64,000 nt of DNA, from positions 9,002-73,001 of the forward strand of contig QULU01000024.1 of assembly GCA_003481775.1 (NCBI GenBank). Reading direction: 5' to 3'. The notes beneath the pieces were generated by a model that was not told where the DNA came from, did not search any database, and worked only from the letters and a program-made list of their open reading frames with translations. The stretch is from Clostridiaceae bacterium OM02-2AC (GTDB lineage: Bacteria > Bacillota_I > Bacilli_A > Erysipelotrichales > Erysipelotrichaceae). The translations under genes and the position numbers were made by a program. The stretch's first letter is position 1, and each line of letters begins with the position of its first letter. This document shows, piece by piece, positions 1-64,000 of the stretch.

Positions 1-118
1 TATCAAACTGCAGGGCTTGCACATGCTTCAATGCCTCTTTGGTATGCAGACGGGCATCTCCGGCATGTGTCAGAATCCCCATCGCACTCAGTATCAGCTC
101 ATTATTTTCATCAGTCAT
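1..118 (-). CDS. PTS lactose/cellobiose-family EIIA, N-terminal part (cut by window edge)
   Basis: Only the first 39 codons are inside the window. They read MTDENNELILSAMGILTHAG and continue GDARLHTKEALKHVQALQFD, which matches the start of the helical EIIA of the lactose/chitobiose PTS family (AMGIIxxAGDAR...A). This subunit takes phosphate from HPr on a histidine and passes it to EIIB. Its ATG overlaps the stop of the upstream EIIC gene by 8 bases (ATGACTGA), so translation is probably coupled. The phosphorylated histidine lies outside the window. Confidence 0.85.
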   Translation of the reverse strand, partial: MTDENNELILSAMGILTHAGDARLHTKEALKHVQALQFD

Positions 119-1352
119 TTGCTTCCATCTCCATTTCTTCCTTTACCATTTTATTCTCATGTGCCTTAAAGAACGGCCACCAGATTAGCCATGACAGCAG
201 GAACATGCCAACAACCAGAATTACTGCACGGAAATCACCATGTGTTGCCAGGAAGGAACAAATCGGCATCGGCAGCTGGTTCACATTCATGACAGCATGC
301 GGAATCGTAACCAAACCACTGGAGAATGCAAGCCAGGCTATCGTTGGCAGAACCAGGGCATTGATCCACATAGGAATCATCAAAATCGGATTTAAGGCAA
401 TCGGTGCTCCATATACCAATGGCTCATTGATATTGAACAGGGACGGTATCATGGCAATTTGTCCAAACTTCTTGATTCTCTTACTGCGGGAACGAAGCAT
501 CATGATATTTAGTGCCAGTGTCATTCCCATACCTCCGATAAAGATTACCGAAAAGGTTACATTTGATGTATAGATATTTGTCGGCTGCAGTCCCTGTTCA
601 AATGCAGCAGCGTTTGCAGTGATACCAGCAAGACCGATCGGACTGGTAATCGGATTCATAAACCAGCTGTTGATACCGAATGAGTAGAAGAATACCGGAA
701 TAAAGATACAGAGCATAAAGCCCGGATAGGTCTGTCCGATACTGATCAGTGGTGAAAACAAGCTGGTAATCAGCTCAAATAAATCAATATTACACCAGTA
801 AATGAGAATTGTAGTAAGTACGAGCACGATAATTCCGGGAATAACCTGATTCAGCCAGCGAATCAAAAAATCAGGAAGAGATACAGAATCCTCAAACAGA
901 TGCAGCTTGAAATACAGATTACTAATCACAATGGTTACGATTCCCGCAAAGAATGCAGAAATCATGCCGGAGCCGCCAAATCTTCCAAACGCCACCTGAA
1001 ACTGGAAATCCGCAATAGACGGTTTGATTACCATAAAGAACATCATTAAAGCGATCAAGCCTGTAGACACGCCATAATCCTTGAATCCATATTCCTTTGC
1101 GCCATGATAGCCAACCAGAAAAACAAGTGTCAGTGACATAATGCCAAAGCTGAAATTATAGACCGGAGAAAGATCCGGAAGGAAGGATACATAGCCTGCA
1201 AGCAAATTATATATGGAGATAATACTACCCAGCAGCAGAATCGGTACATTGGCCATCAGTGCCCCGGATAGCGTACGTATAATCTTTTTATCCATGGCCT
1301 TAGCGACCTTCGGTGCAAAGCTGGAGCCCAGCCAGTTAATAAATGTATTCAT
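111..1352 (-). CDS. PTS lactose/cellobiose-family EIIC permease
   Basis: A 413-residue, strongly hydrophobic integral membrane protein with the layout of the CelB/LacE permease family: about ten membrane segments and, around residues 295-320, the conserved run IPSLFNINEPLVYGAPIALN containing the NEP motif that contacts the sugar. It imports and phosphorylates a beta-glucoside or similar disaccharide together with EIIA and EIIB. Start chosen at the ATG behind AAAGGGG. It sits between EIIB (5 bases upstream) and EIIA (overlapping) in one operon read leftward out of the window. The exact sugar cannot be told from sequence. Confidence 0.93.
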   Translation of the reverse strand: MNTFINWLGSSFAPKVAKAMDKKIIRTLSGALMANVPILLLGSIISIYNLLAGYVSFLPDLSPVYNFSFGIMSLTLVFLVGYHGAKEYGFKDYGVSTGLIALMMFFMVIKPSIADFQFQVAFGRFGGSGMISAFFAGIVTIVISNLYFKLHLFEDSVSLPDFLIRWLNQVIPGIIVLVLTTILIYWCNIDLFELITSLFSPLISIGQTYPGFMLCIFIPVFFYSFGINSWFMNPITSPIGLAGITANAAAFEQGLQPTNIYTSNVTFSVIFIGGMGMTLALNIMMLRSRSKRIKKFGQIAMIPSLFNINEPLVYGAPIALNPILMIPMWINALVLPTIAWLAFSSGLVTIPHAVMNVNQLPMPICSFLATHGDFRAVILVVGMFLLSWLIWWPFFKAHENKMVKEEMEMEAND

Positions 1353-1356
1353 AGTG

Positions 1357-1677
1357 CTACCCCTTTTCCTTTAACGTTTCCATACACAATGCAAGCAATC
1401 CTTTTCCATCCAGACCTGCATACATATCCTTCGGTATGATCAGTACCGGCACAGCATATGGATCACACATCGCCTTTAATTCCTCAAATGCATAGGATAA
1501 GTGCGGTCCGATGAGCAGGATATCCGTTTTTGGTAGATCATCCGCAATATTGTTTTGGCTTTTAGCTTCCACCTTAGCCATAATCCCCTGCTTTTTTGCT
1601 GCACCGCGCATCTGCTGTGCCAGAAAGCCGCTGGACATCCCTGCTCCGCAGCATAATAATATATTCAGTTTTTCCAT
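1357..1677 (-). CDS. PTS lactose/cellobiose-family EIIB
   Basis: A 106-residue cytosolic phosphocarrier of the CelA/ChbB family. The phosphorylated cysteine is at residue 10 in the motif MEKLNILLCCGAGMSSG. The open frame reaches further upstream, but the ATG chosen here follows AGGAGGT at ideal spacing, and the longer version would add an atypical N-terminal tail. It is the first gene of the operon EIIB-EIIC-EIIA and is divergent from the LicR-like activator, the usual arrangement for activator-controlled beta-glucoside PTS loci. Confidence 0.93.
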   Translation of the reverse strand: MEKLNILLCCGAGMSSGFLAQQMRGAAKKQGIMAKVEAKSQNNIADDLPKTDILLIGPHLSYAFEELKAMCDPYAVPVLIIPKDMYAGLDGKGLLALCMETLKEKG

Positions 1678-1754
1678 CTTTTCTACCTCCTGTTGGTACG
1701 GGAACTGTTCCACGCCTATATTATCTCCGGTATAAAGAAAATGCTCAACCAGTA

Positions 1755-1779
1755 AACTTTCATCACCGTGGTGAAAGTT
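1755..1779. promoter_or_regulatory. 25-bp imperfect palindrome between the PTS operon and its regulator
   Basis: The two halves AACTTTCATCAC and GTGGTGAAAGTT are separated by one base and pair with a single mismatch. The site lies about 80 bases upstream of both the PTS EIIB start (leftward) and the LicR-like gene (rightward). It is a good candidate for the regulator's binding site. Seen directly; the role is inferred. Confidence 0.55.
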
Positions 1780-1861
1780 ATCACATTTTCATCCCTGCAG
1801 TGAAAAAGATTCGTTTTGCATTGTTTACATCTTGCATTATAATAACAGTAAGGAGAGAGGT

Positions 1862-3748
1862 ATGCGTATGAAAAAGAAACATGAAGAGCTTGTTCATATA
1901 ATCAGACAGCAGAAACAGCCGATTTCTTCCACACAGCTTGCCAGACTGCTAAACGTTACTCCGCGATCTGTAAAAAACTACATCGCCGCCATACAGGAAG
2001 AGTTTCCTAATCTGATCGCGGCAGGCCCCAGAGGATATCGCATTGATACGGATACGGATGTGAATACAGATCATGATATCCCGCAAACATACCGGGAGCG
2101 CAGTGCGTATATTATCCGGCAGTTTTTTATTGATCATGTGGAGGCGATCGACCTCTATGATCTTTGTGATGAGCTGTTTCTTAGCTATTCCTCTATCAAA
2201 GGACTTTTAAATCGCATGAATCGCGAATATCAGGATACCGGGATCACCTTTCGATGCCGTAATGATATGGTGTATGCGGATGGGGAGGAAAGAAACAAAC
2301 GGAAATTTCTGACAGACATCATCTATCAGGAATCAAGCGAGCGCTTTGTGGATTTACAGACACTGAAGGATATATTCCCCAATCTGAATGTGCAGCTGAT
2401 CCATGATATCCTTCATGATATATTCAAAAAGCACAGCTGTTATATCAATGATTTCGGTTATACAAACCTGACACTGCATCTTGCCGTACTGCTTGACCGT
2501 ATGCAAAGCGGCAATACCATTGAACATTCACAAACAAAACAGCCTGCGCTCTCAGATATCACGCGATCCGTAATTGACGAATTAGAGAAAGGCTTTCATG
2601 TTGCCTTACTGGAAGGAGAACGCTGTGATATTCACAATCTGGTCAGCACCAGCATCAATCTCTGCCATACGGAAAGTCGGCAGGAGCTGATTTCCATCGT
2701 TGGCCAGGACATCTATGAAATCACACAGACTGTCATATCCTCCGTCAACCGGCAGTATGGGCTACAGCTTGATAAGGATACGCTGCTGTATCCGCTTGCC
2801 TTACATTTCAAGAATCTATTTGCCCGCTGTAAGAGAAATACCTCATTGCGCAATCCGCTGCTGGAAAGCATTCAGGCATCCTGCCCTATGCTGTTTGACT
2901 GCGCCATTTATGTCGCAAATTATCTGGAGGCTTCCTGTAACCTCCATATCACTGCAGATGAGATTGCTTATCTGGCTATGCATATCGGCGCAGATATTGA
3001 ACGGCAAAGCAGTGATAGCGGAAAGCTGAAATGCGTACTGCTGTGTCCGGATTATCAAAACAGCAGGCAGGAAATTTACAATTATCTTCTCATTCATTTT
3101 GATTCTGAAATCTATATCAGTGCTGCATGCTCCTATGAAGCACAGCTACCGGATACAGCAATCGACCTACTGTTTACAACGGTACCCGTACAAAAAGAGT
3201 ATGCACACATGCTGGTGATTCCGCCGTTGAAAAAAGCAATGGATCTTAAGCAGATATTTGAGAAAATACAGGAGGTTATGGATCAGAAAAAGCTGCAGAT
3301 CCTCTCTGAGAGCTTCTCTGACTTTTTTCATGAATCACTTTTCTATCTGCATACAGATGGCAGTATAAAAAAAGAACAGTTGATTCGCATTCTGCACGAT
3401 AAGCTGTATGCACAAGGCTATACCTCTCCATCCTTTTATGAGGATGTAATCAAGCGTGAGGAGGCCGCTTCCACTGCCTTTGGATGTATTGCCGTCCCTC
3501 ATTCTATGAAAATGGATGCCAGCAAGACCGGCATAGCACTCGCCCTGTCAAAGCAGGGAATCACATGGGATAAGCAAATTGTTCATGTAGTCCTGTTGAT
3601 TGCAATTCATGAGCAGGAATCACACTTGTTTAGAAAGCTGTACGAAGCCCTGATTCTACTATTCTCTCAGGAGCATGTACCCGATCAGATCAGGGAATGC
3701 AAAACCTTTCAGGAGTTCAAACAGCTTTTACTGACCCTGACAAATTAA
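1862..3748 (+). CDS. LicR/BglG-type PTS-controlled transcriptional activator
   Basis: About 628 residues. An N-terminal winged helix (residues 1-60, LVHIIRQQKQPISSTQLARL) is followed by a second HTH, two PRD domains (roughly residues 170-400) that are phosphorylated by HPr/EIIB, an EIIB-like segment and a C-terminal EIIA domain of the fructose/mannitol type with the phospho-histidine in FGCIAVPHSM. This is the domain order of LicR/MtlR activators. The start is the ATG six bases behind AAGGAG; an earlier in-frame ATG has no ribosome site. It most likely activates the divergent lactose/cellobiose-type PTS operon in response to substrate. Confidence 0.9.
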   Translation: MRMKKKHEELVHIIRQQKQPISSTQLARLLNVTPRSVKNYIAAIQEEFPNLIAAGPRGYRIDTDTDVNTDHDIPQTYRERSAYIIRQFFIDHVEAIDLYDLCDELFLSYSSIKGLLNRMNREYQDTGITFRCRNDMVYADGEERNKRKFLTDIIYQESSERFVDLQTLKDIFPNLNVQLIHDILHDIFKKHSCYINDFGYTNLTLHLAVLLDRMQSGNTIEHSQTKQPALSDITRSVIDELEKGFHVALLEGERCDIHNLVSTSINLCHTESRQELISIVGQDIYEITQTVISSVNRQYGLQLDKDTLLYPLALHFKNLFARCKRNTSLRNPLLESIQASCPMLFDCAIYVANYLEASCNLHITADEIAYLAMHIGADIERQSSDSGKLKCVLLCPDYQNSRQEIYNYLLIHFDSEIYISAACSYEAQLPDTAIDLLFTTVPVQKEYAHMLVIPPLKKAMDLKQIFEKIQEVMDQKKLQILSESFSDFFHESLFYLHTDGSIKKEQLIRILHDKLYAQGYTSPSFYEDVIKREEAASTAFGCIAVPHSMKMDASKTGIALALSKQGITWDKQIVHVVLLIAIHEQESHLFRKLYEALILLFSQEHVPDQIRECKTFQEFKQLLLTLTN

Positions 3749-3765
3749 CTGCTTCTTTACATAAT

Positions 3766-3826
3766 CATCCTTACAGAATAAACAGCAATATCCATAGCCT
3801 GTCTTTCTAATAAGGATGTTTTTTTA
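3766..3826 (+). terminator. Intrinsic terminator of the LicR-like gene
   Basis: Arms CATCCTTA (3766-3773) and TAAGGATG (3811-3818), then a run of T. The loop is long (37 bases), so efficiency is uncertain. Confidence 0.5.
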
Positions 3827-3913
3827 CGCATTGTTTCATGACAATTTAATTCTTGCATATTTCTGCTCGTTTAATTATGAAAATACAACAAAAATCAGTC
3901 ATTATCATAAATA

Positions 3914-3957
3914 TACAAGCAAATTCGCTTGTAATCATTAAAATAATCTCGTATAAT
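3914..3957 (+). promoter_or_regulatory. Promoter of the DeoR-family gene with overlapping palindrome
   Basis: A -35 box TTGTAA (3929-3934) and -10 box TATAAT (3952-3957) are 17 bases apart. A palindrome with 7-base arms, TACAAGC and GCTTGTA (3914-3933), covers the -35 box, which suggests repression. The rest of the 3749-4063 gap holds only the terminator above and an A+T-rich spacer. Confidence 0.6.
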
Positions 3958-4063
3958 ATAGCTATCGATATGTATGCAGGCTACTATCCGCATACCCGGA
4001 TTATTCATACATCACGCAAGAATACATACCTATGATAAGCTAAAAAGATAGGAGATGAACGAC

Positions 4064-4822
4064 ATGCTGTCAGCTGAAAGAAAGCTGTATATTCTAAAAA
4101 AACTGGAGTCGGAACAGACCATACAGGTTAAACAGATTGCTAAGGAACTACGCGTATCGGAATCCTCCATACGCAGAGACCTTCTGGAGCTGGATGACGA
4201 GAATAAAGTTGACAGAATATACGGAGGTGCTGTAAAAAAGGAAAGAGAACGCATTCTGACAGATGAAGCGGAAATAAAAATGATGGAGCGTATGTCAATT
4301 CATTATGATAAAAAGCTGCGAATCTGCAAAGCTGCCAGCAGTCTGGTAGAGGATGGGGAGTGTGTCTTTCTGGATGGCGGTACCAGTATCGTCCCAATGA
4401 TTCATTTTCTTGGCAGCAGACCAGTCAAAATTGTGACGAACAATCACCTGATTGTCCAGAACATTCAAAATCCAAAGGCTAAAATCATTGTCATCGGTGG
4501 TGAGTTTAATACAAATTATCGTATGAGTGAGGGGAATGAGGCTCAAAATATGCTTCGTCTCTATAATTTTGATCGGGCCTTTATCGGCTGTGCAGGTGTT
4601 AGTCTGGGCATGAAGAAGGCTTTCACTGCCGAGATGGCGACAAGAGAGCTGAAACGTATTGCGATGGAATTATCAAATCATAAGTATCTCCTGATTGATG
4701 ACAGCAAGCTGCATGTAAAGGGCTTCTGTACGTTTGCTCAGCTTGATGAATTTGAAGAAGTTTTTATCAATCGCACGACAGGAATGGGGACACTTCCAGA
4801 TCATTTTATAGCAGTGAAATAG
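4064..4822 (+). CDS. DeoR-family transcriptional regulator
   Basis: 252 residues. An N-terminal winged helix-turn-helix (about residues 3-57, KQIAKELRVSESSIRRDLLE) is joined to a DeoR C-terminal sensor domain with the typical DGGTS and GGEF...AFIGCAGVS blocks, which usually binds a sugar phosphate. The ATG used lies nine bases behind AGGAG; the ATG nine bases earlier sits directly on that site. It faces the mannose-family PTS operon (5269-6991), and a 12-base sequence near its start recurs upstream of that operon, so it may control it. Ligand unknown. Confidence 0.9.
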   Translation: MLSAERKLYILKKLESEQTIQVKQIAKELRVSESSIRRDLLELDDENKVDRIYGGAVKKERERILTDEAEIKMMERMSIHYDKKLRICKAASSLVEDGECVFLDGGTSIVPMIHFLGSRPVKIVTNNHLIVQNIQNPKAKIIVIGGEFNTNYRMSEGNEAQNMLRLYNFDRAFIGCAGVSLGMKKAFTAEMATRELKRIAMELSNHKYLLIDDSKLHVKGFCTFAQLDEFEEVFINRTTGMGTLPDHFIAVK

Positions 4823-5044
4823 CAAAGATGCTCCTGCTTCCTCCATTATACAGGCAAATAGAATACTGCAGAGCAACCCTTTCTGTGTCGTCTGGAAGCA
4901 TTGTCTCAGCGGACATTGTATTCAGGAAGGAATTCACTACTCTGTTTTTGTCATACTCTTTTTTATAAAACAGCTTTGCTTGCAGGAAGCTGTTATTTTC
5001 TTTGTCTGTTCGCTTCATCGGCATTCCTATCATATTAAATAATG

Positions 5045-5072
5045 AAAAAATCACCGATGTGGTATCGATGAT
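5045..5072 (-). terminator. Terminator at the end of the IIC-IID operon
   Basis: On the minus strand, arms ATCATCGAT and ATCGGTGAT around a 5-base loop, followed by six T. It lies beyond the small frame at 5082-5201, so that frame would be on the same transcript as the PTS genes. Confidence 0.6.
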
Positions 5073-5081
5073 TTCATATGA

Positions 5082-5201
5082 TTACAGCTCTTCCGAAGGG
5101 AGATTACAAACATGACAGATGCTGTCTGGAAAAGGAGATGTCTGTATTTCAGAAGTAATCTGCATCATACCTAATAGCAGTCTGATTGCTTCTATCTGCA
5201 T
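5082..5201 (-). CDS. Possible 39-residue protein downstream of the PTS IID gene
   Basis: A short frame starting MQIEAIRLLLGMMQITSE and ending CHVCNLPSEEL, placed between the IID gene and the operon terminator. The even composition and a CxxC pair make it look protein-like. No clear ribosome site precedes the ATG, and no family is recognised. It could be a relic. The remaining part of 4823-5268 shows nothing else recognisable. Confidence 0.25.
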   Translation of the reverse strand: MQIEAIRLLLGMMQITSEIQTSPFPDSICHVCNLPSEEL

Positions 5202-5268
5202 AGCCACAGAGCTACGATGATGTACTCCCTGTCAGCTACTTTTATAGAGGTAATCTCCTTGCTTTGCT

Positions 5269-6159
5269 TTAATAAGATAATCCCGGATCAAAGAATCCAA
5301 TAAGGACTCCGACAACAGCAATCACAACCATGAGCAGCATGATTTTAATTGGACTGATACCTTTCTTCGCCATCAGCCACCAGCAGCCCATTACAAACAA
5401 CAGGGTCAAAACACCTGGAAATGCACCGTCCAACTTTTCCTGCAGCATTACCGGAACCTCCTGTGTGCCGGTAATTTTTTCGATTACGTTAGAGCCTTCA
5501 ATTACCAGCTCCTTCTTGTCCTGAATAGATGAAGTAAGCTGTACAGCAGTTGTTATAGAGACCCAGGTACCTGCCATAGCCCCGACGATTACCTGTCCCA
5601 TTACGATAACAGATTCACGCAAAGCAGTTGCCTGCTCGCCGACAATCACCTCCACGGCAGAGCCGCCAAGCTCATACCCTTTCCCATAGATCCATTTCTG
5701 GAATAAAATACTTGTGACATTCCATACAACGATATAGAATAGTGGACCAATGAGGGAGCCTCCTTCCGAAAGACCTAATGCAATGCCCAGCAATACCGGG
5801 ATATAGGTACCGACAATCAGCGAGTCGCCAATACCGGCAAGCGGTCCCATTAAACCAGCCCGAATACCATTGATCATCTCATCATCAATTTCTTCTGCTC
5901 CATTTGCACGTGCTTCCTCAAGACCTGCCGTAATCCCCACAACAATGGAACCAATCTGCGGCTCTGTATTAAAGAATGGATAATAGGTCTTCAGCTTCTC
6001 GGCCTGTTCATCCTTGGAGTCATACAATTCCTGAACAATCGGCAGCATGGACCACATGTAACCGAAGGTCTGCATATGCTCATGGGAGAAGCACGTCAGA
6101 TTGCCATAAAACCAGCGCCAGAAGGATTTGGATAAGACTTTTTTTGAAAGCTTCTTCAT
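5269..6159 (-). CDS. PTS mannose/fructose/sorbose-family EIID
   Basis: 296 residues. The amphipathic N-terminal part (FWRWFYGNLTCFSHEHMQT) and the conserved block IRAGLMGPLAGIGDSL are diagnostic of EIID, the second membrane subunit of mannose-family permeases. C-terminal membrane helices end near residue 290. The start is the ATG nine bases behind AGGAGG; the longer frame begins inside that ribosome site. It follows EIIC by one base. No EIIA or EIIB gene is in this operon, so the complex must borrow those subunits from elsewhere. Confidence 0.93.
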   Translation of the reverse strand: MKKLSKKVLSKSFWRWFYGNLTCFSHEHMQTFGYMWSMLPIVQELYDSKDEQAEKLKTYYPFFNTEPQIGSIVVGITAGLEEARANGAEEIDDEMINGIRAGLMGPLAGIGDSLIVGTYIPVLLGIALGLSEGGSLIGPLFYIVVWNVTSILFQKWIYGKGYELGGSAVEVIVGEQATALRESVIVMGQVIVGAMAGTWVSITTAVQLTSSIQDKKELVIEGSNVIEKITGTQEVPVMLQEKLDGAFPGVLTLLFVMGCWWLMAKKGISPIKIMLLMVVIAVVGVLIGFFDPGLSY

Positions 6160-6160
6160 A

Positions 6161-6991
6161 TTAGATATCCTCCTCATCGTTCGTATTTGCCTGTGAACCT
6201 CTCAAGCGAATCATCGTCATCTGATAATTGATCAGTGCGAATACAGCACCGACAGCAGTTGCCGCAATCAGTGTTAAATGCATGGATGCCGCAACCGTGA
6301 ATCCAAACAGGAAGAAAATCAAATTGGTTGCTTTGCTTACTACAGATTTCAGCAGGATTGCAATCCCCACAGCAGGCAGTAAGCTGCCGATGGTAAATAG
6401 TGATTTCATATACCAGGAATCCATTGGGAGTGCGGTTTTGAAGTCCGTTACAGCTCCAGCTCCATAATAGGTAATCAACATAACAGGAATAAAGGATACA
6501 AGTATATGAGAAATCAACGGAAGTATCACATTGACCTTTGTTATGATACCAAAATCCTTCTTATCCAGTCTTGCCCATCCGATGTGCTGCCAGACAAGAT
6601 TCATCATAGCAGTTCCATAAAATTGTACCGTACCCACGGTTCCAACCAATGCGCCAATAGATCCGGCAAGTCCCTGTGCTTCCGGACCGCCAAGATCAAG
6701 CCCCTGTGATTTCGCTGTTGCATAGGCGAGCGGAATACCGATATACGATACCGCACGCAGATCGGCTGCAACCGTTCCTCCAGGTGTCACGACTGCGATA
6801 TAAATAATCTGCATAGGTATAGCCAGTTTGATACAGCCCTCTACATCTCCCAAAATCAAACCAACAAATAATGAGGCGATCAATGGACGATTTAATGTAT
6901 AGTTGCCAATCGTCGTTCCCAGTGCAGCTGGAATGGAAGCAGCTGTACAGCTCATAAGACCAAGCAGTGCAGCCTGTACCCAAGTAATCAT
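6161..6991 (-). CDS. PTS mannose/fructose/sorbose-family EIIC
   Basis: 276 residues, the polytopic channel subunit of a mannose-family PTS: N-terminal MITWVQAALLGLMSCTAASI, then LNRPLIASLFVGLILGD and the LAIPMQIIYIAVVTPGGT block typical of EIIC-Man/Sor. Start chosen at the ATG behind AAGGAG; an upstream in-frame Met has no ribosome site. First gene of a two-gene operon with EIID. The promoter upstream contains a cre-like site, so carbon catabolite control is likely. Confidence 0.93.
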   Translation of the reverse strand: MITWVQAALLGLMSCTAASIPAALGTTIGNYTLNRPLIASLFVGLILGDVEGCIKLAIPMQIIYIAVVTPGGTVAADLRAVSYIGIPLAYATAKSQGLDLGGPEAQGLAGSIGALVGTVGTVQFYGTAMMNLVWQHIGWARLDKKDFGIITKVNVILPLISHILVSFIPVMLITYYGAGAVTDFKTALPMDSWYMKSLFTIGSLLPAVGIAILLKSVVSKATNLIFFLFGFTVAASMHLTLIAATAVGAVFALINYQMTMIRLRGSQANTNDEEDI

Positions 6992-7099
6992 AAATTCATC
7001 TCCTTTTCTCTGCATAAAGCAGCCCAGCAACAGGTCGTCTTTCTCATATATAACGGCCCCTACCCCTTGAAAAATCAGACCTGCTGTAATTACAATGGT

Positions 7100-7128
7100 A
7101 TTATATTTAATTGTGTAATCGTTTACAA
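7100..7128 (-). promoter_or_regulatory. Promoter of the IIC-IID operon with a cre-like operator on the -35 box
   Basis: On the minus strand: TTGTAA, 17 bases, TATAAT. The sequence TGTAAACGATTACA (plus-strand 7114-7127) covers the -35 region and differs at one position from a perfect TGTAAACGTTTACA palindrome, the CcpA/LacI-type cre pattern. Binding there would block transcription. Confidence 0.65.
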
Positions 7129-7176
7129 AACTATAAATAGCAGTGTCCTTATGGTATATGCATAATCGTCAGTATA

Positions 7177-7198
7177 TTTGCGTATTCTTGCGTATTTT
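7177..7198. promoter_or_regulatory. Direct repeat, possible DeoR-family site
   Basis: TTGCGTATT occurs twice with a 10-base period, one helical turn. The 12-mer GTATTCTTGCGT within it recurs, in the opposite orientation, at 4014-4025 just upstream of the DeoR gene. Paired direct repeats are common in DeoR-family operators. Confidence 0.4.
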
Positions 7199-7670
7199 AG
7201 GGCATTTCTATTACAATCCTGCATATTCAAAGGATATATAGTTTTGTTTCTTAGAAATACTATATTCGAAATTGCTATTTTTATTGGTATTATCGGAAAT
7301 ATAGCAACCATAAGCCATCTTTATATCCATTCATCTGATTAGTTTGCGAAATTTCTGTTTCTTAAAGGAAGATGAGATGATTTTAATGAGCACATTCCAT
7401 CGTTGACTTAACTTTTCGTTATGGAAACATTTCTGTTCCCTTTAAGCAATCTCTTTTAGCTATGTGTACTCTACGTCACATATCCTAGTAAGAATTATCA
7501 TTTTCTTTTGTAGATATTTATGTAGAAAAATTCTTTCAATCCTGTCTGTACGTCTATACATGCTTCGCTTCACATACCGTAATATACCGGTGTAACGTCT
7601 TTGCATACAATAAACAGGAGGAATATGCCCACACAGCTTAGCCTGAAAAAAGCGACTGAGAAAATACCAT
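7199..7670. other. Gene-free spacer
   Basis: About 470 A+T-rich bases between the PTS promoter region and the deoC terminator. No frame of convincing composition, RNA fold or repeat was recognised. Confidence 0.5.
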
Positions 7671-7699
7671 AAAAAAGAGGCATCCCTATTTGCCTCTTT
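7671..7699 (-). terminator. Terminator of deoC
   Basis: Arms AAAGAGGC (7674-7681) and GCCTCTTT (7692-7699) with a T run on the minus strand, 27 bases beyond the deoC stop. Confidence 0.8.
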
Positions 7700-7725
7700 C
7701 GATATTCTTCGTTTTTTATCCCTGC

Positions 7726-8457
7726 TTAGTAATTATCCGTTGAAACCTTGTTGTCGAGTCCTAAAACTACCGGTACAGACTTGTATCCAACACCCATACG
7801 ATCGATTCCCATATCGATCAGCTGCAGGAAATGCTCTCTGGTACGGATGCATCCACTTCCCTTAACCTTACATTTACCGTCAACCTCTTCCATCATGACC
7901 TTAATGATTTCAGGAGTTGCGCCGTGTGATTCAAATCCGGTTAAGAAACCTGTACTTGTTTTAACAAAATCTGCACCTGCATCAATACAGCATTTGCATG
8001 CTTTGCGCACCTGTTCCTCGTTCAAGGCATCTGTTTCAAAAATCACTTTGATTTCTCTGCCATATTTATGAGCTGCATCCGCACATGCTTTCAGATCCTT
8101 CGTGACTTCATCAAACTTCCCGGAACGAATCAGACCAAAATTAGCAACAATATCCACTTCTTTCACAGTATCATATTTTGCGACGATTTCAATCTGCTTT
8201 ACTTTCGATTCTGTTGAGCTTGTACCGAATGGGAAATCACATACCGGACACAGCATCGTTTCGCTTCCTTTTACATATGGTTCACAAAGATCCATATATC
8301 CCGGATTGATACAGATTGTAGCGCAGCCCAGCTCTACGCCGTCTTTTGTAAGAGCAATGATATCTTCCTCTGTAAATTCAGGTTTTAATACGGAATAATC
8401 AATATACTGTGCAAGCTCCTTTGTCGTCATTTCACATGCTTTTTTTGTTGGTTTCAT
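7726..8457 (-). CDS. deoC: Deoxyribose-phosphate aldolase
   Basis: 243 residues, the usual length. It cleaves 2-deoxyribose-5-phosphate to glyceraldehyde-3-phosphate and acetaldehyde by a class I mechanism. The Schiff-base lysine is K166 in FVKTSTGF, the second essential lysine is in CKVKGSG, and the aspartate is in VDIVANFG. It stands alone between a terminator and a gap, next to a DeoR-family gene that, despite the name, is separated from it by a PTS operon. The ribosome site is weak (GGTGAC). Aldolases of this fold sometimes serve other deoxy-sugar phosphates. Confidence 0.95.
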   Translation of the reverse strand: MKPTKKACEMTTKELAQYIDYSVLKPEFTEEDIIALTKDGVELGCATICINPGYMDLCEPYVKGSETMLCPVCDFPFGTSSTESKVKQIEIVAKYDTVKEVDIVANFGLIRSGKFDEVTKDLKACADAAHKYGREIKVIFETDALNEEQVRKACKCCIDAGADFVKTSTGFLTGFESHGATPEIIKVMMEEVDGKCKVKGSGCIRTREHFLQLIDMGIDRMGVGYKSVPVVLGLDNKVSTDNY

Positions 8458-8825
8458 TTTGTCACCTATTACACCATAGTGCCCTTTCTTACAATGCTAT
8501 TATAAGACTGTCACAAAACAAAATCAAGCATTTTCATTCATTTATACATTTTGCATCTATATATTTGAATGTTTTTGCTCACTTTAACCAACATTTATAT
8601 ATAAAGCGAAGAAAACAAGCAAAAGAATGCCCTGCTATAAGCTATCTCGCCTAAGCCCCTCTCAATCGTCTGGCTGTGATACCAGTTTATATGGAAATGA
8701 CAACTGTTGAAGGTGCCGACATGCGGTTTTTCTCAAAGATTGTAATATAGCTATGGATTAGATAAAATAACAGCCAGCAAATGAATCATGAAGGCGTATA
8801 TCGGATTCAAGAATAGCTGCACCAT
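8458..8825. other. Gene-free spacer upstream of deoC
   Basis: About 370 bases with no convincing frame. It should contain the deoC promoter on the minus strand, but no clear -35/-10 pair was picked out. Confidence 0.4.
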
Positions 8826-8852
8826 ACAAAAAACACGGCGCTAACCGTGTTT
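8826..8852 (-). terminator. Terminator of the rubrerythrin gene
   Basis: Arms AAACACGG and CCGTGTTT around a 6-base loop, followed by T on the minus strand, 15 bases beyond the stop codon. Confidence 0.85.
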
Positions 8853-8866
8853 TCTTTATGATTTTC

Positions 8867-9406
8867 TTAGTAGTTTTTAGCTTCTTCAGCGAAGTGAGCT
8901 CCGGAGTATCCACATACCGGACATGCCTTAGGTGCTGCAGTTCCTTCGTGACGGTATCCACAGATATCACATACCCATACAGTAGCTTCGTCTTTCTCAA
9001 ATACCTTGCCGTTCTTTACGTTCTCCAGCAGCTTCAGATAACGTTCTTCGTGGTGTTTTTCGATTTTAGCAACCTGCTCCATCTGGAAAGCAATTTTAGC
9101 AAAGCCTTCTTCTTTTGCAGTTTCAGCGAATCCCTTGTACATGTCAGTCCACTCATAGTTTTCACCAGCAGCTGCATCCTCCAGGTTTACCGCAGTTGTA
9201 GGAACCTTATCCTCGTGCAGAGCCTTGAACCACAGCTTTGCGTGCTCCTGCTCATTACGTGCAGTTTCTTCAAAGATATCAGCAATCTGCTCCATACCTT
9301 CTTCACGAGCCATCTGTGCATAATACGTATATTTGTTACGTGCCTGAGATTCACCAGCGAATGCTGCCATTAAGTTCTGTTCTGTCTTAGATCCTTTTAA
9401 TTCCAT
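8867..9406 (-). CDS. rbr: Rubrerythrin
   Basis: 179 residues. The N-terminal four-helix di-iron domain carries the ligand motifs [19 protein letters not shown] and EKHHEERY. The C-terminal rubredoxin domain has CxxC-x12-CxxC (VCDICGY and ACPVCGY) for one iron. It reduces hydrogen peroxide in the cytoplasm of anaerobes. The start is the ATG behind GGAGGA. The Fur-family repressor gene lies just upstream in the same direction, 36 bases away, the classic PerR-like pairing, so peroxide or metal control is likely. Confidence 0.96.
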
Positions 9407-9442
9407 GTTTTTTTCCTCCATTTTTAACTTTACATTTTCTGA

Positions 9443-9850
9443 TCAGTGTTTCTGATCCAAACCGTTTTGCTTTTTCAAGCACTCTTCGCAGATACCCTCT
9501 GCCATCATATTGTGTGTCTTGATTGGAAGTCCCGTCTGTTTTGACATTTCCTCGTTGAATGACTCAAGATAAGGAATATCCAAATCAAGGATGCGGTCGC
9601 ACTTAATGCAGTGCAGGTGATAGTGCGGTTTACAAGTTTTATCGTACTGATAACCATCTATAGGATGCGCAATCTTTTTGACTTCATGCATCTCACATAA
9701 AATATTCAGATTTCGATAAATCGTCGCCAGACTAATTTTCTGGCCGCCGGCATTCATTTCCTGAAAGACCTGCTCCGGTGTGACATGACCCTCTATCTGT
9801 TTCATATAATTCAGTATCATATCACGCTGCTTGGAAGACTTTCTTATCAT
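9443..9850 (-). CDS. Fur-family metal-dependent repressor (PerR-like)
   Basis: 135 residues. The winged-helix N-terminus (SKQRDMILNYMKQIEGHVTP, LATIYRNLNIL) is followed by the H-x-H-C-x2-C segment HYHLHCIKCDRI and a second pair CEEC near the end, together forming the structural zinc site. The start is the ATG behind GGAGG, four residues inside the longest frame. Its position directly upstream of rubrerythrin favours peroxide sensing over iron or zinc uptake control, but the sensing metal cannot be read from sequence alone. Confidence 0.92.
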   Translation of the reverse strand: MIRKSSKQRDMILNYMKQIEGHVTPEQVFQEMNAGGQKISLATIYRNLNILCEMHEVKKIAHPIDGYQYDKTCKPHYHLHCIKCDRILDLDIPYLESFNEEMSKQTGLPIKTHNMMAEGICEECLKKQNGLDQKH

Positions 9851-9865
9851 GTCAACCTCCAATCT

Positions 9866-9941
9866 TAAGAACCATTCTTATTATATACCCGTAAACCTGT
9901 TTCGTCAATAGTTTTAAGAATAAAATTAAAAATAATTCTTA
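9866..9941 (-). promoter_or_regulatory. Two Fur-family-type inverted repeats upstream of the repressor gene
   Basis: TAAGAACCATTCTTA (9866-9880) is a 7-1-7 inverted repeat with one mismatch, the spacing of Fur/PerR boxes. A second pair, TAAGAAT and ATTCTTA, lies at 9915-9921 and 9935-9941. Both are between ispF and the repressor start, in the expected promoter region, which suggests autoregulation covering rubrerythrin as well. Confidence 0.6.
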
Positions 9942-9973
9942 GTTTCTTCTTTTAGAAATATCCAAGGATTGCT

Positions 9974-10450
9974 TTACTTTTTGTTCAACAGGACAACACA
10001 CTGTGCCTGCACACCTTCCTCACGACCGACAAACCCCAGCTTTTCCCCGCGGGTTGCCTTGATGCTAACCTGTTCCATATCACAGTGCAGTGCCTCTGCG
10101 ACATGTTTTCGCATTGCCGGGATATGCGGTGCCATCTTGGGACGTTCTATCATGATCATGGCGTCCAGATTACCGATTGCGTATCCCTTTTCATCCATAA
10201 TCTTATATACCTGCTTCAGCATCCATAAAGAATTCATATCCTTATATCTCTCATCCGTATCCGGGAAATGCTTACCAAGATCACCCAGAGCCAGCGCCCC
10301 CAGAATACTCTCCGCTATTGCATGCAGCAGCGCATCTGCATCGGAATGCCCAAGCAGTCCCAGCTCATGCTCGATTTCCACGCCTCCCAGAATCAGCTTT
10401 CTTCCTTTTACCAGCTGATGTATATCTGTAGATTGTCCGATTCGTATCAT
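9974..10450 (-). CDS. ispF: 2-C-methyl-D-erythritol 2,4-cyclodiphosphate synthase
   Basis: 158 residues, full length for IspF. It closes CDP-ME 2-phosphate to the cyclodiphosphate in the MEP isoprenoid pathway. The zinc ligands are in the N-terminal STDIHQL and LLGHSDADAL blocks; the C-terminal TRGEKLGFVGREEG loop binds the nucleotide. It stands alone; the other MEP genes are not in the window. Confidence 0.96.
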   Translation of the reverse strand: MIRIGQSTDIHQLVKGRKLILGGVEIEHELGLLGHSDADALLHAIAESILGALALGDLGKHFPDTDERYKDMNSLWMLKQVYKIMDEKGYAIGNLDAMIMIERPKMAPHIPAMRKHVAEALHCDMEQVSIKATRGEKLGFVGREEGVQAQCVVLLNKK

Positions 10451-10565
10451 ACAGACACCTCCTCTTATATTTATATAGTGTATCGCAGATTGACAAAAGA
10501 CGCAATTCCCCTCGTTTATTTCACATGGAAAACAAATATAGTTTGGATTTCTTACTTTTTTGTAA

Positions 10566-10586
10566 TTTGTAGAAAAATACTACAAA
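10566..10586. promoter_or_regulatory. Palindrome upstream of the lipoprotein genes
   Basis: Perfect arms TTTGTAG and CTACAAA separated by 7 A/T bases, about 60 bases upstream of the lipoprotein start and about 30 upstream of a TATAAT-like box. It resembles a repressor operator; the regulator is unknown. Confidence 0.45.
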
Positions 10587-10644
10587 ATGAAAGAACCTTA
10601 TGGTATTATTAAACTATAATAAAAATAGCAAGGGAGAGAAACAA

Positions 10645-11406
10645 ATGAAAAAATTAGCCGCACTGGTATTAAGTTTTGGTATGCTGTTTTCCATGGCTGC
10701 CTGTTCCGGTTCTAAGGTAAGCGACGATGCACTGGATAAACTGGAATCCTCTGTAAAGAAATTCAGCGAGGTAAAAAACGCAAATTACGCTGCAGATATG
10801 GATATGACGGTAGATAAGGAAAATGCAAAAATCAAGCTGTATGGTAGCTTCATTACAGAAACAAAGAAGCCTCTGCAGATGAGCATGATCATGGACATGG
10901 AAGCAAGTGGACAGAAGCTGGAGAAATACATGCAGCTGTTCGTTAAGGATGATACCATGTATTTGAACATGATGGACATGATGAAACAGAAAACAAGCCT
11001 GAAGGAAGCAATGGGTACTGCAAGTATCCCAAATGTAAACTTTGATGCAGATACCTTTAAAATGAATAAGGAAGACATGAAAAAATTCCTGAAGGAAGCG
11101 TCTGTAAAAGGAAACGACCTGAAGCTTTCCTTCGATATTGAAAAAATCAACGAAGAGGCTAAAAAGGAAACAAAGAAAAACAATGTTACGGATGCGAATG
11201 TAGAATTCAAGAAGCTGGATATGGATGTCACATTAAACAATGACTTCATGGAGAAAGCAGTCATCACCATGGAAATGACGAATACCAAGGGAGAAACCAA
11301 GCAGGAAATGAATGGTACGATATCTCTGAGCGTAAAGGATATTAACAAGGTTTCCAGCATCGACTTCCCGGACTTCAAGGACTACAAGGAAGGCAGCATA
11401 GAATAA
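10645..11406 (+). CDS. Predicted lipoprotein, first of a tandem pair
   Basis: 253 residues. A classic lipoprotein signal (MKKLAALVLSFGMLFSMAACSG) puts the lipidated cysteine at residue 20, so the protein should be anchored outside the membrane. The rest is rich in Lys, Met and Asp and has the look of a large open beta-sheet, like other Bacillota lipoproteins of unknown role. The start is behind AGGGAG; the longer frame has no ribosome site. Its C-terminus (IDFPDFKDYKEG) is nearly repeated in the next gene (IEFPSFKDYKKA), which shows the two are paralogues. Function not known. Confidence 0.85.
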   Translation: MKKLAALVLSFGMLFSMAACSGSKVSDDALDKLESSVKKFSEVKNANYAADMDMTVDKENAKIKLYGSFITETKKPLQMSMIMDMEASGQKLEKYMQLFVKDDTMYLNMMDMMKQKTSLKEAMGTASIPNVNFDADTFKMNKEDMKKFLKEASVKGNDLKLSFDIEKINEEAKKETKKNNVTDANVEFKKLDMDVTLNNDFMEKAVITMEMTNTKGETKQEMNGTISLSVKDINKVSSIDFPDFKDYKEGSIE

Positions 11407-11415
11407 GCATGTAAC

Positions 11416-11447
11416 GGCCGTTGAACTCTTAGCTTCACGGCCTTTTT
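11416..11447 (+). terminator. Hairpin between the paired lipoprotein genes
   Basis: Arms GGCCG..TGAA and TTCA..CGGCC followed by five T. It should reduce read-through from the first lipoprotein gene into the second. Confidence 0.7.
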
Positions 11448-11463
11448 ATAAACAGAAAGAGGG

Positions 11464-12324
11464 ATGAGGAATTTGAAAAAAGCACTGGCATTACTGACCT
11501 GTACGCTGATGGTTTTCACACTGGCCGCATGCAGCAGTAAGAGTAAAATCAATGAGGATGCGTTGGATACGTATGCGAAAGCAACAACAAACATGACAAA
11601 GCTGAAATCTGCAGCCTTCGATATGAAGCTGCTGGTTGATGCAGATGAGATGGATATGCATGCGAAAGTGACCATGGATGGAAAGTATAATGCGGAAAAG
11701 AAGCTGCAGCTGGCCTTGCACATGGATGCTGCTGTAAACGGAATCGGGCTTGACGATCTGGCATCATTTTATATGAAGGATGATGTTATGTATGCAAACA
11801 TTATGGATATGGAAAAGGAATACAAGGAACTGGATGATCAGCTGTTAAGCAAGCTAAAGCTTGATAAGGAAACCGGTGATCCAAAAAAGAATGTTGAAAA
11901 GAGCTTTGAAGAAATGACAATGGAAGTAAAGGATGGCAAGAAGGTCATCACTGCTGTCATGAATAAAGATGGACTAAGCAACGCAAAGGATTATGCAAAT
12001 AAATCTATCGATGATGATACCTTCAAGATTGGTGATGGGTTTAAAGTCACAGGTGTGCGTGAAGGAGCCTATATTCTTACCGTTAATAAGCAGAATCAGT
12101 TTGAACGCGTAGAAATGAAGATTGCGGCTACCTATGAAATGGATGATGCGGATGGGAAAAAGGAAACCGTCGACATGACAATCAACCTCATTGTGAATCT
12201 GAATGATATCAATCAAGTAAATAAAATTGAATTTCCATCCTTTAAAGACTACAAAAAGGCAGACAGCAAAAAATCAGACACAAATGATCTGCTGGATGAT
12301 TTAAGTAATGAAAATGCACTCTGA
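11464..12324 (+). CDS. Predicted lipoprotein, second of the tandem pair
   Basis: 286 residues. The lipobox LAAC follows a hydrophobic signal (ALALLTCTLMVFTLAAC). It shares layout, spacing of conserved positions and the C-terminal FPSFKDYKK block with the preceding gene, indicating a tandem duplication. The ATG at 11464 sits only one base from AGAGGG. An in-frame TTG at 11473 is better spaced from that site and would begin right at the signal peptide, so the true start may be the TTG. Function unknown. Confidence 0.85.
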   Translation: MRNLKKALALLTCTLMVFTLAACSSKSKINEDALDTYAKATTNMTKLKSAAFDMKLLVDADEMDMHAKVTMDGKYNAEKKLQLALHMDAAVNGIGLDDLASFYMKDDVMYANIMDMEKEYKELDDQLLSKLKLDKETGDPKKNVEKSFEEMTMEVKDGKKVITAVMNKDGLSNAKDYANKSIDDDTFKIGDGFKVTGVREGAYILTVNKQNQFERVEMKIAATYEMDDADGKKETVDMTINLIVNLNDINQVNKIEFPSFKDYKKADSKKSDTNDLLDDLSNENAL

Positions 12325-12340
12325 GGTTGCATTTTTCATT
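12307..12340 (+). terminator. Terminator overlapping the end of the second lipoprotein gene
   Basis: Arms AATGAAAATGCA and TGCATTTTTCATT; the upstream arm is part of the last codons and the stop. Confidence 0.65.
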
Positions 12341-12364
12341 TATATCTGATATGATGTACAGGCT

Positions 12365-12446
12365 TATAAGGGAGTAGTTAGCTCACATTTGAGTAGTTAG
12401 GTCAACATAATGATTCACAGTGAATCTGGCTTAAGTATTAAATAAC
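12365..12446 (+). ncRNA. yybP-ykoY-type manganese riboswitch
   Basis: The leader of mntP contains the signature pieces of this family in order: GGGAGTAGTTAGC, then GTCAACAT, then ATCTGGCTTAAG. It is followed at once by a strong terminator hairpin and then mntP. In this family manganese binding prevents termination and switches on the exporter. Assigned from motif pattern and context; no covariance search was run. Confidence 0.75.
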
Positions 12447-12486
12447 GAGACTTATGCGTGTGTTTTTCACGTATGAGTCTCTTTTT
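12447..12486 (+). terminator. Riboswitch-controlled terminator of mntP
   Basis: Arms GAGACTTATGCGTG and CACGTATGAGTCTC around TGTTTTT, then CTTTTTC. It ends 19 bases before the mntP start and is the likely expression platform of the manganese riboswitch. Confidence 0.8.
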
Positions 12487-12505
12487 CATTCAGGAGGATA
12501 AGGAT

Positions 12506-13069
12506 ATGAGTTTATTTTCTATTTTCATGATCGGTATCGGGCTGAGCATGGACGCATTTGCGGTCAGCGTCGCAAGAGGTATGACAATGAAGAAAGAGGA
12601 GCTTCTGCGCTATGCACTCACACTCGGCTTCTTCTTTGGCATATTTCAGGCTGTTATGCCACTGATTGGCTGGTGGGCAGGCAGCTGTTTTCAGGAATTC
12701 ATCGCTTCCATTGACCACTGGATTGCATTTGGCTTATTGGCTATCATCGGGAGCAATATGATACGGGAATCCTTTCGCGGTGAGGAAGAGGCCTGTGATG
12801 ATAAATCACTGACATTAAAAACTATTCTGATTCTGGCCGTTGCGACTAGCATTGATGCTCTTGCAGTCGGTATCAGCTTTGCATTTTTACAGGTACATAT
12901 CTGGACTGCGATCGTCATCATCGGACTGACTACCTTTGTTCTCAGCTTCCTTGCGGTCTATCTGGGAAATCGTCTCGGCAATCTCCTGGAGAAATATGCC
13001 GGCATTCTGGGAGGCATCATTCTGATATTGATTGGAACAAAAATCCTTCTGGAGCATCTGCTTGGGTAG
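12506..13069 (+). CDS. mntP: Manganese efflux pump MntP
   Basis: 187 residues, six predicted membrane helices arranged as two homologous triple-helix repeats, each with the conserved aspartate motif (SMDAFAVS near residue 15 and SIDALAVG near residue 115). It exports Mn2+ across the cytoplasmic membrane. The start is the ATG behind AGGAGGATAAGG; the longer frame runs back through the riboswitch terminator and is not credible. The upstream manganese riboswitch supports the assignment. A distant relative, YtaF, is encoded at 44.96 kb. Confidence 0.95.
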   Translation: MSLFSIFMIGIGLSMDAFAVSVARGMTMKKEELLRYALTLGFFFGIFQAVMPLIGWWAGSCFQEFIASIDHWIAFGLLAIIGSNMIRESFRGEEEACDDKSLTLKTILILAVATSIDALAVGISFAFLQVHIWTAIVIIGLTTFVLSFLAVYLGNRLGNLLEKYAGILGGIILILIGTKILLEHLLG

Positions 13070-13140
13070 AATTCCCTGCCGATGCCCCTTTTTCTTTGAT
13101 TTTATGATAAAATAGTACGTACATGAAGGGAGGAATGTGT

Positions 13141-14406
13141 ATGAAGCAGCCACTGGCGTTTCGGATGCGACCGCAGCATTTGGATGATATTATCGGACAG
13201 CAGCACCTGATTGGTGAAGGCAAGGTTCTTCGCAGGTGTGTTCTTGAAAAACGCTTATTCTCCATGATTTTCTACGGACCACCAGGCACCGGAAAAACAA
13301 CGCTCGCCATGGTGCTTGCAAATGAGCTGGAGCTGCCGTTTCGGATGTTTAATGCAGTTACCGGAAATAAGAAAGATCTGGAAACCATTTTTCAGGAAGC
13401 AAAATTTTATGAAGGTCTTATCGTAATTATTGATGAGGTGCATCGGTTAAATAAGGATAAGCAGGACCTTCTCCTTCCTCATGTCGAAAACGGCAATATT
13501 ACACTGATTGGCGCAACAACCAGCAATCCGCTTCATGCCATCAATCCAGCCATCCGTTCCCGCTGTCATCTGTTTGAAATCAAGCAGGCACAGCAAGCGG
13601 ATATCGAGCAGGCACTGATGAAAGCCATTCATCATCCTGACGGTCTTAATGACAGTGTTCAGATTGAGGAGGAAGCACTGCATATCATAGCACGGCACAG
13701 CAATGGAGATATTCGTTACTCCCTCAATATTCTTGAAATATGTGCACTCGCAAGTGACGGTATCATCACACAGGAGCTTGTTTCTCAATATTCCCAATTT
13801 CCAAATATGAGCATGGACAGCGATGGAGACGGCTATTATGATGTTTTAAGCGGTTTTCAGAAATCCATTCGCGGCAGTGATATAGACGCTGCCCTGTATT
13901 ACCTGGGCATCATGATTGAAGCAAATGATATGGACAGTATCGAGCGAAGACTGCTTGTGACCGCCTATGAAGATATCGGTCTGGGAAATCCTGCTGCGGT
14001 GGCACGGTGCGCAACAGCGATTGATGCTGCAAAGCGAGTCGGCTTTCCTGAGGCGCGCATCATCCTGTCGGCCGCTGTTATCGATCTGACCTTATCTCCG
14101 AAATCAAAAAGTGCAGAGCATGCAATCGATGCCGCTATGAGCACCCTTCGCCATACCTCCTACAGTGTGCCGGATTATCTGCGATTCACACCGGTTAATA
14201 TGGATGAGGATGAAACATATGATTATGAACGCAGTGATCTCTGGAATCGTATCCAGTATCTGCCGGACAGGCTGAAACATAAGCGTTTCTATGAACCGGA
14301 GCTGACATCCTCCTATGAAAAGATACTGGCGCAAAATCTGGAGAAGCTGAGAAAGGTCCCAAGATCCAGCAATCTGAAGGCATTAAAAAAACAAAGTAGC
14401 CGATAA
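13141..14406 (+). CDS. rarA: Replication-associated recombination protein A (RarA/MgsA ATPase)
   Basis: 421 residues. AAA+ ATPase with the N-terminal block MRPQHLDDIIGQQHL, Walker A GPPGTGKTT (about residues 46-54), Walker B VIIDEV (about 95-100) and sensor 1 GATTSNP. The C-terminal MgsA tetramerisation part includes ALYYLGIMIEANDMDSI and EDIGLGNP. It acts on stalled replication forks. The start behind GGGAGG was preferred over an ATG 18 bases earlier. The gene stands alone. Confidence 0.95.
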   Translation: MKQPLAFRMRPQHLDDIIGQQHLIGEGKVLRRCVLEKRLFSMIFYGPPGTGKTTLAMVLANELELPFRMFNAVTGNKKDLETIFQEAKFYEGLIVIIDEVHRLNKDKQDLLLPHVENGNITLIGATTSNPLHAINPAIRSRCHLFEIKQAQQADIEQALMKAIHHPDGLNDSVQIEEEALHIIARHSNGDIRYSLNILEICALASDGIITQELVSQYSQFPNMSMDSDGDGYYDVLSGFQKSIRGSDIDAALYYLGIMIEANDMDSIERRLLVTAYEDIGLGNPAAVARCATAIDAAKRVGFPEARIILSAAVIDLTLSPKSKSAEHAIDAAMSTLRHTSYSVPDYLRFTPVNMDEDETYDYERSDLWNRIQYLPDRLKHKRFYEPELTSSYEKILAQNLEKLRKVPRSSNLKALKKQSSR

Positions 14407-14751
14407 TAGGTAGCGCATATAAAATACATATAAACGAAGCCAGCAGGTACTTTGTTATTACCTTCTGCTTGAGATAAGGAAGTTCAGGCTCTATTGTTTG
14501 ATACAATCGCTTGCGCTTCCTTTTTTATCTGTATATCATCGGAAGTCTTTACATAATAGGAATGCTTTCACACCGCTTAATTCAAAAAAACGACCTCAAT
14601 ACGTCTTGCTGCTTCACCCATACGCTCCTGCAGTCCCATATTCACGAAATGCAATGCTTTTTGAGGATACTACGGTATGTGAAAGCAAAATAAAAACGAT
14701 ATAATCCCTGTTATATCGCAGTCGCATTCTTTCCCTCAATAACCATCAATA
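14407..14751. other. Gene-free spacer after rarA
   Basis: About 345 bases. Only weak hairpins with short T runs are visible near 14500-14530; nothing else was recognised. Confidence 0.4.
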
Positions 14752-15180
14752 CTAATCGAAATACTTTAAATAATGCTTCAGATCGCTGTGACTCTCAAAT
14801 CCATGCTGGCTCAGCAGCTTGAAAAGATTTTTTCTTCTGATGTTCGCAGTCATACGAAGACCGCGATATCCGTTTTTCCGTACTCTGGTCTCAAACACAT
14901 CATAAATCTGACGTACTTCCTCGTTGTCCGCATAATCATCACTAACTACCAGAGCAACAATATTAACCAGCTTATCTGAATACAGTGTTTCATAAGGTGA
15001 GCCGTGAATATAACCGATGACTCTACCTTCATCCTCCGCAACTGTGATAAAGTCACTTCCTGTTTCCAGGATGGAGATGATGCGTTCATACACCTTGTCC
15101 TCATCATAGGAATACCCCAGCTTCTCATTCAGTGCATGGATGTCCTTATAATCCTCCGGCTTGATTCTTCTAAACTCCAT
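14752..15180 (-). CDS. GNAT-family acetyltransferase
   Basis: 142 residues, one GNAT fold. N-terminal MEFRRIKPEDYKDIHALNE, a beta4 strand VNIVALVVSDDY leading to an acetyl-CoA loop, and a C-terminal segment NLFKLLSQHGFE typical of the family. The strict Q/RxxGxG/A pyrophosphate loop is poorly conserved (DNEEVRQI). Start chosen at the ATG behind AAAGGAG. Substrate cannot be predicted. Confidence 0.8.
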   Translation of the reverse strand: MEFRRIKPEDYKDIHALNEKLGYSYDEDKVYERIISILETGSDFITVAEDEGRVIGYIHGSPYETLYSDKLVNIVALVVSDDYADNEEVRQIYDVFETRVRKNGYRGLRMTANIRRKNLFKLLSQHGFESHSDLKHYLKYFD

Positions 15181-15386
15181 AGCAATACTCCTTTCCATTT
15201 CAGCTTTAGTCTATCATAGAATTGCTGTGATTGTAACAGTTTCTTATACAATTCTTGCCGCATTTTTCTCCTTTATACCTTGATGTATAATTTTTTATCC
15301 ACTGGGGATGCTGTAAGTGTTGAAGCGTGCACATGCAGTTTATGATGACAACAGCTACTATATGAAAGAAAGGCAGATGATATGAC

Positions 15387-16472
15387 ATGGTACTTTTAAT
15401 ATTCGCCGCCGCAGGGATACTTTTACTGTTTTATTTGTTTACAAGAAAAAGCGAACAGCCGGTTCAGAAGGTAAATATTCAGGCAGACATACAGCATGAT
15501 GAAGAAGCAGAGATATTTCTGGCTGGCGGGTGCTTCTGGGGTGTACAGAAATTCCTATCCTCCCTTGAAGGCGTCCGCTTTACGGAGTGTGGTTATGCGA
15601 ACGGAACGACTGATAATCCAACCTATGAGGATGTCTGTACGAATGATACAGGCTTTGCAGAGTGCGTACATGTCCTATATGATAGAAACGCACTTTCGCT
15701 GGAGAAGCTTTTGAGCCAGTTTTACACCATCATCGATCCAGTATCCGTGAATCGTCAGGGAAACGATATCGGCTCTCAATATCGCACCGGTATTTATTAT
15801 ACAAATCCCAGAGACGCAGAGATCATACAGCAATCCTTAGATAAGCTCCAACGATCCTATGATCAGCCGCTTGCTATAGAGCATCAGTCTCTGGAGAATT
15901 TCTATTCCGCAGAGACCTGTCATCAGGATTATCTGGATAAGCATCCGGATGGTTATTGTCATATACCCGCCTGGAAATTTGAAAAGAAAGAAGCAGCAGA
16001 GCCCCACCGTTTCCCGGTGCCTGATAAGCAGGAGCTGAAGCAGAGACTGAGTGCAGAGCAATTTGCAGTAACACAGGAAAATGCGACAGAGCGACCTTAT
16101 CGAAATGCCTACTGGGATACCTTTGATAAAGGAATTTATGTCGATATCGTCAGTGGAGAACCGCTATTTGTTTCTACGGATAAGTTCGTTTCCGGTTGCG
16201 GATGGCCGAGCTTTACGAGGCCGATTCATAGTAATTTGATTAAAGAAAAAAGTGATATAAGTGGAGGTATGCGTCGAACAGAGGTGCGCAGTACGCATTC
16301 CGATGCCCATTTGGGACATGTGTTTGATGATGGCCCGCAGCACTGCGGCGGGATGCGCTATTGTATCAACAGTGCGGCATTGAAGTTTATTCCCATCTAT
16401 GAGATGGAGGAAAAGGGCTATGGTGATTATCTGGCGCTTTTACAGCAGGAAAACCAGCAGACTACTGAATGA
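15387..16472 (+). CDS. msrAB: Membrane-anchored methionine sulfoxide reductase MsrA-MsrB fusion
   Basis: 361 residues. A single N-terminal membrane helix (residues 2-18) is followed by MsrA with the catalytic cysteine in GGCFWG (about residue 49) and MsrB with SGCGWPSF and the catalytic cysteine in RYCINS (about residue 328). It reduces both S- and R-epimers of methionine sulfoxide. The helix suggests the enzyme works on the outer face of the membrane, repairing exported proteins. The ribosome site is weak and about 16 bases from the ATG. A strong terminator follows. Confidence 0.93.
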
Positions 16473-16538
16473 AGTATGCGATTTAACGCATGATGCAAAA
16501 AAAATATGAGAGTATGCTGATTTTCAAATTTAGAAAAA

Positions 16539-16587
16539 GGTAATTCTAGGCTGTCGTATCAGCCACTATTAGAATTACCCTTTTTAT
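16539..16587 (+). terminator. Terminator of msrAB
   Basis: Arms GGTAATTCTA and TAGAATTACC followed by CTTTTTAT. The bases from here to 16825 show no further recognisable feature. Confidence 0.85.
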
Positions 16588-16825
16588 AATATTCGAGAGT
16601 GAAGCAGAGCCTGTTTCATGTTCTTTTTCTATATGTATGTTCATGTACCTGTTCGTTTTTTCATTATCTCTTTTCTACCAGTGTTGTTCCTTATACCTTT
16701 GCGGTACTCAGGGGAGGAGTAATATGGAAGTAAAAGCTCCCTTTTATTCGTATAAAAATGAAGAGCTAAAATGTATTTATCATGGATGCTTATCCCTATA
16801 CTAAGTCTTCAGCAGCACCTATGAT

Positions 16826-17629
16826 TTAAATAATGCCTGTAAAGGCTCCTAAAAATGCCAGTATAATATAGATAATGATCAGATGCGTTGCCTTTGCATG
16901 TTTTTTTACCATCAGAATCCAAGTCACAATCAGCAGCAGCAAAGGCAGTACAGATGGGAATACACCATCCAAAAATCCCTGTACAGTTACATCCTTTACT
17001 ATGGTGATATTTACACTCAATGCCACAAAGCTGGCACCTATTGCACCCGTTACAATCAGACCAAGGATAGAGAATGCCTCCTGTATCCGTTTCGCATTTT
17101 TCCCCAGAAACATATTGACCGATTCAATTCCTAACCTGTACCCTCTAAAATATACAATATAAGAGAATGCAACAATCAGAGGAAACATGGTAAATATGTA
17201 GAACAGAGGACCTACAATACTTCCATCAGCTGCAAGAGAGATACCAATACTCAAGAAAATCGGACACATCAATCCCTGGAAAAAGCTATCTCCTATTCCT
17301 GATAGCGGTCCCATAAGACCAACCTTCACACCATTAATCATACCATCATCAATCTCTGCACCATTGGCACGATTCTCCTCAAGTGCCGCAACAATACCGG
17401 GTACCACACTGCCTAGAATCGGCTCAACATTATAGAAAACACTATGTCGCTTTAATGCCTTTATTTCCTCTTCCTTATCGTCTCCATACAATTCCTTTAT
17501 GATTGGCAGCATACTATGCAGGAAGCCAAATGCCTCCATACGTTCAAAGCCAAGAGATGTAAGATGGAAAAATGACCAGTTTAAATAACTCTTCATCAAT
17601 GTTGATTTCTTTAATTTCTTCTGTTCCAT
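16826..17629 (-). CDS. PTS mannose/sorbose-family EIID (second system)
   Basis: 267 residues. The amphipathic start (LMKSYLNWSFFHLTSLGFERM) and the block KVGLMGPLSGIGDSFF identify EIID. C-terminal helices span the membrane. Its ATG overlaps the stop of EIIC (TAATG), so the two are translationally coupled. Third gene of an operon EIIB-EIIC-EIID whose missing EIIA lies 2.5 kb away at 20984. It is clearly different from the EIID at 5269. Confidence 0.94.
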   Translation of the reverse strand: MEQKKLKKSTLMKSYLNWSFFHLTSLGFERMEAFGFLHSMLPIIKELYGDDKEEEIKALKRHSVFYNVEPILGSVVPGIVAALEENRANGAEIDDGMINGVKVGLMGPLSGIGDSFFQGLMCPIFLSIGISLAADGSIVGPLFYIFTMFPLIVAFSYIVYFRGYRLGIESVNMFLGKNAKRIQEAFSILGLIVTGAIGASFVALSVNITIVKDVTVQGFLDGVFPSVLPLLLLIVTWILMVKKHAKATHLIIIYIILAFLGAFTGII

Positions 17630-18432
17630 TAGAATTCAACCTCCATATCGTCTTCCTCCTGATCAGCAGGAGTACTTCTGCCTAGAAGCTTGTATGCGAT
17701 TACCGCAAAAATCACAGCAATTACAGCCACAGCAACCATACTTAGTTCAAAATAGGTTATGAGAATAAAGCCTGTCAGGAAATATACCCAGTATGTTCCA
17801 TCCTTAATTAACAAGCTGGTAATCATTGTGATACCAACAGCTGGTAATACGCCACCTACAATTTCCAGTGCATGAATGGTCCAAGCCGGTGCAGCATTCG
17901 TCAGATTGATTACATAGTCTGCACCAAAGTACAAAACGAGAAATCCCGGAACAAAACGAAGCAGGAAGGTAGTTAATTGTGCACCAAAGACATGATATTT
18001 AATAACACCCTTATAATCACCTTTTTCTGCAGCTTTCACAGCCATATTGCCCCAGAACACATTACAGAATTCCATACCATTCCAGATTAGTATACCAACG
18101 ATTCCTAAGGTTGTGGCAAGTGCTATAGAAACATTGGCATCTCCACCTGATACTACTCCGAGTGCTACAGCAGGATAAGCAACAACTGCGATATCTGTTT
18201 GAATGGATCCACCAACAGACATTGTGGCAAGATATACTGTCTGAACAGCTGCTCCCACAGTGACACCTGTTGAAACATCCCCAAGAATAATTCCAACGAT
18301 CAATCCGGAAGCCAGCGGCTTACTTAAAACATAATATCCTCCAAAATCCCCCATAAGAACTGGTACACACTCTGCTGCTAAATAACTGAACAGAGCAATC
18401 AGTACTGCCTGTAATATACTCACACGACTCAC
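17629..18432 (-). CDS. PTS mannose/sorbose-family EIIC (second system)
   Basis: 267 residues, polytopic. N-terminal SILQAVLIALFSYLAAECVP, LSKPLASGLIVGIILGDV and AAVQTVYLATMSVGGSIQTD are the hallmark blocks of EIIC from the mannose/sorbose family. It ends in an acidic tail (DQEEDDMEVEF). Located between EIIB (15 bases upstream) and EIID (overlapping by one base). With EIIB and EIID it forms the import complex for a hexose or related sugar. Confidence 0.94.
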   Translation of the reverse strand: MSRVSILQAVLIALFSYLAAECVPVLMGDFGGYYVLSKPLASGLIVGIILGDVSTGVTVGAAVQTVYLATMSVGGSIQTDIAVVAYPAVALGVVSGGDANVSIALATTLGIVGILIWNGMEFCNVFWGNMAVKAAEKGDYKGVIKYHVFGAQLTTFLLRFVPGFLVLYFGADYVINLTNAAPAWTIHALEIVGGVLPAVGITMITSLLIKDGTYWVYFLTGFILITYFELSMVAVAVIAVIFAVIAYKLLGRSTPADQEEDDMEVEF

Positions 18433-18447
18433 TCCTCTCCTATGTTT

Positions 18448-18927
18448 TTATTTATGATGTACGGTTTTCCAATCAACTGCCTGTGTAGAAGGAATATTCT
18501 GGAATACGATTTCTTTACCTTTTTCAGAAAGATAATCGCACGCCTGTATTTCTTCATCATTTAATGCTGTAAACTGAGCTAGAAGGGTTCTGCCTTCTTC
18601 CTGTGATACCGGTCCGAGAGTGATTTTATTACCTACATTTACACCGCCTTTCTCCAGCTTCTCGAACACAATAGGTGATCTGGCTATCAGAATATAATTT
18701 CGTTCACTCTCTGATGCCTGCTTCGCCTTGATCAATGCCTGCTCAACGGTATAAATATAAACTTTCATTCCCACTGCAGCATTTTTGTAAATCTGACGCA
18801 TTGTTGGATCATTCGATATTTCATCATCCACCAGCAGAATACCGTTGTTCTGGAAAATCTTGCTCCACATGGTAACTGTTTGGCCATGTATTGCCCGATC
18901 ATCCACTCTTGTAAAAACAAATGACAT
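18448..18927 (-). CDS. PTS mannose/sorbose-family EIIB (second system)
   Basis: 159 residues, soluble. The phospho-histidine is H14 in VFTRVDDRAIHGQT, the invariant motif of this EIIB family. It receives phosphate from EIIA and hands it to the sugar during transport. It is the first gene of the operon, behind a good AAGGAGG site. The promoter upstream carries a GntR/HutC-type operator. Confidence 0.95.
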   Translation of the reverse strand: MSFVFTRVDDRAIHGQTVTMWSKIFQNNGILLVDDEISNDPTMRQIYKNAAVGMKVYIYTVEQALIKAKQASESERNYILIARSPIVFEKLEKGGVNVGNKITLGPVSQEEGRTLLAQFTALNDEEIQACDYLSEKGKEIVFQNIPSTQAVDWKTVHHK

Positions 18928-18964
18928 ACGTTCAGCCTCCTTTTTTTGTACTAACCTTAATCAA

Positions 18965-18998
18965 ATTATTACATACAATTATTTTATTGTCTATACAA
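18965..18998 (-). promoter_or_regulatory. Promoter and GntR/HutC-type operator of the second mannose-family PTS
   Basis: On the minus strand TAGACA, 17 bases, AATAAT. The -35 box is part of the 12-bp palindrome TTGTATAGACAA (plus-strand 18987-18998), which matches the GT-N-TA-N-AC pattern of HutC-subfamily operators. The same site recurs at 21507 and 27115. Confidence 0.7.
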
Positions 18999-19208
18999 AA
19001 ATAGAAATTTATTAAATTTGTTATGCTATAAAAAAAGGTACTATCAATTTTAAAATTTTTTATTTTGCTGATTTTTAGACATTCTTCTTCATTGTCCTAG
19101 AACATAAAGAAAATAAAATATTATAAAACTACGTTTTTTCGGAAATCTATAAAAAAATAGCATACAATCCTCTGCTTTGTATATATAAAGGCAATAAAAA
19201 CACCTAGG

Positions 19209-19237
19209 TTGACAATAAAATCAGAGCATGATAATAA
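19209..19237 (+). promoter_or_regulatory. Possible promoter of the cupin isomerase gene
   Basis: TTGACA and TAATAA are 17 bases apart, 30 bases before the start codon. No operator palindrome overlaps it. The rest of the spacer 18999-19208 is very A+T rich with nothing else recognised. Confidence 0.45.
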
Positions 19238-19266
19238 TGAAATTAGAAATGATTGGAGGTCATATT

Positions 19267-20019
19267 ATGAATTATGATTTTGGAAAAGCATCCACTATCC
19301 CATCTGTATTCGATGACGAAACAAGAGAATTGCAGGTACCACCGGATACTGTGATTGAGGAAATCGCAATCCGCAGAATGAAGGATATGCGTGAATTATT
19401 CCGTAATTCTGAAAATTATGATGATGATTATCCTCTGTATTACATGTATAACGGTATCTACCGCAGCGCCCACAAAGAGATTTTTAAGAGTCAGCATATC
19501 CGTTATGAATATACCATTCTGATGCCACAGACGATTCATAAAGAAATGATGAAAGCTCACGGTCATATTCATGGCGTGCATCCGATTAAGAAAACAAGAC
19601 ACATTGAAGCATATGAGGTTCTTCAGGGTACAGGATTTTTTGAATTATTTGCCTATGAAGAAAACAGTATTCAGGTCATTATGTTAAATGTGAAGCCTGG
19701 GGATTATCTGATCATTCCTAGCGGTTATTACCATTTATCCATCAATACGGGAAAAGATCCGTTTATATTTGGTGATCTGATTATTGAAGATGCCAATAGT
19801 GAATATGGACATCTGAAGGAAATGAAAGGTGCTCCGGTCTATGTTATGGAAGGTGCCTCAGGATTGCCGGAATTCGTATTGAATAAACAGTATCATGAAC
19901 ATGAAATCAGAATAACGCAATTGAATGCAGAAGAGGTCCCTTGGGAAAATCCAGTTGATCCAATCCCTTTATATGCACATTTCATTTCGGATCCGGATGC
20001 ATTCAGCTTCCTAAAATAA
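19267..20019 (+). CDS. Cupin-type glucose-6-phosphate isomerase-like protein
   Basis: 250 residues with the cupin fold of the archaeal-type phosphoglucose isomerase family. The metal ligands are visible as HGHIH, the following glutamate in EAYEVLQG, and a histidine in SGYYHLS. Such enzymes interconvert an aldose and a ketose 6-phosphate using a bound metal. The start is the ATG behind GGAGG. Placed inside a mannose-family PTS locus that also encodes two ManA-type isomerases, so the substrate is probably the sugar phosphate made by that PTS rather than glucose-6-phosphate itself. That substrate guess is an inference. Confidence 0.85.
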   Translation: MNYDFGKASTIPSVFDDETRELQVPPDTVIEEIAIRRMKDMRELFRNSENYDDDYPLYYMYNGIYRSAHKEIFKSQHIRYEYTILMPQTIHKEMMKAHGHIHGVHPIKKTRHIEAYEVLQGTGFFELFAYEENSIQVIMLNVKPGDYLIIPSGYYHLSINTGKDPFIFGDLIIEDANSEYGHLKEMKGAPVYVMEGASGLPEFVLNKQYHEHEIRITQLNAEEVPWENPVDPIPLYAHFISDPDAFSFLK

Positions 20020-20047
20020 CACAATGAAAGAAACCTGCAGTAAAAGA

Positions 20048-20080
20048 AAGAGAAATCCAGTCGCGATTTCTCTTTTTTTT
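20048..20080. terminator. Terminator between convergent genes
   Basis: Arms GAGAAATC and GATTTCTC followed by eight T on the plus strand; A residues on the other side let it serve the leftward PHP gene too. Confidence 0.8.
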
Positions 20081-20085
20081 CATTC

Positions 20086-20997
20086 CTATCGTATTTGACA
20101 CTTCAGCTTCTCCAGTAACGGATCAAGCAAATGTTCATCTTCTTTCCGCATTCCATACTCTCCCATCCGGATATGCGGTTTATAGCTGCCATGAAAATCA
20201 CTGCCGCCACTAATCAGCAAATGCTTTTGTAATGCATATTCCTTAAAATAGTTCTGCTGATCCATGGTGTGATAGGTTGTAAATACCTCAATGCCATCCA
20301 GCCCCATGGAACAAATTTCATTCAGCAAAGCATCCTTCTTGAAAAAAGCAACACCGGGATGGGCAAGGACTGCAATTCCTTTATACTCATGTATCAATTG
20401 TATTACATCCTCTGCCTGCGGATATGGTACAGGAACAAACGCCTCTTTCCCATAAGAACAGAAATCCCAGTAGAAATTGACGACTGCATTATCCGCCCTC
20501 TTACCACCTTCATAATAATCCTGCAGCTGCTGCAGATTCTCTCTTTGCGCATGAGCTAAAAACGTTCCATAAATAACCTGAAAAGGATTTTCCTTTCTGC
20601 ACCTTTCCATAAGCGTATCAACCTGCATATCAACATGGTACAGCTCCTCAAGACGCTGTGCCTTGCTTTTGAGAGCCGCAAATTCCAGTTCATTTATTCT
20701 TTCATGAAGATGTTCGAATACCGGGGTATGATATTGCTGCTGAAAACCGATGATATGCGTTTCATATCCATGAAACAGAGAATCAAATTCAATCGCAGGT
20801 AACACATCGATTCCCTGTTTTTTTCCTTCCCGATACATTACATCAATTCCCTGCATACAATTATGATCACAAAGAGCAACCGTATCCAGTTCTGCTTTCT
20901 TTGCAAGTTCAATTAATGCAGTGCATTCATGCTCTCCATCGATACTCCAGATAGAATGCATATGAAGATCCTTGCTTACACGATTAGAATTCCGCAT
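20086..20997 (-). CDS. PHP-domain phosphoesterase
   Basis: About 303 residues. The PHP metal-binding motifs are present: DLHMHSIWSIDG, ALCDHN, AIEFDS, VLAHPG and GGSDFHG. Family members hydrolyse phosphate esters with a tri-metal centre. The frame is open to an ATG at 21012; the ATG used here sits inside the last codons of the EIIA gene, and translation is probably coupled since no good ribosome site is visible. Its place in the sugar PTS operon suggests it removes phosphate from a pathway intermediate, but nucleotides are also possible. Confidence 0.85.
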   Translation of the reverse strand: MRNSNRVSKDLHMHSIWSIDGEHECTALIELAKKAELDTVALCDHNCMQGIDVMYREGKKQGIDVLPAIEFDSLFHGYETHIIGFQQQYHTPVFEHLHERINELEFAALKSKAQRLEELYHVDMQVDTLMERCRKENPFQVIYGTFLAHAQRENLQQLQDYYEGGKRADNAVVNFYWDFCSYGKEAFVPVPYPQAEDVIQLIHEYKGIAVLAHPGVAFFKKDALLNEICSMGLDGIEVFTTYHTMDQQNYFKEYALQKHLLISGGSDFHGSYKPHIRMGEYGMRKEDEHLLDPLLEKLKCQIR

Positions 20998-21412
20998 CTT
21001 CATCAGCTTCATCTACATTTGAGAGCTGCAATTCCATAATGCTTTCTCTTCCCTTTGCGATACAATGCTTACACAATGCATCCAGATCCATAAAGTTTCT
21101 GGATATATATGCTTCCAGTACCATGATGAGATTACAGCCGGAAATAATATGAAGCGCATGTTTTCCCTGCGCCTGTAGTATCTGAGCCTGATTTGCAGGA
21201 GATCCTCCCGGTATGTCACAAAATATCAAAATACCGTCACCTTGATCCAGCTCATCACATTTCAAGGATAATTTTTTATGAAAATCTGCCGGATCGTCCT
21301 TCTCCTGTAAACATAAAGCATCCAGAAAATCACTTTCGTCATTGAAAAAACAATACGTTTCTTTTAGTCCCTGAGCCAGAGGTCCATGTGAAATCAAAAG
21401 TATTCCTATCAT
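20984..21412 (-). CDS. PTS mannose-family EIIA
   Basis: 142 residues. The phospho-histidine is H9 in MIGILLISHGPLAQG; DIPGGSPANQ is the second conserved loop. It carries phosphate from HPr to EIIB. The start follows AAGGAGG. It forms a two-gene operon with the PHP gene and is the best partner for the EIIB-IIC-IID operon at 16826-18927, which lacks its own EIIA. Its promoter region carries the same operator as that operon. Confidence 0.93.
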   Translation of the reverse strand: MIGILLISHGPLAQGLKETYCFFNDESDFLDALCLQEKDDPADFHKKLSLKCDELDQGDGILIFCDIPGGSPANQAQILQAQGKHALHIISGCNLIMVLEAYISRNFMDLDALCKHCIAKGRESIMELQLSNVDEADEDAEF

Positions 21413-21506
21413 TATAATTTCCTCCTTTTCTACATCATACCTTGAATTTTTCCTGCAGTCAATAATTTGTTTATACATATAAAAAATAATGCATACACTA
21501 ATACTT

Positions 21507-21540
21507 TTGTATAGACAATATATTTTTTCAATGCTATAAT
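21507..21540 (+). promoter_or_regulatory. Promoter and GntR/HutC-type operator of the isomerase operon
   Basis: TTGTATAGACAA (21507-21518) contains the -35 box TAGACA (21512-21517), 17 bases before a perfect TATAAT (21535-21540). The site lies between the divergent EIIA (21412, leftward) and isomerase (21599, rightward) genes and could control both. Confidence 0.75.
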
Positions 21541-21598
21541 GCAATTGTAAAGATCCCATGATATAAGCAATATTGGATCAGAAAGGATAGGATATCAT

Positions 21599-23362
21599 AT
21601 GAAGTATTTAACATCAGCATCTAATTACGAAAAGCACCCCACCACTGTCATACAGGGGCATGACAATCAAGCCGTACAAGGTTATGAGGACATATGTAAA
21701 TGGATCAAAACCAAAATGACCAAAGAACGCAACATTGTTTGTGTCGATTGCTATATTGGCGTAGATCAGGAGGAACTGCTGGAAGGTTTATGTAAATATC
21801 TGACTTTTGATAAAATTATTCGCAGTGACACGATTTTCTATGATAATGATAAGATCTATGAGCTTTTAAAGCGTAACATTACCGATGACCGTGTATATGG
21901 AATTGCTTATTATGGAAAGTGGATGGATTTAGTAGATCCGCAAAGACTGGCAAATGCCCGTGAGGAAGCAGATACAGCCACTGGAAATGTTTTGATTCTT
22001 GGTACTGCTGCAGACTATATCACAAAGAGTGATATTCTTGTTCTTGCGGATATGACAATCTGGGAAATTCAGATGCGCTACCGTCATGAACATCTGCCAA
22101 ACTTCCATACAGATAATGCAGATGAAGACATGATACGAAAATTCAAACGTGGATATTTCATTGACTGGAGAATAGGTAATGTACACAAGCAAAGCCTATA
22201 TGATAAATTTGACTTCTATCTGGATACTGTAAAGCATAATGATCCGCGCATGATCGACAGAGAAGCATTTGAGGATGGTCTAACACAGCTTTTACAGCAG
22301 CCGTTTCGAACAGTACCGTTCTTCGATGAAGGACTCTGGGGCGGTCAGTGGATGAAGGAAGTTTGTGATGTGGAGGATAAAGACAGAATCAATTACGCAT
22401 GGAGTTATAATCTATTGTTCCAGGAAAATGAGGTAAACATCACATTTAAAGATATTTCAGTAAATATTCCAGGCTATACTTTGATGCAGCGTTTTCCAAA
22501 GCAGCTGATTGGTGAAAAAGGCTTTGCCAGATTTGGTGCAGAGTATCCGATCCGGTATGATTTCCTGGATACGATGGAAGGTGGAAACCTATCCCTGCAG
22601 GTACATCCAAACCAGCAATATATGGTGCAAAATTTTGCGATGCCTTTTACACAGGATGAAAGCTATTACTATCTTGATTGTGCAAGTGATGAAGAAACTT
22701 ACATATATCTCGGTTTGACTGATGAAGCTAACCGTGAAGAGATGGAACGTGATCTCAGACTGGCATCTGAAGGAAAAATTGATTTTCCAGCTGAAAAATA
22801 CGCAAATAAACTGCCAGCTAAAAAACATGATCACTTCAGCATACCGGCAGGTACAGTACATTGTTCCGGAGCTAATACAATGGTCTTAGAAATTTCCTCC
22901 TCACCTTGTATTTTCACTTTTAAATTATGGGATTGGGGAAGAATTGGTTTAGATGGACTTCCAAGACCTGTTCATATTGATCATGGTATGAAGAACATAC
23001 AATGGGATAAGCATACCGGCTGGATTAAAGAAAAATGTGCTTTTGATCCGGTATTGATAGAAGAAGACAATGTTCATAAAGAAGAACGTACGGGATTGTG
23101 TGAACTTCAATTTCTGGAATGCAGAAGAATCTGGATGACTGGAAAAACAACGCATTGCACAGATGGAGAAACCAATGCTCTGAATTTAATCAGCGGTAAG
23201 GAAGCTCTCATCGAGAGTCCGGAAGGACAATTTGCGCCATTCATCATTCATTTCGCGGAAAGCGTATGTATCCCTGCAACCATAAGGTCTTATACGATTA
23301 CACCATACGGAGAAAGTGAAGGAAAAGAAGTCGCTATCATGAAAACATTTGTCCGCTTCTAA
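21599..23362 (+). CDS. Class I mannose-6-phosphate isomerase with N-terminal kinase-like domain
   Basis: 587 residues, about twice a normal ManA. The C-terminal part (about residue 230 on) is a cupin isomerase with SLQVHPNQ, the zinc-site region and SIPAGTVHCSGANTMVLEIS. The N-terminal part resembles nucleoside/uridine kinases (CYIGVDQEELLEGL, LVLADMTIWEIQMR, KRGYFIDWR), but the expected Walker A is degenerate, so it may be regulatory rather than catalytic. A ribosome site AAAGGA precedes the ATG. A second, ordinary-size ManA follows at once. The substrate is presumably the sugar 6-phosphate delivered by the neighbouring PTS. Confidence 0.85.
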   Translation: MKYLTSASNYEKHPTTVIQGHDNQAVQGYEDICKWIKTKMTKERNIVCVDCYIGVDQEELLEGLCKYLTFDKIIRSDTIFYDNDKIYELLKRNITDDRVYGIAYYGKWMDLVDPQRLANAREEADTATGNVLILGTAADYITKSDILVLADMTIWEIQMRYRHEHLPNFHTDNADEDMIRKFKRGYFIDWRIGNVHKQSLYDKFDFYLDTVKHNDPRMIDREAFEDGLTQLLQQPFRTVPFFDEGLWGGQWMKEVCDVEDKDRINYAWSYNLLFQENEVNITFKDISVNIPGYTLMQRFPKQLIGEKGFARFGAEYPIRYDFLDTMEGGNLSLQVHPNQQYMVQNFAMPFTQDESYYYLDCASDEETYIYLGLTDEANREEMERDLRLASEGKIDFPAEKYANKLPAKKHDHFSIPAGTVHCSGANTMVLEISSSPCIFTFKLWDWGRIGLDGLPRPVHIDHGMKNIQWDKHTGWIKEKCAFDPVLIEEDNVHKEERTGLCELQFLECRRIWMTGKTTHCTDGETNALNLISGKEALIESPEGQFAPFIIHFAESVCIPATIRSYTITPYGESEGKEVAIMKTFVRF

Positions 23363-23363
23363 T

Positions 23364-24293
23364 ATGAAACGACTATATCGTATTAAGCCGATTGGTCATT
23401 ACCGGATATGGGGAAGTGATACACTGGGAGACCAATTCCATCTCACAAATACCAGATCCATAGGTGAAATAAGCTGTGCCAGTGCGAATTCCTCATGTGA
23501 TTGCGAGATATATGAGGAAGCGTATACCTTATCTGATTTTTATAAGAGCCATCCTGAATATTTTCATCTGTCATGTAAAGAATTTCCTTTGCGTATAAAT
23601 ATAATAGCAGCAAATGAGGATTTATCTATTCAGGTGCATCCTGATAAAACATCCACAACAGATGCTCAGCCGGAAGCCTGGTATGTCATTCACAGTGATG
23701 GCTCCCGGTTATGCCTGGGACACAACTGGCAAAAGAAACAGGATTTTCTGGATGCGGTTGCACATCATAAGCTTCTTAATGGAGTTCGCTATCTTCCCTG
23801 TGCCAGCTATGACTATTTCTATTTACGGCCAGGAACCGTTCATGCGGTAGGTAAGGGATCTCTGATATACGAACTCACATGTCAATCTGATATTACATAT
23901 CGGCTTTATGATTATGAACGAACAGATGAATCAGGACACAAGCGACCCCTGCATATAGAACAGGCTGCGAAGTATATATACTATCCGCAAGTATTGAAAC
24001 AGAGCACACCTATACAATTGATACAAAGCAGAGATTGTATACAGACAGTATACCAAAATGATCCTGGCATCTTTATGTTAAAGAAGATAGAGCTGCATGG
24101 AGATACCACGATACACCATAAGGATTTCCACCTCCTAACGGTAATTAAAGGAAACGGCACGATTAACGACGAGCATATAAACACCTGGGATACACTTCTT
24201 CAGATCGCTGACACAAAACTTCATTTATGTGGTGATATGACAATCATGGCAGCGAGCTTCAAAGAAGCAAAGACTCCCTGCATAGCTACATAA
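23364..24293 (+). CDS. manA: Class I mannose-6-phosphate isomerase
   Basis: 309 residues. Typical short bacterial ManA: N-terminal RIWGSD, zinc-ligand blocks SIQVHPD and LRPGTVHAVGKGSLIYELTCQSDITYRLYD, and a C-terminal cupin half. It converts mannose-6-phosphate to fructose-6-phosphate. It begins one base after the stop of the longer isomerase gene, so the pair forms one operon under the HutC-type operator at 21507. Two ManA-type proteins in one operon suggest either different substrates or a hetero-complex. Confidence 0.92.
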   Translation: MKRLYRIKPIGHYRIWGSDTLGDQFHLTNTRSIGEISCASANSSCDCEIYEEAYTLSDFYKSHPEYFHLSCKEFPLRINIIAANEDLSIQVHPDKTSTTDAQPEAWYVIHSDGSRLCLGHNWQKKQDFLDAVAHHKLLNGVRYLPCASYDYFYLRPGTVHAVGKGSLIYELTCQSDITYRLYDYERTDESGHKRPLHIEQAAKYIYYPQVLKQSTPIQLIQSRDCIQTVYQNDPGIFMLKKIELHGDTTIHHKDFHLLTVIKGNGTINDEHINTWDTLLQIADTKLHLCGDMTIMAASFKEAKTPCIAT

Positions 24294-24468
24294 CTCTATG
24301 TATGCTGTGTGCTGCATAACAATAGCGAAAGCCAGTTCTATAGCTTATCTGTAAATAGCAAAAGCCTTATCCGAACTATTTGCTTAATACTAAGCTGTAT
24401 TTGCAGTTCTCCTGTCAATAAAACATATATATAATGTATAAACCATTTTGGAACTTACCTTACAAAAT

Positions 24469-24519
24469 AAAACCCTGAGGTTATAGAGGACATAATATCC
24501 ATAACTTACAGGGTTTTTA
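24469..24519. terminator. Terminator shared by convergent manA and the nagB relic
   Basis: Arms AAAACCCTG and CAGGGTTTT flank a smaller inner stem GTTAT/ATAAC. It can act in both directions. The bases 24294-24468 contain nothing else recognised. Confidence 0.7.
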
Positions 24520-24528
24520 TCTTATTCT

Positions 24529-24747
24529 TTACAGCAGAGATGCCGCTTCTTCATCCACAATCAGAGTAAAACGAGGATGTAATGTCAGAATGGAGGCTGA
24601 CACATCCTGATCAACCACCTGTTCCAACCGTGTTTTGATACTGCCTGCTTTTTTTACTCCGCTGGGAATCATGATGATGTATCGGGCACGCATAACATCG
24701 CAGTCATCATGCTCAGCTAAAGTCATTTTATCAGGCGTTGTAAGCAA
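24529..24747 (-). pseudogene. nagB: Relic of glucosamine-6-phosphate deaminase (C-terminal end only)
   Basis: About 70 residues match only the last quarter of NagB: DVMRARYIIMIPSGVKKA, then an ASILTLHPRFTLIVDEEAAS tail. The catalytic core is absent and a methyltransferase gene lies directly upstream, so this is a truncated remnant left by deletion or rearrangement. The surviving piece is readable, which suggests recent loss. No ribosome site precedes it. Confidence 0.75.
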
Positions 24748-24772
24748 CTATTTCTTATCCTCACATTGCCTT

Positions 24773-25525
24773 TCACATTTCTCTTGTCATTTTTCTCGCC
24801 CGAACAATAAGAAAGCTTGGTTTAATAAACTCTTTTATCATACCCGGACATTCATGCAGCGCATGTTCATCCGGCAGCGTTTCCACCATATCTTCTACAA
24901 AAAAGCCAGTATGTGCAAGCGTAGTGATGATGGTTCCCATCCTGCGATGATAGTTTTCCACATTGTCGACATACCAGAAGCCGCTTCTCTTTCCTTCCCT
25001 TCCATAATCAGAAAAGGTATAGGAAATACAATCTCCATGCTCATCGTGATTATAATGCCCCTTTCCGTCATAGGTAGCCGTTATAATTGGATGTTCCTGT
25101 GAAAACAGAAGGATGCCACCCGGTCGTAACAGCTTATAAATATCATGCACCAGGGCAGGGAAATCTTCAGCATAATGAAAGGCTAGAGAGCTGTACACAA
25201 GATCATAGGTACTGTTTAAGGAGCCAAGCTCTGCCATATCCATTCGCATATATGTAATTACAGGATGCGCATAGTTTTTTCTTGCTTCTTCCAGCATTTT
25301 TTCTGAGATATCGATTCCGGTAACATGTACGGCGCCGTTTTCTGCAAAATGAAGACAGTTATGCCCATAACCACATCCAATATCCAGTATTGCTTTACCT
25401 TTACTATCCGGCATCAGCTTCTGCATCTCCGGCTGCTCCATAAAATCATTATAGTTTTTCCTATGCAGACGTAAATCCATATATGCAGAAAAAAATTCGT
25501 CATTATCAAAAATATTCTGTGTCAT
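24773..25525 (-). CDS. Class I SAM-dependent methyltransferase
   Basis: 250 residues. SAM-binding motif I is AILDIGCGYGHN (about residues 45-56), followed by VTGIDISEKML, the motif II/post-I acidic residue, and LLRPGGILLFSQEH (motif III). It resembles small-molecule methyltransferases of the UbiE/BioC type; the target is unknown. The start is behind AAGGAG and overlaps the stop of the upstream HEAT-repeat gene (ATGA), so the two are co-translated. Confidence 0.9.
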   Translation of the reverse strand: MTQNIFDNDEFFSAYMDLRLHRKNYNDFMEQPEMQKLMPDSKGKAILDIGCGYGHNCLHFAENGAVHVTGIDISEKMLEEARKNYAHPVITYMRMDMAELGSLNSTYDLVYSSLAFHYAEDFPALVHDIYKLLRPGGILLFSQEHPIITATYDGKGHYNHDEHGDCISYTFSDYGREGKRSGFWYVDNVENYHRRMGTIITTLAHTGFFVEDMVETLPDEHALHECPGMIKEFIKPSFLIVRARKMTREM

Positions 25526-26241
25526 TTTATATTTCTCCTTTTTCTATCCTGTATTATACCAAGGGATCGTATGGCTTGTTTTTTAAAAATACCGTTTTTT
25601 TCTGCATATGTCTGAACAAACGCTTCACTTTTTTCACAGGTAAAGGCAGACATGCAAAGAAGCAGCTTCCATAATATCAAGGAGTCTTCCTTCCATTTTT
25701 CAGCCAATTGCAAAAGTATATCACAATTTTGTGGAGAAGCGATATCCGGGTGATAAAAGGCCATAAACCCCATAGCGTCCAAAGCCTCACTCACTCTTGC
25801 TTTATCGTCACCTTCTATAACGGCTACTAAAACTGAGGCTGTACATGAATTCATTTTCCCCATACAGCGCGCTATTATATCTCGCGGAAGTGGATAGGAT
25901 TTTTTTGCGGATACTGTCTCGGGAACTGTTTTATACTGGTTTGTCCCTATCCTTCCCAGATACAAAGCCATTTTTTCAGCTGTTCTTTGATCACCTGTCT
26001 CAAGCGTTTCACAAATTGCTATCCGCGTGTATAAGCACTGCTCCTTTTCCAGCTGCTGAAGAAGCTCATCAGCAGCCTGCTCCACATCTTTTTTCAGGCT
26101 GATTGCTGCGGCACTTCTGATCCATGCTGCTTCATGTGATAGCAGAAGTATGCGCTTCTTCACTTCCAAAGATGATAGCTCTTCTATATCGTCCGATGAT
26201 GCTTTTCCACGCTTTCGCAATTGCTCCTCTGTACTTTTCAT
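25522..26241 (-). CDS. HEAT-repeat-like protein
   Basis: 239 residues of alternating amphipathic helices (AAWIRSAAAISLKKD, LYTRIAICETLETGD, ARVSEALDAMGFMAF), the pattern of HEAT/PBS-lyase-type repeats that bind other proteins. No catalytic motif is seen. The start is the ATG seven bases after GGGGG. It overlaps the methyltransferase gene by four bases. It may assist or scaffold that enzyme, but this is only inferred from the overlap. Confidence 0.65.
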   Translation of the reverse strand: MKSTEEQLRKRGKASSDDIEELSSLEVKKRILLLSHEAAWIRSAAAISLKKDVEQAADELLQQLEKEQCLYTRIAICETLETGDQRTAEKMALYLGRIGTNQYKTVPETVSAKKSYPLPRDIIARCMGKMNSCTASVLVAVIEGDDKARVSEALDAMGFMAFYHPDIASPQNCDILLQLAEKWKEDSLILWKLLLCMSAFTCEKSEAFVQTYAEKNGIFKKQAIRSLGIIQDRKRRNIK

Positions 26242-26261
26242 ACACATGCCCCCTTCGGCAA

Positions 26262-26283
26262 AAAGACACTGTACAGTGTCTTT
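26262..26283 (-). terminator. Terminator of the GntR gene
   Basis: A perfect 22-base palindrome whose half is AAAGACACTGT, followed by T on the minus strand, five bases beyond the GntR stop. Confidence 0.75.
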
Positions 26284-26287
26284 CAGC

Positions 26288-27025
26288 CTATTTGTTTTTA
26301 TACTTTTTTGAAGTTTCCGTACTTACAACCGTATAAGTAAACATTTTATAGTTGTAAATGGTTTTTGTATATTCGATTGGGTTATTATTCAAATCATAAG
26401 CTGTATTATAAACAATCAGTGCAGGGCCAGACTTTGCCTGCAACAGAATATGTGCATCTTCTCCGCGAATGCTGTCTGCACGAATATCATCTCTTGCCCA
26501 TGATAAATCCAGATGATAATGCTCATAGAAAACATCATATAAAGAAAAGCTTTCAAAGTTGAACATCTCAAGACCCGGACAGTATAATGCATTGATATGT
26601 GCATATTCAACAGCGATTGCTTCATCATTCGCATAACGGATTCTATGCAGAAAATAGACTTCATCCGTTTCCTTCAGATTCATTGCCTCACGTATATGCT
26701 CATCCGGTTTTATCCTTTCCAGATGCAGCACCTTGCTATGGCATTTCAGTCCTTTTCGTTCCATGAGTTCTGTAACACCCAGAATCTCCTTACTTCTTTG
26801 AATCATCAAATCCATTACAAATGCACCCCGGCCACGATCAATGCGTACCACGCCCTGCTGCTCCAGCTTTTGCAGGGCATGTCGGATAGTCATTCTGCTC
26901 GCACCAAAGCGCTCCTGCAGTTCCCTCTCAACAGGCAGCTTATCTCCCTGCTTATATATTTCCTGTCGTATTTCTTGATGAATAGCATCTGCAATTTCCA
27001 AATATTTTGGCTTACTCTCTTTCAT
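26288..27025 (-). CDS. GntR-family repressor, HutC/UTRA type
   Basis: 245 residues. An N-terminal GntR winged helix (about residues 6-70, LPVERELQERFGASRMTIRHAL) is joined to a UTRA effector domain (about residues 95-240, EVYFLHRIRYANDEAIAVEY). The start follows AGGTGAGG. Members bind a sugar phosphate or similar effector and repress through GT-N-TA-N-AC palindromes. Three such 12-bp sites exist in this window: upstream of this gene, of the PTS EIIB operon, and between EIIA and the isomerase operon. It is therefore the likely regulator of the 16.8-24.3 kb sugar locus. Confidence 0.9.
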   Translation of the reverse strand: MKESKPKYLEIADAIHQEIRQEIYKQGDKLPVERELQERFGASRMTIRHALQKLEQQGVVRIDRGRGAFVMDLMIQRSKEILGVTELMERKGLKCHSKVLHLERIKPDEHIREAMNLKETDEVYFLHRIRYANDEAIAVEYAHINALYCPGLEMFNFESFSLYDVFYEHYHLDLSWARDDIRADSIRGEDAHILLQAKSGPALIVYNTAYDLNNNPIEYTKTIYNYKMFTYTVVSTETSKKYKNK

Positions 27026-27114
27026 TTACCTCACCTCATTGTATGTTAATCCTATTATAACAAATAAATCAGTATTTGTATGTACCTTACAGGATAATAT
27101 ATCTTGAGTAGAGA

Positions 27115-27126
27115 TTGTCTATACAA
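27115..27126 (-). promoter_or_regulatory. GntR/HutC-type operator upstream of the GntR gene
   Basis: TTGTCTATACAA, identical to the site at 18987 and the reverse complement of the one at 21507. On the minus strand TAGACA within it is followed by TATTAT after 16 bases, so a promoter overlaps it. It implies autoregulation. Confidence 0.65.
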
Positions 27127-27243
27127 AATATTATTCATAGGATATATTCCTTTATTTCCTGACAGTAAAGACGTCATACTCATTCTACTGTATAGAAAAA
27201 GGCCCATCACACATCGATTGGACCTATAGAAGCCTCTTGCACA

Positions 27244-28245
27244 TCACATTGCAAGAACCATATTCCACTTTTCTTCGATAACAGGGATCCCGTTCTTCCT
27301 ATTCTCCTCCATCGCTTGCCACTCTGGTTCACCCGGATATAAAACAGGCCTTGTCACATCGATCGGCTTGGATGCCTTGATATAATCGATGATACCATCC
27401 ACAATGGCATCGGTCTGCTCCTCAGTATTTGCCTTCGATGGATCTATGGCAATCATAATCTGAGAAAGTCCTATCTCATCTTCAAAGGTCCCGATTGTAT
27501 GCACCGCATTCCCGTATGTCAGCACACTTGCTATCATATCCAGTGCAATCGAAATCCCGCTCCCCTTCCAGAAGCCCATAGGAAGCACTCTTTTTGTTTT
27601 GTATATTTCACCTGGATCCCTTGTCATCTGTCCATTGGAATCATATCCGCCAGGCACCGGAAGCTGCAAGCCCTTCAGCCTGTAATCTTCAATCTTTCCA
27701 TAAGAGAACTGAGACATCGCGCAATCGATTACAACGTGTTGTCCATTGCTGCGCGGAATTGCAAAAACCAGTGGATTATTTCCTATTCTCTGATCCTCAC
27801 CACCCCATGCAGGCATGTTCGGCTTTGTATTTGACCAGCAGATACCAATACACCCCGCATCCGCTGCCTGAAATCCATAGCTCCCACCGCGCATCCAGTG
27901 ATTGTTATTGGCCAGGGCCACCATACCGATACCATGCTGCTTTGCCAGCTCACAGGCTCTTTCCATAGCCAGTCTGGCATTCAGTGGGCCAAAGCCGCGA
28001 TGTCCGTTCCAGCGTTCATAGGCTCCAAGCTCCAGCTCACATGTCGCTTTGCTATCCGGATCTATTTCTCCCTTTTCCAAATACTCCACAACCTTTGGAA
28101 AACGATTCAACCCATGCGAATAGACTCCTGCCAGACTATTCTGTGCAAAGATTGCCGCAGCAGCCTCTGCTCTGTCCTCCTGAAACCCTTTCTTCATTAA
28201 AACACGTTTGAATTCCTGCAGCATTGTATCATAGCTTACGCGCAT
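27244..28245 (-). CDS. LDH2/MDH-family dehydrogenase, 2,3-diketogulonate reductase-like
   Basis: 333 residues of the malate/L-lactate dehydrogenase type 2 family, which reduces 2-keto acids with NAD(P)H and lacks a Rossmann fold. The blocks YSHGLNRFP, NNHWMRGGSYG and IGICWSNTKPNMPAWGG match the DlgD/YiaK branch (3-dehydro-L-gulonate 2-dehydrogenase) especially well. The frame opens at a GTG within the ribosome site GAGGAGG; the ATG chosen starts MRVSYDTM. It is in a row with an aldolase and glycerate kinase, consistent with sugar-acid breakdown. Confidence 0.85.
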   Translation of the reverse strand: MRVSYDTMLQEFKRVLMKKGFQEDRAEAAAAIFAQNSLAGVYSHGLNRFPKVVEYLEKGEIDPDSKATCELELGAYERWNGHRGFGPLNARLAMERACELAKQHGIGMVALANNNHWMRGGSYGFQAADAGCIGICWSNTKPNMPAWGGEDQRIGNNPLVFAIPRSNGQHVVIDCAMSQFSYGKIEDYRLKGLQLPVPGGYDSNGQMTRDPGEIYKTKRVLPMGFWKGSGISIALDMIASVLTYGNAVHTIGTFEDEIGLSQIMIAIDPSKANTEEQTDAIVDGIIDYIKASKPIDVTRPVLYPGEPEWQAMEENRKNGIPVIEEKWNMVLAM

Positions 28246-28355
28246 AATAGGTTCATTCCTCCTCACGATATTTTTAATTGCTTCCTAGTTTCCATCTGAC
28301 AATGGTTCTATGTATTCGCTCTATGTTCTCACATATTCATACCTGAGCACGGTTG

Positions 28356-29138
28356 TCAGTCTATAACGATTTTCTTTAGCTGATCTCCCTCATTTTTATA
28401 AAAATCCTTAAGGATCCGCAAATCTGTCCCCAGTGCAAAATCACGAACGCCAAGCTCATAATAATAGGCAGCATCCGCTGCACTCCGTATTTCTACACGG
28501 ATGCGTTTTCCATATCGAAGTGCTGTTTCGATTACATATTTTTCAACCTCCTTGACCTCATCCAGATGTGCGCTTTTATCAAAACCGGAATTCATGGAGA
28601 AATCAGCAGGACCGAACTGCAGGAAATCGACCTCCTTCACCTGACAAATCTCTTCCAGATTCTGTACAGCCTCAACCTTTTCTATCATAAAGCCCTTAAC
28701 GATATCACAAACATCCCGTGCGTAATCCATCTGACTGGACAGATTAGCATTGCGTATCCAGCGTCTGTTCACAAAGCCAAGAGCACCTCCCTCCGGTGTA
28801 GCCGGTGTAATTTGCCGTATGGTCTCCCTCACCTCTGCAGCTGTTGTATGATCGGTGAAAAGGATGCCATCAAAACCGGATGCCATCGCCTTTTGCGCCA
28901 CATAAATACGATTGTGATAGTCCGGTTTGATAATCATGGAAATATTGTGAAGCTCTGCTGCGCGTGCCATGTTCTCCAGGTCGTAATGGTCAAAGGGGGC
29001 ATATTCCGCCAGGAATTCCACATAATCATATAGCTCATTGCTGCCGATGATTTCAATAAGCTGCGGCCATGTAAAATCGATACGCGTTGCGACGATGACT
29101 TCTTTTTCCTTTAATTTTTTTCTTAACTGATTTATCAT
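28356..29138 (-). CDS. HpcH/HpaI-type class II aldolase
   Basis: 260 residues, TIM-barrel of the HpcH/HpaI aldolase/citrate lyase family. Such enzymes cleave 2-keto-3-deoxy sugar acids, for example 5-keto-4-deoxyglucarate, to pyruvate plus an aldehyde. Recognisable blocks are GFDGILFTDHTT, MIEKVEAVQNLEEI (catalytic acid region) and LQFGPADFSMNSG. In this setting it would supply tartronate semialdehyde or glyceraldehyde for the glycerate branch. Exact substrate unknown. Confidence 0.8.
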   Translation of the reverse strand: MINQLRKKLKEKEVIVATRIDFTWPQLIEIIGSNELYDYVEFLAEYAPFDHYDLENMARAAELHNISMIIKPDYHNRIYVAQKAMASGFDGILFTDHTTAAEVRETIRQITPATPEGGALGFVNRRWIRNANLSSQMDYARDVCDIVKGFMIEKVEAVQNLEEICQVKEVDFLQFGPADFSMNSGFDKSAHLDEVKEVEKYVIETALRYGKRIRVEIRSAADAAYYYELGVRDFALGTDLRILKDFYKNEGDQLKKIVID

Positions 29139-29179
29139 ATTACTTTCCTTTCCTGCAGAGATCTTCTGCTATCGTTACA

Positions 29180-30334
29180 TTATGATTCTTTCAACACTGT
29201 GTGTGGTATCCCTGCTGCCATAGTAATCAGACGCAGCAGCTGGTAACCGGTTTCCTCCAGATATTCCTCCGTATGCGCCAGTGCCTCATGAAGTGGATAT
29301 ATTCCCTGCTGTATGGTGAAAATGCCTTGAAAATATGCAGTAAGTGCATCACAATCCACTTCCCTTTGCCCACATACGGCAAGCACAGGAATGCCTTGCT
29401 TCTTCGCTGCCTGCGCAATACGTATTGGAAGCTTTCCCTGCAAGGTCTGATGATTCATCTGTCCCTCTCCCGTAATCACCAGATCTGCAGTACGCAGCTT
29501 TTGCTCCATCTGGACATAACGGTTGATCAGATCATAACCCTTGGTTAATTCCGCACCAAGTATATGCAGTGCTGCAGCACAGCCGCCACCTGCACCGCAG
29601 CCTTCCTGTAGAAGATTTCTGCCGCTTCGCTGTTCCAGTACATGAAGCTGCTGTTCCAGCTTGCGCATCTGCATGGCATCCGCTCCCTTCTGTGCAGAGT
29701 ATGTAAACACACAGCCCTCTTTTCCATACAGTGGTGCACAAACATCACAGCCTACAAGAAGCTCCATACCACCGAGCTTCTTTTTCACGGTCTGAAAAGC
29801 TTCTTCGTCCCAGTGATCAAAAGCAAACAGAGGATTGCAATCATTCGGCAGAAGATTTCCCATTCTGTCATACAGCCTGATGCCAAGACCCTGTAGGACA
29901 CCAAGACCACCATCGGTTGTGATAGTTCCACCGAGAAACAGCAGTACCTTGTGAATCGCATAGCCGTGCAGTTGATCAAGAAGCTCACCAAGTCCATAGG
30001 TTGATGCAGCGGCAGCAGTAGCACTGGAAACCTCGTTATTATGCAGTCCGAAGATATCCGCAGCCTCCACTGCACAGCACAGACTTTCCTCCTCTTCAAG
30101 CAGCAGCGTGCGCACGGTTTTTTGTTTATGAAAGGCATCCCGGCATTTCCATGTCCTGTATTCCCCCTTCACACAGGCCGCCAGTGCAGAGACACTGCCC
30201 TCTCCCCCATCCGCTACACTGCAAACCATTGTCTGATGTCCGTTTGTTCGCAAGATTCCTCTTTCCAGAGCCTTTCCTGCTTGTTCAGAGGACAGCGCAC
30301 CTTTGAATGAATCCATCGCTATTAGAACGTTCAT
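29180..30334 (-). CDS. glxK: Glycerate kinase (GarK/GlxK family)
   Basis: 384 residues, normal length. Opens with MNVLIAMDSFKGALSS and contains VADGGEGS, GLGELLD, FLGGTITTDGG and TGEGQMNHQTLQGK, the conserved blocks of glycerate kinase type 1. It phosphorylates D-glycerate to 2-phosphoglycerate, feeding glycolysis. The start is the ATG after AAAGGAG. It is the first gene of the leftward sugar-acid row and divergent from the CdaR-like regulator. Confidence 0.93.
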   Translation of the reverse strand: MNVLIAMDSFKGALSSEQAGKALERGILRTNGHQTMVCSVADGGEGSVSALAACVKGEYRTWKCRDAFHKQKTVRTLLLEEEESLCCAVEAADIFGLHNNEVSSATAAAASTYGLGELLDQLHGYAIHKVLLFLGGTITTDGGLGVLQGLGIRLYDRMGNLLPNDCNPLFAFDHWDEEAFQTVKKKLGGMELLVGCDVCAPLYGKEGCVFTYSAQKGADAMQMRKLEQQLHVLEQRSGRNLLQEGCGAGGGCAAALHILGAELTKGYDLINRYVQMEQKLRTADLVITGEGQMNHQTLQGKLPIRIAQAAKKQGIPVLAVCGQREVDCDALTAYFQGIFTIQQGIYPLHEALAHTEEYLEETGYQLLRLITMAAGIPHTVLKES

Positions 30335-30456
30335 GTTCATCTCCTTTCCCCTTACAATATAATTTTAATATGCAGTAAAGAATATTCCTATGTGTTATAA
30401 TACAAATATATCTATGGTTTTATTACATATTTTTGTGATAGAGAACAGGAGAGCTT

Positions 30457-31563
30457 ATGAAAATTTCTGAAGAGCTAGCAAAGATTATCGTCGATAATAT
30501 CCATGAAGTCATTCCTGAGGAAATCAATTTTATAAATGCAGATGGTCTGATTATCGCCAGCACAGATCCAAAGCGTATGCATCGTCTGCATACCGGCGCG
30601 CTCAGTGTTATTCAAAACCGTAAGCAGCTGAGCGTACAAAACGACACACAATATTACGGTGCACGTAAGGGAATCAATATGCCGGTATTCTTTGATGATG
30701 AAATTATCGGTGTGATTGGCATTACGGGTGAGGAACAGGATGTTATCGGATATGGGAAAATCCTGCAGAAGATGACACAGATTCTTGTTAAGGATGCATA
30801 CTATCGCGATATTCGCCATCAGAAGCGTTCCAGCGACAGAATTCTGATTGAACGTGTGCTGGGCGGGAATTTTGAGAATGAATCCTTATTTCAAAATGAC
30901 AATCTGACACAAAAAAGTCCAAGACTGATTGTATGTGCAAGGATTGACGGACAGTTGAGGGATGAGCAGATCGACCGTATACACCGTCTGCTGGAGGCTG
31001 TTCCCTTTTCCACCTATATTGAGAAAAAGGCGTTGTATGTGCAGGAGCTGATTTTCATTATCCCTGCACAGAACAAGGGTTATATTCAGCAATGGATTGG
31101 CAGTATCCGGGAAATATGCCCGCATGCGATTTTCTGGGGAATCGGCACTGTAACTGATAAAATAAGCGATTTGCCGCTTTCGTATAGCAGAGCAAAAACA
31201 GCTGCCCTCTGGGGCAGCCGGATCAGCGGACATAGTGTTTCCTGCTATGAGGAGATTGAGACCGGTATGCTGCTGTCGCATATCGATGAGTTGGAGAGCA
31301 CGTATTTCTTAAAGCAGATATTCAAAGATTGCAGTGCTGAGCGAATTGCGGAAATCGTGATGATATTAACCCTGTACGAACAGCATAACGGCAGTATTCT
31401 TCATTGTGCAAAAGCCTGCAATATGCATCGGAATTCCTTTCAGTATAAACTGCTGCAAATACGCAAGCAGACCGGCCTGGATCCAAGAAGCCTCCATGAC
31501 TATGTACTGCTGAAGCTTGCTGTTGTGCTGTATCAGTTTCAGCAAAATACACCGCATTCCTAA
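30457..31563 (+). CDS. cdaR: CdaR-family sugar-diacid regulator
   Basis: 368 residues. An N-terminal diacid-recognition domain (about residues 3-135, MKISEELAKIIVDNIHEVIP) is followed by a GGDEF-like middle region and a C-terminal PucR-type HTH (CAKACNMHRNSFQYKLLQI). CdaR activates glucarate, galactarate and glycerate use. It reads away from glycerate kinase, the classical position of this regulator, which supports the role of the neighbouring row. The start is behind CAGGAGAG. Confidence 0.9.
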   Translation: MKISEELAKIIVDNIHEVIPEEINFINADGLIIASTDPKRMHRLHTGALSVIQNRKQLSVQNDTQYYGARKGINMPVFFDDEIIGVIGITGEEQDVIGYGKILQKMTQILVKDAYYRDIRHQKRSSDRILIERVLGGNFENESLFQNDNLTQKSPRLIVCARIDGQLRDEQIDRIHRLLEAVPFSTYIEKKALYVQELIFIIPAQNKGYIQQWIGSIREICPHAIFWGIGTVTDKISDLPLSYSRAKTAALWGSRISGHSVSCYEEIETGMLLSHIDELESTYFLKQIFKDCSAERIAEIVMILTLYEQHNGSILHCAKACNMHRNSFQYKLLQIRKQTGLDPRSLHDYVLLKLAVVLYQFQQNTPHS

Positions 31564-31597
31564 ACGAATCCTGTTTTATGCAAATGATATTTATGAG

Positions 31598-31637
31598 AAA
31601 AGCACGCCTTGACTCATTGGAGTTCCCGCGTGCTTTT
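31598..31637. terminator. Terminator after the CdaR gene
   Basis: Perfect arms AAAAGCACGC and GCGTGCTTTT. It can also serve the converging ATPase gene. Confidence 0.8.
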
Positions 31638-31732
31638 ATTCTTGTAGGTAACCTGTTCATACCCTTATATTCACTTCCGATTCGCTTATCTCAGGTGAAA
31701 GTCTTATCATACATAATCGATAATCAACAGGC

Positions 31733-32962
31733 TTATATGCTGGTTAAAGCTACTGCTTGAACATCCCTATTGATAGGATAATTCTCCTGAGTATTACACA
31801 GAATAATACGATTTTCAATCTGATATAGCGAGGATTTCAACTGATCAAATCCCTTTACATCACTTGCTTGAAAAGAAACACCCTGTTTTATTTCTATGAG
31901 TGAAAGCCTTCCTTTATAAAGCAGGACAAGGTCAATTTCATTTTGTTTATGATCTCGATAATAATATGCATGAAATGGTTCCTTATTATTTAAAAAGGTT
32001 TTTCTTATTTCATTCACTACAAATGTTTCAAAAAACGCACCAGATAAATTGGAAATACGCAGAGTTTCGGGATAATTCAGCTTTATCAGGTAAGCTGCAA
32101 GACCTGTATCGCTGAAATACACCTTACTTGATTTTACAACACGCTTCGTTATGGATATATCATTATACGGTTGTAGAAAATATATCAAACCGGTAGATTC
32201 CAATATAGAAAGCCAATGCTGTATCGTGTTACTGCTTACTCCCAGTTTTCTGCTCAGTTCAGAAGCATTGATCTGCTGTCCTGTAAGTGCAGCAAGATAT
32301 TGAAGGAAATCATGAAATTTCAGCTTATCCTTTAGATGTATCAGTTCACTGATATCTCTGTCAATGTACGTATTCACGTAATTCTCATAATAGTCAGGTA
32401 TCGCTTGATCCATCCGATATAATTCCGGATACATACCCTTTGTAATCAGTTCAAATACATCTTTTACACTAATATTTATACTTTTCTGATACATTGCTAT
32501 GCGATCTTTTGAAGGTACAAACGGTATGGTTTCTCTTTCCAGAATTTCATCCAGACCCAAAGGCACCATTTGAATAACACTGGCTCTTCCTGCAAGAGAC
32601 TGTGTTACATTTTTCATTAAATGAAATGCCTGTGATCCTGTTAACAGATACATTCCATTGGCATTACCAGTATCCAGTCTCTTTCTGTTTACAATCTCTT
32701 CTATCACTTCAAATAAAACCGGAGCATACTGCACTTCATCTATGATCAGCGGTGTGTGAAACTGCTGTAGGAAATATTTAGGATCAGAAATTGCAAGCTT
32801 TCTTTGATCAATATTATCCAGTGACACGTACGCAAAGCCCTTTTCTTTCACGAACTCATAAGCAAGTGTAGATTTTCCTACCTGTCTTGATCCGGTTAAT
32901 ATTACAACAGGATACATATCCAAAGCTTTTGCTATATGTGGTTTTATAGCCCTTTTCAACAT
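31733..32962 (-). CDS. AAA_14/DUF4143 ATPase
   Basis: 409 residues. N-terminal AAA_14 ATPase with Walker A TGSRQVGKST (about residues 23-32) and Walker B LIIDEVQYAP; C-terminal DUF4143 domain with a PD-(D/E)XK-like core (NEIDLVLLYKGRLSLIEIKQG). Such proteins are abundant in gut anaerobes; their role is not settled and they are often accessory. The ATG used follows GAGGTGG; an ATG 24 bases earlier is possible. A short relic of the same family lies at 53210. Confidence 0.88.
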   Translation of the reverse strand: MLKRAIKPHIAKALDMYPVVILTGSRQVGKSTLAYEFVKEKGFAYVSLDNIDQRKLAISDPKYFLQQFHTPLIIDEVQYAPVLFEVIEEIVNRKRLDTGNANGMYLLTGSQAFHLMKNVTQSLAGRASVIQMVPLGLDEILERETIPFVPSKDRIAMYQKSINISVKDVFELITKGMYPELYRMDQAIPDYYENYVNTYIDRDISELIHLKDKLKFHDFLQYLAALTGQQINASELSRKLGVSSNTIQHWLSILESTGLIYFLQPYNDISITKRVVKSSKVYFSDTGLAAYLIKLNYPETLRISNLSGAFFETFVVNEIRKTFLNNKEPFHAYYYRDHKQNEIDLVLLYKGRLSLIEIKQGVSFQASDVKGFDQLKSSLYQIENRIILCNTQENYPINRDVQAVALTSI

Positions 32963-33122
32963 GTTCTGCCACCTCATTTCGTACATATTTTAAGTTCTAC
33001 TTCATAATAACACTAATTTTCTCTTTTTTCAAATTTAATTAATCCATATATGAAAGCTCCTTTTCAAGTATACCCGTGAAAGAGTCCTATCATTACCATT
33101 CGCTTTCCTTTTGCATTTTTAT

Positions 33123-33165
33123 ATGAAAAGGACTGGTTCCATTGCTTGAACCAATCCCTTTTCAT
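33123..33165. terminator. Terminator of the fructose-family PTS/aldolase operon
   Basis: Arms ATGAAAAGG and CCTTTTCAT with an inner GGTTC/GAACC stem, 24 bases beyond the aldolase stop on the minus strand. Confidence 0.75.
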
Positions 33166-33188
33166 CCTTATAATAAATTATCTTTAAC

Positions 33189-34055
33189 TTAGTAGTAATA
33201 TTTCACTTTGTCATTGGATTTGAACAGACGAATCTTTTCCTCAACAACTTTTCCACATGCTTCCATCGCCTCCGGATAGATTTCCAGAGGTTCACGATAA
33301 CCTAGATTTTCATTCAGAGTCTTGCGGCACTGTGTATAGAATGCAACCTTGATATCACTGGAGATATTGATTTTACAAATTCCGTTATCAACTGCTGCAG
33401 CGATCTCTTCATCTTTATTACTGGATCCACCATGCAGTACCAGTGGTACATCCACCTTGCTGGTAATGTCTTTTAGAATATCAATACGCAGCTCCGGTTT
33501 CATATCCTTTGGATAAATTCCGTGTGCTGTACCGATAGCTACGGCGAAGGTATCAATTCCTGTGTCCTCAATGAACTGCTTTGCTTCTTCAGGAACCGTG
33601 TAAATAACACCCTGTGTTCCACCCTCAATTGAATTACCAGTTGTACCGATGGTTCCTAATTCTGACTCAACGGATACATTAGCGATATGTGCGGTTTCCA
33701 CTACTTTTTTTGTAACTGCAACATTTTCCTCATAAGGCAGTGTAGATGCATCAATCATAACAGATGTCATACCTGCACGGATGGCGCGTACTGCTGTTTC
33801 ATAAGAATCCCCGTGATCCAGATGGATACATACAGGCACATCGGTCTGTGCTGCTTCATAAATCATTGCCTGAATCTGCGCATCTCCTACAAAGTTAAAT
33901 TCATCCGGACTCATTTCCAGAATAACTGGCGAATTTAATTCCTTTACTTTTTTCATAACAACCTTTAACAGCTGATCGCTTCCGATGTTGAATGCAGGTA
34001 TTGCAAAGTGATTTTTCTGTGCAACTGCAAGTAAATCTTTCATATTCATTAACAT
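33189..34055 (-). CDS. Class II ketose-bisphosphate aldolase (GatY/FbaA family), first paralogue
   Basis: 288 residues. Zinc-dependent aldolase with the metal/catalytic motif CIHLDHGDS, ESELGTIG, GTAHGIYP and LVLHGGSS. The family splits fructose-, tagatose- or related ketose 1,6-bisphosphates into two triose phosphates. The start follows AAGGAG. Last gene of an operon with a second aldolase and a fructose-family PTS. The set would take up and cleave a ketose or alditol; the sugar cannot be fixed from sequence. Confidence 0.9.
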   Translation of the reverse strand: MLMNMKDLLAVAQKNHFAIPAFNIGSDQLLKVVMKKVKELNSPVILEMSPDEFNFVGDAQIQAMIYEAAQTDVPVCIHLDHGDSYETAVRAIRAGMTSVMIDASTLPYEENVAVTKKVVETAHIANVSVESELGTIGTTGNSIEGGTQGVIYTVPEEAKQFIEDTGIDTFAVAIGTAHGIYPKDMKPELRIDILKDITSKVDVPLVLHGGSSNKDEEIAAAVDNGICKINISSDIKVAFYTQCRKTLNENLGYREPLEIYPEAMEACGKVVEEKIRLFKSNDKVKYYY

Positions 34056-34075
34056 AAGTTTAGCTCCTTCTTCCC

Positions 34076-34930
34076 TTACAGGGATTTTCCTTCCGATTTT
34101 GATAATCTGATGTAATGCCTGATAATCTCACGACTATCTATTTCAACCTGATGCATCATGACCCAGTAATTGATGTTCGGATCTTTTTCCAGATGCTTTT
34201 TGATACTGTCAACATTGGCATTCATGAAATCACAGCCGACATTGATTTTGTTAATACCGTATTTTACACAATTTTCTATGTTTTTATCCCCGGAGCCAGA
34301 ACCTCCATGCAGAACCAGCGGCATTTTGGTAAGCTCCTTGATTTCCTTTAGACGTTCAAAGTCAAATTCTGGAACATAGCCTTCCGGATAGTTCCCATGA
34401 GAGGAACCAAAGGAAATTGCCAGCGCATCAATGCCGGTTTCCTTCGCAAAGCGCAATGCCTGCTGCGGATCTGTCTTCATGGCATCGTTTGTATAATTGC
34501 CGCCTTCACTACCACCCATGCATCCGATTTCCCCTTCAACGGAGGCATCGAACTGTCTGGCAAATTCTACGATTTCCTTTGTCATTTTGATGTTGCCTTC
34601 CAGATCGTAGCGGGAGGCGTCCACCATGACACTGGAATATCCGTCATGCAGGGCTTTTTTCAAATATCCGATTTCTTCCCCATGGTCGAAATTCAATGCG
34701 ACTTCAACACTGCCCCGCTGTGCCAGCAGCTTCACGATTGGTGCAATCAGCTCGCTGTCACAGTGATTCACCATATGCTCCTGAACGATATTCACAATGA
34801 TGGGAGCTCTTAATTCCTGTGCTGCACTTATGACAGCTCTTGCTGTTTCTATATTAAAGCAGTTGATTGCCATGACTGCGTAGTTTCCTTCGTTGGCTCT
34901 TTGCAGCATGCCTTTCATTGATACATACAT
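34076..34930 (-). CDS. Class II ketose-bisphosphate aldolase family, second paralogue
   Basis: 284 residues, same fold as the following gene but clearly divergent: VALNFDHGEE replaces the usual HLDHG, with EGEIGCMGGSEGG, SFGSSHGNYP and PLVLHGGSGSG retained. The residue two before the catalytic aspartate is Asn rather than His, one of the zinc ligands in the family, so metal binding or substrate may differ. It lies 20 bases before the first paralogue. The two may form a complex or handle different epimers. Confidence 0.85.
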   Translation of the reverse strand: MYVSMKGMLQRANEGNYAVMAINCFNIETARAVISAAQELRAPIIVNIVQEHMVNHCDSELIAPIVKLLAQRGSVEVALNFDHGEEIGYLKKALHDGYSSVMVDASRYDLEGNIKMTKEIVEFARQFDASVEGEIGCMGGSEGGNYTNDAMKTDPQQALRFAKETGIDALAISFGSSHGNYPEGYVPEFDFERLKEIKELTKMPLVLHGGSGSGDKNIENCVKYGINKINVGCDFMNANVDSIKKHLEKDPNINYWVMMHQVEIDSREIIRHYIRLSKSEGKSL

Positions 34931-34948
34931 TGCGATCCCTCTTTCTTT

Positions 34949-36037
34949 TTATGAGAATGTGATGCCGGAAAGATCCATTTCCTCTTCGACCTCTTCCACC
35001 TGAACTTCATCTGCTTCGGTTCTCTTCTTTTTGATCAATACCAGCAGAACAGCTGTCACACATGTACCAGCCAGCAGTGCGAGCAGAGCTGCGAATGGAT
35101 TGGTCATGGCCGGGATTACGAAGACGCCGCCGGATGGCACAGCACTTCCCACGCCCAGTGTAAAGCTGATAGCGCCTGTAACACCGCAGCCGATAGAGGT
35201 ACAGATAACCGTACGAATCAAATCATTCATTGCAATGGGAATAACACCCTCAGAGATCATGCAAAGTCCCATTGGGAAGGCTACCTTGATGTTTTCAACC
35301 TCAGTTGATGTATAAATACGCTTTTTGATAAATTTAGAGATAACGAGGGATAATGTAATTCCGAGTGGTGGAACCATAGCTGCAAGCACCTTAATAGCCT
35401 CCGGCTCCAGAATCCCTTCCAGAAGTAACCCATCGCAAATAAGATTTGGAACCTTGCTGATCGGACCGCCGAAGTCCAGACATCCAAGTGCACCGATGAT
35501 AAAGCCGTACAGAACCTTAGAGCTCTGATCCAAACCTGTGATGAAGTTTGTCAGACCTTCTGTTAACCATACGATTGGTGTACCGATTACAAAGTACATC
35601 AGTAAACCTGCAATGATCGAAGACAATGTTGGAATGATCATCATCGGCATCAGTGCCTCTGCCCAGTGTGGAACCTTCAAATGCTTTCTGATGAACAATG
35701 CGATATAACCGACAATGTAACCTCCGACCATACCACCCAGGAAGCCGGCTCCCAGGAAGGAAGCAATCTGTCCCATCAGGAAACCTGGAGCGATACCCGG
35801 ACGATCTGCGATTGAATAAGAAATATAACCTGCGATAAATGATGGAAGAAGCCCCATTCCCAGTACACCGAGTGATGTCAATGCGCTAGGAATCGTCATC
35901 TTGCTCAAATCTGTAACTACCTCTCCGCCCATCAGGTTTCCGATGGCAATCAGAAGACCGGAAGCAACTACAAGCGGCAGCATGTAGGAGATGGCGGTAA
36001 GGGCATGGCGTTTCAGCTCAGCACCAAATTTTTTCAT
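34949..36037 (-). CDS. PTS fructose-family EIIC
   Basis: 362 residues, about nine membrane helices. The blocks ISYMLPLVVASGLLIAIG, APGFLMGQIASFLGAGFLGG and GPISKVPNLICDG are characteristic of the fructose/mannitol-type EIIC. It transports the sugar with EIIB and EIIA, which here are separate genes rather than fused. An acidic cytoplasmic tail ends the protein. The EIIB gene lies 21 bases upstream. Confidence 0.93.
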   Translation of the reverse strand: MKKFGAELKRHALTAISYMLPLVVASGLLIAIGNLMGGEVVTDLSKMTIPSALTSLGVLGMGLLPSFIAGYISYSIADRPGIAPGFLMGQIASFLGAGFLGGMVGGYIVGYIALFIRKHLKVPHWAEALMPMMIIPTLSSIIAGLLMYFVIGTPIVWLTEGLTNFITGLDQSSKVLYGFIIGALGCLDFGGPISKVPNLICDGLLLEGILEPEAIKVLAAMVPPLGITLSLVISKFIKKRIYTSTEVENIKVAFPMGLCMISEGVIPIAMNDLIRTVICTSIGCGVTGAISFTLGVGSAVPSGGVFVIPAMTNPFAALLALLAGTCVTAVLLVLIKKKRTEADEVQVEEVEEEMDLSGITFS

Positions 36038-36058
36038 AATCCTTTTTCCTCTCTTTCG

Positions 36059-36370
36059 TTATTTGTTTAATTCTGTTTCGATTTTCTGAATCAGCTGTTT
36101 CGGTGCCTTCACACACACATTGGTAGGAACCTTCACTGTCTTTTTCCCCTCAAAGCGCTCCGTACCTGTAATGGCGATGTCAATGGCAAGAATGACAACA
36201 TCTGCGGCTTTGATCTGTTCCGCTGTTAATTCATCCTCTGTACCGATGGTTCCCTGTGTTTCCACATGGATCGTGTGTCCCATACCTTCCGCAGCCCGAA
36301 TGAGCTTCTCTTTTGCGATATACGTATGTGCGATTCCGGATGTACAAGCTGCAACTGCAACGATATTCAT
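36059..36370 (-). CDS. PTS fructose-family EIIB
   Basis: 103 residues. The phospho-cysteine is C9 in AACTSGIAHTYIA; the usual family motif is CPTGIAHT, so Ser replaces the typical Pro-Thr context. The protein is a small soluble phosphocarrier between EIIA and EIIC. Start behind AGGAGG. It is one of three separate subunit genes of this system. Confidence 0.94.
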   Translation of the reverse strand: MNIVAVAACTSGIAHTYIAKEKLIRAAEGMGHTIHVETQGTIGTEDELTAEQIKAADVVILAIDIAITGTERFEGKKTVKVPTNVCVKAPKQLIQKIETELNK

Positions 36371-36504
36371 TTGTACGTCCTCCTTTCTTTAACTGTCTAT
36401 ATTATAAAATGTTTCCGATGATCCTTCCGATTCATTGTGGTATTTTTAATACTGCCCTTTTTTTCTTTCCTTTTAAACAGATGGGAAGATAAATGTGGTA
36501 CTTT

Positions 36505-36960
36505 TTATTTTCCTGCAAATATTTCCTTTAGTTCTTCTACATTTTCTACCTGCAGCAGACGTTCGACTGCCTCATCATTCCCCAGCTTTCTGGCGATATC
36601 CGCCAGCAGCAGCATGTGGTTGCGTGCATACTCATGATCATTGCTTACTGCAAACAGGAAAACCAGACGAACACCCTTATCGTCCAGTGTCTCCCATTCA
36701 ATCTCATGTTTCAGCTTTGCGATAGCGATACCGACCTGTGTCACAGAATCACTTTTTCCGTGTGGAATGGCGATATAGTTACCGATTCCTGTCGTACCCT
36801 CGCCCTCGCGCAGATAGATATCCTTTTTGAAAGCCTCTACATCTGCGATATACCCTGCATCCTTCAGCTTTCCTGCTAGTAAAGTTAATACCTCTTCCTT
36901 ATTTGCTGCTTCCGCGTTTAAGTCGATGATTCTCTCATCCAATACATCTATTAGTTGCAT
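36505..36960 (-). CDS. PTS fructose-family EIIA
   Basis: 151 residues. Fructose/mannitol-type EIIA fold with the phospho-histidine in YIAIPHGKSD and the VRLVFLFAVS strand. It accepts phosphate from HPr. The start follows GAGGAGG. The 134-base space before EIIB holds two short TACCACA repeats but no terminator. Upstream lies the BglG-type activator, read in the same direction. Confidence 0.94.
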   Translation of the reverse strand: MQLIDVLDERIIDLNAEAANKEEVLTLLAGKLKDAGYIADVEAFKKDIYLREGEGTTGIGNYIAIPHGKSDSVTQVGIAIAKLKHEIEWETLDDKGVRLVFLFAVSNDHEYARNHMLLLADIARKLGNDEAVERLLQVENVEELKEIFAGK

Positions 36961-37034
36961 ATCATGTTCCTCCTCGTTTATTTTTTATGATATAAATTGC
37001 AAATCTTCATGTTTGTAGCGTATACTTCTGTCGG

Positions 37035-38999
37035 CTACTGTATCAGATAGCGATACAGCTCCAAATTCGATTTTTTACTGCGTATGATTTTTACCTTTTC
37101 ATCTGTCTCTATCAGCGATATATATTGTTTATAGAACGACTGTATTCTTCGGATTTCCTCGTGTGTGGACATTTTAAAGCCCAATAGGAAGATTACATCC
37201 ACCCGATCATCATCCCAGACGATCGGTTCCGGTAATACCGCAATCGCGACATGAGATTCATTTACTTCACTCATGGCTCCATGGGGAAGTGCCACACGGT
37301 TTCCGATACTCGTCGTCGTTGCTTTTTCCCGCTCCATGACGGAATCATAAAACTTTCCAGTCACATAACCCTTGAGCTCCATGCGCTCACACATATACTT
37401 CAGCAGCTCTTCCTTCGTATCAAATTGCGTATTGATAAACATCAGCTCGGGAGAAAACAGCTGAAAGCAGATCGGCTCAAAGGGATTGATTTCTTCCGAT
37501 ACTCGAAGATTCAGATTATCCATGAAATTCCGAAGCATACCGATACCTGTATCACTCAACAGATTCGGTATAACGATGACACGCTTGTCCGTTTCCTTTA
37601 ACAGCTTGGAGCTTATGATGATGTCCTCCTCCGGATGCTCATACAGCTTAAAATCATGATGGCTGATGACCTTCAGATTGCTGATTTCCGGCACGGTTTT
37701 GCGAATCCGCTCGCTTAGCAGCTGTGCATGTCCCAGATTGCCTTCGGCAAGCAGAATGGCGCTGTATCTCTGATTTCTTCTTTCGAGCGCAGATTGTATG
37801 TAAAGCACGATATAGCCAAGCTCATCCTCTGTAATCTGCAGACCGAACGAATTTTCAAACATCATGGAAATCGACCAGGCTGCACGGAAGACCGTCTTGT
37901 ATTCGGTCTTTATAAAATTTACAAGCGAATTGCTCTGTGGAGAGCCGTAACGCAGGCGGAATATGGTTGGGCGCATATGGAAGATGAGACTTTCCCGCAG
38001 CTTGCTGTCATTCGTCAAATCCACCTCCAGTATATTTCCAATCGTAACCAGCATCTCATCAATAAAGTTCAGTATCTTCTGATCGTATTTTGAGATATTG
38101 GATATCATATCGACAGCATTATTGATACCGATGAATTTCGAGCACAAAATCTGTGTTGCCAAAAACATGACATCCTCGTTGGAGAAGATCACATGCATCT
38201 TCTCATGCAGCTTCTTAAAAATGGCGATCGTAAACGGATATTCGTTGTAGCGTTCCAGAATTTCCTGATCCTCCTGTGCAATGCGAAGCGGTGTACTGAA
38301 ATCCTTACGCTGATATGCCAGACAGCAGTAAATGAGTATTTCGTAAAAGGAAGTATCTGTGAAACGATAATTCCATTCGTTCTCCGTTTCAATAATCGCT
38401 TTCTTTATTAAATCAATATCGATATTGGAGAAAAATTCCTGTGTCTGTCTGCGTGTTTCATCCAGATCATGATCGAGCATGATATAGTCCTTTAATGCAA
38501 TTCGATAGCTTGTTTCATCATATTTCAGCGAACAGCCGCGGCTTCGTTCGTTATTGATCTGGATGCCGTATGGAGCAAGCCATTTTTCACAGTCCTTGAT
38601 CACCTTTAATACGGTTGGCGGACTGAGATACAGCTCCTCTGCCAGCTTCTGTGTTGTGATGGTTTCTCTGGGCATCATACGAAAGAATATCTGCAGTGTT
38701 TCTCTGACTCGCTGTGTAGCATCGTATCCTACACTGAAGTGCTCAGCACCATCGAGCAGCCGCAGCATTTTTTCCTTCTGCTGTTCATCCATATTCAGCC
38801 AGATACCGACACGCGGCTTTTTTTCAATCGAGCCAAGCTGATTTTCCTGCAAATAGCTCTGCAGATGCTCCAGTTTATTTCTGGTTGCTTTTTCCGAAAG
38901 AGCAATCATGGAAGCTATTTTACCTGTTGCTACAATATCGCCCTGTACCAGTATTTTCAATATTTCCTTAATATAATAATTTTCTTTTTCAGACTTCAT
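37035..38999 (-). CDS. BglG-type PTS-controlled transcriptional activator
   Basis: 654 residues. Two N-terminal HTH regions (IASMIALSEKATRNKLEHL and TTQKLAEELYLSPPTVLKVI), two PRD domains (about residues 190-400), an EIIB-like domain and a C-terminal EIIA-type domain with the histidine in RVALPHGAM. Same class as MtlR/LicR. The start is behind AGGAGGT. Lying upstream of the fructose-family PTS genes in the same direction, it most likely activates them when its PRDs are in the right phosphorylation state. Confidence 0.9.
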   Translation of the reverse strand: MKSEKENYYIKEILKILVQGDIVATGKIASMIALSEKATRNKLEHLQSYLQENQLGSIEKKPRVGIWLNMDEQQKEKMLRLLDGAEHFSVGYDATQRVRETLQIFFRMMPRETITTQKLAEELYLSPPTVLKVIKDCEKWLAPYGIQINNERSRGCSLKYDETSYRIALKDYIMLDHDLDETRRQTQEFFSNIDIDLIKKAIIETENEWNYRFTDTSFYEILIYCCLAYQRKDFSTPLRIAQEDQEILERYNEYPFTIAIFKKLHEKMHVIFSNEDVMFLATQILCSKFIGINNAVDMISNISKYDQKILNFIDEMLVTIGNILEVDLTNDSKLRESLIFHMRPTIFRLRYGSPQSNSLVNFIKTEYKTVFRAAWSISMMFENSFGLQITEDELGYIVLYIQSALERRNQRYSAILLAEGNLGHAQLLSERIRKTVPEISNLKVISHHDFKLYEHPEEDIIISSKLLKETDKRVIVIPNLLSDTGIGMLRNFMDNLNLRVSEEINPFEPICFQLFSPELMFINTQFDTKEELLKYMCERMELKGYVTGKFYDSVMEREKATTTSIGNRVALPHGAMSEVNESHVAIAVLPEPIVWDDDRVDVIFLLGFKMSTHEEIRRIQSFYKQYISLIETDEKVKIIRSKKSNLELYRYLIQ

Positions 39000-39023
39000 A
39001 GACACCTCCTGTGTCTGCAGCTT

Positions 39024-39914
39024 CTACACCTGTAGAAATGCAAGACAGGCTGCTCCGAGCAATCCGCTGTCTTCACTCAGGTTTGTTTTCACTACCTTTA
39101 CCAGCGGCCGGATATTCGGATACACCTTTGTTTTCACCCTCTGTTCCACATCCTCAACAAATCCCGGTATTTTGATTGCGACACTGCCGCCCAGAATGAC
39201 GATTTCCGGATCGACAAACGCATAGATAATGGCAATCGTATTCGCAAGATATTCCTTAGCATCCTCCATAATATCGATTGCTGTTTGATTTTGTGAACAG
39301 GCAAGTGAATATACGTCTCCGGCATGCTGTACATCCAAGCCGGCATTTACGGCGCGTGTTGTAATCGCCGTACCGCTGCAGATGGCTTCCACACCGCCAG
39401 GATAGATGGAGCCATGGCTGGGACCGTTTCTCCATAACGGAATATTTGCGATTTCATGCGCAAAGCCATGCGCTCCCTGATAGATTTTCTTATCGATGAC
39501 AAGACCTGAGCCAAGACCTGTGGAGATGGTCAGAAACTGCACATAGGAGTAGTCTTTCCCCTGCCCCAGCACAGCTTCCGCAAGACATGCGAGATTGGCA
39601 TCGTTTTCCAGAAAGACCGGTACCTTTAAACGTGCACTCAGCTCTTTGCTCACCGCAAGGCCATGCCAGCCTCCTTTTAAATTGGGAGTGTCCAGAATAA
39701 TCCCCTGTTTCAAATCCAATGGACCCGGACAGGATAAACCGACTCCTGCAATAGCCACGGAAAAGCCTTGCACCGCCTCCTGAATTTTTTGAAGTGTTGC
39801 CTGTGGATTGTTTACATCTGTAGGAAACTGTATTCTTTCGATAATTTCATATGCTTCATCAATCAGTGCGATTCTAGTATTTGTACCTCCGATATCAATT
39901 CCTGCTGTATACAA
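39024..39914 (-). CDS. ROK-family sugar kinase lacking the zinc motif
   Basis: 296 residues. N-terminal phosphate loop GIDIGGTNTRIAL, a catalytic-aspartate region ENDANLACLAE and LTISTGLGSGLVI are all ROK hallmarks. The usual CxCGxxGC zinc motif after the HE dyad is absent: here the segment reads HEIANIPLWRNGPSHGSIYP. The kinase probably phosphorylates a hexose or amino sugar, with a rearranged substrate loop. It starts the row that includes the BglG activator and PTS genes, 25 bases upstream of the activator. Confidence 0.88.
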   Translation of the reverse strand: MYTAGIDIGGTNTRIALIDEAYEIIERIQFPTDVNNPQATLQKIQEAVQGFSVAIAGVGLSCPGPLDLKQGIILDTPNLKGGWHGLAVSKELSARLKVPVFLENDANLACLAEAVLGQGKDYSYVQFLTISTGLGSGLVIDKKIYQGAHGFAHEIANIPLWRNGPSHGSIYPGGVEAICSGTAITTRAVNAGLDVQHAGDVYSLACSQNQTAIDIMEDAKEYLANTIAIIYAFVDPEIVILGGSVAIKIPGFVEDVEQRVKTKVYPNIRPLVKVVKTNLSEDSGLLGAACLAFLQV

Positions 39915-40088
39915 TCGTATCCCTCCTTCATTTACTTACACGTTAAGAATATCACGAACCCTTTATTCCCTCAAAAAAATATTGGGAATATAAATGAGGT
40001 AGTTTTTCTATGCATTGGAAAAAGACCCGCTTATATCAAACGTATATCGTTCTTTATAAACAGGTCTGTTTACTGAATTTTTGTGTAT

Positions 40089-40406
40089 TTATTCAAATAC
40101 TGAAAGTGTATCATATCCATGAATCGCCGCTGTCCAGATCGTTTCTCTGTAAACAGGGAGAAGCCATGCCTGTTCACCAAGATAGGTTTCCAGACAATCG
40201 TCATATTCGCTGATATCCATGTTGTCCTGAAGGGAGCGGTAAAATGGACTCATATCCTTCGTTTTTAGGTAATCGCTGTAGGTACCTATGAACAGGTAGG
40301 CATCAGCAGTCTTTGATGCCTCGGCATTATATTCCTGCAAAGTAACCTTAATTCCCTTCTCCTGCAGCTGTTTTTGAAGCTGTTCTGCAACCGCTCTGGA
40401 ATACAA
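40089..40406 (-). pseudogene. Relic of an ABC peptide-binding protein (C-terminal end)
   Basis: About 105 residues resemble the C-terminal lobe of family 5 (OppA-like) substrate-binding proteins: AEQLQKQLQEKGIKVTLQEY and, near the end, AWLLPVYRETIWTAAIHG. There is no signal peptide, no ATG (the frame opens at TTG) and no ribosome site, and no transporter genes are adjacent. It is best read as a decayed fragment. Confidence 0.5.
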
Positions 40407-40531
40407 TCGAATGTATGAATATACAGAAGAAAGAAATATAAAGCAATCACTTATTTTATAAAAAAATTACAGTAGCTTTCATTTCATAATTATCATGCTA
40501 AACACCAAATGGATCATTGGAGTTTTCATGC

Positions 40532-40568
40532 AAAAAAGCCAATCCTCTTTTAGCTAGGGGACTGGCTT
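40532..40568 (-). terminator. Terminator of gpmI
   Basis: On the minus strand, arms AAGCCAGTCC and GGATTGGCTT followed by T, 40 bases beyond the gpmI stop. Confidence 0.8.
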
Positions 40569-40607
40569 CTATATTATATATACCTAGGCAGATTTTATAC
40601 AATATGA

Positions 40608-42185
40608 TTATTTTTTAATGATACTTTCATTCCAGTGTTCGTTTGGTGCTACTTCCAGCAAATCAGCTACGGTAGCCGCAACATTGGATAAACCAAGGTG
40701 CTCCTCCTGCTTCAATTCCACATCGGCACCATAGATGATAAAAGGCACTTTGTTCAGTGTGTGTGATGTCTTCGCCTTTACAGGAGCATCTTCCTTTTTC
40801 TTCTTTTCATACATTTCATCAGCGTTTCCATGGTCAGCGGTCACAATCAGAATACCATTAACAGCATCAACAGCCTTCTTTACGCGAGCCAGCTGTAAAT
40901 CTACAGATTCCACACCGATCACGGTAGCTTCAAAGTTTCCTGTATGTCCAACCATATCACCATTTGGATAGTTCGTACGCAGGAAATCATAGTTTCCGGA
41001 TTCGATTGCCGCACACAGAACATCTGTAATTTCTGCAGATTTCATCCAAGGACGCTGTTCAAATGGAATTACATCGGATTTAATTTCCACGTAGTCTTCC
41101 AGCTTTTCATCCAGCTTTTCGGAACGGTTACCATTCCAGAAGTACGTAACATGTCCGAATTTCTGAGTTTCACTAATCGCATATTCACGGATACCATGCT
41201 TACACAGCTCTTCCGTCAGGGTATACTTAATTTTTGGAGGATATGTCAGGAAATTATGAGGGATGTTCAGGTCAGCATCATACTGCAGCATTCCGGCAAA
41301 CATCACCTTCGGCATTCTGACACGGTCAAATTTATCAAAGCTTTCATCTCCGTCAAACGCCAGAGAGATTTCCTGTGCACGGTCACCACGGAAGTTGAAC
41401 AGAATAACACTGTCTCCATCCTCGATCGTACCAACCGGCTTTCCATCCTTTGCGATAACGAATCCAGGCAGATCCTGATCTACTACGCCGGATTCTGCAC
41501 GATAGGTTTCGATTGCTTCCTTCGCAGACGCAAATTCTCTTCCTTCTCCAAGAACATGCACGTGCCATCCCTGCTCAACCATTGCCCAGTTTGCTTCGTA
41601 ACGGTCCATCGTAATTGTCATACGTCCGCCACCACTTGCAATGCAGGCATGGAAGCTGTCATCGTTCAGCTCAGCCATGTAAGCTTCTATATCATCTACA
41701 TAGGTTAATGCACTTGTTTCCGGAACATCACGTCCATCCAGCAATGCATGAACACGCACTTCCTTAACTCCATCTTCCTTAGCCTTTTTGATTAAAGCCT
41801 TCAGATGGTTGATGTGAGAGTGCACGTTTCCATCAGAAAGCAATCCAAGGAAATGCATCTTTCCATCCTTACAGTTATTTACAAGTCCGCTCCAGGTTTC
41901 TGTTTTAAAAATCTCGCCTGTTTCAATATTTTCATTTACCAGCTTCGCTCCCTGAGAATAAATCTGTCCACAGCCAAGTGCATTGTGTCCTACCTCGCTG
42001 TTTCCCATATCATCATCAGTAGGAAGTCCAACTGCAAGACCATGTGCCTTGATTTCTGTATGCGGGCTGTTTTCCCACAGGTTGTCTAATGTTGGTTTAT
42101 ACGCTTTTTTTACGGCATTTCCAAATTCGGAATCGCTGATTCCCACACCGTCCATAACCACTAATACTACTGGTCTTTTACTCAT
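40608..42185 (-). CDS. gpmI: 2,3-bisphosphoglycerate-independent phosphoglycerate mutase
   Basis: 525 residues. Alkaline-phosphatase fold with two manganese ions. The nucleophile is S63 in DDDMGNSEVGHNALG, and VVMDGVGI near residue 10 gives a metal aspartate; RTNYPNGDMVGHTG and TADHGNAD supply the others. It interconverts 3- and 2-phosphoglycerate in glycolysis. The start is the ATG after AGGAGGT. It stands alone rather than with other glycolytic genes. Confidence 0.96.
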   Translation of the reverse strand: MSKRPVVLVVMDGVGISDSEFGNAVKKAYKPTLDNLWENSPHTEIKAHGLAVGLPTDDDMGNSEVGHNALGCGQIYSQGAKLVNENIETGEIFKTETWSGLVNNCKDGKMHFLGLLSDGNVHSHINHLKALIKKAKEDGVKEVRVHALLDGRDVPETSALTYVDDIEAYMAELNDDSFHACIASGGGRMTITMDRYEANWAMVEQGWHVHVLGEGREFASAKEAIETYRAESGVVDQDLPGFVIAKDGKPVGTIEDGDSVILFNFRGDRAQEISLAFDGDESFDKFDRVRMPKVMFAGMLQYDADLNIPHNFLTYPPKIKYTLTEELCKHGIREYAISETQKFGHVTYFWNGNRSEKLDEKLEDYVEIKSDVIPFEQRPWMKSAEITDVLCAAIESGNYDFLRTNYPNGDMVGHTGNFEATVIGVESVDLQLARVKKAVDAVNGILIVTADHGNADEMYEKKKKEDAPVKAKTSHTLNKVPFIIYGADVELKQEEHLGLSNVAATVADLLEVAPNEHWNESIIKK

Positions 42186-42287
42186 TTTCAATACCTCCTG
42201 TATTCCCTAATAATATAACACTTTTTGCTAGTTTTAGGAATCCTTTTATATCAATTTCAGCCGTTTGTATGAAATAATGATATGCTT

Positions 42288-43229
42288 CTATATGTATTTT
42301 TCAAGGAAGGTATCCACCTTTTCCCAATAGGCCAATGGATCGACCTCCCTGCTCTTTCCATGTCCGGCACCTTTTACGAGCATAAGCTCCTTCTCACCGG
42401 CTGCAGCCTTAAAAAGCGGGTATACCATATCTGTTGGCACGAAATCATCTGAATCGCCATGGATGAACAGCATAGGAACCTTCTTTCTTTTCACAGCGGA
42501 TACCGCATCCGCATCCCTTAAATCGTAGCCCGCACGAAGCTTCGTCACAAGATTTGCGGCATCCAGTGCCGGAAAAGACGGCAGTCCGAACAAATCATCT
42601 AGCTGAAAGCTAAATTCATCCCAGGCACTCGTGTAGCCGCAGTCTTCCACTGCGACCTTTACAGCTTTGGGAAGCTGTTCATTTCCGCTCGCCATCATAA
42701 CCGTGCTGGCTCCCATTGATACACCATACAAGGCAATGTTTGCTGAGCTGTCCTGCTTCAGAATATACTTCGTCCATTCAACAATATCCTCGCTGTCCCA
42801 TGCGCCCATACCGATGGAATCTCCTTCACTTTGTCCGTGAGAGCGAAGATCAGGCACCAGAACGCGATATCCCTGTTCAGCGAAATGATTTGCGACCGCT
42901 GCCATGTTTTTTGCTTCGCTGATGTAACCGTGAACGACAATGATCCATTTATTTCCGGTTTGATTGATTTCATAAGCGTGCAGCCTATAGCCGTCTTTAT
43001 TTTTCATCCAGACATCCTTTGTATCGCGCGCCATCATTTCATGATAGGAATCCTTCGATGCCTGTGCTGCTTTGGGATCCTCCTCTTCATTTCCAAAAAC
43101 AACGCTTTTATCACTATGTGCGTCAATCGCCAGTGTATAGAAATAATTACCGGCAAATCCAAGACCGCCCAATACCAGAATCAGTAAACTCATGCCGATT
43201 CCGATAATCACTTTAGTTCTCTTTTTCAT
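42288..43229 (-). CDS. Membrane-anchored alpha/beta hydrolase
   Basis: 313 residues. An N-terminal membrane helix (about residues 7-27) anchors a hydrolase domain with the oxyanion strand IVVHGYISEAKN, nucleophile Ser in YGVSMGAS, acid Asp in HGDSDDFVP and His in GAGHGKS. It resembles the YqkD/Bem46-type esterases placed outside the membrane. The ATG used follows GGAGTG. Substrate unknown. Confidence 0.88.
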   Translation of the reverse strand: MKKRTKVIIGIGMSLLILVLGGLGFAGNYFYTLAIDAHSDKSVVFGNEEEDPKAAQASKDSYHEMMARDTKDVWMKNKDGYRLHAYEINQTGNKWIIVVHGYISEAKNMAAVANHFAEQGYRVLVPDLRSHGQSEGDSIGMGAWDSEDIVEWTKYILKQDSSANIALYGVSMGASTVMMASGNEQLPKAVKVAVEDCGYTSAWDEFSFQLDDLFGLPSFPALDAANLVTKLRAGYDLRDADAVSAVKRKKVPMLFIHGDSDDFVPTDMVYPLFKAAAGEKELMLVKGAGHGKSREVDPLAYWEKVDTFLEKYI

Positions 43230-43531
43230 ATCATCACTCCATTTACTTTTATAATCAAACTTTGTTATTATAGCAGACATTATCTGAAAAGCAAGTAATG
43301 AAGTATGATTTGGATATCTTTTCGTGTTGTATCGTTATGAAGCATACAGGATCGTACAGGATGAAGCTAACAGCTTTTTGCATGGTCCGAATATATCATA
43401 CAGAAACCATCCTATAGCATTGAGAAGCTTTTTGCGCATTTAGTCCCTCTTTGTCATACACAAAACATCAATAAATATTAACAAATTGTGGATTATTTAG
43501 GAATTTCACACCTTCCATACGTATAAAGGGG
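43230..43531. other. Spacer upstream of the Rpn-type gene
   Basis: About 300 bases holding the promoter regions of the divergent hydrolase and nuclease genes; no frame or fold beyond that was recognised. Confidence 0.4.
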
Positions 43532-43548
43532 TGTAAGGAACCCTTACA
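43532..43548 (+). promoter_or_regulatory. Palindrome in front of the Rpn-type gene
   Basis: TGTAAGG and CCTTACA separated by three bases, just downstream of a TATAAA box and immediately upstream of the ribosome site. It could be an operator or an mRNA hairpin limiting translation. Confidence 0.4.
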
Positions 43549-43565
43549 GAATGGAGGACATGAAG

Positions 43566-44489
43566 ATGTCAAATCAACTGAATTACAGCAATGATCTATT
43601 TTTTAAGTACACCCTTTCCCGTGAGGACGAAGGCTCCGTGTACGCCCGCAACACCATTATTCAGCGTGCTACCGGAATCAGGGTTAAGGTAAGCACCGTC
43701 CTGAATCCGAATCCGGGCATCATTGGAAAGAAGCGTATCATTCTGGATGTCCATGTGAAGGATGAAATGAATCGCCATTTCAATATCGAGATGCAGACGA
43801 CCTACAAGGGAATAGCGGAAATGATGCGTTTTGAATTTTATGGAGCCAGAGCATTGAACAATCAGCTGAATAGTGGAAAGAAGTACAAGGATTTAAAGCC
43901 TGTATACCAGATTATTTTCATTGATGAGTATGCTTGGAACAACCGAAATCTGATCAATCACTACCAGATGCGCAATGAGCAGGGAGAGAATGAAAGCTAC
44001 TATCCGCTTATCCTTCGCACCTATATTCATATGCCGGCAATCAATGACATTGTAAAGGAGAAGGAGCTGCAAAGACTGAATGACTTTGAACAGCTGGTGT
44101 ACCTGTTTGAAAACAATGAAAAAAATGATATACTGAAGTCAAAGGAAAGGCTGGTGAAGGTATTCGTGGACAAGTACGAGGAAATGCAGAAGGACGATGA
44201 GCTGTGGTCGACCGCTATGGCTATTCAGATGGGAGAAGCGCGTTACCGCTATGGCTTGGAGGATAGCTTTGAAGAAGGAAAAACAGAAGGAAAAATCGAG
44301 GGAGAGAAGATTGGCATACAAAAAGGTAGGATATCGCTGTTACTCAAGCAGCTGGAAAGTAAATATCGTGAGGATTGCTCAGCCTGGCTGCAATCTTTAA
44401 GCAATGAACAAATCGAAGCCGTATCCAGCTTGATCCTGGTCTGTAATTCTTTCCAGGAGCTGAAGAATCAGATTATGATAAGGAAGTAA
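43566..44489 (+). CDS. Rpn-family nuclease (PD-(D/E)XK, transposase-like)
   Basis: About 307 residues. N-terminal LNYSNDLFFKYTLSRE, then ILDVHVKDEMNRHFNIEMQT, which supplies the D..ExQ catalytic pattern of the PD-(D/E)XK_2/Rpn family, and a C-terminal EEGKTEGKIEGEKIGIQKGR repeat typical of these proteins. Rpn proteins are DNA endonucleases that promote recA-independent recombination. Two start codons (43560, 43566) lie behind GGAGG. A solitary gene with its own terminator. Confidence 0.9.
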   Translation: MSNQLNYSNDLFFKYTLSREDEGSVYARNTIIQRATGIRVKVSTVLNPNPGIIGKKRIILDVHVKDEMNRHFNIEMQTTYKGIAEMMRFEFYGARALNNQLNSGKKYKDLKPVYQIIFIDEYAWNNRNLINHYQMRNEQGENESYYPLILRTYIHMPAINDIVKEKELQRLNDFEQLVYLFENNEKNDILKSKERLVKVFVDKYEEMQKDDELWSTAMAIQMGEARYRYGLEDSFEEGKTEGKIEGEKIGIQKGRISLLLKQLESKYREDCSAWLQSLSNEQIEAVSSLILVCNSFQELKNQIMIRK

Positions 44490-44509
44490 TACATAGAATC
44501 AAACATAAT

Positions 44510-44549
44510 AAAACTGTTTTATAGGCAACCGTTTATAAAACAGTTTTTT
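44510..44549 (+). terminator. Terminator of the Rpn-type gene
   Basis: Perfect 14-base arms beginning AAAACTGTTT and ending AAACAGTTTT, then TTG; strong. Confidence 0.85.
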
Positions 44550-44930
44550 GTTCTCTTTCAGACACTTTCAAACATATAAGGCTATAATACAACCCTGTTC
44601 ATACAGTTGAGCATATCCGCTTCGCTGCCTTCGTTTATCATTTTCAGTCTGCGCATTATCCGGAGACATACACGTATATCCCGCATAAAGAAAACAGCAG
44701 CGCTACCCACCCAATCACCCCTGAAGCAGCACAGGTCTTTTACAGGGCTGCAAGAAGAATATCCGCTCCTAAATCATACATCCATATGACGGTAATCATC
44801 AACGAATCACATTGCGGCCAAACAGGTTTTTCGATGGGTCCCTGTCACAAAGCCCTATCGTATATGCAAAAGCAAGGGAAAGCAGGCTGTAAGCCAAATA
44901 CAGAAGCAATTTATATCAAGCAATAGAACC
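44550..44930. other. Gene-free spacer
   Basis: About 380 bases with no frame of convincing composition and no ribosome site; nothing recognised. Confidence 0.45.
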
Positions 44931-44961
44931 AAAAAATACATATCCCAAACAGATATGTATT
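44931..44961 (-). terminator. Terminator of ytaF
   Basis: On the minus strand AATACATAT and ATATGTATT with T run; begins at the stop codon itself. Confidence 0.75.
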
Positions 44962-45578
44962 CAGAGTATTCTTGAAAAAGCCAGAATCAGAAACAGAACT
45001 CCGCTGACCCAGGACAGCCTGCACTCTTTCAGCGATAGCACTCTGCTGCCCAGAAAGGATCCCCCCAGAATTGCCAGAATACCAACGCAGAAGCTGATGA
45101 CCAGCACCGGCAGTGGCTGCACAATACTGATTCCCAGCGCAAAGCCGCTCGCCAGTGAATCAATCGACAAAGCCACCGCCAGATACAGTGCCTCCTTCAG
45201 GGAAAGCAGCTTACTATGATCCGCATCCGCCTTCGTTTCATCCAGATATATATCCAGAACAAACGATATTCCACTGTATTCAAAACTTAGCTTTTTCCGT
45301 TTATAGGTGCCAAGAAACGACTTGATCGTTCCCTGAAACAAGGAGCTAAGACCAATCATAAAGAAAATCGCAAAGGATATCATGCGGCAGATATACGGCG
45401 GTATAAACTGTTGTATAAACGCTGCTGTATACAGGGAAAATGACAGAAACAGCACACCGATAGAGGAAATCAAAACCGCTGATTTCCAGGGTATCCGGAT
45501 ATGTTCGCCACCATAGGCAAGAGAGGCCAGAAAGCTGTCCAGACTCAGGGCAATGACAAGTAAAAAGGCATTCCACAT
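44961..45578 (-). CDS. ytaF: YtaF/MntP-family membrane protein
   Basis: 205 residues, about six membrane helices in two repeats, with LSLDSFLASLAYG near the start and LSIDSLASGFALG near residue 145: the paired aspartate motif of the MntP superfamily. Length and the loop between repeats match the YtaF sporulation membrane protein. The ATG used follows AAAGAGGAG; an earlier in-frame Met has no ribosome site. Unlike mntP at 12506 it has no riboswitch leader. Its ion, if any, is not known. Confidence 0.85.
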   Translation of the reverse strand: MWNAFLLVIALSLDSFLASLAYGGEHIRIPWKSAVLISSIGVLFLSFSLYTAAFIQQFIPPYICRMISFAIFFMIGLSSLFQGTIKSFLGTYKRKKLSFEYSGISFVLDIYLDETKADADHSKLLSLKEALYLAVALSIDSLASGFALGISIVQPLPVLVISFCVGILAILGGSFLGSRVLSLKECRLSWVSGVLFLILAFSRIL

Positions 45579-45639
45579 GCTTATCAGACTCCTCTTTACT
45601 ATCATATTGAATCCAAAAATTTATGTGACGAACGTTTTC

Positions 45640-46206
45640 TTATCCGGCAGATTTCTGTTTCGGTTTCTTACGAAGCTTTAATTCAACAGGGATTTGAGCA
45701 GCGGCCTCCTGCAGCAGAGATGCAGCCAGCTCAGCTTTTTCCTTCCTTGTATATGTATCCGTTTTTGCTTCCGATAAACGTTGCATGATACATCTCAGCT
45801 CCTTCAGCTCCAGCAGATTTACGGCAAGTGTAAACAGCGTCTTTCGTCTGCCATCATTATAATCAGATAAAAGCTCCTTCAACAAATTGATTTTTTCCTG
45901 CTGCTCCTCATGATATGCAGTGGCTCCGATCGTCTTCATGCGCAGGAAATCCTGCATGCGGTTGCGGTGCGTGATAAAGGAATCATACGCATCCGGCTCT
46001 GCATACCGCTCACAAGGAAATTCAGAGCACGCAGAGCAATACAGCGGTGTGACCTCCCTTTGCATAGCACACCGTGCTATCGCACACGCCTGATTTCCGG
46101 CGCCTCCCCCACACCCGGGACAATAACCACCCAGCTGCATACTGCAGAGTCCGCAGTTTAAGCCGCATAGTGAAAACAGCTGATCCTCACGTTCAAATCC
46201 CTTCAT
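45640..46206 (-). CDS. Cysteine-rich DUF3795-type protein
   Basis: 188 residues. The first 70 carry ten or more cysteines in paired motifs (CGLNCGLC, CPGCGG, CSACSEFPCERY), the pattern of DUF3795 proteins, which probably bind zinc or an iron-sulfur cluster. The C-terminal half is helical and basic (KLRKKPKQK). The ATG used follows GGAGGTGTGTGT. No function is established. Confidence 0.8.
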   Translation of the reverse strand: MKGFEREDQLFSLCGLNCGLCSMQLGGYCPGCGGGAGNQACAIARCAMQREVTPLYCSACSEFPCERYAEPDAYDSFITHRNRMQDFLRMKTIGATAYHEEQQEKINLLKELLSDYNDGRRKTLFTLAVNLLELKELRCIMQRLSEAKTDTYTRKEKAELAASLLQEAAAQIPVELKLRKKPKQKSAG

Positions 46207-46495
46207 ACACACACCTCCGCTTTGATAAAACGATGCATCTCTGTCTTCATTCTACCATCTCTATATCAGAAAGTCATGACTTTTATCGGTATGTGATTAT
46301 CAGCCCTAGCCTGCTGAAAGGAGACAATATCCTTGCGTACCTTAGAATACGAAGCAGCCGCTTGCTGGGACGGTTGAAAGCTTACAAAAAAACAGGAAGC
46401 GAGCGATGTCGAAATTGCTCAATCCTCCTGTTATTTATTTACAAGTGCTGTGTCGAAGCATGTATGTCGTATTGTGTATGCATGCCGTAAGTAGA

Positions 46496-47182
46496 TTACA
46501 GTTCTGTAATATTACCTTTCTTATCAGCCAGAATCACACTCATATTCAGGCTGTTTTTTACTGCTTTCGGTATTTCATTCCACTGCCTGCGATAGGAAAC
46601 AGAATCGTTGAATGCAATACTGTAATGCGTATTTGTATCCTCGATATGCTTTAAAACCTCGCTCAGCTTCACCGGCAGTGTCTGTTTTCTTCCCCGCTTG
46701 ATTCCCTGTACATTGATCACCCAGCGTTGGCTCTCGTTGTGTGCTTCAATGAAATCCTTATTTTCGATGTATTCCCAGCCATGCTCACCCAGCCAGGATT
46801 TGATAAGATTGCATAAATCCTCTGTATTTCTCTTCATTTTTGCTTTTCTGGCGGCCAGCTTCTCTTCTTCACTCTTTGCCGGTCTGCCACGCTTTTTATT
46901 CGGAAACATGCGCTCTCTTTCTTCCAGCTGCTCTACATAGAAGCGTACGGTCAGATGAGAACCAAAGCCGGTGTTTCCCTTTGGTCTTCTAAGAATCTCA
47001 TCACCTTCCAGCATCAGCTTGTAGATCGCCTGGCAGCAGGTTGGCATCGTTGCATGGTTCGGGCTCACGTTCGCATGCAGCTCCTTGGAGTTTACTTCTA
47101 TAAATGCCTTGCCTTCTTTTTGTGCAGTCACCTTCATGTTTTCAATAACTTCCAAGTAATCTTTAATTCCTGGACCTTTCAT
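46496..47182 (-). CDS. Unknown protein with an AT-hook
   Basis: 228 residues, not assigned to a family. The middle holds KKRGRPAKSEEEK, a textbook AT-hook for the DNA minor groove, followed by a basic helix (LAARKAKMKRN). N- and C-terminal parts look like globular alpha/beta segments (HGWEYIENKDFIEAHNESQR, NTHYSIAFNDSVSYRRQW). The start follows AAAGGAG. It is divergent from an HNH nuclease gene 128 bases away, and the two may share control. It could be a regulator or a DNA-binding accessory protein; this is a guess. Confidence 0.7.
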   Translation of the reverse strand: MKGPGIKDYLEVIENMKVTAQKEGKAFIEVNSKELHANVSPNHATMPTCCQAIYKLMLEGDEILRRPKGNTGFGSHLTVRFYVEQLEERERMFPNKKRGRPAKSEEEKLAARKAKMKRNTEDLCNLIKSWLGEHGWEYIENKDFIEAHNESQRWVINVQGIKRGRKQTLPVKLSEVLKHIEDTNTHYSIAFNDSVSYRRQWNEIPKAVKNSLNMSVILADKKGNITEL

Positions 47183-47310
47183 TCTTTAACACTCTCCTTT
47201 TATTGCTTACATTGTAAATGTTTTGATTTGTCGAATACTATCACAATTTGACCAGTTAGAAAATTTTTTTAAAAAATATGTGTATAATAGAGTTAGGAAG
47301 TGGTGAAGAC
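47183..47310. promoter_or_regulatory. Divergent promoter region of the AT-hook and HNH genes
   Basis: A+T-rich region with TATAAT at about 47283, a small palindrome TTACATTGTAA (47209-47219), and oligo-A/T tracts suited to AT-hook binding. Confidence 0.4.
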
Positions 47311-48357
47311 ATGAGAAAAATGCTATTTAAGAAAATTCTGAGCATCCTGGATGCCATCGAGCTGCAGGGCGTAAGCTTACATGATGCCCCGCTGCGTGTT
47401 TATGAGGAGATTGCAGGCGAGTATTATGCCATGAAGCTCAGTGAAATTCGGGATTTGATCAGCTTTCTGAATGAAAAGAAAATGTTGAAGACAACGCCGC
47501 GCGGAATTGATTTAACGCCTGCGGCAACAATCTATGCCAAAAGCAACCAGAATTCCGGTGTGGAGGCTCTGTCTATTTTTGAAAGCTTTATCAAGGATCC
47601 TTTGATTTTCCGATACTATCATGAACAGATGCGGACAAATCCGTTTCGTGATAAACAGTTTGTCCTGGAATATGTTGACAGAGAAAGCCTTCAGCTCATG
47701 CTGCAGACTACTCTGTTTGAGGTCGTGGAGGAGAAGCTGCGCTTCCATCCGCGGCTGCTGAAGGGAATTTCGGATATCCTGCAGGAATACAGTGATGAAA
47801 AAATACCGCTGGTATCCATCACACTGACTGCGCTGTACACCTCCAGTATCGTAGCTCACGAGGATATGCGTATTGATTATAAGAATACCAGCTACAGTAT
47901 GATTGATTATAAATATAAGCATATCATACATGGTATCATTCCAAGAAAAGGGATACCCCATGACCGAGATGAAACCAAGGCGCTGCAGGTGTTTTATAAG
48001 GATACGCTATTTCATGAGTTTGACCACAGCTGTCCGATTTGCGGCATCAATATACCACATATGCTGATTGCATCACACATCAAGCCGTTTCGTGACTGTG
48101 CACATATTTATGAGGCAATCGACCATGATAATGGGTTGCTTCTATGCCGCAATCATGATTATCTCTTTGACCAGGGCTATTTTACGTTTGACGAAAATGG
48201 CTATATCATCTTCAGTGAAGAGCTGCTGGATAAAGAGAATCTGGACAGTGCCTACAGTCTTCGTAAAAACTACAGGCTTCAAGACTGCTATCTGAGCGAA
48301 AACCGGATGAAGTTTATGGCATATCATCGGGAATTTATTTTTCGCAGGAACAGGTAA
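47311..48357 (+). CDS. HNH endonuclease-domain protein
   Basis: 348 residues. The last 110 form an HNH domain: CPICG, then IASHIKPF, then NGLLLCRNHDYLFDQG, the SHI-NGL-HD pattern found in many restriction-type nucleases (HNH_2). The first 235 are mostly helical with an N-terminal helical segment that could recognise DNA or a partner. No modification methylase is nearby. The ATG used is behind GGAAGTGG; an earlier frame start has none. It could be a modification-dependent restriction enzyme or part of a small defence pair with the divergent AT-hook gene. Confidence 0.82.
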   Translation: MRKMLFKKILSILDAIELQGVSLHDAPLRVYEEIAGEYYAMKLSEIRDLISFLNEKKMLKTTPRGIDLTPAATIYAKSNQNSGVEALSIFESFIKDPLIFRYYHEQMRTNPFRDKQFVLEYVDRESLQLMLQTTLFEVVEEKLRFHPRLLKGISDILQEYSDEKIPLVSITLTALYTSSIVAHEDMRIDYKNTSYSMIDYKYKHIIHGIIPRKGIPHDRDETKALQVFYKDTLFHEFDHSCPICGINIPHMLIASHIKPFRDCAHIYEAIDHDNGLLLCRNHDYLFDQGYFTFDENGYIIFSEELLDKENLDSAYSLRKNYRLQDCYLSENRMKFMAYHREFIFRRNR

Positions 48358-48563
48358 GATATCCAATCCCTATTATAGAGACAAAATATAAAGTAAATAT
48401 TAACAGAACATAAAATAGTATGTGAAATTGTCAAAGAAATGATGCATGCTGTTCCTAAGAAAAATATCATGAAGGAAGCTCACTGCTTCCTTTTTATATG
48501 GCAGTTTATATAATAAATGGCCATTTAAGATTAAAGAGCTGTTCAAAAAGCGAAGCAGGATAA

Positions 48564-48598
48564 TTGACTTTCCTAACTGTAACTTTTATAATTACAGT
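48564..48598 (+). promoter_or_regulatory. Promoter of the thiol-redox operon with spanning palindrome
   Basis: TTGACT (48564-48569), 17 bases, TATAAT (48587-48592). ACTGTAA (48576-48582) and TTACAGT (48592-48598) form a perfect inverted repeat around the -10 box, a likely operator for the Rrf2-type regulator encoded in the operon. Confidence 0.7.
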
Positions 48599-48613
48599 AA
48601 AAGGAGGTATCGT

Positions 48614-49036
48614 ATGAAAAAAATAGCCTTGTTTACCGTATTTGCCTGTATCATGGTCATACTGCAGGGTTGTGCAAAGGATATGCCATTGGAGGAGAAT
48701 AAGGAAGCAACACAGGAAAACAGCAATGCCTATCACAAAATAGACGCGAAGAAAGCAAAAGAAATGATGGATGCCGGAAAGGTCACAATCGTTGATGTAA
48801 GAACACAGCAGGAATATAAGGAAAAGCATATACCAGATGCCATTCTCGTTCCGAATGAAACAATAGAGGAGGAAGCGAAGGACAAGCATCCGGATCCGGA
48901 TGCTGTATTGCTTGTACATTGCCGAACGGGAGTCCGCAGTAAGCAGGCAAGCGACAAGCTGGTACAGATGGGATATAGGAATGTGTATGATTTTGGTGGT
49001 ATCAATGACTGGCCGTATGATACCGTAAGCGAATAA
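48614..49036 (+). CDS. Rhodanese-like lipoprotein
   Basis: 140 residues. Lipoprotein signal with the lipobox LQGC (lipid on Cys20), then a single rhodanese domain with the active-site cysteine C103 in VHCRTGVRSK. It should sit on the outer face of the membrane and carry or transfer a sulfur or thiol. First gene of an operon with an Rrf2 regulator, thioredoxin and thioredoxin reductase, so it is probably part of sulfur or thiol stress handling. Start behind AAAGGAGG. Confidence 0.9.
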   Translation: MKKIALFTVFACIMVILQGCAKDMPLEENKEATQENSNAYHKIDAKKAKEMMDAGKVTIVDVRTQQEYKEKHIPDAILVPNETIEEEAKDKHPDPDAVLLVHCRTGVRSKQASDKLVQMGYRNVYDFGGINDWPYDTVSE

Positions 49037-49040
49037 GCTT

Positions 49041-49478
49041 ATGAATAGCGAATTTATTATTGCTCTGCATGCACTTGCCTATCTAAGGCATCGCAATACA
49101 AAGGTTTCCAGCGAGGAGCTGGCGAAAAGTATATGTACAAATCCGGCACGCATCCGCAAGGTGATGGCCAAGCTGAAGAAAGCAGGACTGCTGGAAACAA
49201 GAGAGGGTAACAGTGGCGGCTATGAGCTGCATGGCGATGCTGCCGCAATCAGGCTTTCTGACCTTGCACAGGCGTTACAGCAGCCGCTAACGAAATCCGG
49301 CTGGAGAAGCGGTACACTGAATACCTATTGTATGATAGCTACGGGTATGGGTACTGTTGTGGACACGCTGGAAGCTACCCTGAATGAGGTGTGTATGCAA
49401 TCCCTTTCTCAAATCACGATCGAAGATATCAGCCAACAGCTGATTGCTATTGAAAACCATAAAAATAAGGAGGAATGA
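49041..49478 (+). CDS. Rrf2-family regulator
   Basis: 145 residues. N-terminal winged helix typical of Rrf2 (MNSEFIIALHALAYLRHR, SICTNPARIRKVMAKLKKAG, LETREGNSGGYEL). The iron-sulfur cysteine triad of IscR is absent: cysteines occur only singly, at about residues 32, 97 and 118. It may therefore respond to thiol state, like CymR/YwnA branches, rather than to a cluster. It begins four bases after the rhodanese stop and probably controls this operon. Confidence 0.88.
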   Translation: MNSEFIIALHALAYLRHRNTKVSSEELAKSICTNPARIRKVMAKLKKAGLLETREGNSGGYELHGDAAAIRLSDLAQALQQPLTKSGWRSGTLNTYCMIATGMGTVVDTLEATLNEVCMQSLSQITIEDISQQLIAIENHKNKEE

Positions 49479-49481
49479 AGT

Positions 49482-49808
49482 ATGGCACTCGTAACAGCAA
49501 ATAATGAGAATTTTTATGAACTAATTGAAAAAGAAGGGACTGTTGTGGAATTTTGGGCACCGTGGTGCGGATACTGCAGGCGTCTGGCACCGGTATTGAA
49601 ACAGATTGCAGGGGAGTATCCTGATCTGACACTGGTACAGGTGAACATTGATGATTATGAAGAACTTTCTGATCGCTATGGTGTGGAAACGATCCCCTGC
49701 ATGATGGTGTTCCATGATGAAAAGCCATCCACTCCTTTGATTGCACCGCAGGCAAAAGCGCAGGTAATCACTTGGATGAAAGAACAAAAAGCTGCAGGAA
49801 TCGAATAG
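49482..49808 (+). CDS. trxA: Thioredoxin
   Basis: 108 residues, one thioredoxin fold with the redox pair C29/C32 in WAPWCGYCRRLAP (the commoner motif is WCGPC) and the cis-proline loop ETIPCMMVF, which adds a cysteine in place of the usual Thr before Met. It starts four bases after the Rrf2 stop and is followed by thioredoxin reductase, its electron donor. The WCGYC variant suggests a somewhat more oxidising or specialised member. Confidence 0.93.
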   Translation: MALVTANNENFYELIEKEGTVVEFWAPWCGYCRRLAPVLKQIAGEYPDLTLVQVNIDDYEELSDRYGVETIPCMMVFHDEKPSTPLIAPQAKAQVITWMKEQKAAGIE

Positions 49809-49824
49809 AAGGTGAGGTATTCTC

Positions 49825-50751
49825 ATGAACAAGCAGATATATGATGTGGCGATTATCGGCGGCGGTCCGGCTGGCTATAGTGCAGCTTTATACTGTGCGA
49901 GGAGTGCATTATCGGTTCTCGTACTGGAAAAGCTATCAGCGGGAGGCCAGATGGCAACCACTGGAATCGTAGAGAATTATCCAGGCTTTGAGGAAGGCAT
50001 CGACGGCTTTGACCTTGGAGAAAAGATGCAGCAGCAGGCAGAACGCTTTGGCGCAAAAACCGTTTATGCCGGTGTTGAAGGTGCGGATTTAACAGCGCAG
50101 CCAAAGCTTTTACATACGGATGAAGGCGATATGGAAGCGAAGACGGTTATCATTGCCACAGGAGCCTATCCAAGAGAGCTTGGTCTTCCAAATGAATCCA
50201 GTCTGCGAGGGCGCGGTGTCGCTTATTGTGCAGCCTGTGACGGCATGATGTATAAAGGGAAGGATGTCATTATAGTCGGTGGCGGAAACAGCGCCATTGC
50301 GGATGCTCTGTATCTAGATAAGATATGCAAAAGTGTTACTCTGATTCATCGTCGCGAGGAGCTCAGAGCAAGTAAGGTGTATGCGAGACAGCTGGAAAAC
50401 AGTACCATCCGGTTTGTCTGGAACAGCCGTGTAAAAGAAATTCTCGCAGATAAAAGGGTCAGCGGAGCCGTTATTGAAAACATGAAAACAAAGGAAACAC
50501 AGGTCATAGCTGCACAGGGGCTGTTTGTCGCTATCGGTCGCATTCCGGATACAGCAGTCTTTGAGGGACAGCTGGAAGTGAACAAGGCAGGCTATATCGT
50601 TGCGGATGAAACAACACGCACCAGTATTCCCGGTGTATTCGCCATTGGAGATGTTCGTGATAAGCCTCTGCGTCAGATCGTCACTGCAGTGAGTGATGGA
50701 GCTGTCGCTTCTAAGTTTGTAGACGAATTCCTTGCAGGATTGCCGCAATAA
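49825..50751 (+). CDS. trxB: Thioredoxin-disulfide reductase
   Basis: 308 residues, standard low-molecular-weight flavoprotein. FAD site VAIIGGGPAGYSAAL, NADPH site IIVGGGNSAIADAL and the redox pair C135/C138 in YCAACDG are all present; AIGDVRDK near the end closes the FAD site. It passes electrons from NADPH to thioredoxin. Last gene of the rhodanese-Rrf2-trx operon. Confidence 0.95.
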   Translation: MNKQIYDVAIIGGGPAGYSAALYCARSALSVLVLEKLSAGGQMATTGIVENYPGFEEGIDGFDLGEKMQQQAERFGAKTVYAGVEGADLTAQPKLLHTDEGDMEAKTVIIATGAYPRELGLPNESSLRGRGVAYCAACDGMMYKGKDVIIVGGGNSAIADALYLDKICKSVTLIHRREELRASKVYARQLENSTIRFVWNSRVKEILADKRVSGAVIENMKTKETQVIAAQGLFVAIGRIPDTAVFEGQLEVNKAGYIVADETTRTSIPGVFAIGDVRDKPLRQIVTAVSDGAVASKFVDEFLAGLPQ

Positions 50752-50805
50752 AGTTACAATGAAACAAACATAGCAGGATGTGACGGCATTCGGGGAGGAA
50801 AGCGT

Positions 50806-52353
50806 ATGATACAGGAATTGTTTGATTTTATAACACAGCGTTGGGATTTTCTATTGCCGCTTATTTATGAGCATTTGCAGATATCCGCAATCGCTATTGT
50901 CTTTGCTACCATAGTGGGTGTCAGTATCGGTATTCTCATTGCAGAAAAACGAAAGGCTTCTTCTCTGACACTTGGAATCATCAGCTTTCTGTATACGATT
51001 CCTTCTATTTCCATGCTGGGCTTTCTGATTCCGGTAACCGGGATCGGTAATACGAGCGCCATCATCGCATTGAGCATTTATGCACTGCTCCCTATCATAC
51101 GTAGCACCTATACCGGTATCACCGGTGTGGAAGAGGATATTCTGGAGGCTGCCCGCGGCATGGGAAGTACCGCTGCACAGATTCTCTGGCGCATTAAGCT
51201 TCCGCTTGCCATGCCGGTTATATTATCCGGCTTTAAAAATATGGTGGTGATGACGATTGCCCTGGCGGGTATTGCTTCCTTTATCGGTGCAGGCGGTCTG
51301 GGTGTCGCCATTTACCGCGGTATCACAACCAATAATTTAACGATGACGCTGGCAGGAAGTCTGGCAGTTGCTGTACTTGCCTTTGTCTTTGATATTCTGA
51401 TGAATATTCTGGAATCCTTTTTCACAAAACGGAAGCATTCCAGAAAACAGAAGCGCGCCGTGGCTGTTGTGCTTCTCTGCATTCTGCTTGCGGGATGCAC
51501 GACCATGCTTACGATTCCTTCTAAAAAGGATACCATTCATATCGCCACAAAACCAATGACAGAGGAATTTATCATCGGAGAAATGTTGAAGCAGCTGATT
51601 GAAGATCGAACAGACCTTTCCGTTGAAATAACCAAGGGAGTCGGCGGAGGTACAAGCAATATTCATCCGGCAATGGTTAAGGGTGATTTTGACATGTATC
51701 CGGAATATACTGGAACCTCTTGGAGCTTTGTGTTAAAGAAAAAAGAAATACCTGAACACGATATCCTGTACAAGGAGCTTGTCAGGGAATATAAGCAGCA
51801 GTATCATCTGGAATGGACAGGCTTATACGGCTTCAATAACACCTATGGTATCGCGGTCACAAAAGAAACAGCACAGCGCTATCACTTAAAGACCTATGCT
51901 GATTTGGCCAGCGTATCCAGTCGAATGTCCTTTGGCGCAGAATATGACTATTATGAACGTGATGACGGATATGATGCTATGGTCAAAGCAAATGATTTTC
52001 ATTTCAAGAAAAGCATTGATCTGGATATCGGTCTGAAATATGATGCCCTGTTGAAGAAAGAGGTGGATGCCATTCTGGTTTTCACAACCGATGGAAGAAT
52101 CAGTGATCCCGATATCGTTGTGCTGCAGGATGAAAACAATTATTTTGAGAAATATTATGCAGGAACTGTTGTTCGTGAGGAGACACTTGCCACATATCCC
52201 CAGCTGCGCAGTGTTCTGGAGCTGTTAAATGGACAGATCAGTGAAAAGGAAATGGCGGAGATGAACAATGATGTTGAAACCAAGGGCAGAAATGAGGCAG
52301 ATGTCGCAAGAGATTTCCTTGTGAAGAAGCAGCTTCTGGAGGTGACAAAATGA
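50806..52353 (+). CDS. Osmolyte ABC transporter permease fused to its binding protein (OpuF/OpuC type)
   Basis: 515 residues. The first 215 form the permease with about six helices and the EAA-type loop GVEEDILEAARGMGST. A lipobox-like segment LLAGC leads into the substrate-binding domain (residues about 235-510, TKPMTEEFIIGEMLKQL, FDMYPEYTGT), the family that binds glycine betaine, choline or carnitine. The fusion avoids a separate binding protein. The next gene, the ATPase, overlaps its stop (ATGA). Confidence 0.92.
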   Translation: MIQELFDFITQRWDFLLPLIYEHLQISAIAIVFATIVGVSIGILIAEKRKASSLTLGIISFLYTIPSISMLGFLIPVTGIGNTSAIIALSIYALLPIIRSTYTGITGVEEDILEAARGMGSTAAQILWRIKLPLAMPVILSGFKNMVVMTIALAGIASFIGAGGLGVAIYRGITTNNLTMTLAGSLAVAVLAFVFDILMNILESFFTKRKHSRKQKRAVAVVLLCILLAGCTTMLTIPSKKDTIHIATKPMTEEFIIGEMLKQLIEDRTDLSVEITKGVGGGTSNIHPAMVKGDFDMYPEYTGTSWSFVLKKKEIPEHDILYKELVREYKQQYHLEWTGLYGFNNTYGIAVTKETAQRYHLKTYADLASVSSRMSFGAEYDYYERDDGYDAMVKANDFHFKKSIDLDIGLKYDALLKKEVDAILVFTTDGRISDPDIVVLQDENNYFEKYYAGTVVREETLATYPQLRSVLELLNGQISEKEMAEMNNDVETKGRNEADVARDFLVKKQLLEVTK

Positions 52354-53078
52354 GCAGCATAAGAATGGAGCATATCGTCCACTCCTATGGAGAGCATACT
52401 GTCCTAAAGGATTTCAGTATGGATATTCACGACGGGGAGTTTATCAGTGTAATCGGTGGAAGCGGAAGCGGGAAGACAACCGTTCTGAAGCTGATCAATG
52501 GTCTTCTGATTCCGGATCAAGGTGAAATCTATGTGCAGGATAAGGATATTCGCAAGGTGGATCAGAATGAGCTGCGCCGCAATATCGGCTATGTCATTCA
52601 AAGTATCGGTCTGTTTCCGCATATGACGATTGAGGAAAACATCGGTTATGTACTATCTCTGACGAAACAGGATTCCGCTTTGATTCAGGAGCGTGTCAAG
52701 GAAATGATGGATATCATGAAGCTGGAGAAGCAGTTGCTGACCCGCTATCCTGACGAGCTGAGCGGCGGTCAGAAGCAGCGTGTCGGTATTGCCCGTGCAC
52801 TTGCTTCCCATCCGAAAATTCTGTTAATGGATGAGCCGTTTGGTGCCGTGGATGAAATTACCCGCCACTCTCTTCAGGATGAAATTCTCAGGATTTATCA
52901 TGAATTGCACATCACAATTTTCTTTATCACGCATGATATCCGTGAGGCACTGCGTCTTGGAACACGCGTCATGATTATGAAGGATGGCAACATCGAACAG
53001 TTTGATACACCGGATATTGTGAAAAAACAGCCGCAGACAGAATTTGTCCGACAGCTGTTATCCTATCTGAATGAGTAA
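52350..53078 (+). CDS. Osmolyte ABC transporter ATPase
   Basis: 242 residues. Walker A GGSGSGKTT (residues 36-44), signature LSGGQKQR, Walker B ILLMDEPFGAVDE and the switch histidine in FFITHD. It energises the Opu-type permease encoded just upstream. The C-terminal CBS pair found in OpuAA/ProV that senses ionic strength is missing, so osmotic gating must work another way. A terminator follows. Confidence 0.93.
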   Translation: MSSIRMEHIVHSYGEHTVLKDFSMDIHDGEFISVIGGSGSGKTTVLKLINGLLIPDQGEIYVQDKDIRKVDQNELRRNIGYVIQSIGLFPHMTIEENIGYVLSLTKQDSALIQERVKEMMDIMKLEKQLLTRYPDELSGGQKQRVGIARALASHPKILLMDEPFGAVDEITRHSLQDEILRIYHELHITIFFITHDIREALRLGTRVMIMKDGNIEQFDTPDIVKKQPQTEFVRQLLSYLNE

Positions 53079-53125
53079 AACAGAATATCAAGGATTCTAT
53101 GAATACCTTATAAATATAATTAAGA

Positions 53126-53178
53126 AAATGGAGAGATGATGCTGTGAATCATAACAGCAACCATACGCTCCATTTTTA
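53126..53178 (+). terminator. Terminator of the osmolyte transporter operon
   Basis: Arms AAAATGGAG and CTCCATTTTT around an inner GATGCTGT/ACAGCAAC-like stem. Confidence 0.7.
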
Positions 53179-53209
53179 TTATCATCCAGACTTACAAAAA
53201 TCGTTAATA

Positions 53210-53351
53210 CTATTGCCTTAACCGCCTATCTATTGCATAAATCTGTTTGCTTTCCTTATGTGATACCATTGTGCCATAAACTATGGTAAGCAGATATTTT
53301 GGATTGTAATCTCTGATGGTTTCCATCAGTGCAAGCTCACGCTTTAAAATT
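53210..53351 (-). pseudogene. Relic of an AAA/DUF4143 ATPase (C-terminal end)
   Basis: About 46 residues read RELALMETIRDYNPKYLLTI and end KQIYAIDRRLRQ, matching the extreme C-terminus of DUF4143 ATPases (ELxxLxxIxDxxPKYLLT...). The frame is closed by a stop just upstream and has no start. A full-length relative lies at 31733. It shows that another copy once sat here. Confidence 0.5.
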
Positions 53352-53454
53352 TAACCGTCAGCATTATATTTTTTCATATCTTCATGATTTTCAAAAAGCT
53401 TTGCTATCTTAAAAAGAAAGCAGAAACCACAATATTATGATTTCTGCACACGCA

Positions 53455-54534
53455 TTATTTTTCGTTCAAACTGATTTTATATGTTTTGGAAAAGTCCATT
53501 CCCATAGAAATCGTTGCACTTAATTCTTTTGTATCATATACCACAGACCATTGTGTTGAGCTTAGTCTACCACTTTCTGTCTTATGCTCTTTCTGTGAAA
53601 CTGCCTTCAATAAATTCATTGCTTCCTTATTGGAAATGACTCCTTTGTTTTTCTTTAAGGTTGTCATCAACGTCTTATAGCGGTCCTGTCCCTTTCCAAA
53701 GTCATAATCTCCCGGTGTTAACAAAAAGTTTGTTGCGGCCTGATAGCTGTCCTTTGGCTCCACAAGCTTCATTTCATTGTTGATGTATTCAACCACAACG
53801 GAATCTCCACTTTTGTCAGCGATATGAAAATGATAACAGCTATTAGCACTGGAATGCATATCGTATTTTTTCAGCATTGCAACTGCTTCCTCCACCGTAG
53901 CACATTTATCCAGCATCATGCGGATTGCCGTGGTTGTCGTGATGTCCACCTTGTCTGTCTGCTGGTTGGTTTCCTCTGTTGGAATCAGTAGCACACCGAC
54001 CGTCAGACCTTTTTCGTTGATTCCGTCCAAAGGTGCATACGGCGCAGCCAGTGCTGTAATACTCTTTGTGAAGCTATCCGGCAGTTTTTTCTCACCATAG
54101 CCAAGGAAAGCCAGATTCACCATGGATATGGAAGCATAACCATCATCCGGTGTTGTTTTCACCATCATTCCCGGTGAATAGGTCAAATCAAAATTTCTTC
54201 CGAAAATACGATTTCCGTTTTCATTTTCCGCACTGAAGGTGGAGCAGCCCAGACTTGGTATATTGATTTCAATCGGCAGCCCCTTTAACAGCCGTTTTAC
54301 AACAAAATCCACCAGCTCCTTATCATTGCTTGCCCCTGTTTCAAGGAAACTGTCGAAGCCATAGTCTCCTTTATAGTCCATTTGATACAAAGGATAGTCG
54401 TTTAATTTATCAATAGAATTTATGGTCGCTACTTCATTATGGAACATGGCATACAGGCCAAGCACCAGAACAAGTAAGACAGTAATGATAGATATTCCAG
54501 TAATTTTTATAACTCTCTTTGCTTTCGTGCTCAT
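53455..54534 (-). CDS. Membrane-anchored Ntn hydrolase, choloylglycine hydrolase-like
   Basis: 359 residues. A membrane helix at residues 8-30 precedes a domain related to choloylglycine hydrolase/acid ceramidase-like amidases. The candidate nucleophile is C97 in SLGCSTFSAENENG, followed by RIFGRNFDLTY, which supplies the conserved Arg, Asn and Asp. In the family this cysteine becomes N-terminal by self-cleavage; here about 96 residues would be removed. It would act outside the cell on a linear amide such as a bile salt, N-acyl amino acid or beta-lactam. Start behind AAGGAGG. Confidence 0.85.
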   Translation of the reverse strand: MSTKAKRVIKITGISIITVLLVLVLGLYAMFHNEVATINSIDKLNDYPLYQMDYKGDYGFDSFLETGASNDKELVDFVVKRLLKGLPIEINIPSLGCSTFSAENENGNRIFGRNFDLTYSPGMMVKTTPDDGYASISMVNLAFLGYGEKKLPDSFTKSITALAAPYAPLDGINEKGLTVGVLLIPTEETNQQTDKVDITTTTAIRMMLDKCATVEEAVAMLKKYDMHSSANSCYHFHIADKSGDSVVVEYINNEMKLVEPKDSYQAATNFLLTPGDYDFGKGQDRYKTLMTTLKKNKGVISNKEAMNLLKAVSQKEHKTESGRLSSTQWSVVYDTKELSATISMGMDFSKTYKISLNEK

Positions 54535-55084
54535 ACTTCCTCCTTGTGTCTGATGACACGCAGGGAAAATATTACCACGAGATAATTTGATTGTCAAACA
54601 TATTATTTTGAAAACCAAACATTTGACGATTCTGGTATTTAAATAGACCTGTTACATTCATTGCCATACTGAAAGGAAGATTTTAACAGTTATGGATTAC
54701 AGGTCGGACATGTTGCATACCTTTCCAGGCGGTGGTGAATAGCACGGCACATGCCACTTGAAAAAGATTCGTCTAACTAGAATGATAATTATGAATCGTA
54801 CAATCGAAAGAAACTAATCTCCATTTGAAATGGTGGATTTTATTTTCTTAAACTTATAAATTTACTGACCCGATTCTGATCTTTGTTGGTTTCGTGAAGC
54901 AAAATGCCTCCAAACTGTTGTTCTAATCATTTAATTCAGTTCCTTCTAAAGCAAGCAGATTTTAATTTCATGTACCCAACCTTCACAGCATGAAGAAAGT
55001 ATATGGAAGTGCTATGCTTTTCTCTTCATTATATTTCAGCAACCTCAGGTGGCATAAAATAAAAGAAATGCACGTCTAAATTGG
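54535..55084. other. Gene-free spacer left of the mobile element
   Basis: About 550 bases without a convincing frame. Several short, stop-ridden stretches suggest decayed sequence, but no family was recognised. Confidence 0.4.
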
Positions 55085-55113
55085 TTTACGCTTCGAATTG
55101 TCCTCTGTATAAT
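55085..55113 (+). promoter_or_regulatory. Promoter of the interrupted HTH regulator gene
   Basis: TTTACG (55085-55090), 17 bases, TATAAT (55108-55113); the ribosome site TAGGAGGA follows, then ATG at 55146. Confidence 0.6.
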
Positions 55114-55145
55114 GAAGATATAACATAGAATAGGAGGAATCACGC

Positions 55146-55261
55146 ATGGCCTTTGGGAATAATTTGCAATATCTGAGAAAAATGCATAGAGGAATGACAC
55201 AGGAGGAACTGGCAGAAAAAATGGATGTATCCCGACAAACGATATCAAAATGGGAAATGGG
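55146..55261 (+). pseudogene. HTH regulator gene, left part (interrupted by the mobile element)
   Basis: Good ribosome site, then MAFGNNLQYLRKMHRGMTQE with the helix-turn-helix LAEKMDVSRQTISKWEMG. The frame runs into the element and stops a few codons later (VSQTKGY). The HTH family (Xre type) normally continues GxAYPEMEKLLxLCxLFxCSLDEL, and exactly that sequence resumes in the right-hand part at 63239. Joined at the shared GG the gene gives 228 codons without a break. Confidence 0.9.
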
Positions 55262-55269
55262 AGTTTCCC
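55260..55269. repeat. Left end of the element (attL core and terminal repeat)
   Basis: Crossover GG at 55260-55261, then AGTTTCCC (55262-55269), the inverted partner of GGGAAACT at the right end. Confidence 0.75.
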
Positions 55270-55296
55270 AAACAAAAGGATATTAAGAAATAACCT

Positions 55297-55314
55297 GTGT
55301 TTACCTGCTTGCAA
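55297..55314. repeat. Left-end copy of the recombinase-upstream sequence
   Basis: GTGTTTACCTGCTTGCAA, about 35 bases inside the left end. The reverse complement of 61537-61565, just upstream of the recombinase gene, matches it and flanking bases with one mismatch and a 5-base gap. Possibly a second recombinase-binding site or a duplicated end. Confidence 0.6.
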
Positions 55315-55400
55315 ATTATTGTATTTGGATAAACGAGAAAAAACTTTTTATTGACAGATATAATATCAAATATTATAATTGTTCGTAATTGAATAACTAT

Positions 55401-55507
55401 CTTCAGGGCAGGGTGTAATTCCCTACCGGTGGTATAGCCCACGAGCCGAAAGGCATGATTTGGTGAAATTCCAAAGCCGACAGTATAGTCTGGATGAAAG
55501 AAGATGA
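55401..55507 (+). ncRNA. FMN riboswitch (RFN element)
   Basis: All signature parts of the RFN element are present in order: TTCAGGGCAGGGTG, TTCCCTACCGGTGGTA, TAGCCCACGAGCCG, the AAAGCCGACAGT segment and GGATGAAAGA at the 3' end. It binds FMN and normally stops riboflavin gene expression when FMN is plentiful. It lies 139 bases before ribD, with a terminator hairpin between, and is carried inside the mobile element. Confidence 0.96.
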
Positions 55508-55531
55508 AAGTAAGTTTATGCTTTTTTTGCG

Positions 55532-55572
55532 TGCTCTGGAATGATTTTATATTGTTTCAGAGCATTTTCTTT
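55532..55572 (+). terminator. Riboswitch-controlled terminator before ribD
   Basis: Arms TGCTCTGGAA and TTTCAGAGCA around an A/T loop, then TTTTCTTT. Fits a transcription-termination expression platform for the FMN riboswitch. Confidence 0.7.
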
Positions 55573-55645
55573 AATCGCATAAATCCTCTTTTGTATGTCT
55601 TGGATAGATTTTATTCAAGGCATGTATTTTTTGGGAGGTGTAAAA

Positions 55646-56746
55646 ATGAGCGATACAGAATACATGAAATTAGCAATAAAACTGGCAAAAAAAGGTGCTG
55701 GCTATGTCAATCCTAATCCTATGGTTGGGGCAGTAATTGTAAAAGATAATCGAATTATAGGACAGGGATACCATGAAATCTTTGGTGGATTGCATGCAGA
55801 GAGAAATGCACTAAAAAATTGTAGGGAGTCACCTGTAGGAGCAACACTTTATGTAACACTTGAACCATGCTGTCACTATGGTAAGACACCACCTTGCACA
55901 GAAGCAATTATTAAAAGTGGCATTACGAGAGTAGTCGTCGGAACTTTAGACTGTAATCCTATTGTGTCTGGAAAAGGTGTAAAGGTACTTGAGGAAAACA
56001 ACATTCAAGTTGTGATAGGAATTTTAGAAATGGAGTGTCAACAGTTAATCAAAGTTTTTAGAAAATATGTTACAAGGCATATTCCTTATGTTTTTATGAA
56101 ATATGCAATGACAATGGACGGGAAAATAGCAACTTATACAAATCAATCAAAATGGATAAGTGGCGAAAAGGCGAGAAAACAAGTACATCAATTCAGGCAT
56201 AAGGTTACTGCGATCATGGTAGGAGTGAATACCGTTATTCAAGATGACCCTTTACTGACATGCCGATTAGAAAACGGGAAAAATCCTATTCGTATCGTAT
56301 GTGATACAGATTTAAGAACACCCATTACATCAAAAATTATCAAAACAGCGAATGACATTAAAACATATATCGCTACTTCTTCTATTGATGAAAGTAAGAT
56401 TGCTCTTTACAGAAAATGTGGTTGTGAAATTATTTATACGAAGAAAAAAGGTAATCATATTGACTTAATGAATTTAATGCAATGTTTAGGAAATATGCAG
56501 ATAGACAGTCTACTTTTAGAGGGTGGAAGTGCAATGAATTGGAGTGCTCTTGAGCAACAGATTGTTGATGAGGTGCAAATTTATATAGCACCTAAAATAT
56601 TTGGTGGGAGTGCAAAAAGCCCTGTAAGTGGTCAAGGTGTTGCTTTTCCTAATGACGCCATTATGCTCAAACCATATGCTTTTTCTCAAGTGGGAAATGA
56701 TTATTTCATAGAAAGCGAAGTGATTTATCCATGTTTACAGGAATAA
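55646..56746 (+). CDS. ribD: Bifunctional riboflavin deaminase/reductase RibD
   Basis: 366 residues. The N-terminal deaminase has the zinc motif HAERNA and PCCHYGKTPPC; the C-terminal reductase has FMKYAMTMDGKIAT, SGEKARKQVH and LLLEGGSAMNWS. It makes 5-amino-6-ribitylamino-uracil 5'-phosphate from the RibA product in two steps. The start is the ATG after GGGAGGTG; the longer frame runs back into the leader. Its last 16 bases overlap ribE. First gene of the cargo operon. Confidence 0.96.
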   Translation: MSDTEYMKLAIKLAKKGAGYVNPNPMVGAVIVKDNRIIGQGYHEIFGGLHAERNALKNCRESPVGATLYVTLEPCCHYGKTPPCTEAIIKSGITRVVVGTLDCNPIVSGKGVKVLEENNIQVVIGILEMECQQLIKVFRKYVTRHIPYVFMKYAMTMDGKIATYTNQSKWISGEKARKQVHQFRHKVTAIMVGVNTVIQDDPLLTCRLENGKNPIRIVCDTDLRTPITSKIIKTANDIKTYIATSSIDESKIALYRKCGCEIIYTKKKGNHIDLMNLMQCLGNMQIDSLLLEGGSAMNWSALEQQIVDEVQIYIAPKIFGGSAKSPVSGQGVAFPNDAIMLKPYAFSQVGNDYFIESEVIYPCLQE

Positions 56747-57366
56747 TAGAAGAAATCGGTAAAGTAGAAAGAATACAGAAAGATACTTGTAACTGTAAAC
56801 TATCCATTAAAGCTTCAAAAATATTAGAGGATATACATTTAGGCGACAGCATAGCAGTCAATGGTATCTGCCTTACAGTTACTTGTTTCACTCGACAATC
56901 TTTTACAGTTGATGTGATGAATGAAACATGGAACAGAACGGCTCTTAGCCTGTTAAGACATGGAAACCTTGTGAATTTAGAAAGAGCTATGCCTATGAAT
57001 GGCAGGTTGGGCGGTCACATTGTTACGGGGCATATTGATGGGACAGGTAGAATATCGTCTGTGCGTAGAGACAAAAATGCGGTGTGGTATCAAATCAATA
57101 CGCAAAGAGAAATCTTAAATCTAATTGTTGAAAAAGGTTCGATTGCTATTGACGGTATTAGTCTTACTGTCGCAAAAGTATCGAAAGCAGATTTTTCGGT
57201 ATCCGTTATCCCTCATACTTTGGAGCAAACAATTCTCAAGAATAAACAAGTCGGGGATATGGTAAACCTTGAAAATGATATATTAGGGAAATATGTGCAG
57301 AAACTCATAGACAACAGCAATGAAACAGAGTTGTCGAAAGAGTTGTTATGCCGATACGGATTTTAG
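56731..57366 (+). CDS. ribE: Riboflavin synthase, alpha subunit
   Basis: 211 residues made of two lumazine-binding repeats: [12 protein letters not shown]...[12 protein letters not shown] and, in the second half, [12 protein letters not shown]...[12 protein letters not shown]. It converts two molecules of 6,7-dimethyl-8-ribityllumazine into riboflavin and its precursor. Its start lies within the end of ribD, so the two are translationally coupled. Named RibE here; it is RibB in the older Bacillus naming. Confidence 0.96.
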
Positions 57367-57385
57367 CAGAAAGGATAAAGGAATT

Positions 57386-58591
57386 ATGAAATATCAAAAA
57401 ATAAAAGAGGCATTGCAGGCGTTACAAGAGGGAAAACTTGTTTTGGTTATGGACGATAAAGAGAGAGAAAATGAGGGGGATTTAATTTGTTCGGCACAAT
57501 TTGCGACAACAGAAAATGTTAATTTTATGGCGACTTATGCAAAAGGCTTAATCTGTATGCCTATGAGTGAAAGTCTGGCTAACAGGCTCATGCTTTCCCC
57601 TATGGTTGAAGATAATACAGATAACCATGAAACTGCCTTTACAGTTTCTATTGATTATAAGGATACTACAACAGGTATTTCTGCCGAAGAAAGAGGATTA
57701 ACGGCTCGTATGTGTGTGACTGAGAATGTAAATCCCTTTGACTTTCGTAGACCGGGGCACATGTTTCCTCTGATTGCAAAGAACGGAGGTGTTTTGGAAA
57801 GAAATGGACATACAGAAGCAACGGTTGACCTATTGAGGTTGGCTGGCTTAAAAGAATGTGGCTTATGTTGCGAAATTATGAATGAAAACGGGAAAATGAT
57901 GAGAACACCTGATTTAATTCAGTTTTCTCAAACGCACCATATACCTACCCTCACAATTAAAGAATTACAGGAATACAGAAAAGTATATGATTTGCTTGTA
58001 GAATGTGTTTCGGTTGTAGAAATGCCTACAAAATATGGGAATTTCAAAGCACATTGTTATATCAATAAATTGAATGGAGAACATCATGTTGCATTGGTTA
58101 TGGGAGATTTGAATAATGGAAACGATGTGCTATGTCGTGTCCACTCAGAGTGCTTAACAGGAGATGTCTTTGGTTCTTTACGCTGTGATTGTGGACAGCA
58201 GTTAGATAAAGCAATGAAAATGATTGCAGAAAATGGTTCTGGTGTATTGCTTTATATGCGACAAGAGGGACGAGGTATCGGGCTTGTCAATAAACTAAAA
58301 GCCTATCATTTACAGGATAACGGTATGGATACACTTGATGCCAACCTTGCATTAGGATTTCAAGGCGATTTAAGAGAATATTATATCGGTGCACAGATTT
58401 TAAGAGATTTGGGAATAAAATCATTGCATTTACTTACAAATAATCCTGATAAAGTTTATCAGTTAGAAGATTATGGAATGAAAATTTCAAGCAGAGTACC
58501 GATTGAAATAGAAGCAAATCCTTATGATAGTTTTTATCTAAAGACAAAGAAAGACCGAATGGGACACATTTTGAATATGGAGGAAAAATAA
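57386..58591 (+). CDS. ribBA: Bifunctional DHBP synthase/GTP cyclohydrolase II
   Basis: 401 residues. The N-terminal RibB part has [11 protein letters not shown] and RRPGHMFPL, making 3,4-dihydroxy-2-butanone 4-phosphate from ribulose 5-phosphate. The C-terminal RibA part has the zinc motif [16 protein letters not shown] and [10 protein letters not shown], opening GTP. Together they supply both precursors of the pathway. The start ATG follows AAAGGATAAAGGA. The frame ends immediately before the ribH start. Confidence 0.96.
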
Positions 58592-59059
58592 ATGAACACT
58601 TTTGAAGGAAATTTAGTAGCAGAAAATATAAAAATCGGTATTGTTGTAGCAAGATTTAATGAGTTTATAACTTCTAAGCTGTTAGCAGGTGCATTAGATA
58701 ATTTGAAAAGAGAAAATGTTGGTGAAAAGGACATAGAGGTAGCTTGGGTTCCGGGAGCATTTGAAATACCTTTGATAGCGTCTAAAATGGCAAAAAGTAA
58801 AAAATATGATGCGATTATTTGTTTGGGAGCAGTTATTCGAGGTAGTACAAGCCATTATGATTATGTGTGTAGTGAGGTATCAAAAGGAATTGCTCAAATC
58901 AGTTTAAATACCGAAACACCAGTTATGTTTGGTGTTCTTACGACAGATACGATTGAACAGGCGATAGAACGAGCTGGTAGCAAAGCAGGAAATAAAGGCT
59001 CTGAATGTGCACAGGGAGCTATTGAAATGGTAAATCTAATTCGTGCATTAGAGGTATAA
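58592..59059 (+). CDS. ribH: 6,7-dimethyl-8-ribityllumazine synthase
   Basis: 155 residues, full length. Conserved blocks [38 protein letters not shown] (with the catalytic histidine) and [12 protein letters not shown]. It joins the RibD-derived ribitylaminouracil with dihydroxybutanone phosphate. The order ribD-ribE-ribBA-ribH equals the chromosomal rib operon of Bacillus. Behind GGAGG; the ATG directly abuts the ribBA stop. Confidence 0.97.
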
Positions 59060-59101
59060 TATGATTGGGGATTAAAAGGTAAAGCGAAAAAGCATAATAG
59101 G

Positions 59102-59174
59102 CGGAGTGATCCAGACACGGCGGTGGGAAAATCTCTTAGATTTTTCCACCGTTTTTAGTGGCTGGTTCACTCCG
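59102..59174 (+). terminator. Nested hairpin after the rib operon
   Basis: The inner stem GGTGGGAAAATC/GATTTTTCCACC is followed by GTTTTTAG and can end transcription of the rib operon. Outer arms CGGAGTGATCCAG and CTGGTTCACTCCG enclose it, making an unusually long nested structure that may also belong to the transfer origin next to it. Confidence 0.75.
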
Positions 59175-59205
59175 GCAGTTGAGCGAGCTTGCGAGCGAAC
59201 AGTAA

Positions 59206-59229
59206 GCCCCCGTTATCTAACAGGGGGGT
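59206..59229. other. Candidate origin of transfer (oriT) of the ICEBs1/Tn916 type
   Basis: CCCCCGTTATCTAACAGGGG, then GGT: a C-run, a short spacer ending CTAACA and a G-run. This closely resembles the G+C-rich inverted repeat holding the nick site of ICEBs1 (as remembered, CTAACAGGGGGGT). It lies 200 bases upstream of the mobT gene, the expected place. Downstream, TGATATGC (59270) and GCATATCA (59351) form a further inverted repeat. Confidence 0.75.
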
Positions 59230-59430
59230 ACTATTACAAAAGACAAGAGAAAAAATAAATATAAAACTGCTGATATGCAACGATTTACAAGGTTATAAGA
59301 ACTTATTTCACTTCACACCCTATTTTTTCTACCCGACAGGTCTAAAACAGCATATCAATAGCAAATAATGATAAGATACAAGGTGTATGCTTCTATGAGT
59401 ATATGCCTTTTTTGATTGGAGGAATAAAAC

Positions 59431-60597
59431 ATGAATGATATGAAATTTATTGAAACATTAAAGCAAAAGAGAAAAGCCTGTGATTATTCGCAATCACGAC
59501 TGGCACAGGAATTGCAAATCAGCAGGCAGAACTTAAATGAAATTGAAAACGGAAAAACAAAAGCCAGTAAAGAAATGAAACATATACTTCTACATTATCT
59601 TGATTATTGTAATTGTACTCAGCCTTTCACTTTAACGATTGACTACCTGCGTGTTCGTTTTCCTACCATAGACGCATTGGAAATTATAAAAAATGTACTG
59701 GCAATGAAGAGCGAATATTTTATCCATGAAGATTACGGAATGTATGGTTATGAAGAACAGTATGTCTATGGGGATATTAGTATAAATGCTTCTAAAGATA
59801 GTTCTATGGGTGTTTTATTGGAATTAAGAGGTATGGGGTGTCGGAACTTGGAATATGTTTTACAGGCAAGAGGGATAGACTGGTATTACTTTTTAAGATG
59901 TTGTATAGATTATCAAGGTGTTTTTAAACGCATAGATTTAGCGGTCAATGATATGGGCGGACTGCTGGATATAGAAATTCTAAGGGAACGCTATTATGCC
60001 AACAAGGTATGGAAACGTTCAAGAACCCATGAAGCAGTAGACAGCGGGAAATTATCGGGTACACATGGAGATACTGCAAAAACCTTTTATATCGGTTCAA
60101 AGAATAGTTCTATTTACTTTTGCCTGTATGAAAAAGAAAAGGAACAAAAAAGCAAAGGCATAAAAACAAACATTAAGAACCGCTTTGAAATTCGTTTGAA
60201 AAATGAAAAAGCAGAACAAACGATAGAACAATTTGTTTTTACAAGAAATCCCGAACAGACCATAGCAAGCCTTATCCTCACACAGATAGATTTTCCCGAT
60301 TATATTTTATGGGATATATTTTTAGATAATGTAACGACCTCACTTCCGTTTATTATGACGCCTGTTGCTGTCAATATGGAGAAAACAAAACGCTGGTTAG
60401 AAAGACAGGTCATGCCCTCTTTATTGATGATAAAAGAGATTGAAAAGAAAACAGGAGCAAATTATCTGGAAGAAATCGACAGACATACAAGACTAACAGA
60501 AAAGCAGGAATTAAAAATTAAACAAATGACAACAGACATAGCAGATATGATTGAGAAAGATACCGCTGTTCCACAAGGGAATGACGGTATTTTTTAA
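59431..60597 (+). CDS. mobT: MobT relaxase (Rep_trans family, Tn916 Orf20/NicK type)
   Basis: 388 residues. An N-terminal HTH (about residues 8-58, YSQSRLAQELQISRQNLNEI) is joined to a Rep_trans domain (from about residue 68, TIDYLRVRFPT), with a middle block FKRIDLAVNDMGG. This matches the HTH-plus-replication-initiator relaxases of Tn916 (Orf20) and ICEBs1 (NicK), which nick at oriT and start transfer and rolling-circle copying. The start is behind TTGGAGGA. It is the only transfer gene in the element, fitting a mobilizable rather than self-transmissible element. Confidence 0.9.
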   Translation: MNDMKFIETLKQKRKACDYSQSRLAQELQISRQNLNEIENGKTKASKEMKHILLHYLDYCNCTQPFTLTIDYLRVRFPTIDALEIIKNVLAMKSEYFIHEDYGMYGYEEQYVYGDISINASKDSSMGVLLELRGMGCRNLEYVLQARGIDWYYFLRCCIDYQGVFKRIDLAVNDMGGLLDIEILRERYYANKVWKRSRTHEAVDSGKLSGTHGDTAKTFYIGSKNSSIYFCLYEKEKEQKSKGIKTNIKNRFEIRLKNEKAEQTIEQFVFTRNPEQTIASLILTQIDFPDYILWDIFLDNVTTSLPFIMTPVAVNMEKTKRWLERQVMPSLLMIKEIEKKTGANYLEEIDRHTRLTEKQELKIKQMTTDIADMIEKDTAVPQGNDGIF

Positions 60598-60640
60598 TTT
60601 CTTCAAAAAATCTGCAACAAAACGGTTACTTGCGTACAGA

Positions 60641-60985
60641 TATGGTGCAAGGAAAGGAAATCTGACTTTTTTTGAAAACAGGTCATTAAATCGGTGGTTG
60701 CTGTCCCTATATGATGTGAAAGAAGAAACGATTTTCAATTTCAACTTAACAATCCGTAGTTTCCATTCCCTATATGGAGCAAAGAAAATCTTTCATTCCA
60801 TAGTTGGTAGTAATAGTGTTGCATGGGTAGTTAGGGTGTGAAAAGAAAATCAGATTTTTTCATCACCAACTTAGCAGAATGACACTTTCTTTCCCTATAT
60901 GGTGCAGGAAAAGAGAAAAGTTTTGAAGATTGGTTACGCTTCTGCTCTTTTCCAACGCGGTATATAGGAAAGACGATTTTCTTCT
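60641..60985. repeat. Phased array of about 64-bp imperfect repeats
   Basis: Starts at about 60641, 60710, 60773, 60832, 60898 and 60962. Each unit opens with a TATATGGTGCAA-like box (often preceded by TCCC), then an A-rich run and an ATTTTC-type half-hairpin. The spacing (59-69 bases) is near six helical turns. No protein is convincingly encoded in 60598-61231. Possible iterons, relaxase/replication sites or regulatory elements. Confidence 0.6.
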
Positions 60986-61231
60986 TTCGTGTTCTTTGAC
61001 AACTGAATAAAGCAATTTAATACGTTTGACAGACAGCGAGCCGTTGAAACAGATACGCCATGACCTTTTCCCTGCTAAAGTGAGCGAGCCTTATCTGTGT
61101 TCCTGTAAGAAACTTGTCCTTTCCTACCGCCATGACCTGTTCTGTCTGATAATGATACTCCCGTACAGCCACAGCTTGAGCGTTCAGAGCGTCGCACGCA
61201 ATGGGTACGGCTACATAAGAACTATGCAGAG

Positions 61232-61477
61232 GTGGAACTCCTGTGGGCTATGACAAAAGCCGTTGAATTGCTTAGAAAAGATTTTTACAGAAAGGGGGTA
61301 TGTGCTATTGCTGATATTGTAAAAACAAGGCAGGAAAAGACAGATAATAAGCGTGGCATTGGCAACAGAGGAAAAACAAAGATTGTTGTAAAAGAGCATT
61401 TTTCCGAAAAGGGAAAGACAATGGAAGAACTTCTGACGGATGTTATGCTGGAAAAAGCAAAGCAGACAATCGCATAA
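61232..61477 (+). CDS. Small frame upstream of the recombinase
   Basis: 81 residues from a GTG, no convincing ribosome site. The C-terminal part NRGKTKIVVKEHFSEKGKTM is followed by EELLTDVMLEKAKQTIA and looks protein-like; the N-terminal part AEVELLWAMTKAVELLRKDF does too, but continues upstream without a start, so this may be the fused remains of two genes. No family recognised. The space from the repeat array to here shows two copies of CGCCATGACCT (about 61060 and 61130) and nothing else. Confidence 0.4.
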   Translation: MELLWAMTKAVELLRKDFYRKGVCAIADIVKTRQEKTDNKRGIGNRGKTKIVVKEHFSEKGKTMEELLTDVMLEKAKQTIA

Positions 61478-61518
61478 AATCGGTGCAGTTGTAAGAAATA
61501 GATTGAATGACAAAAAGT

Positions 61519-61565
61519 ACCCGTGTTATACTTTACTTGCAAGCAGGTATTGTAAACACGGGTTA
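61519..61565 (+). promoter_or_regulatory. Dyad in front of the recombinase gene
   Basis: ACCCGTGTT (61519-61527) and AACACGGGT (61555-61563) are perfect inverted repeats 27 bases apart. The right half overlaps the sequence repeated near the left end of the element (55297). It lies just before the ribosome site AAAGGAGG and could regulate the recombinase or bind it. Confidence 0.6.
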
Positions 61566-61588
61566 GTTATAAAGGAGGATAACTGACA

Positions 61589-63202
61589 ATGAAACAACAG
61601 ATTTACAATACTGCACTTTATCTTAGGTTAAGCCGAGATGATGAATTACAGGGCGAAAGTTCCAGCATTACCACACAAAGAAGTATGTTGCGTCTATATG
61701 CAAAAGAACATCATTTGAATGTGATTGATGAGTATATTGATGACGGCTGGTCGGGAACAAATTTTGAAAGACCGAGTTTCCAGAGAATGATTGAAGATAT
61801 AGAGGCAGGAAAAATCAACTGTGTTGTAACGAAAGACCTTTCCCGACTTGGCAGAAATTATATTATGACAGGACAATATACAGAATTGTATTTTCCCAGC
61901 CATAATGTCCGTTACATAGCGATTGACGACGGTGTAGACAGCGAAAAAGGCGAAAGTGAGATTGCACCATTTAAGAATATCATCAATGAATGGGTGGCAA
62001 GAGATACAAGCCGTAAAGTGAAATCTGCATTTAAGACAAAATTTGCAGAGGGTGCATATTATGGGGCTTATGCTCCGTTAGGATATAAGAAACACCCCGA
62101 CATCAAAGGAAAACTGCTGGTTGATGAGGAAACAAAATGGATTGTTGAAAAAATCTTCTCCCTAGCCTATCAAGGTTATGGTAGTGCCAAAATCACAAAG
62201 GTACTGCGAGAAGAAAAAGTTCCAACAGCGTCTTGGCTGAATTTTACAAGGTACGGTACTTTTGCACATATCTTTGAGGGAAAGCCCGACAGCAAGCGTT
62301 ATGAGTGGACGATTGCTCATGTCAAGGCAATCTTAAAAAATGAAGTCTATATCGGAAACAGCGTTCATAATCGACAATCAACAGTTTCATTCAAGAGCAA
62401 GAAGAAAGTGCGTAAGCCTGAAAGTGAATGGTTTCGAGTAGAAAATACCCATGAGCCGATTATTGATAAGGAAGTGTTTTATCGTGTGCAGGAACAGATA
62501 AAATCAAGGCGTAGACAGACAAAGGAAAAAGCAACGCCGATATTTGCAGGGCTTGTCAAGTGTGCGGATTGTGGCTGGTCTATGCGGTTTGCGACAAATA
62601 AGGCAAATAAAACGCCATACAGTTATTATGCTTGCAGTTACTACGGGCAGTTTGGAAAAGGTACTTGCTCTATGCACTATATCCGTTATGATGTGTTGTA
62701 TCAAGCCGTATTGGAACGATTGCAGTATTGGACTAAGGCAGTACAGCAGGACGAAGAAAAGGTGTTGAATAAGATACAAAAGGCTGGCAATGCAGAGCGA
62801 ATACGGGCAAAGAAGAAAAAGGCAAGTGCTTTGAAGAAAGCCGAGAGCCGACAAAATGAGATTGACCGCTTGTTTGCGAAAATGTATGAAGATAGAGCCT
62901 GTGAGAAGATAACGGAACGAAACTTCATCATGCTGTCGGGGAAATATCAAAAAGAACAGATAGAACTGGAACAGCAGATAACCAACCTAAGAGAAGAATT
63001 AAGTAAAATGGAACAGGATATGATAGGTGCTGAAAAGTGGATTGAGTTAATCAAGGAGTATTCCGTACCAAAGGAACTGACAGCACCGTTATTAAATGCA
63101 ATGATAGAAAAAATCCTTATTCACGAAGCAACAACGAATGAGGACAATGAAAGAATACAGGAAATAGAGATATATTACCGATTTATTGGAAAAGTAGACT
63201 GA
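61589..63202 (+). CDS. Large serine recombinase (integrase)
   Basis: 537 residues. N-terminal resolvase domain with the nucleophile S15 in ALYLRLSRDDE and the arginine region TKDLSRLGRN; then a recombinase domain with APLGYKKHP, a zinc ribbon (CADCGW, then YACSYY and GTCSMHYIRYD) and a coiled coil (about residues 395-480). This is the layout of TndX/TnpX-type integrases, which cut at a two-base core. It sits at the right end, its stop 34 bases from the crossover GG. Start behind AAAGGAGG. Confidence 0.96.
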   Translation: MKQQIYNTALYLRLSRDDELQGESSSITTQRSMLRLYAKEHHLNVIDEYIDDGWSGTNFERPSFQRMIEDIEAGKINCVVTKDLSRLGRNYIMTGQYTELYFPSHNVRYIAIDDGVDSEKGESEIAPFKNIINEWVARDTSRKVKSAFKTKFAEGAYYGAYAPLGYKKHPDIKGKLLVDEETKWIVEKIFSLAYQGYGSAKITKVLREEKVPTASWLNFTRYGTFAHIFEGKPDSKRYEWTIAHVKAILKNEVYIGNSVHNRQSTVSFKSKKKVRKPESEWFRVENTHEPIIDKEVFYRVQEQIKSRRRQTKEKATPIFAGLVKCADCGWSMRFATNKANKTPYSYYACSYYGQFGKGTCSMHYIRYDVLYQAVLERLQYWTKAVQQDEEKVLNKIQKAGNAERIRAKKKKASALKKAESRQNEIDRLFAKMYEDRACEKITERNFIMLSGKYQKEQIELEQQITNLREELSKMEQDMIGAEKWIELIKEYSVPKELTAPLLNAMIEKILIHEATTNEDNERIQEIEIYYRFIGKVD

Positions 63203-63228
63203 TAATGAGGGTTCATATCTTTAACTAA

Positions 63229-63238
63229 GGGAAACTGG
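63229..63238. repeat. Right end of the element (attR core and terminal repeat)
   Basis: GGGAAACT (63229-63236), inverted partner of the left-end AGTTTCCC, then crossover GG (63237-63238), after which the host gene resumes. Confidence 0.75.
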
Positions 63239-63809
63239 GAGCGCTTATCCGGAAATGGAAAAAGCACTCTTATTGTGTAAGCTTTTTGCCTGTTCTCTGG
63301 ATGAACTCATGCGCAAAAATATGCAACAGGAGGATGCAGCCTACCAGAATATGCATATCGAAGAAATACCCGCATTCCATTATATAAGATATGTGGTTAT
63401 CAGCTGTGATCCGGAAGGCGATGCATTGCATCACATACGGGAATGGGCTGCAATGAACGGCATTGTAGAGCCAAACATTATCGGGTGGGATTTTCCGATT
63501 CTCTCACAGGAACAAATCAATGTTTATCATATGCACGGCTATTCCGCAGCATGCATACTTCCTGAAGGCTACGATTTCACCTGTACAGAGATACAGCAGC
63601 AGAAGGCTCAGAAATATGCTGTATTAACGATTACCGATCCATTTAATCAGCCCTTTGTCAGTATTCCAAATGCATTCAAAACACTTCTTCGTTACATAGA
63701 GGTAAACAATCTGACACATAACATGACGAAGGATATTATTGATAACTTTGAACGTGTATATGAAAAAGACGGTATGACATTCATGGATATTCATATCGCT
63801 ATAGAATAG
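63239..63809 (+). pseudogene. HTH regulator gene, right part (with effector-binding-like domain)
   Basis: Continues the gene begun at 55146: after GG the frame reads SAYPEMEKALLLCKLFACSL, then DEL, the standard end of an Xre-type HTH. The following 150 residues (HIEEIPAFHYIRYVVISCDP, IGWDFPILSQEQIN, INVYHMHGYSAACILPEGYD) resemble a GyrI/AraC effector-binding fold. It cannot be expressed as the full protein while the element is inserted; an internal ATG at 63255 could only give a truncated form. Excision would restore it. Confidence 0.88.
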
Positions 63810-64000
63810 AACCTTACTTCCCAAGTGCTTTACAAAACAAAAGACCGGACATTGCTTCAGTCATCCTTCATTTCATATGATTAAGCTGAAAAAAAGAAAG
63901 AAGAAATAACATGCCTAACTTCATATAAAGTGTACCCCATGTCAAGGACAAAGATAAAAAAACCAGTGTAAAAAATAAGCAGAATATATTATCTTTGATT
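63810..64000. other. Spacer at right window edge
   Basis: No frame, terminator or fold was recognised in the last 190 bases. Confidence 0.4.

What the first reader, a model, noticed from the sequence alone, without database searches (positions are those of the whole stretch)
55260..63236. Riboflavin pathway as cargo of a mobilizable element
A full ribD-ribE-ribBA-ribH operon lies between the ends of an element with oriT, MobT and a serine recombinase. Mobilizable elements usually carry resistance or defence genes; a whole vitamin pathway with its own switch is unusual. It would turn a riboflavin-dependent strain into a producer in one step. Seen: gene order, element ends and target gene. Known: enzyme families. 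Inferred: benefit to the host.
Basis: partly seen in the sequence, partly recalled or inferred. Interest (0 to 1): 0.88.

Follow-up and report, generated by a model that had tools for sequence, protein, structure and literature searches.

The report
Mobile element carrying vitamin B2 operon
A small, apparently transferable DNA element in a gut bacterium carries a complete, self-regulated operon for making riboflavin (vitamin B2), in a lineage whose tested relatives only import the vitamin, so it could turn a consumer into a producer in a single step.

Summary
Window 55260-63236 (7,977 bp) looks like an integrative mobilizable element. It sits in a gene for an XRE-type regulator and is bounded by a GG crossover dinucleotide. 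Its parts are:
- a TnpX-like large serine recombinase;
- a Rep_trans/MobT-like protein;
- a Tn916/ICEBs1-type oriT;
- ribD-ribE-ribBA-ribH with its own consensus promoter, FMN riboswitch and terminator.

First, an in-silico empty site is matched by a database protein: an intact homologue carries the predicted junction residues. Second, two elements elsewhere (an unnamed Clostridia-class genome and an Enterococcus faecium plasmid) share the left end, oriT region and recombinase module at DNA level. They share nothing detectable across 55316-59101, the rib operon, so the operon fills an exchangeable cargo slot.

Six comparison genomes (the nearest genome found, four others of its class, and the Clostridia carrier) have an FMN riboswitch before a riboflavin importer. 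None of the six has RibB or RibH.

Transfer, excision and benefit are inferred. No second rib-bearing copy with known context was found, and the host genome is not held. This is a known kind of element with cargo that I did not find reported for that kind. Vitamin genes on other mobile elements have precedents.

The parts
55146..55259 (+). 5' fragment of the interrupted host gene (XRE HTH regulator)
   Evidence: sequence; joined frame 228 aa
55260..55261 (.). attL crossover dinucleotide GG
   Evidence: predicts the residues WEMGSAYP seen in P0121
55260..55314 (+). conserved left end of the element (attP arm AGTTTCCC onward)
   Evidence: 98% over 55 bp to L106; 88% over 66 bp (55250-55315) to L099
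55351..55379 (+). sigma-70 consensus promoter TTGACA-17-TATAAT inside the element, before the riboswitch
   Evidence: 12 of 12 match (33 promoter-like sites in the region, mean 25.6 in shuffles, but this is the only 12 of 12)
55395..55509 (+). FMN riboswitch (RF00050)
   Evidence: 118.7 bits
55531..55565 (+). intrinsic terminator, likely expression platform of the riboswitch
   Evidence: fold z-score -4.69 for 55525-55585
55646..56746 (+). ribD (366 aa from the ATG after GGGAGG; the ORF list starts at 55595)
   Evidence: P0012 starts at this Met
56731..57366 (+). ribE, riboflavin synthase
57386..58591 (+). ribBA (likely start; the ORF opens at 57320)
58592..59059 (+). ribH, lumazine synthase
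59119..59152 (+). strong hairpin followed by a T run after ribH, probable operon terminator (coordinates approximate)
   Evidence: fold of 59050-59165, z-score -3.03
59206..59229 (+). oriT-like site GCCCCCGTTATCTAACAGGGGGGT
   Evidence: Tn916 ACCCCCCGTATCTAACAGGGGGGT (PMC4740735); similar site in L099 and L106
59431..60597 (+). MobT-like relaxase / rolling-circle initiator with N-terminal HTH
   Evidence: Rep_trans 148.3 bits, Rol_Rep_N 110.8 bits; PDB 4cij 'GST REP' E 2.6e-14; NCBIfam MobT 311.5, below cut-off 600
61149..61246 (+). pemK RNA motif (RF02913), at the same place in L099 and L106
   Evidence: 55.1 bits; 55.1 and 49.9 bits
61232..61477 (+). small conserved ORF before the recombinase, function unknown
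   Evidence: 81 aa; 84% (residues 18-81) to L099 and 88% to L106; no Pfam or NCBIfam hit
61589..63202 (+). large serine recombinase (537 aa), TnpX-like catalytic domain
   Evidence: 96% to L099 and 95% to L106
63229..63238 (.). attR arm GGGAAACT and crossover dinucleotide GG (63237-63238)
   Evidence: homology to L099 ends at 63238 and to L106 at 63234
63237..63809 (+). 3' fragment of the interrupted XRE regulator (remaining ORF 63255-63809)
   Evidence: 184-aa fragment form P0123 in 28 contigs

Best explanation
This is an integrative and mobilizable element of 7,977 bp whose cargo is a complete riboflavin operon. The serine recombinase integrates a circular form (attP = GGGAAACT-GG-AGTTTCCC, an inverted repeat around GG) at a chromosomal site with a central GG, here inside an XRE regulator gene. 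After excision, the MobT-like protein would nick the Tn916-like oriT, and a Tn916/ICEBs1-type conjugative helper would carry the strand to a new cell. There the operon is expressed from its own promoter and switched off by FMN through its own riboswitch, so a riboflavin importer becomes a producer. Shown: the anatomy, the ends, the restored frame in silico, the exchangeable cargo slot, and the absence of RibB and RibH in the six comparison genomes. Inferred: excision, mobilization by a helper, regulation by FMN (from the family), and benefit.
For: Rib enzymes over curated cut-offs; riboswitch; promoter and terminator. The att model restores a 228-aa frame and predicts residues seen in P0121 (94% identity over the full length, 41 members). 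P0122 reads the predicted attB in another frame (GKWGALIRKWKKH). The cargo slot is mapped against two elements. In L106 the same left end, right end, a MobT relative (38%), the small ORF and the recombinase (95%) flank a different cargo: a resolvase and a 968-aa surface-like protein. Joining its flanks at GG gives, as the longest frame across the join, 257 open codons. oriT. Relatives: RibH 0 of 6, RibB 0 of 6, FMN riboswitch 6 of 6, RibU-like ORF after the best site in 6 of 6. The rib genes have lower third-position GC (0.21-0.33) than the six host ORFs measured (0.40-0.53).
Against: No experiment. Of 89 RibD loci, none encodes this MobT within the DNA held and 2 have only weak recombinase hits. 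The recombinase was found at E 1e-170 in 0 of 398 genomes of another draw. A MobT relative lies beside the recombinase only in L099 and L106: not in 12 IMG/VR loci nor in four genomes with 55-59% recombinases. NCBIfam's MobT cut-off is not met. L106's recombinase frame has 2 stops and its mobT appears as two ORFs, so not every copy is active.
Confidence: 0.87

Rival explanations
1. An integrated rolling-circle replicon: the Rep_trans protein only starts replication of the excised circle, and the oriT-like site is its replication origin. The element moves between sites or by transformation or phage, not by conjugation.
For: The only solved-structure match is a 'GST REP' (4cij). The NCBIfam MobT cut-off is not met. 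Passages of PMC5357655 and PMC5704250 say the MobT proteins of ICEBs1 and Tn916 also start replication.
Against: The oriT core is nearly that of Tn916, and a like site is kept in L099 and L106.
Confidence: 0.2
2. A stranded relic: the element once brought the operon but can no longer excise, and the rib genes are now a fixed trait of this strain or species.
For: The related copy L106 has a broken recombinase frame and a split mobT. The 184-aa fragment allele is in 28 contigs, so occupied sites may be long-lived.
Against: Here the recombinase, mobT, oriT and both ends are intact as far as sequence shows, and an intact allele of the target gene exists (P0121).
Confidence: 0.2
3. The rib operon is an ordinary chromosomal operon next to which an element happens to lie.
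For: rib operons with an FMN riboswitch are common in Bacillota (recalled); none of 89 RibD loci examined has this MobT.
Against: The operon lies inside both ends, exactly in the segment where two related elements carry something else. Removing the element with the operon restores a gene. The six comparison genomes lack RibB and RibH.
Confidence: 0.03

Closest known systems
Tn4451 / TnpX-type integrative mobilizable elements of Clostridia
   Same: Large serine recombinase (best solved match is the TnpX catalytic domain 2mhc, E 6.5e-35); short direct repeats at the ends of serine-recombinase IMEs (review PMC5704250, passages)
   Different: Crossover GG here; relaxase is Rep_trans/MobT-like; cargo is a vitamin operon, not catP
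MobT-encoding IMEs (e.g. IME_oriTs) of streptococci
   Same: Own Rep_trans-family relaxase, no transfer machinery of their own, diverse cargo (PMC7563843 and PMC5357655, passages)
   Different: In the table passage of PMC5357655 MobT goes with tyrosine integrases and the 16 serine-integrase IMEs have other relaxases; here a MobT-like protein goes with a serine recombinase
Tn916 / ICEBs1
   Same: oriT core nearly the same; likely type of helper
   Different: No coupling protein or secretion genes in this element
ICESym-type elements of Mesorhizobium with nad and bio genes
   Same: A mobile element that gives vitamin prototrophy to auxotrophic strains (PMC9973854, passages)
   Different: Conjugative elements of Alphaproteobacteria; other vitamins
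Gut plasmid system PS486
   Same: Riboflavin biosynthesis listed among mobile cargo in human gut metagenomes (PMC10914615, passages)
   Different: A plasmid backbone with a replication protein and toxin-antitoxin; no integration mentioned in the passages seen

Membership tests
Integrative and mobilizable element (IME) | Encodes its own integrase and lies between attL and attR | tested here: met
   Recombinase ORF intact; ends and restored frame; same ends in L106 and L099
Integrative and mobilizable element (IME) | Has an oriT and usually its own relaxase | tested here: met
   oriT core and Rep_trans protein; by sequence likeness only
Integrative and mobilizable element (IME) | Lacks conjugative transfer machinery | tested here: met
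   In 55260-63236 no ORF above 150 aa besides the four rib genes, mobT and the recombinase; these six are assigned
Integrative and mobilizable element (IME) | Is mobilized by a helper | not testable with these tools
   Needs mating experiments
MobT relaxase | Rep_trans and Rol_Rep_N domains | tested here: met
   148.3 and 110.8 bits, above cut-offs
MobT relaxase | NCBIfam NF041493 equivalog cut-off of 600 bits | tested here: not met
   311.5 bits; so MobT-like, not filed as that equivalog
TnpX-type large serine recombinase | Resolvase, Recombinase and zinc-ribbon domains with a catalytic domain close to TnpX | tested here: met
   the serine in YLRLSRDDE aligns with TnpX YERLSRDDD (its catalytic role is recalled)
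TnpX-type large serine recombinase | GA dinucleotide at the ends (recalled for Tn4451) | tested here: not met
   GG fits the window and L106
FMN-regulated rib operon | Complete RibD, RibE, RibBA, RibH behind an FMN riboswitch | tested here: met
Cargo of the element | Lies in a segment absent from or replaced in sister elements | tested here: met
   No match at E 1e-3 in 55316-59101 against L106 and L099
Cargo of the element | Same element with rib genes in another species | tested here: inconclusive
   Close RibD not found in 391 genomes; RibD cluster P0001 (100%) has 1125 members but no context

The most novel reading that the evidence does not exclude
Riboflavin prototrophy circulates among gut Bacillota as an exchangeable cassette of a low-specificity serine-recombinase/MobT mobilizable element that hijacks Tn916-type helpers. 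It turns riboflavin scavengers into producers in one step, and with that may switch on production of the pathway intermediates from which MAIT-cell ligands form (link recalled).
Probability: 0.45. Interest if true: 0.82.

Novelty: new variant of a known kind. Interest (0 to 1): 0.64.

Why it matters
Vitamin auxotrophy in gut bacteria is usually treated as a stable trait of a species (my impression, recalled). An 8-kb element with a whole pathway and its own FMN switch would make it a trait that strains gain or lose, change cross-feeding, and change which bacteria can make riboflavin-pathway ligands seen by MAIT cells (recalled). It also gives a clean natural experiment: same site, with and without the element, in a lineage whose tested relatives only import the vitamin.

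Tried and rejected
Crossover within GGGAAA was rejected: it predicts WETG, whereas GG at 55260/63237 predicts WEMG as in P0121.

RibD in IMG/VR: none with the single protein, one 56% hit with the alignment (L121), whose locus shows phage-like and other recombinase ORFs and no match to this recombinase or MobT. The MobT scan of IMG/VR gave none. The left-end pattern gave 0 and the right-end pattern 2 contigs.

Placing the host: no whole genome is held. GpmI matched 365 of 398 genomes of the class of G001 with at most 44% among the listed matches, and 1 of 299 genomes of its phylum at E 1e-115, G406 with 67%. The family, order and class of G406 each returned the same 5 genomes. The regulator's C-terminal part matched 0 of 5 and GpmI at E 1e-160 only G406 itself. 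Naming the host from a transporter gave only distant names, Candidatus Stoquefichus 71% and Longicatena 61%. Plasmid records gave no match for host DNA 30000-54600.

Papers: searches for riboflavin with mobilizable elements, serine recombinases or cargo held 0 papers. Others gave side leads or nothing. In PMC10409746 and PMC13060105 I saw passages only, of no use here.
Full report
What is there. Window 55260-63236 holds, in one orientation: a short conserved left end; a perfect sigma-70 consensus promoter (55351-55379); an FMN riboswitch (55395-55509, 118.7 bits); a terminator hairpin (55531-55565); ribD, ribE, ribBA and ribH; a hairpin with T run after ribH; an oriT-like site (59206-59229); a Rep_trans protein with an N-terminal HTH (59431-60597); a conserved stretch with a pemK RNA motif (61149-61246); a small ORF; and a 537-aa large serine recombinase (61589-63202). 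All four rib enzymes pass the curated NCBIfam cut-offs. The relaxase passes the Pfam cut-offs for Rep_trans and Rol_Rep_N but not NCBIfam's MobT equivalog cut-off (311.5 of 600 bits), so I call it MobT-like.

The ends. A 6-bp repeat GGGAAA first suggested the crossover. Shifting it to the dinucleotide GG at 55260-55261 and 63237-63238 explains more: the circle's attP becomes GGGAAACT-GG-AGTTTCCC, an inverted repeat around GG, and the empty site reads TGGGAAATGGGGAGCGCTTATCC. That restores a 228-aa XRE regulator with the residues WEMGSAYPEMEK. A search of 5.8 billion proteins with the joined protein (first junction version) gave 2045 hits, the best 120 listed. P0122 (86%) carries the stretch GKWGALIRKWKKH, which is the predicted empty-site DNA read in another frame. 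P0123 is the 184-aa fragment form (99%, 11 members, 28 contigs). That these are sites occupied by this or a related element is likely, since the attR sequence has an in-frame stop before that start, but not shown.

Cargo, not neighbour. The recombinase (95-96% protein, about 91% DNA) occurs with the same ends on an E. faecium plasmid record (L099) and in one Clostridia-class genome (G826, L106; 1 of 391 genomes at this closeness, 5 of 391 at E 1e-150 or better). A DNA comparison of the window element with both shows homology at 55260-55314 (L106) or 55250-55315 (L099), in the oriT region (59180-59257 and 59102-59228), in parts of mobT, and from 60558 to 63234 or 63238, and none at E 1e-3 across 55316-59101, which is the rib operon with its promoter and switch. 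In L106 the corresponding segment holds a small resolvase and a 968-aa surface-like protein; in L099 genes annotated as dfrF and others. So the backbone is shared and the cargo is exchanged. Joining L106's flanks at GG gives, as the longest frame across the join, 257 open codons in a gene unlike the window's target. The site specificity therefore seems low, needing little more than GG (inference from these cases). L106's recombinase frame has two stops and its mobT appears as two ORFs, so that copy may be inactive. Beside more distant recombinases no such MobT was found: 0 of 12 IMG/VR loci (several are short) and 0 of 4 genomes with 55-59% recombinases.

Transfer. The oriT core GCCCCCGTTATCTAACAGGGGGGT is close to Tn916's ACCCCCCGTATCTAACAGGGGGGT (passage of PMC4740735) and ICEBs1's ACCCCCCCACGCTAACAGGGGGGT (passage of PMC10233336). 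The element has no transfer machinery, so a Tn916/ICEBs1-type helper is the likely partner (inference). The recombinase's best solved relative is the catalytic domain of TnpX (2mhc), and the relaxase's only one is 4cij, 'GST REP'. In a table passage of a streptococcal survey (PMC5357655) MobT occurs with tyrosine integrases, and the 16 serine-integrase IMEs have other relaxases; the combination here lies outside that table.

Why it would matter to the host. The host genome is not held. The nearest genome found is G406 (GpmI 67%). In G406, four other genomes of its class and the Clostridia carrier G826, RibH is found in 0 of 6 and RibB in 0 of 6, while both ring in 14 of 14 control genomes. All six have an FMN riboswitch above cut-off (control 7 of 14). 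The best site of each is followed by an ORF of 180-195 aa (a second site in G552 and a sub-threshold one in G452 were not examined). All six ORFs are above the cut-offs of ECF_trnsprt and of the riboflavin-specific ECF family; the one compared matches RibU structures. So these look like riboflavin importers without the biosynthesis steps tested. Completeness of these genomes is not given, and only G406 is close by GpmI. The third-position GC of the rib genes (0.21-0.33), and less so of mobT (0.31) and the recombinase (0.39), is below that of the six host ORFs measured, one of them the target-gene fragment (0.40-0.53). This fits foreign origin, perhaps from Lachnospiraceae-like bacteria.

What speaks against or is missing. 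No second rib-bearing copy of the element with known context was found: RibD in 391 Clostridia-class genomes peaks at 63% (8 of 391 at E 1e-140). Of 89 RibD loci held (L013 and L113 are the same place; flanks differ in length) none has this MobT, and 2 have only weak recombinase hits of 23-25%. The recombinase was not found at E 1e-170 in 398 genomes of the phylum of G001. RibD relatives of 82-100% identity with large member counts exist (P0001 with 1125 members, longest contig 4.9 kb; P0012 with 3322, longest contig 90 kb, which scored only the 7998 candidates sharing most words), but their context is not told. Excision, mobilization and benefit are untested.

What is known. In the cargo section that I read of an IME review (PMC5704250, section 14), cargo is resistance, restriction-modification, toxin-antitoxin, bacteriocin-like, metal resistance, protease, regulator and transport genes; the word vitamin occurs 0 times in its main text. 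My searches for riboflavin with mobilizable elements held no paper; the library is open-access only. Vitamin genes on mobile elements are not new as such: ICESym-type elements of Mesorhizobium carry nad and bio genes that give prototrophy (passages of PMC9973854), and riboflavin biosynthesis is listed as cargo of gut plasmid system PS486 (passages of PMC10914615). Hence: a known kind of element, a new variant in its relaxase-recombinase pairing (against the one survey table seen) and in its cargo.

Verdict. Observation confirmed; interpretation supported in what sequence could decide here; benefit and mobility remain inferences. Interest 0.64.

Noticed in passing
61149-61246; L099 10237-10334; L106 6853-6953: pemK RNA motif in the same place, over the start of a small conserved ORF before the recombinase, in all three elements; perhaps a control element of excision.
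   Followed up: partly
55281-55312 and 61531-61580: The left end (CCTGTGTTTACCTGCTTGC) resembles the reverse complement of the stretch just before the recombinase gene; may be a shared binding site.
   Followed up: no
P0006, P0008 (proteins): Two RibD relatives are cut at the same residue and continue into a PF00482 (type II secretion F-like) domain; the two tails differ slightly from each other. Chimeric assembly or a real insertion is open.
   Followed up: no
L003, L011/L111 (IMG/VR): More distant recombinases (62-66%) have a like right-end motif next to sequence that, by my own reading, looks like XRE regulator genes, so this target type may recur.
   Followed up: partly
53455-54618: Choloylglycine-hydrolase/acyltransferase family protein beside a betaine/choline-type ABC transporter (50806-53078); bile-acid or amide hydrolase candidate.
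   Followed up: no
43551-44489: PD-(D/E)XK nuclease family transposase-type protein (PF12784).
   Followed up: no
L122-L127 (G552, G452, G406, G490, G826, G523): In five of these six loci (not L126) the RibU-like gene behind the FMN riboswitch is followed by a whiA-like ORF (name recalled), a conserved neighbourhood in genomes where RibB and RibH were not found.
   Followed up: partly
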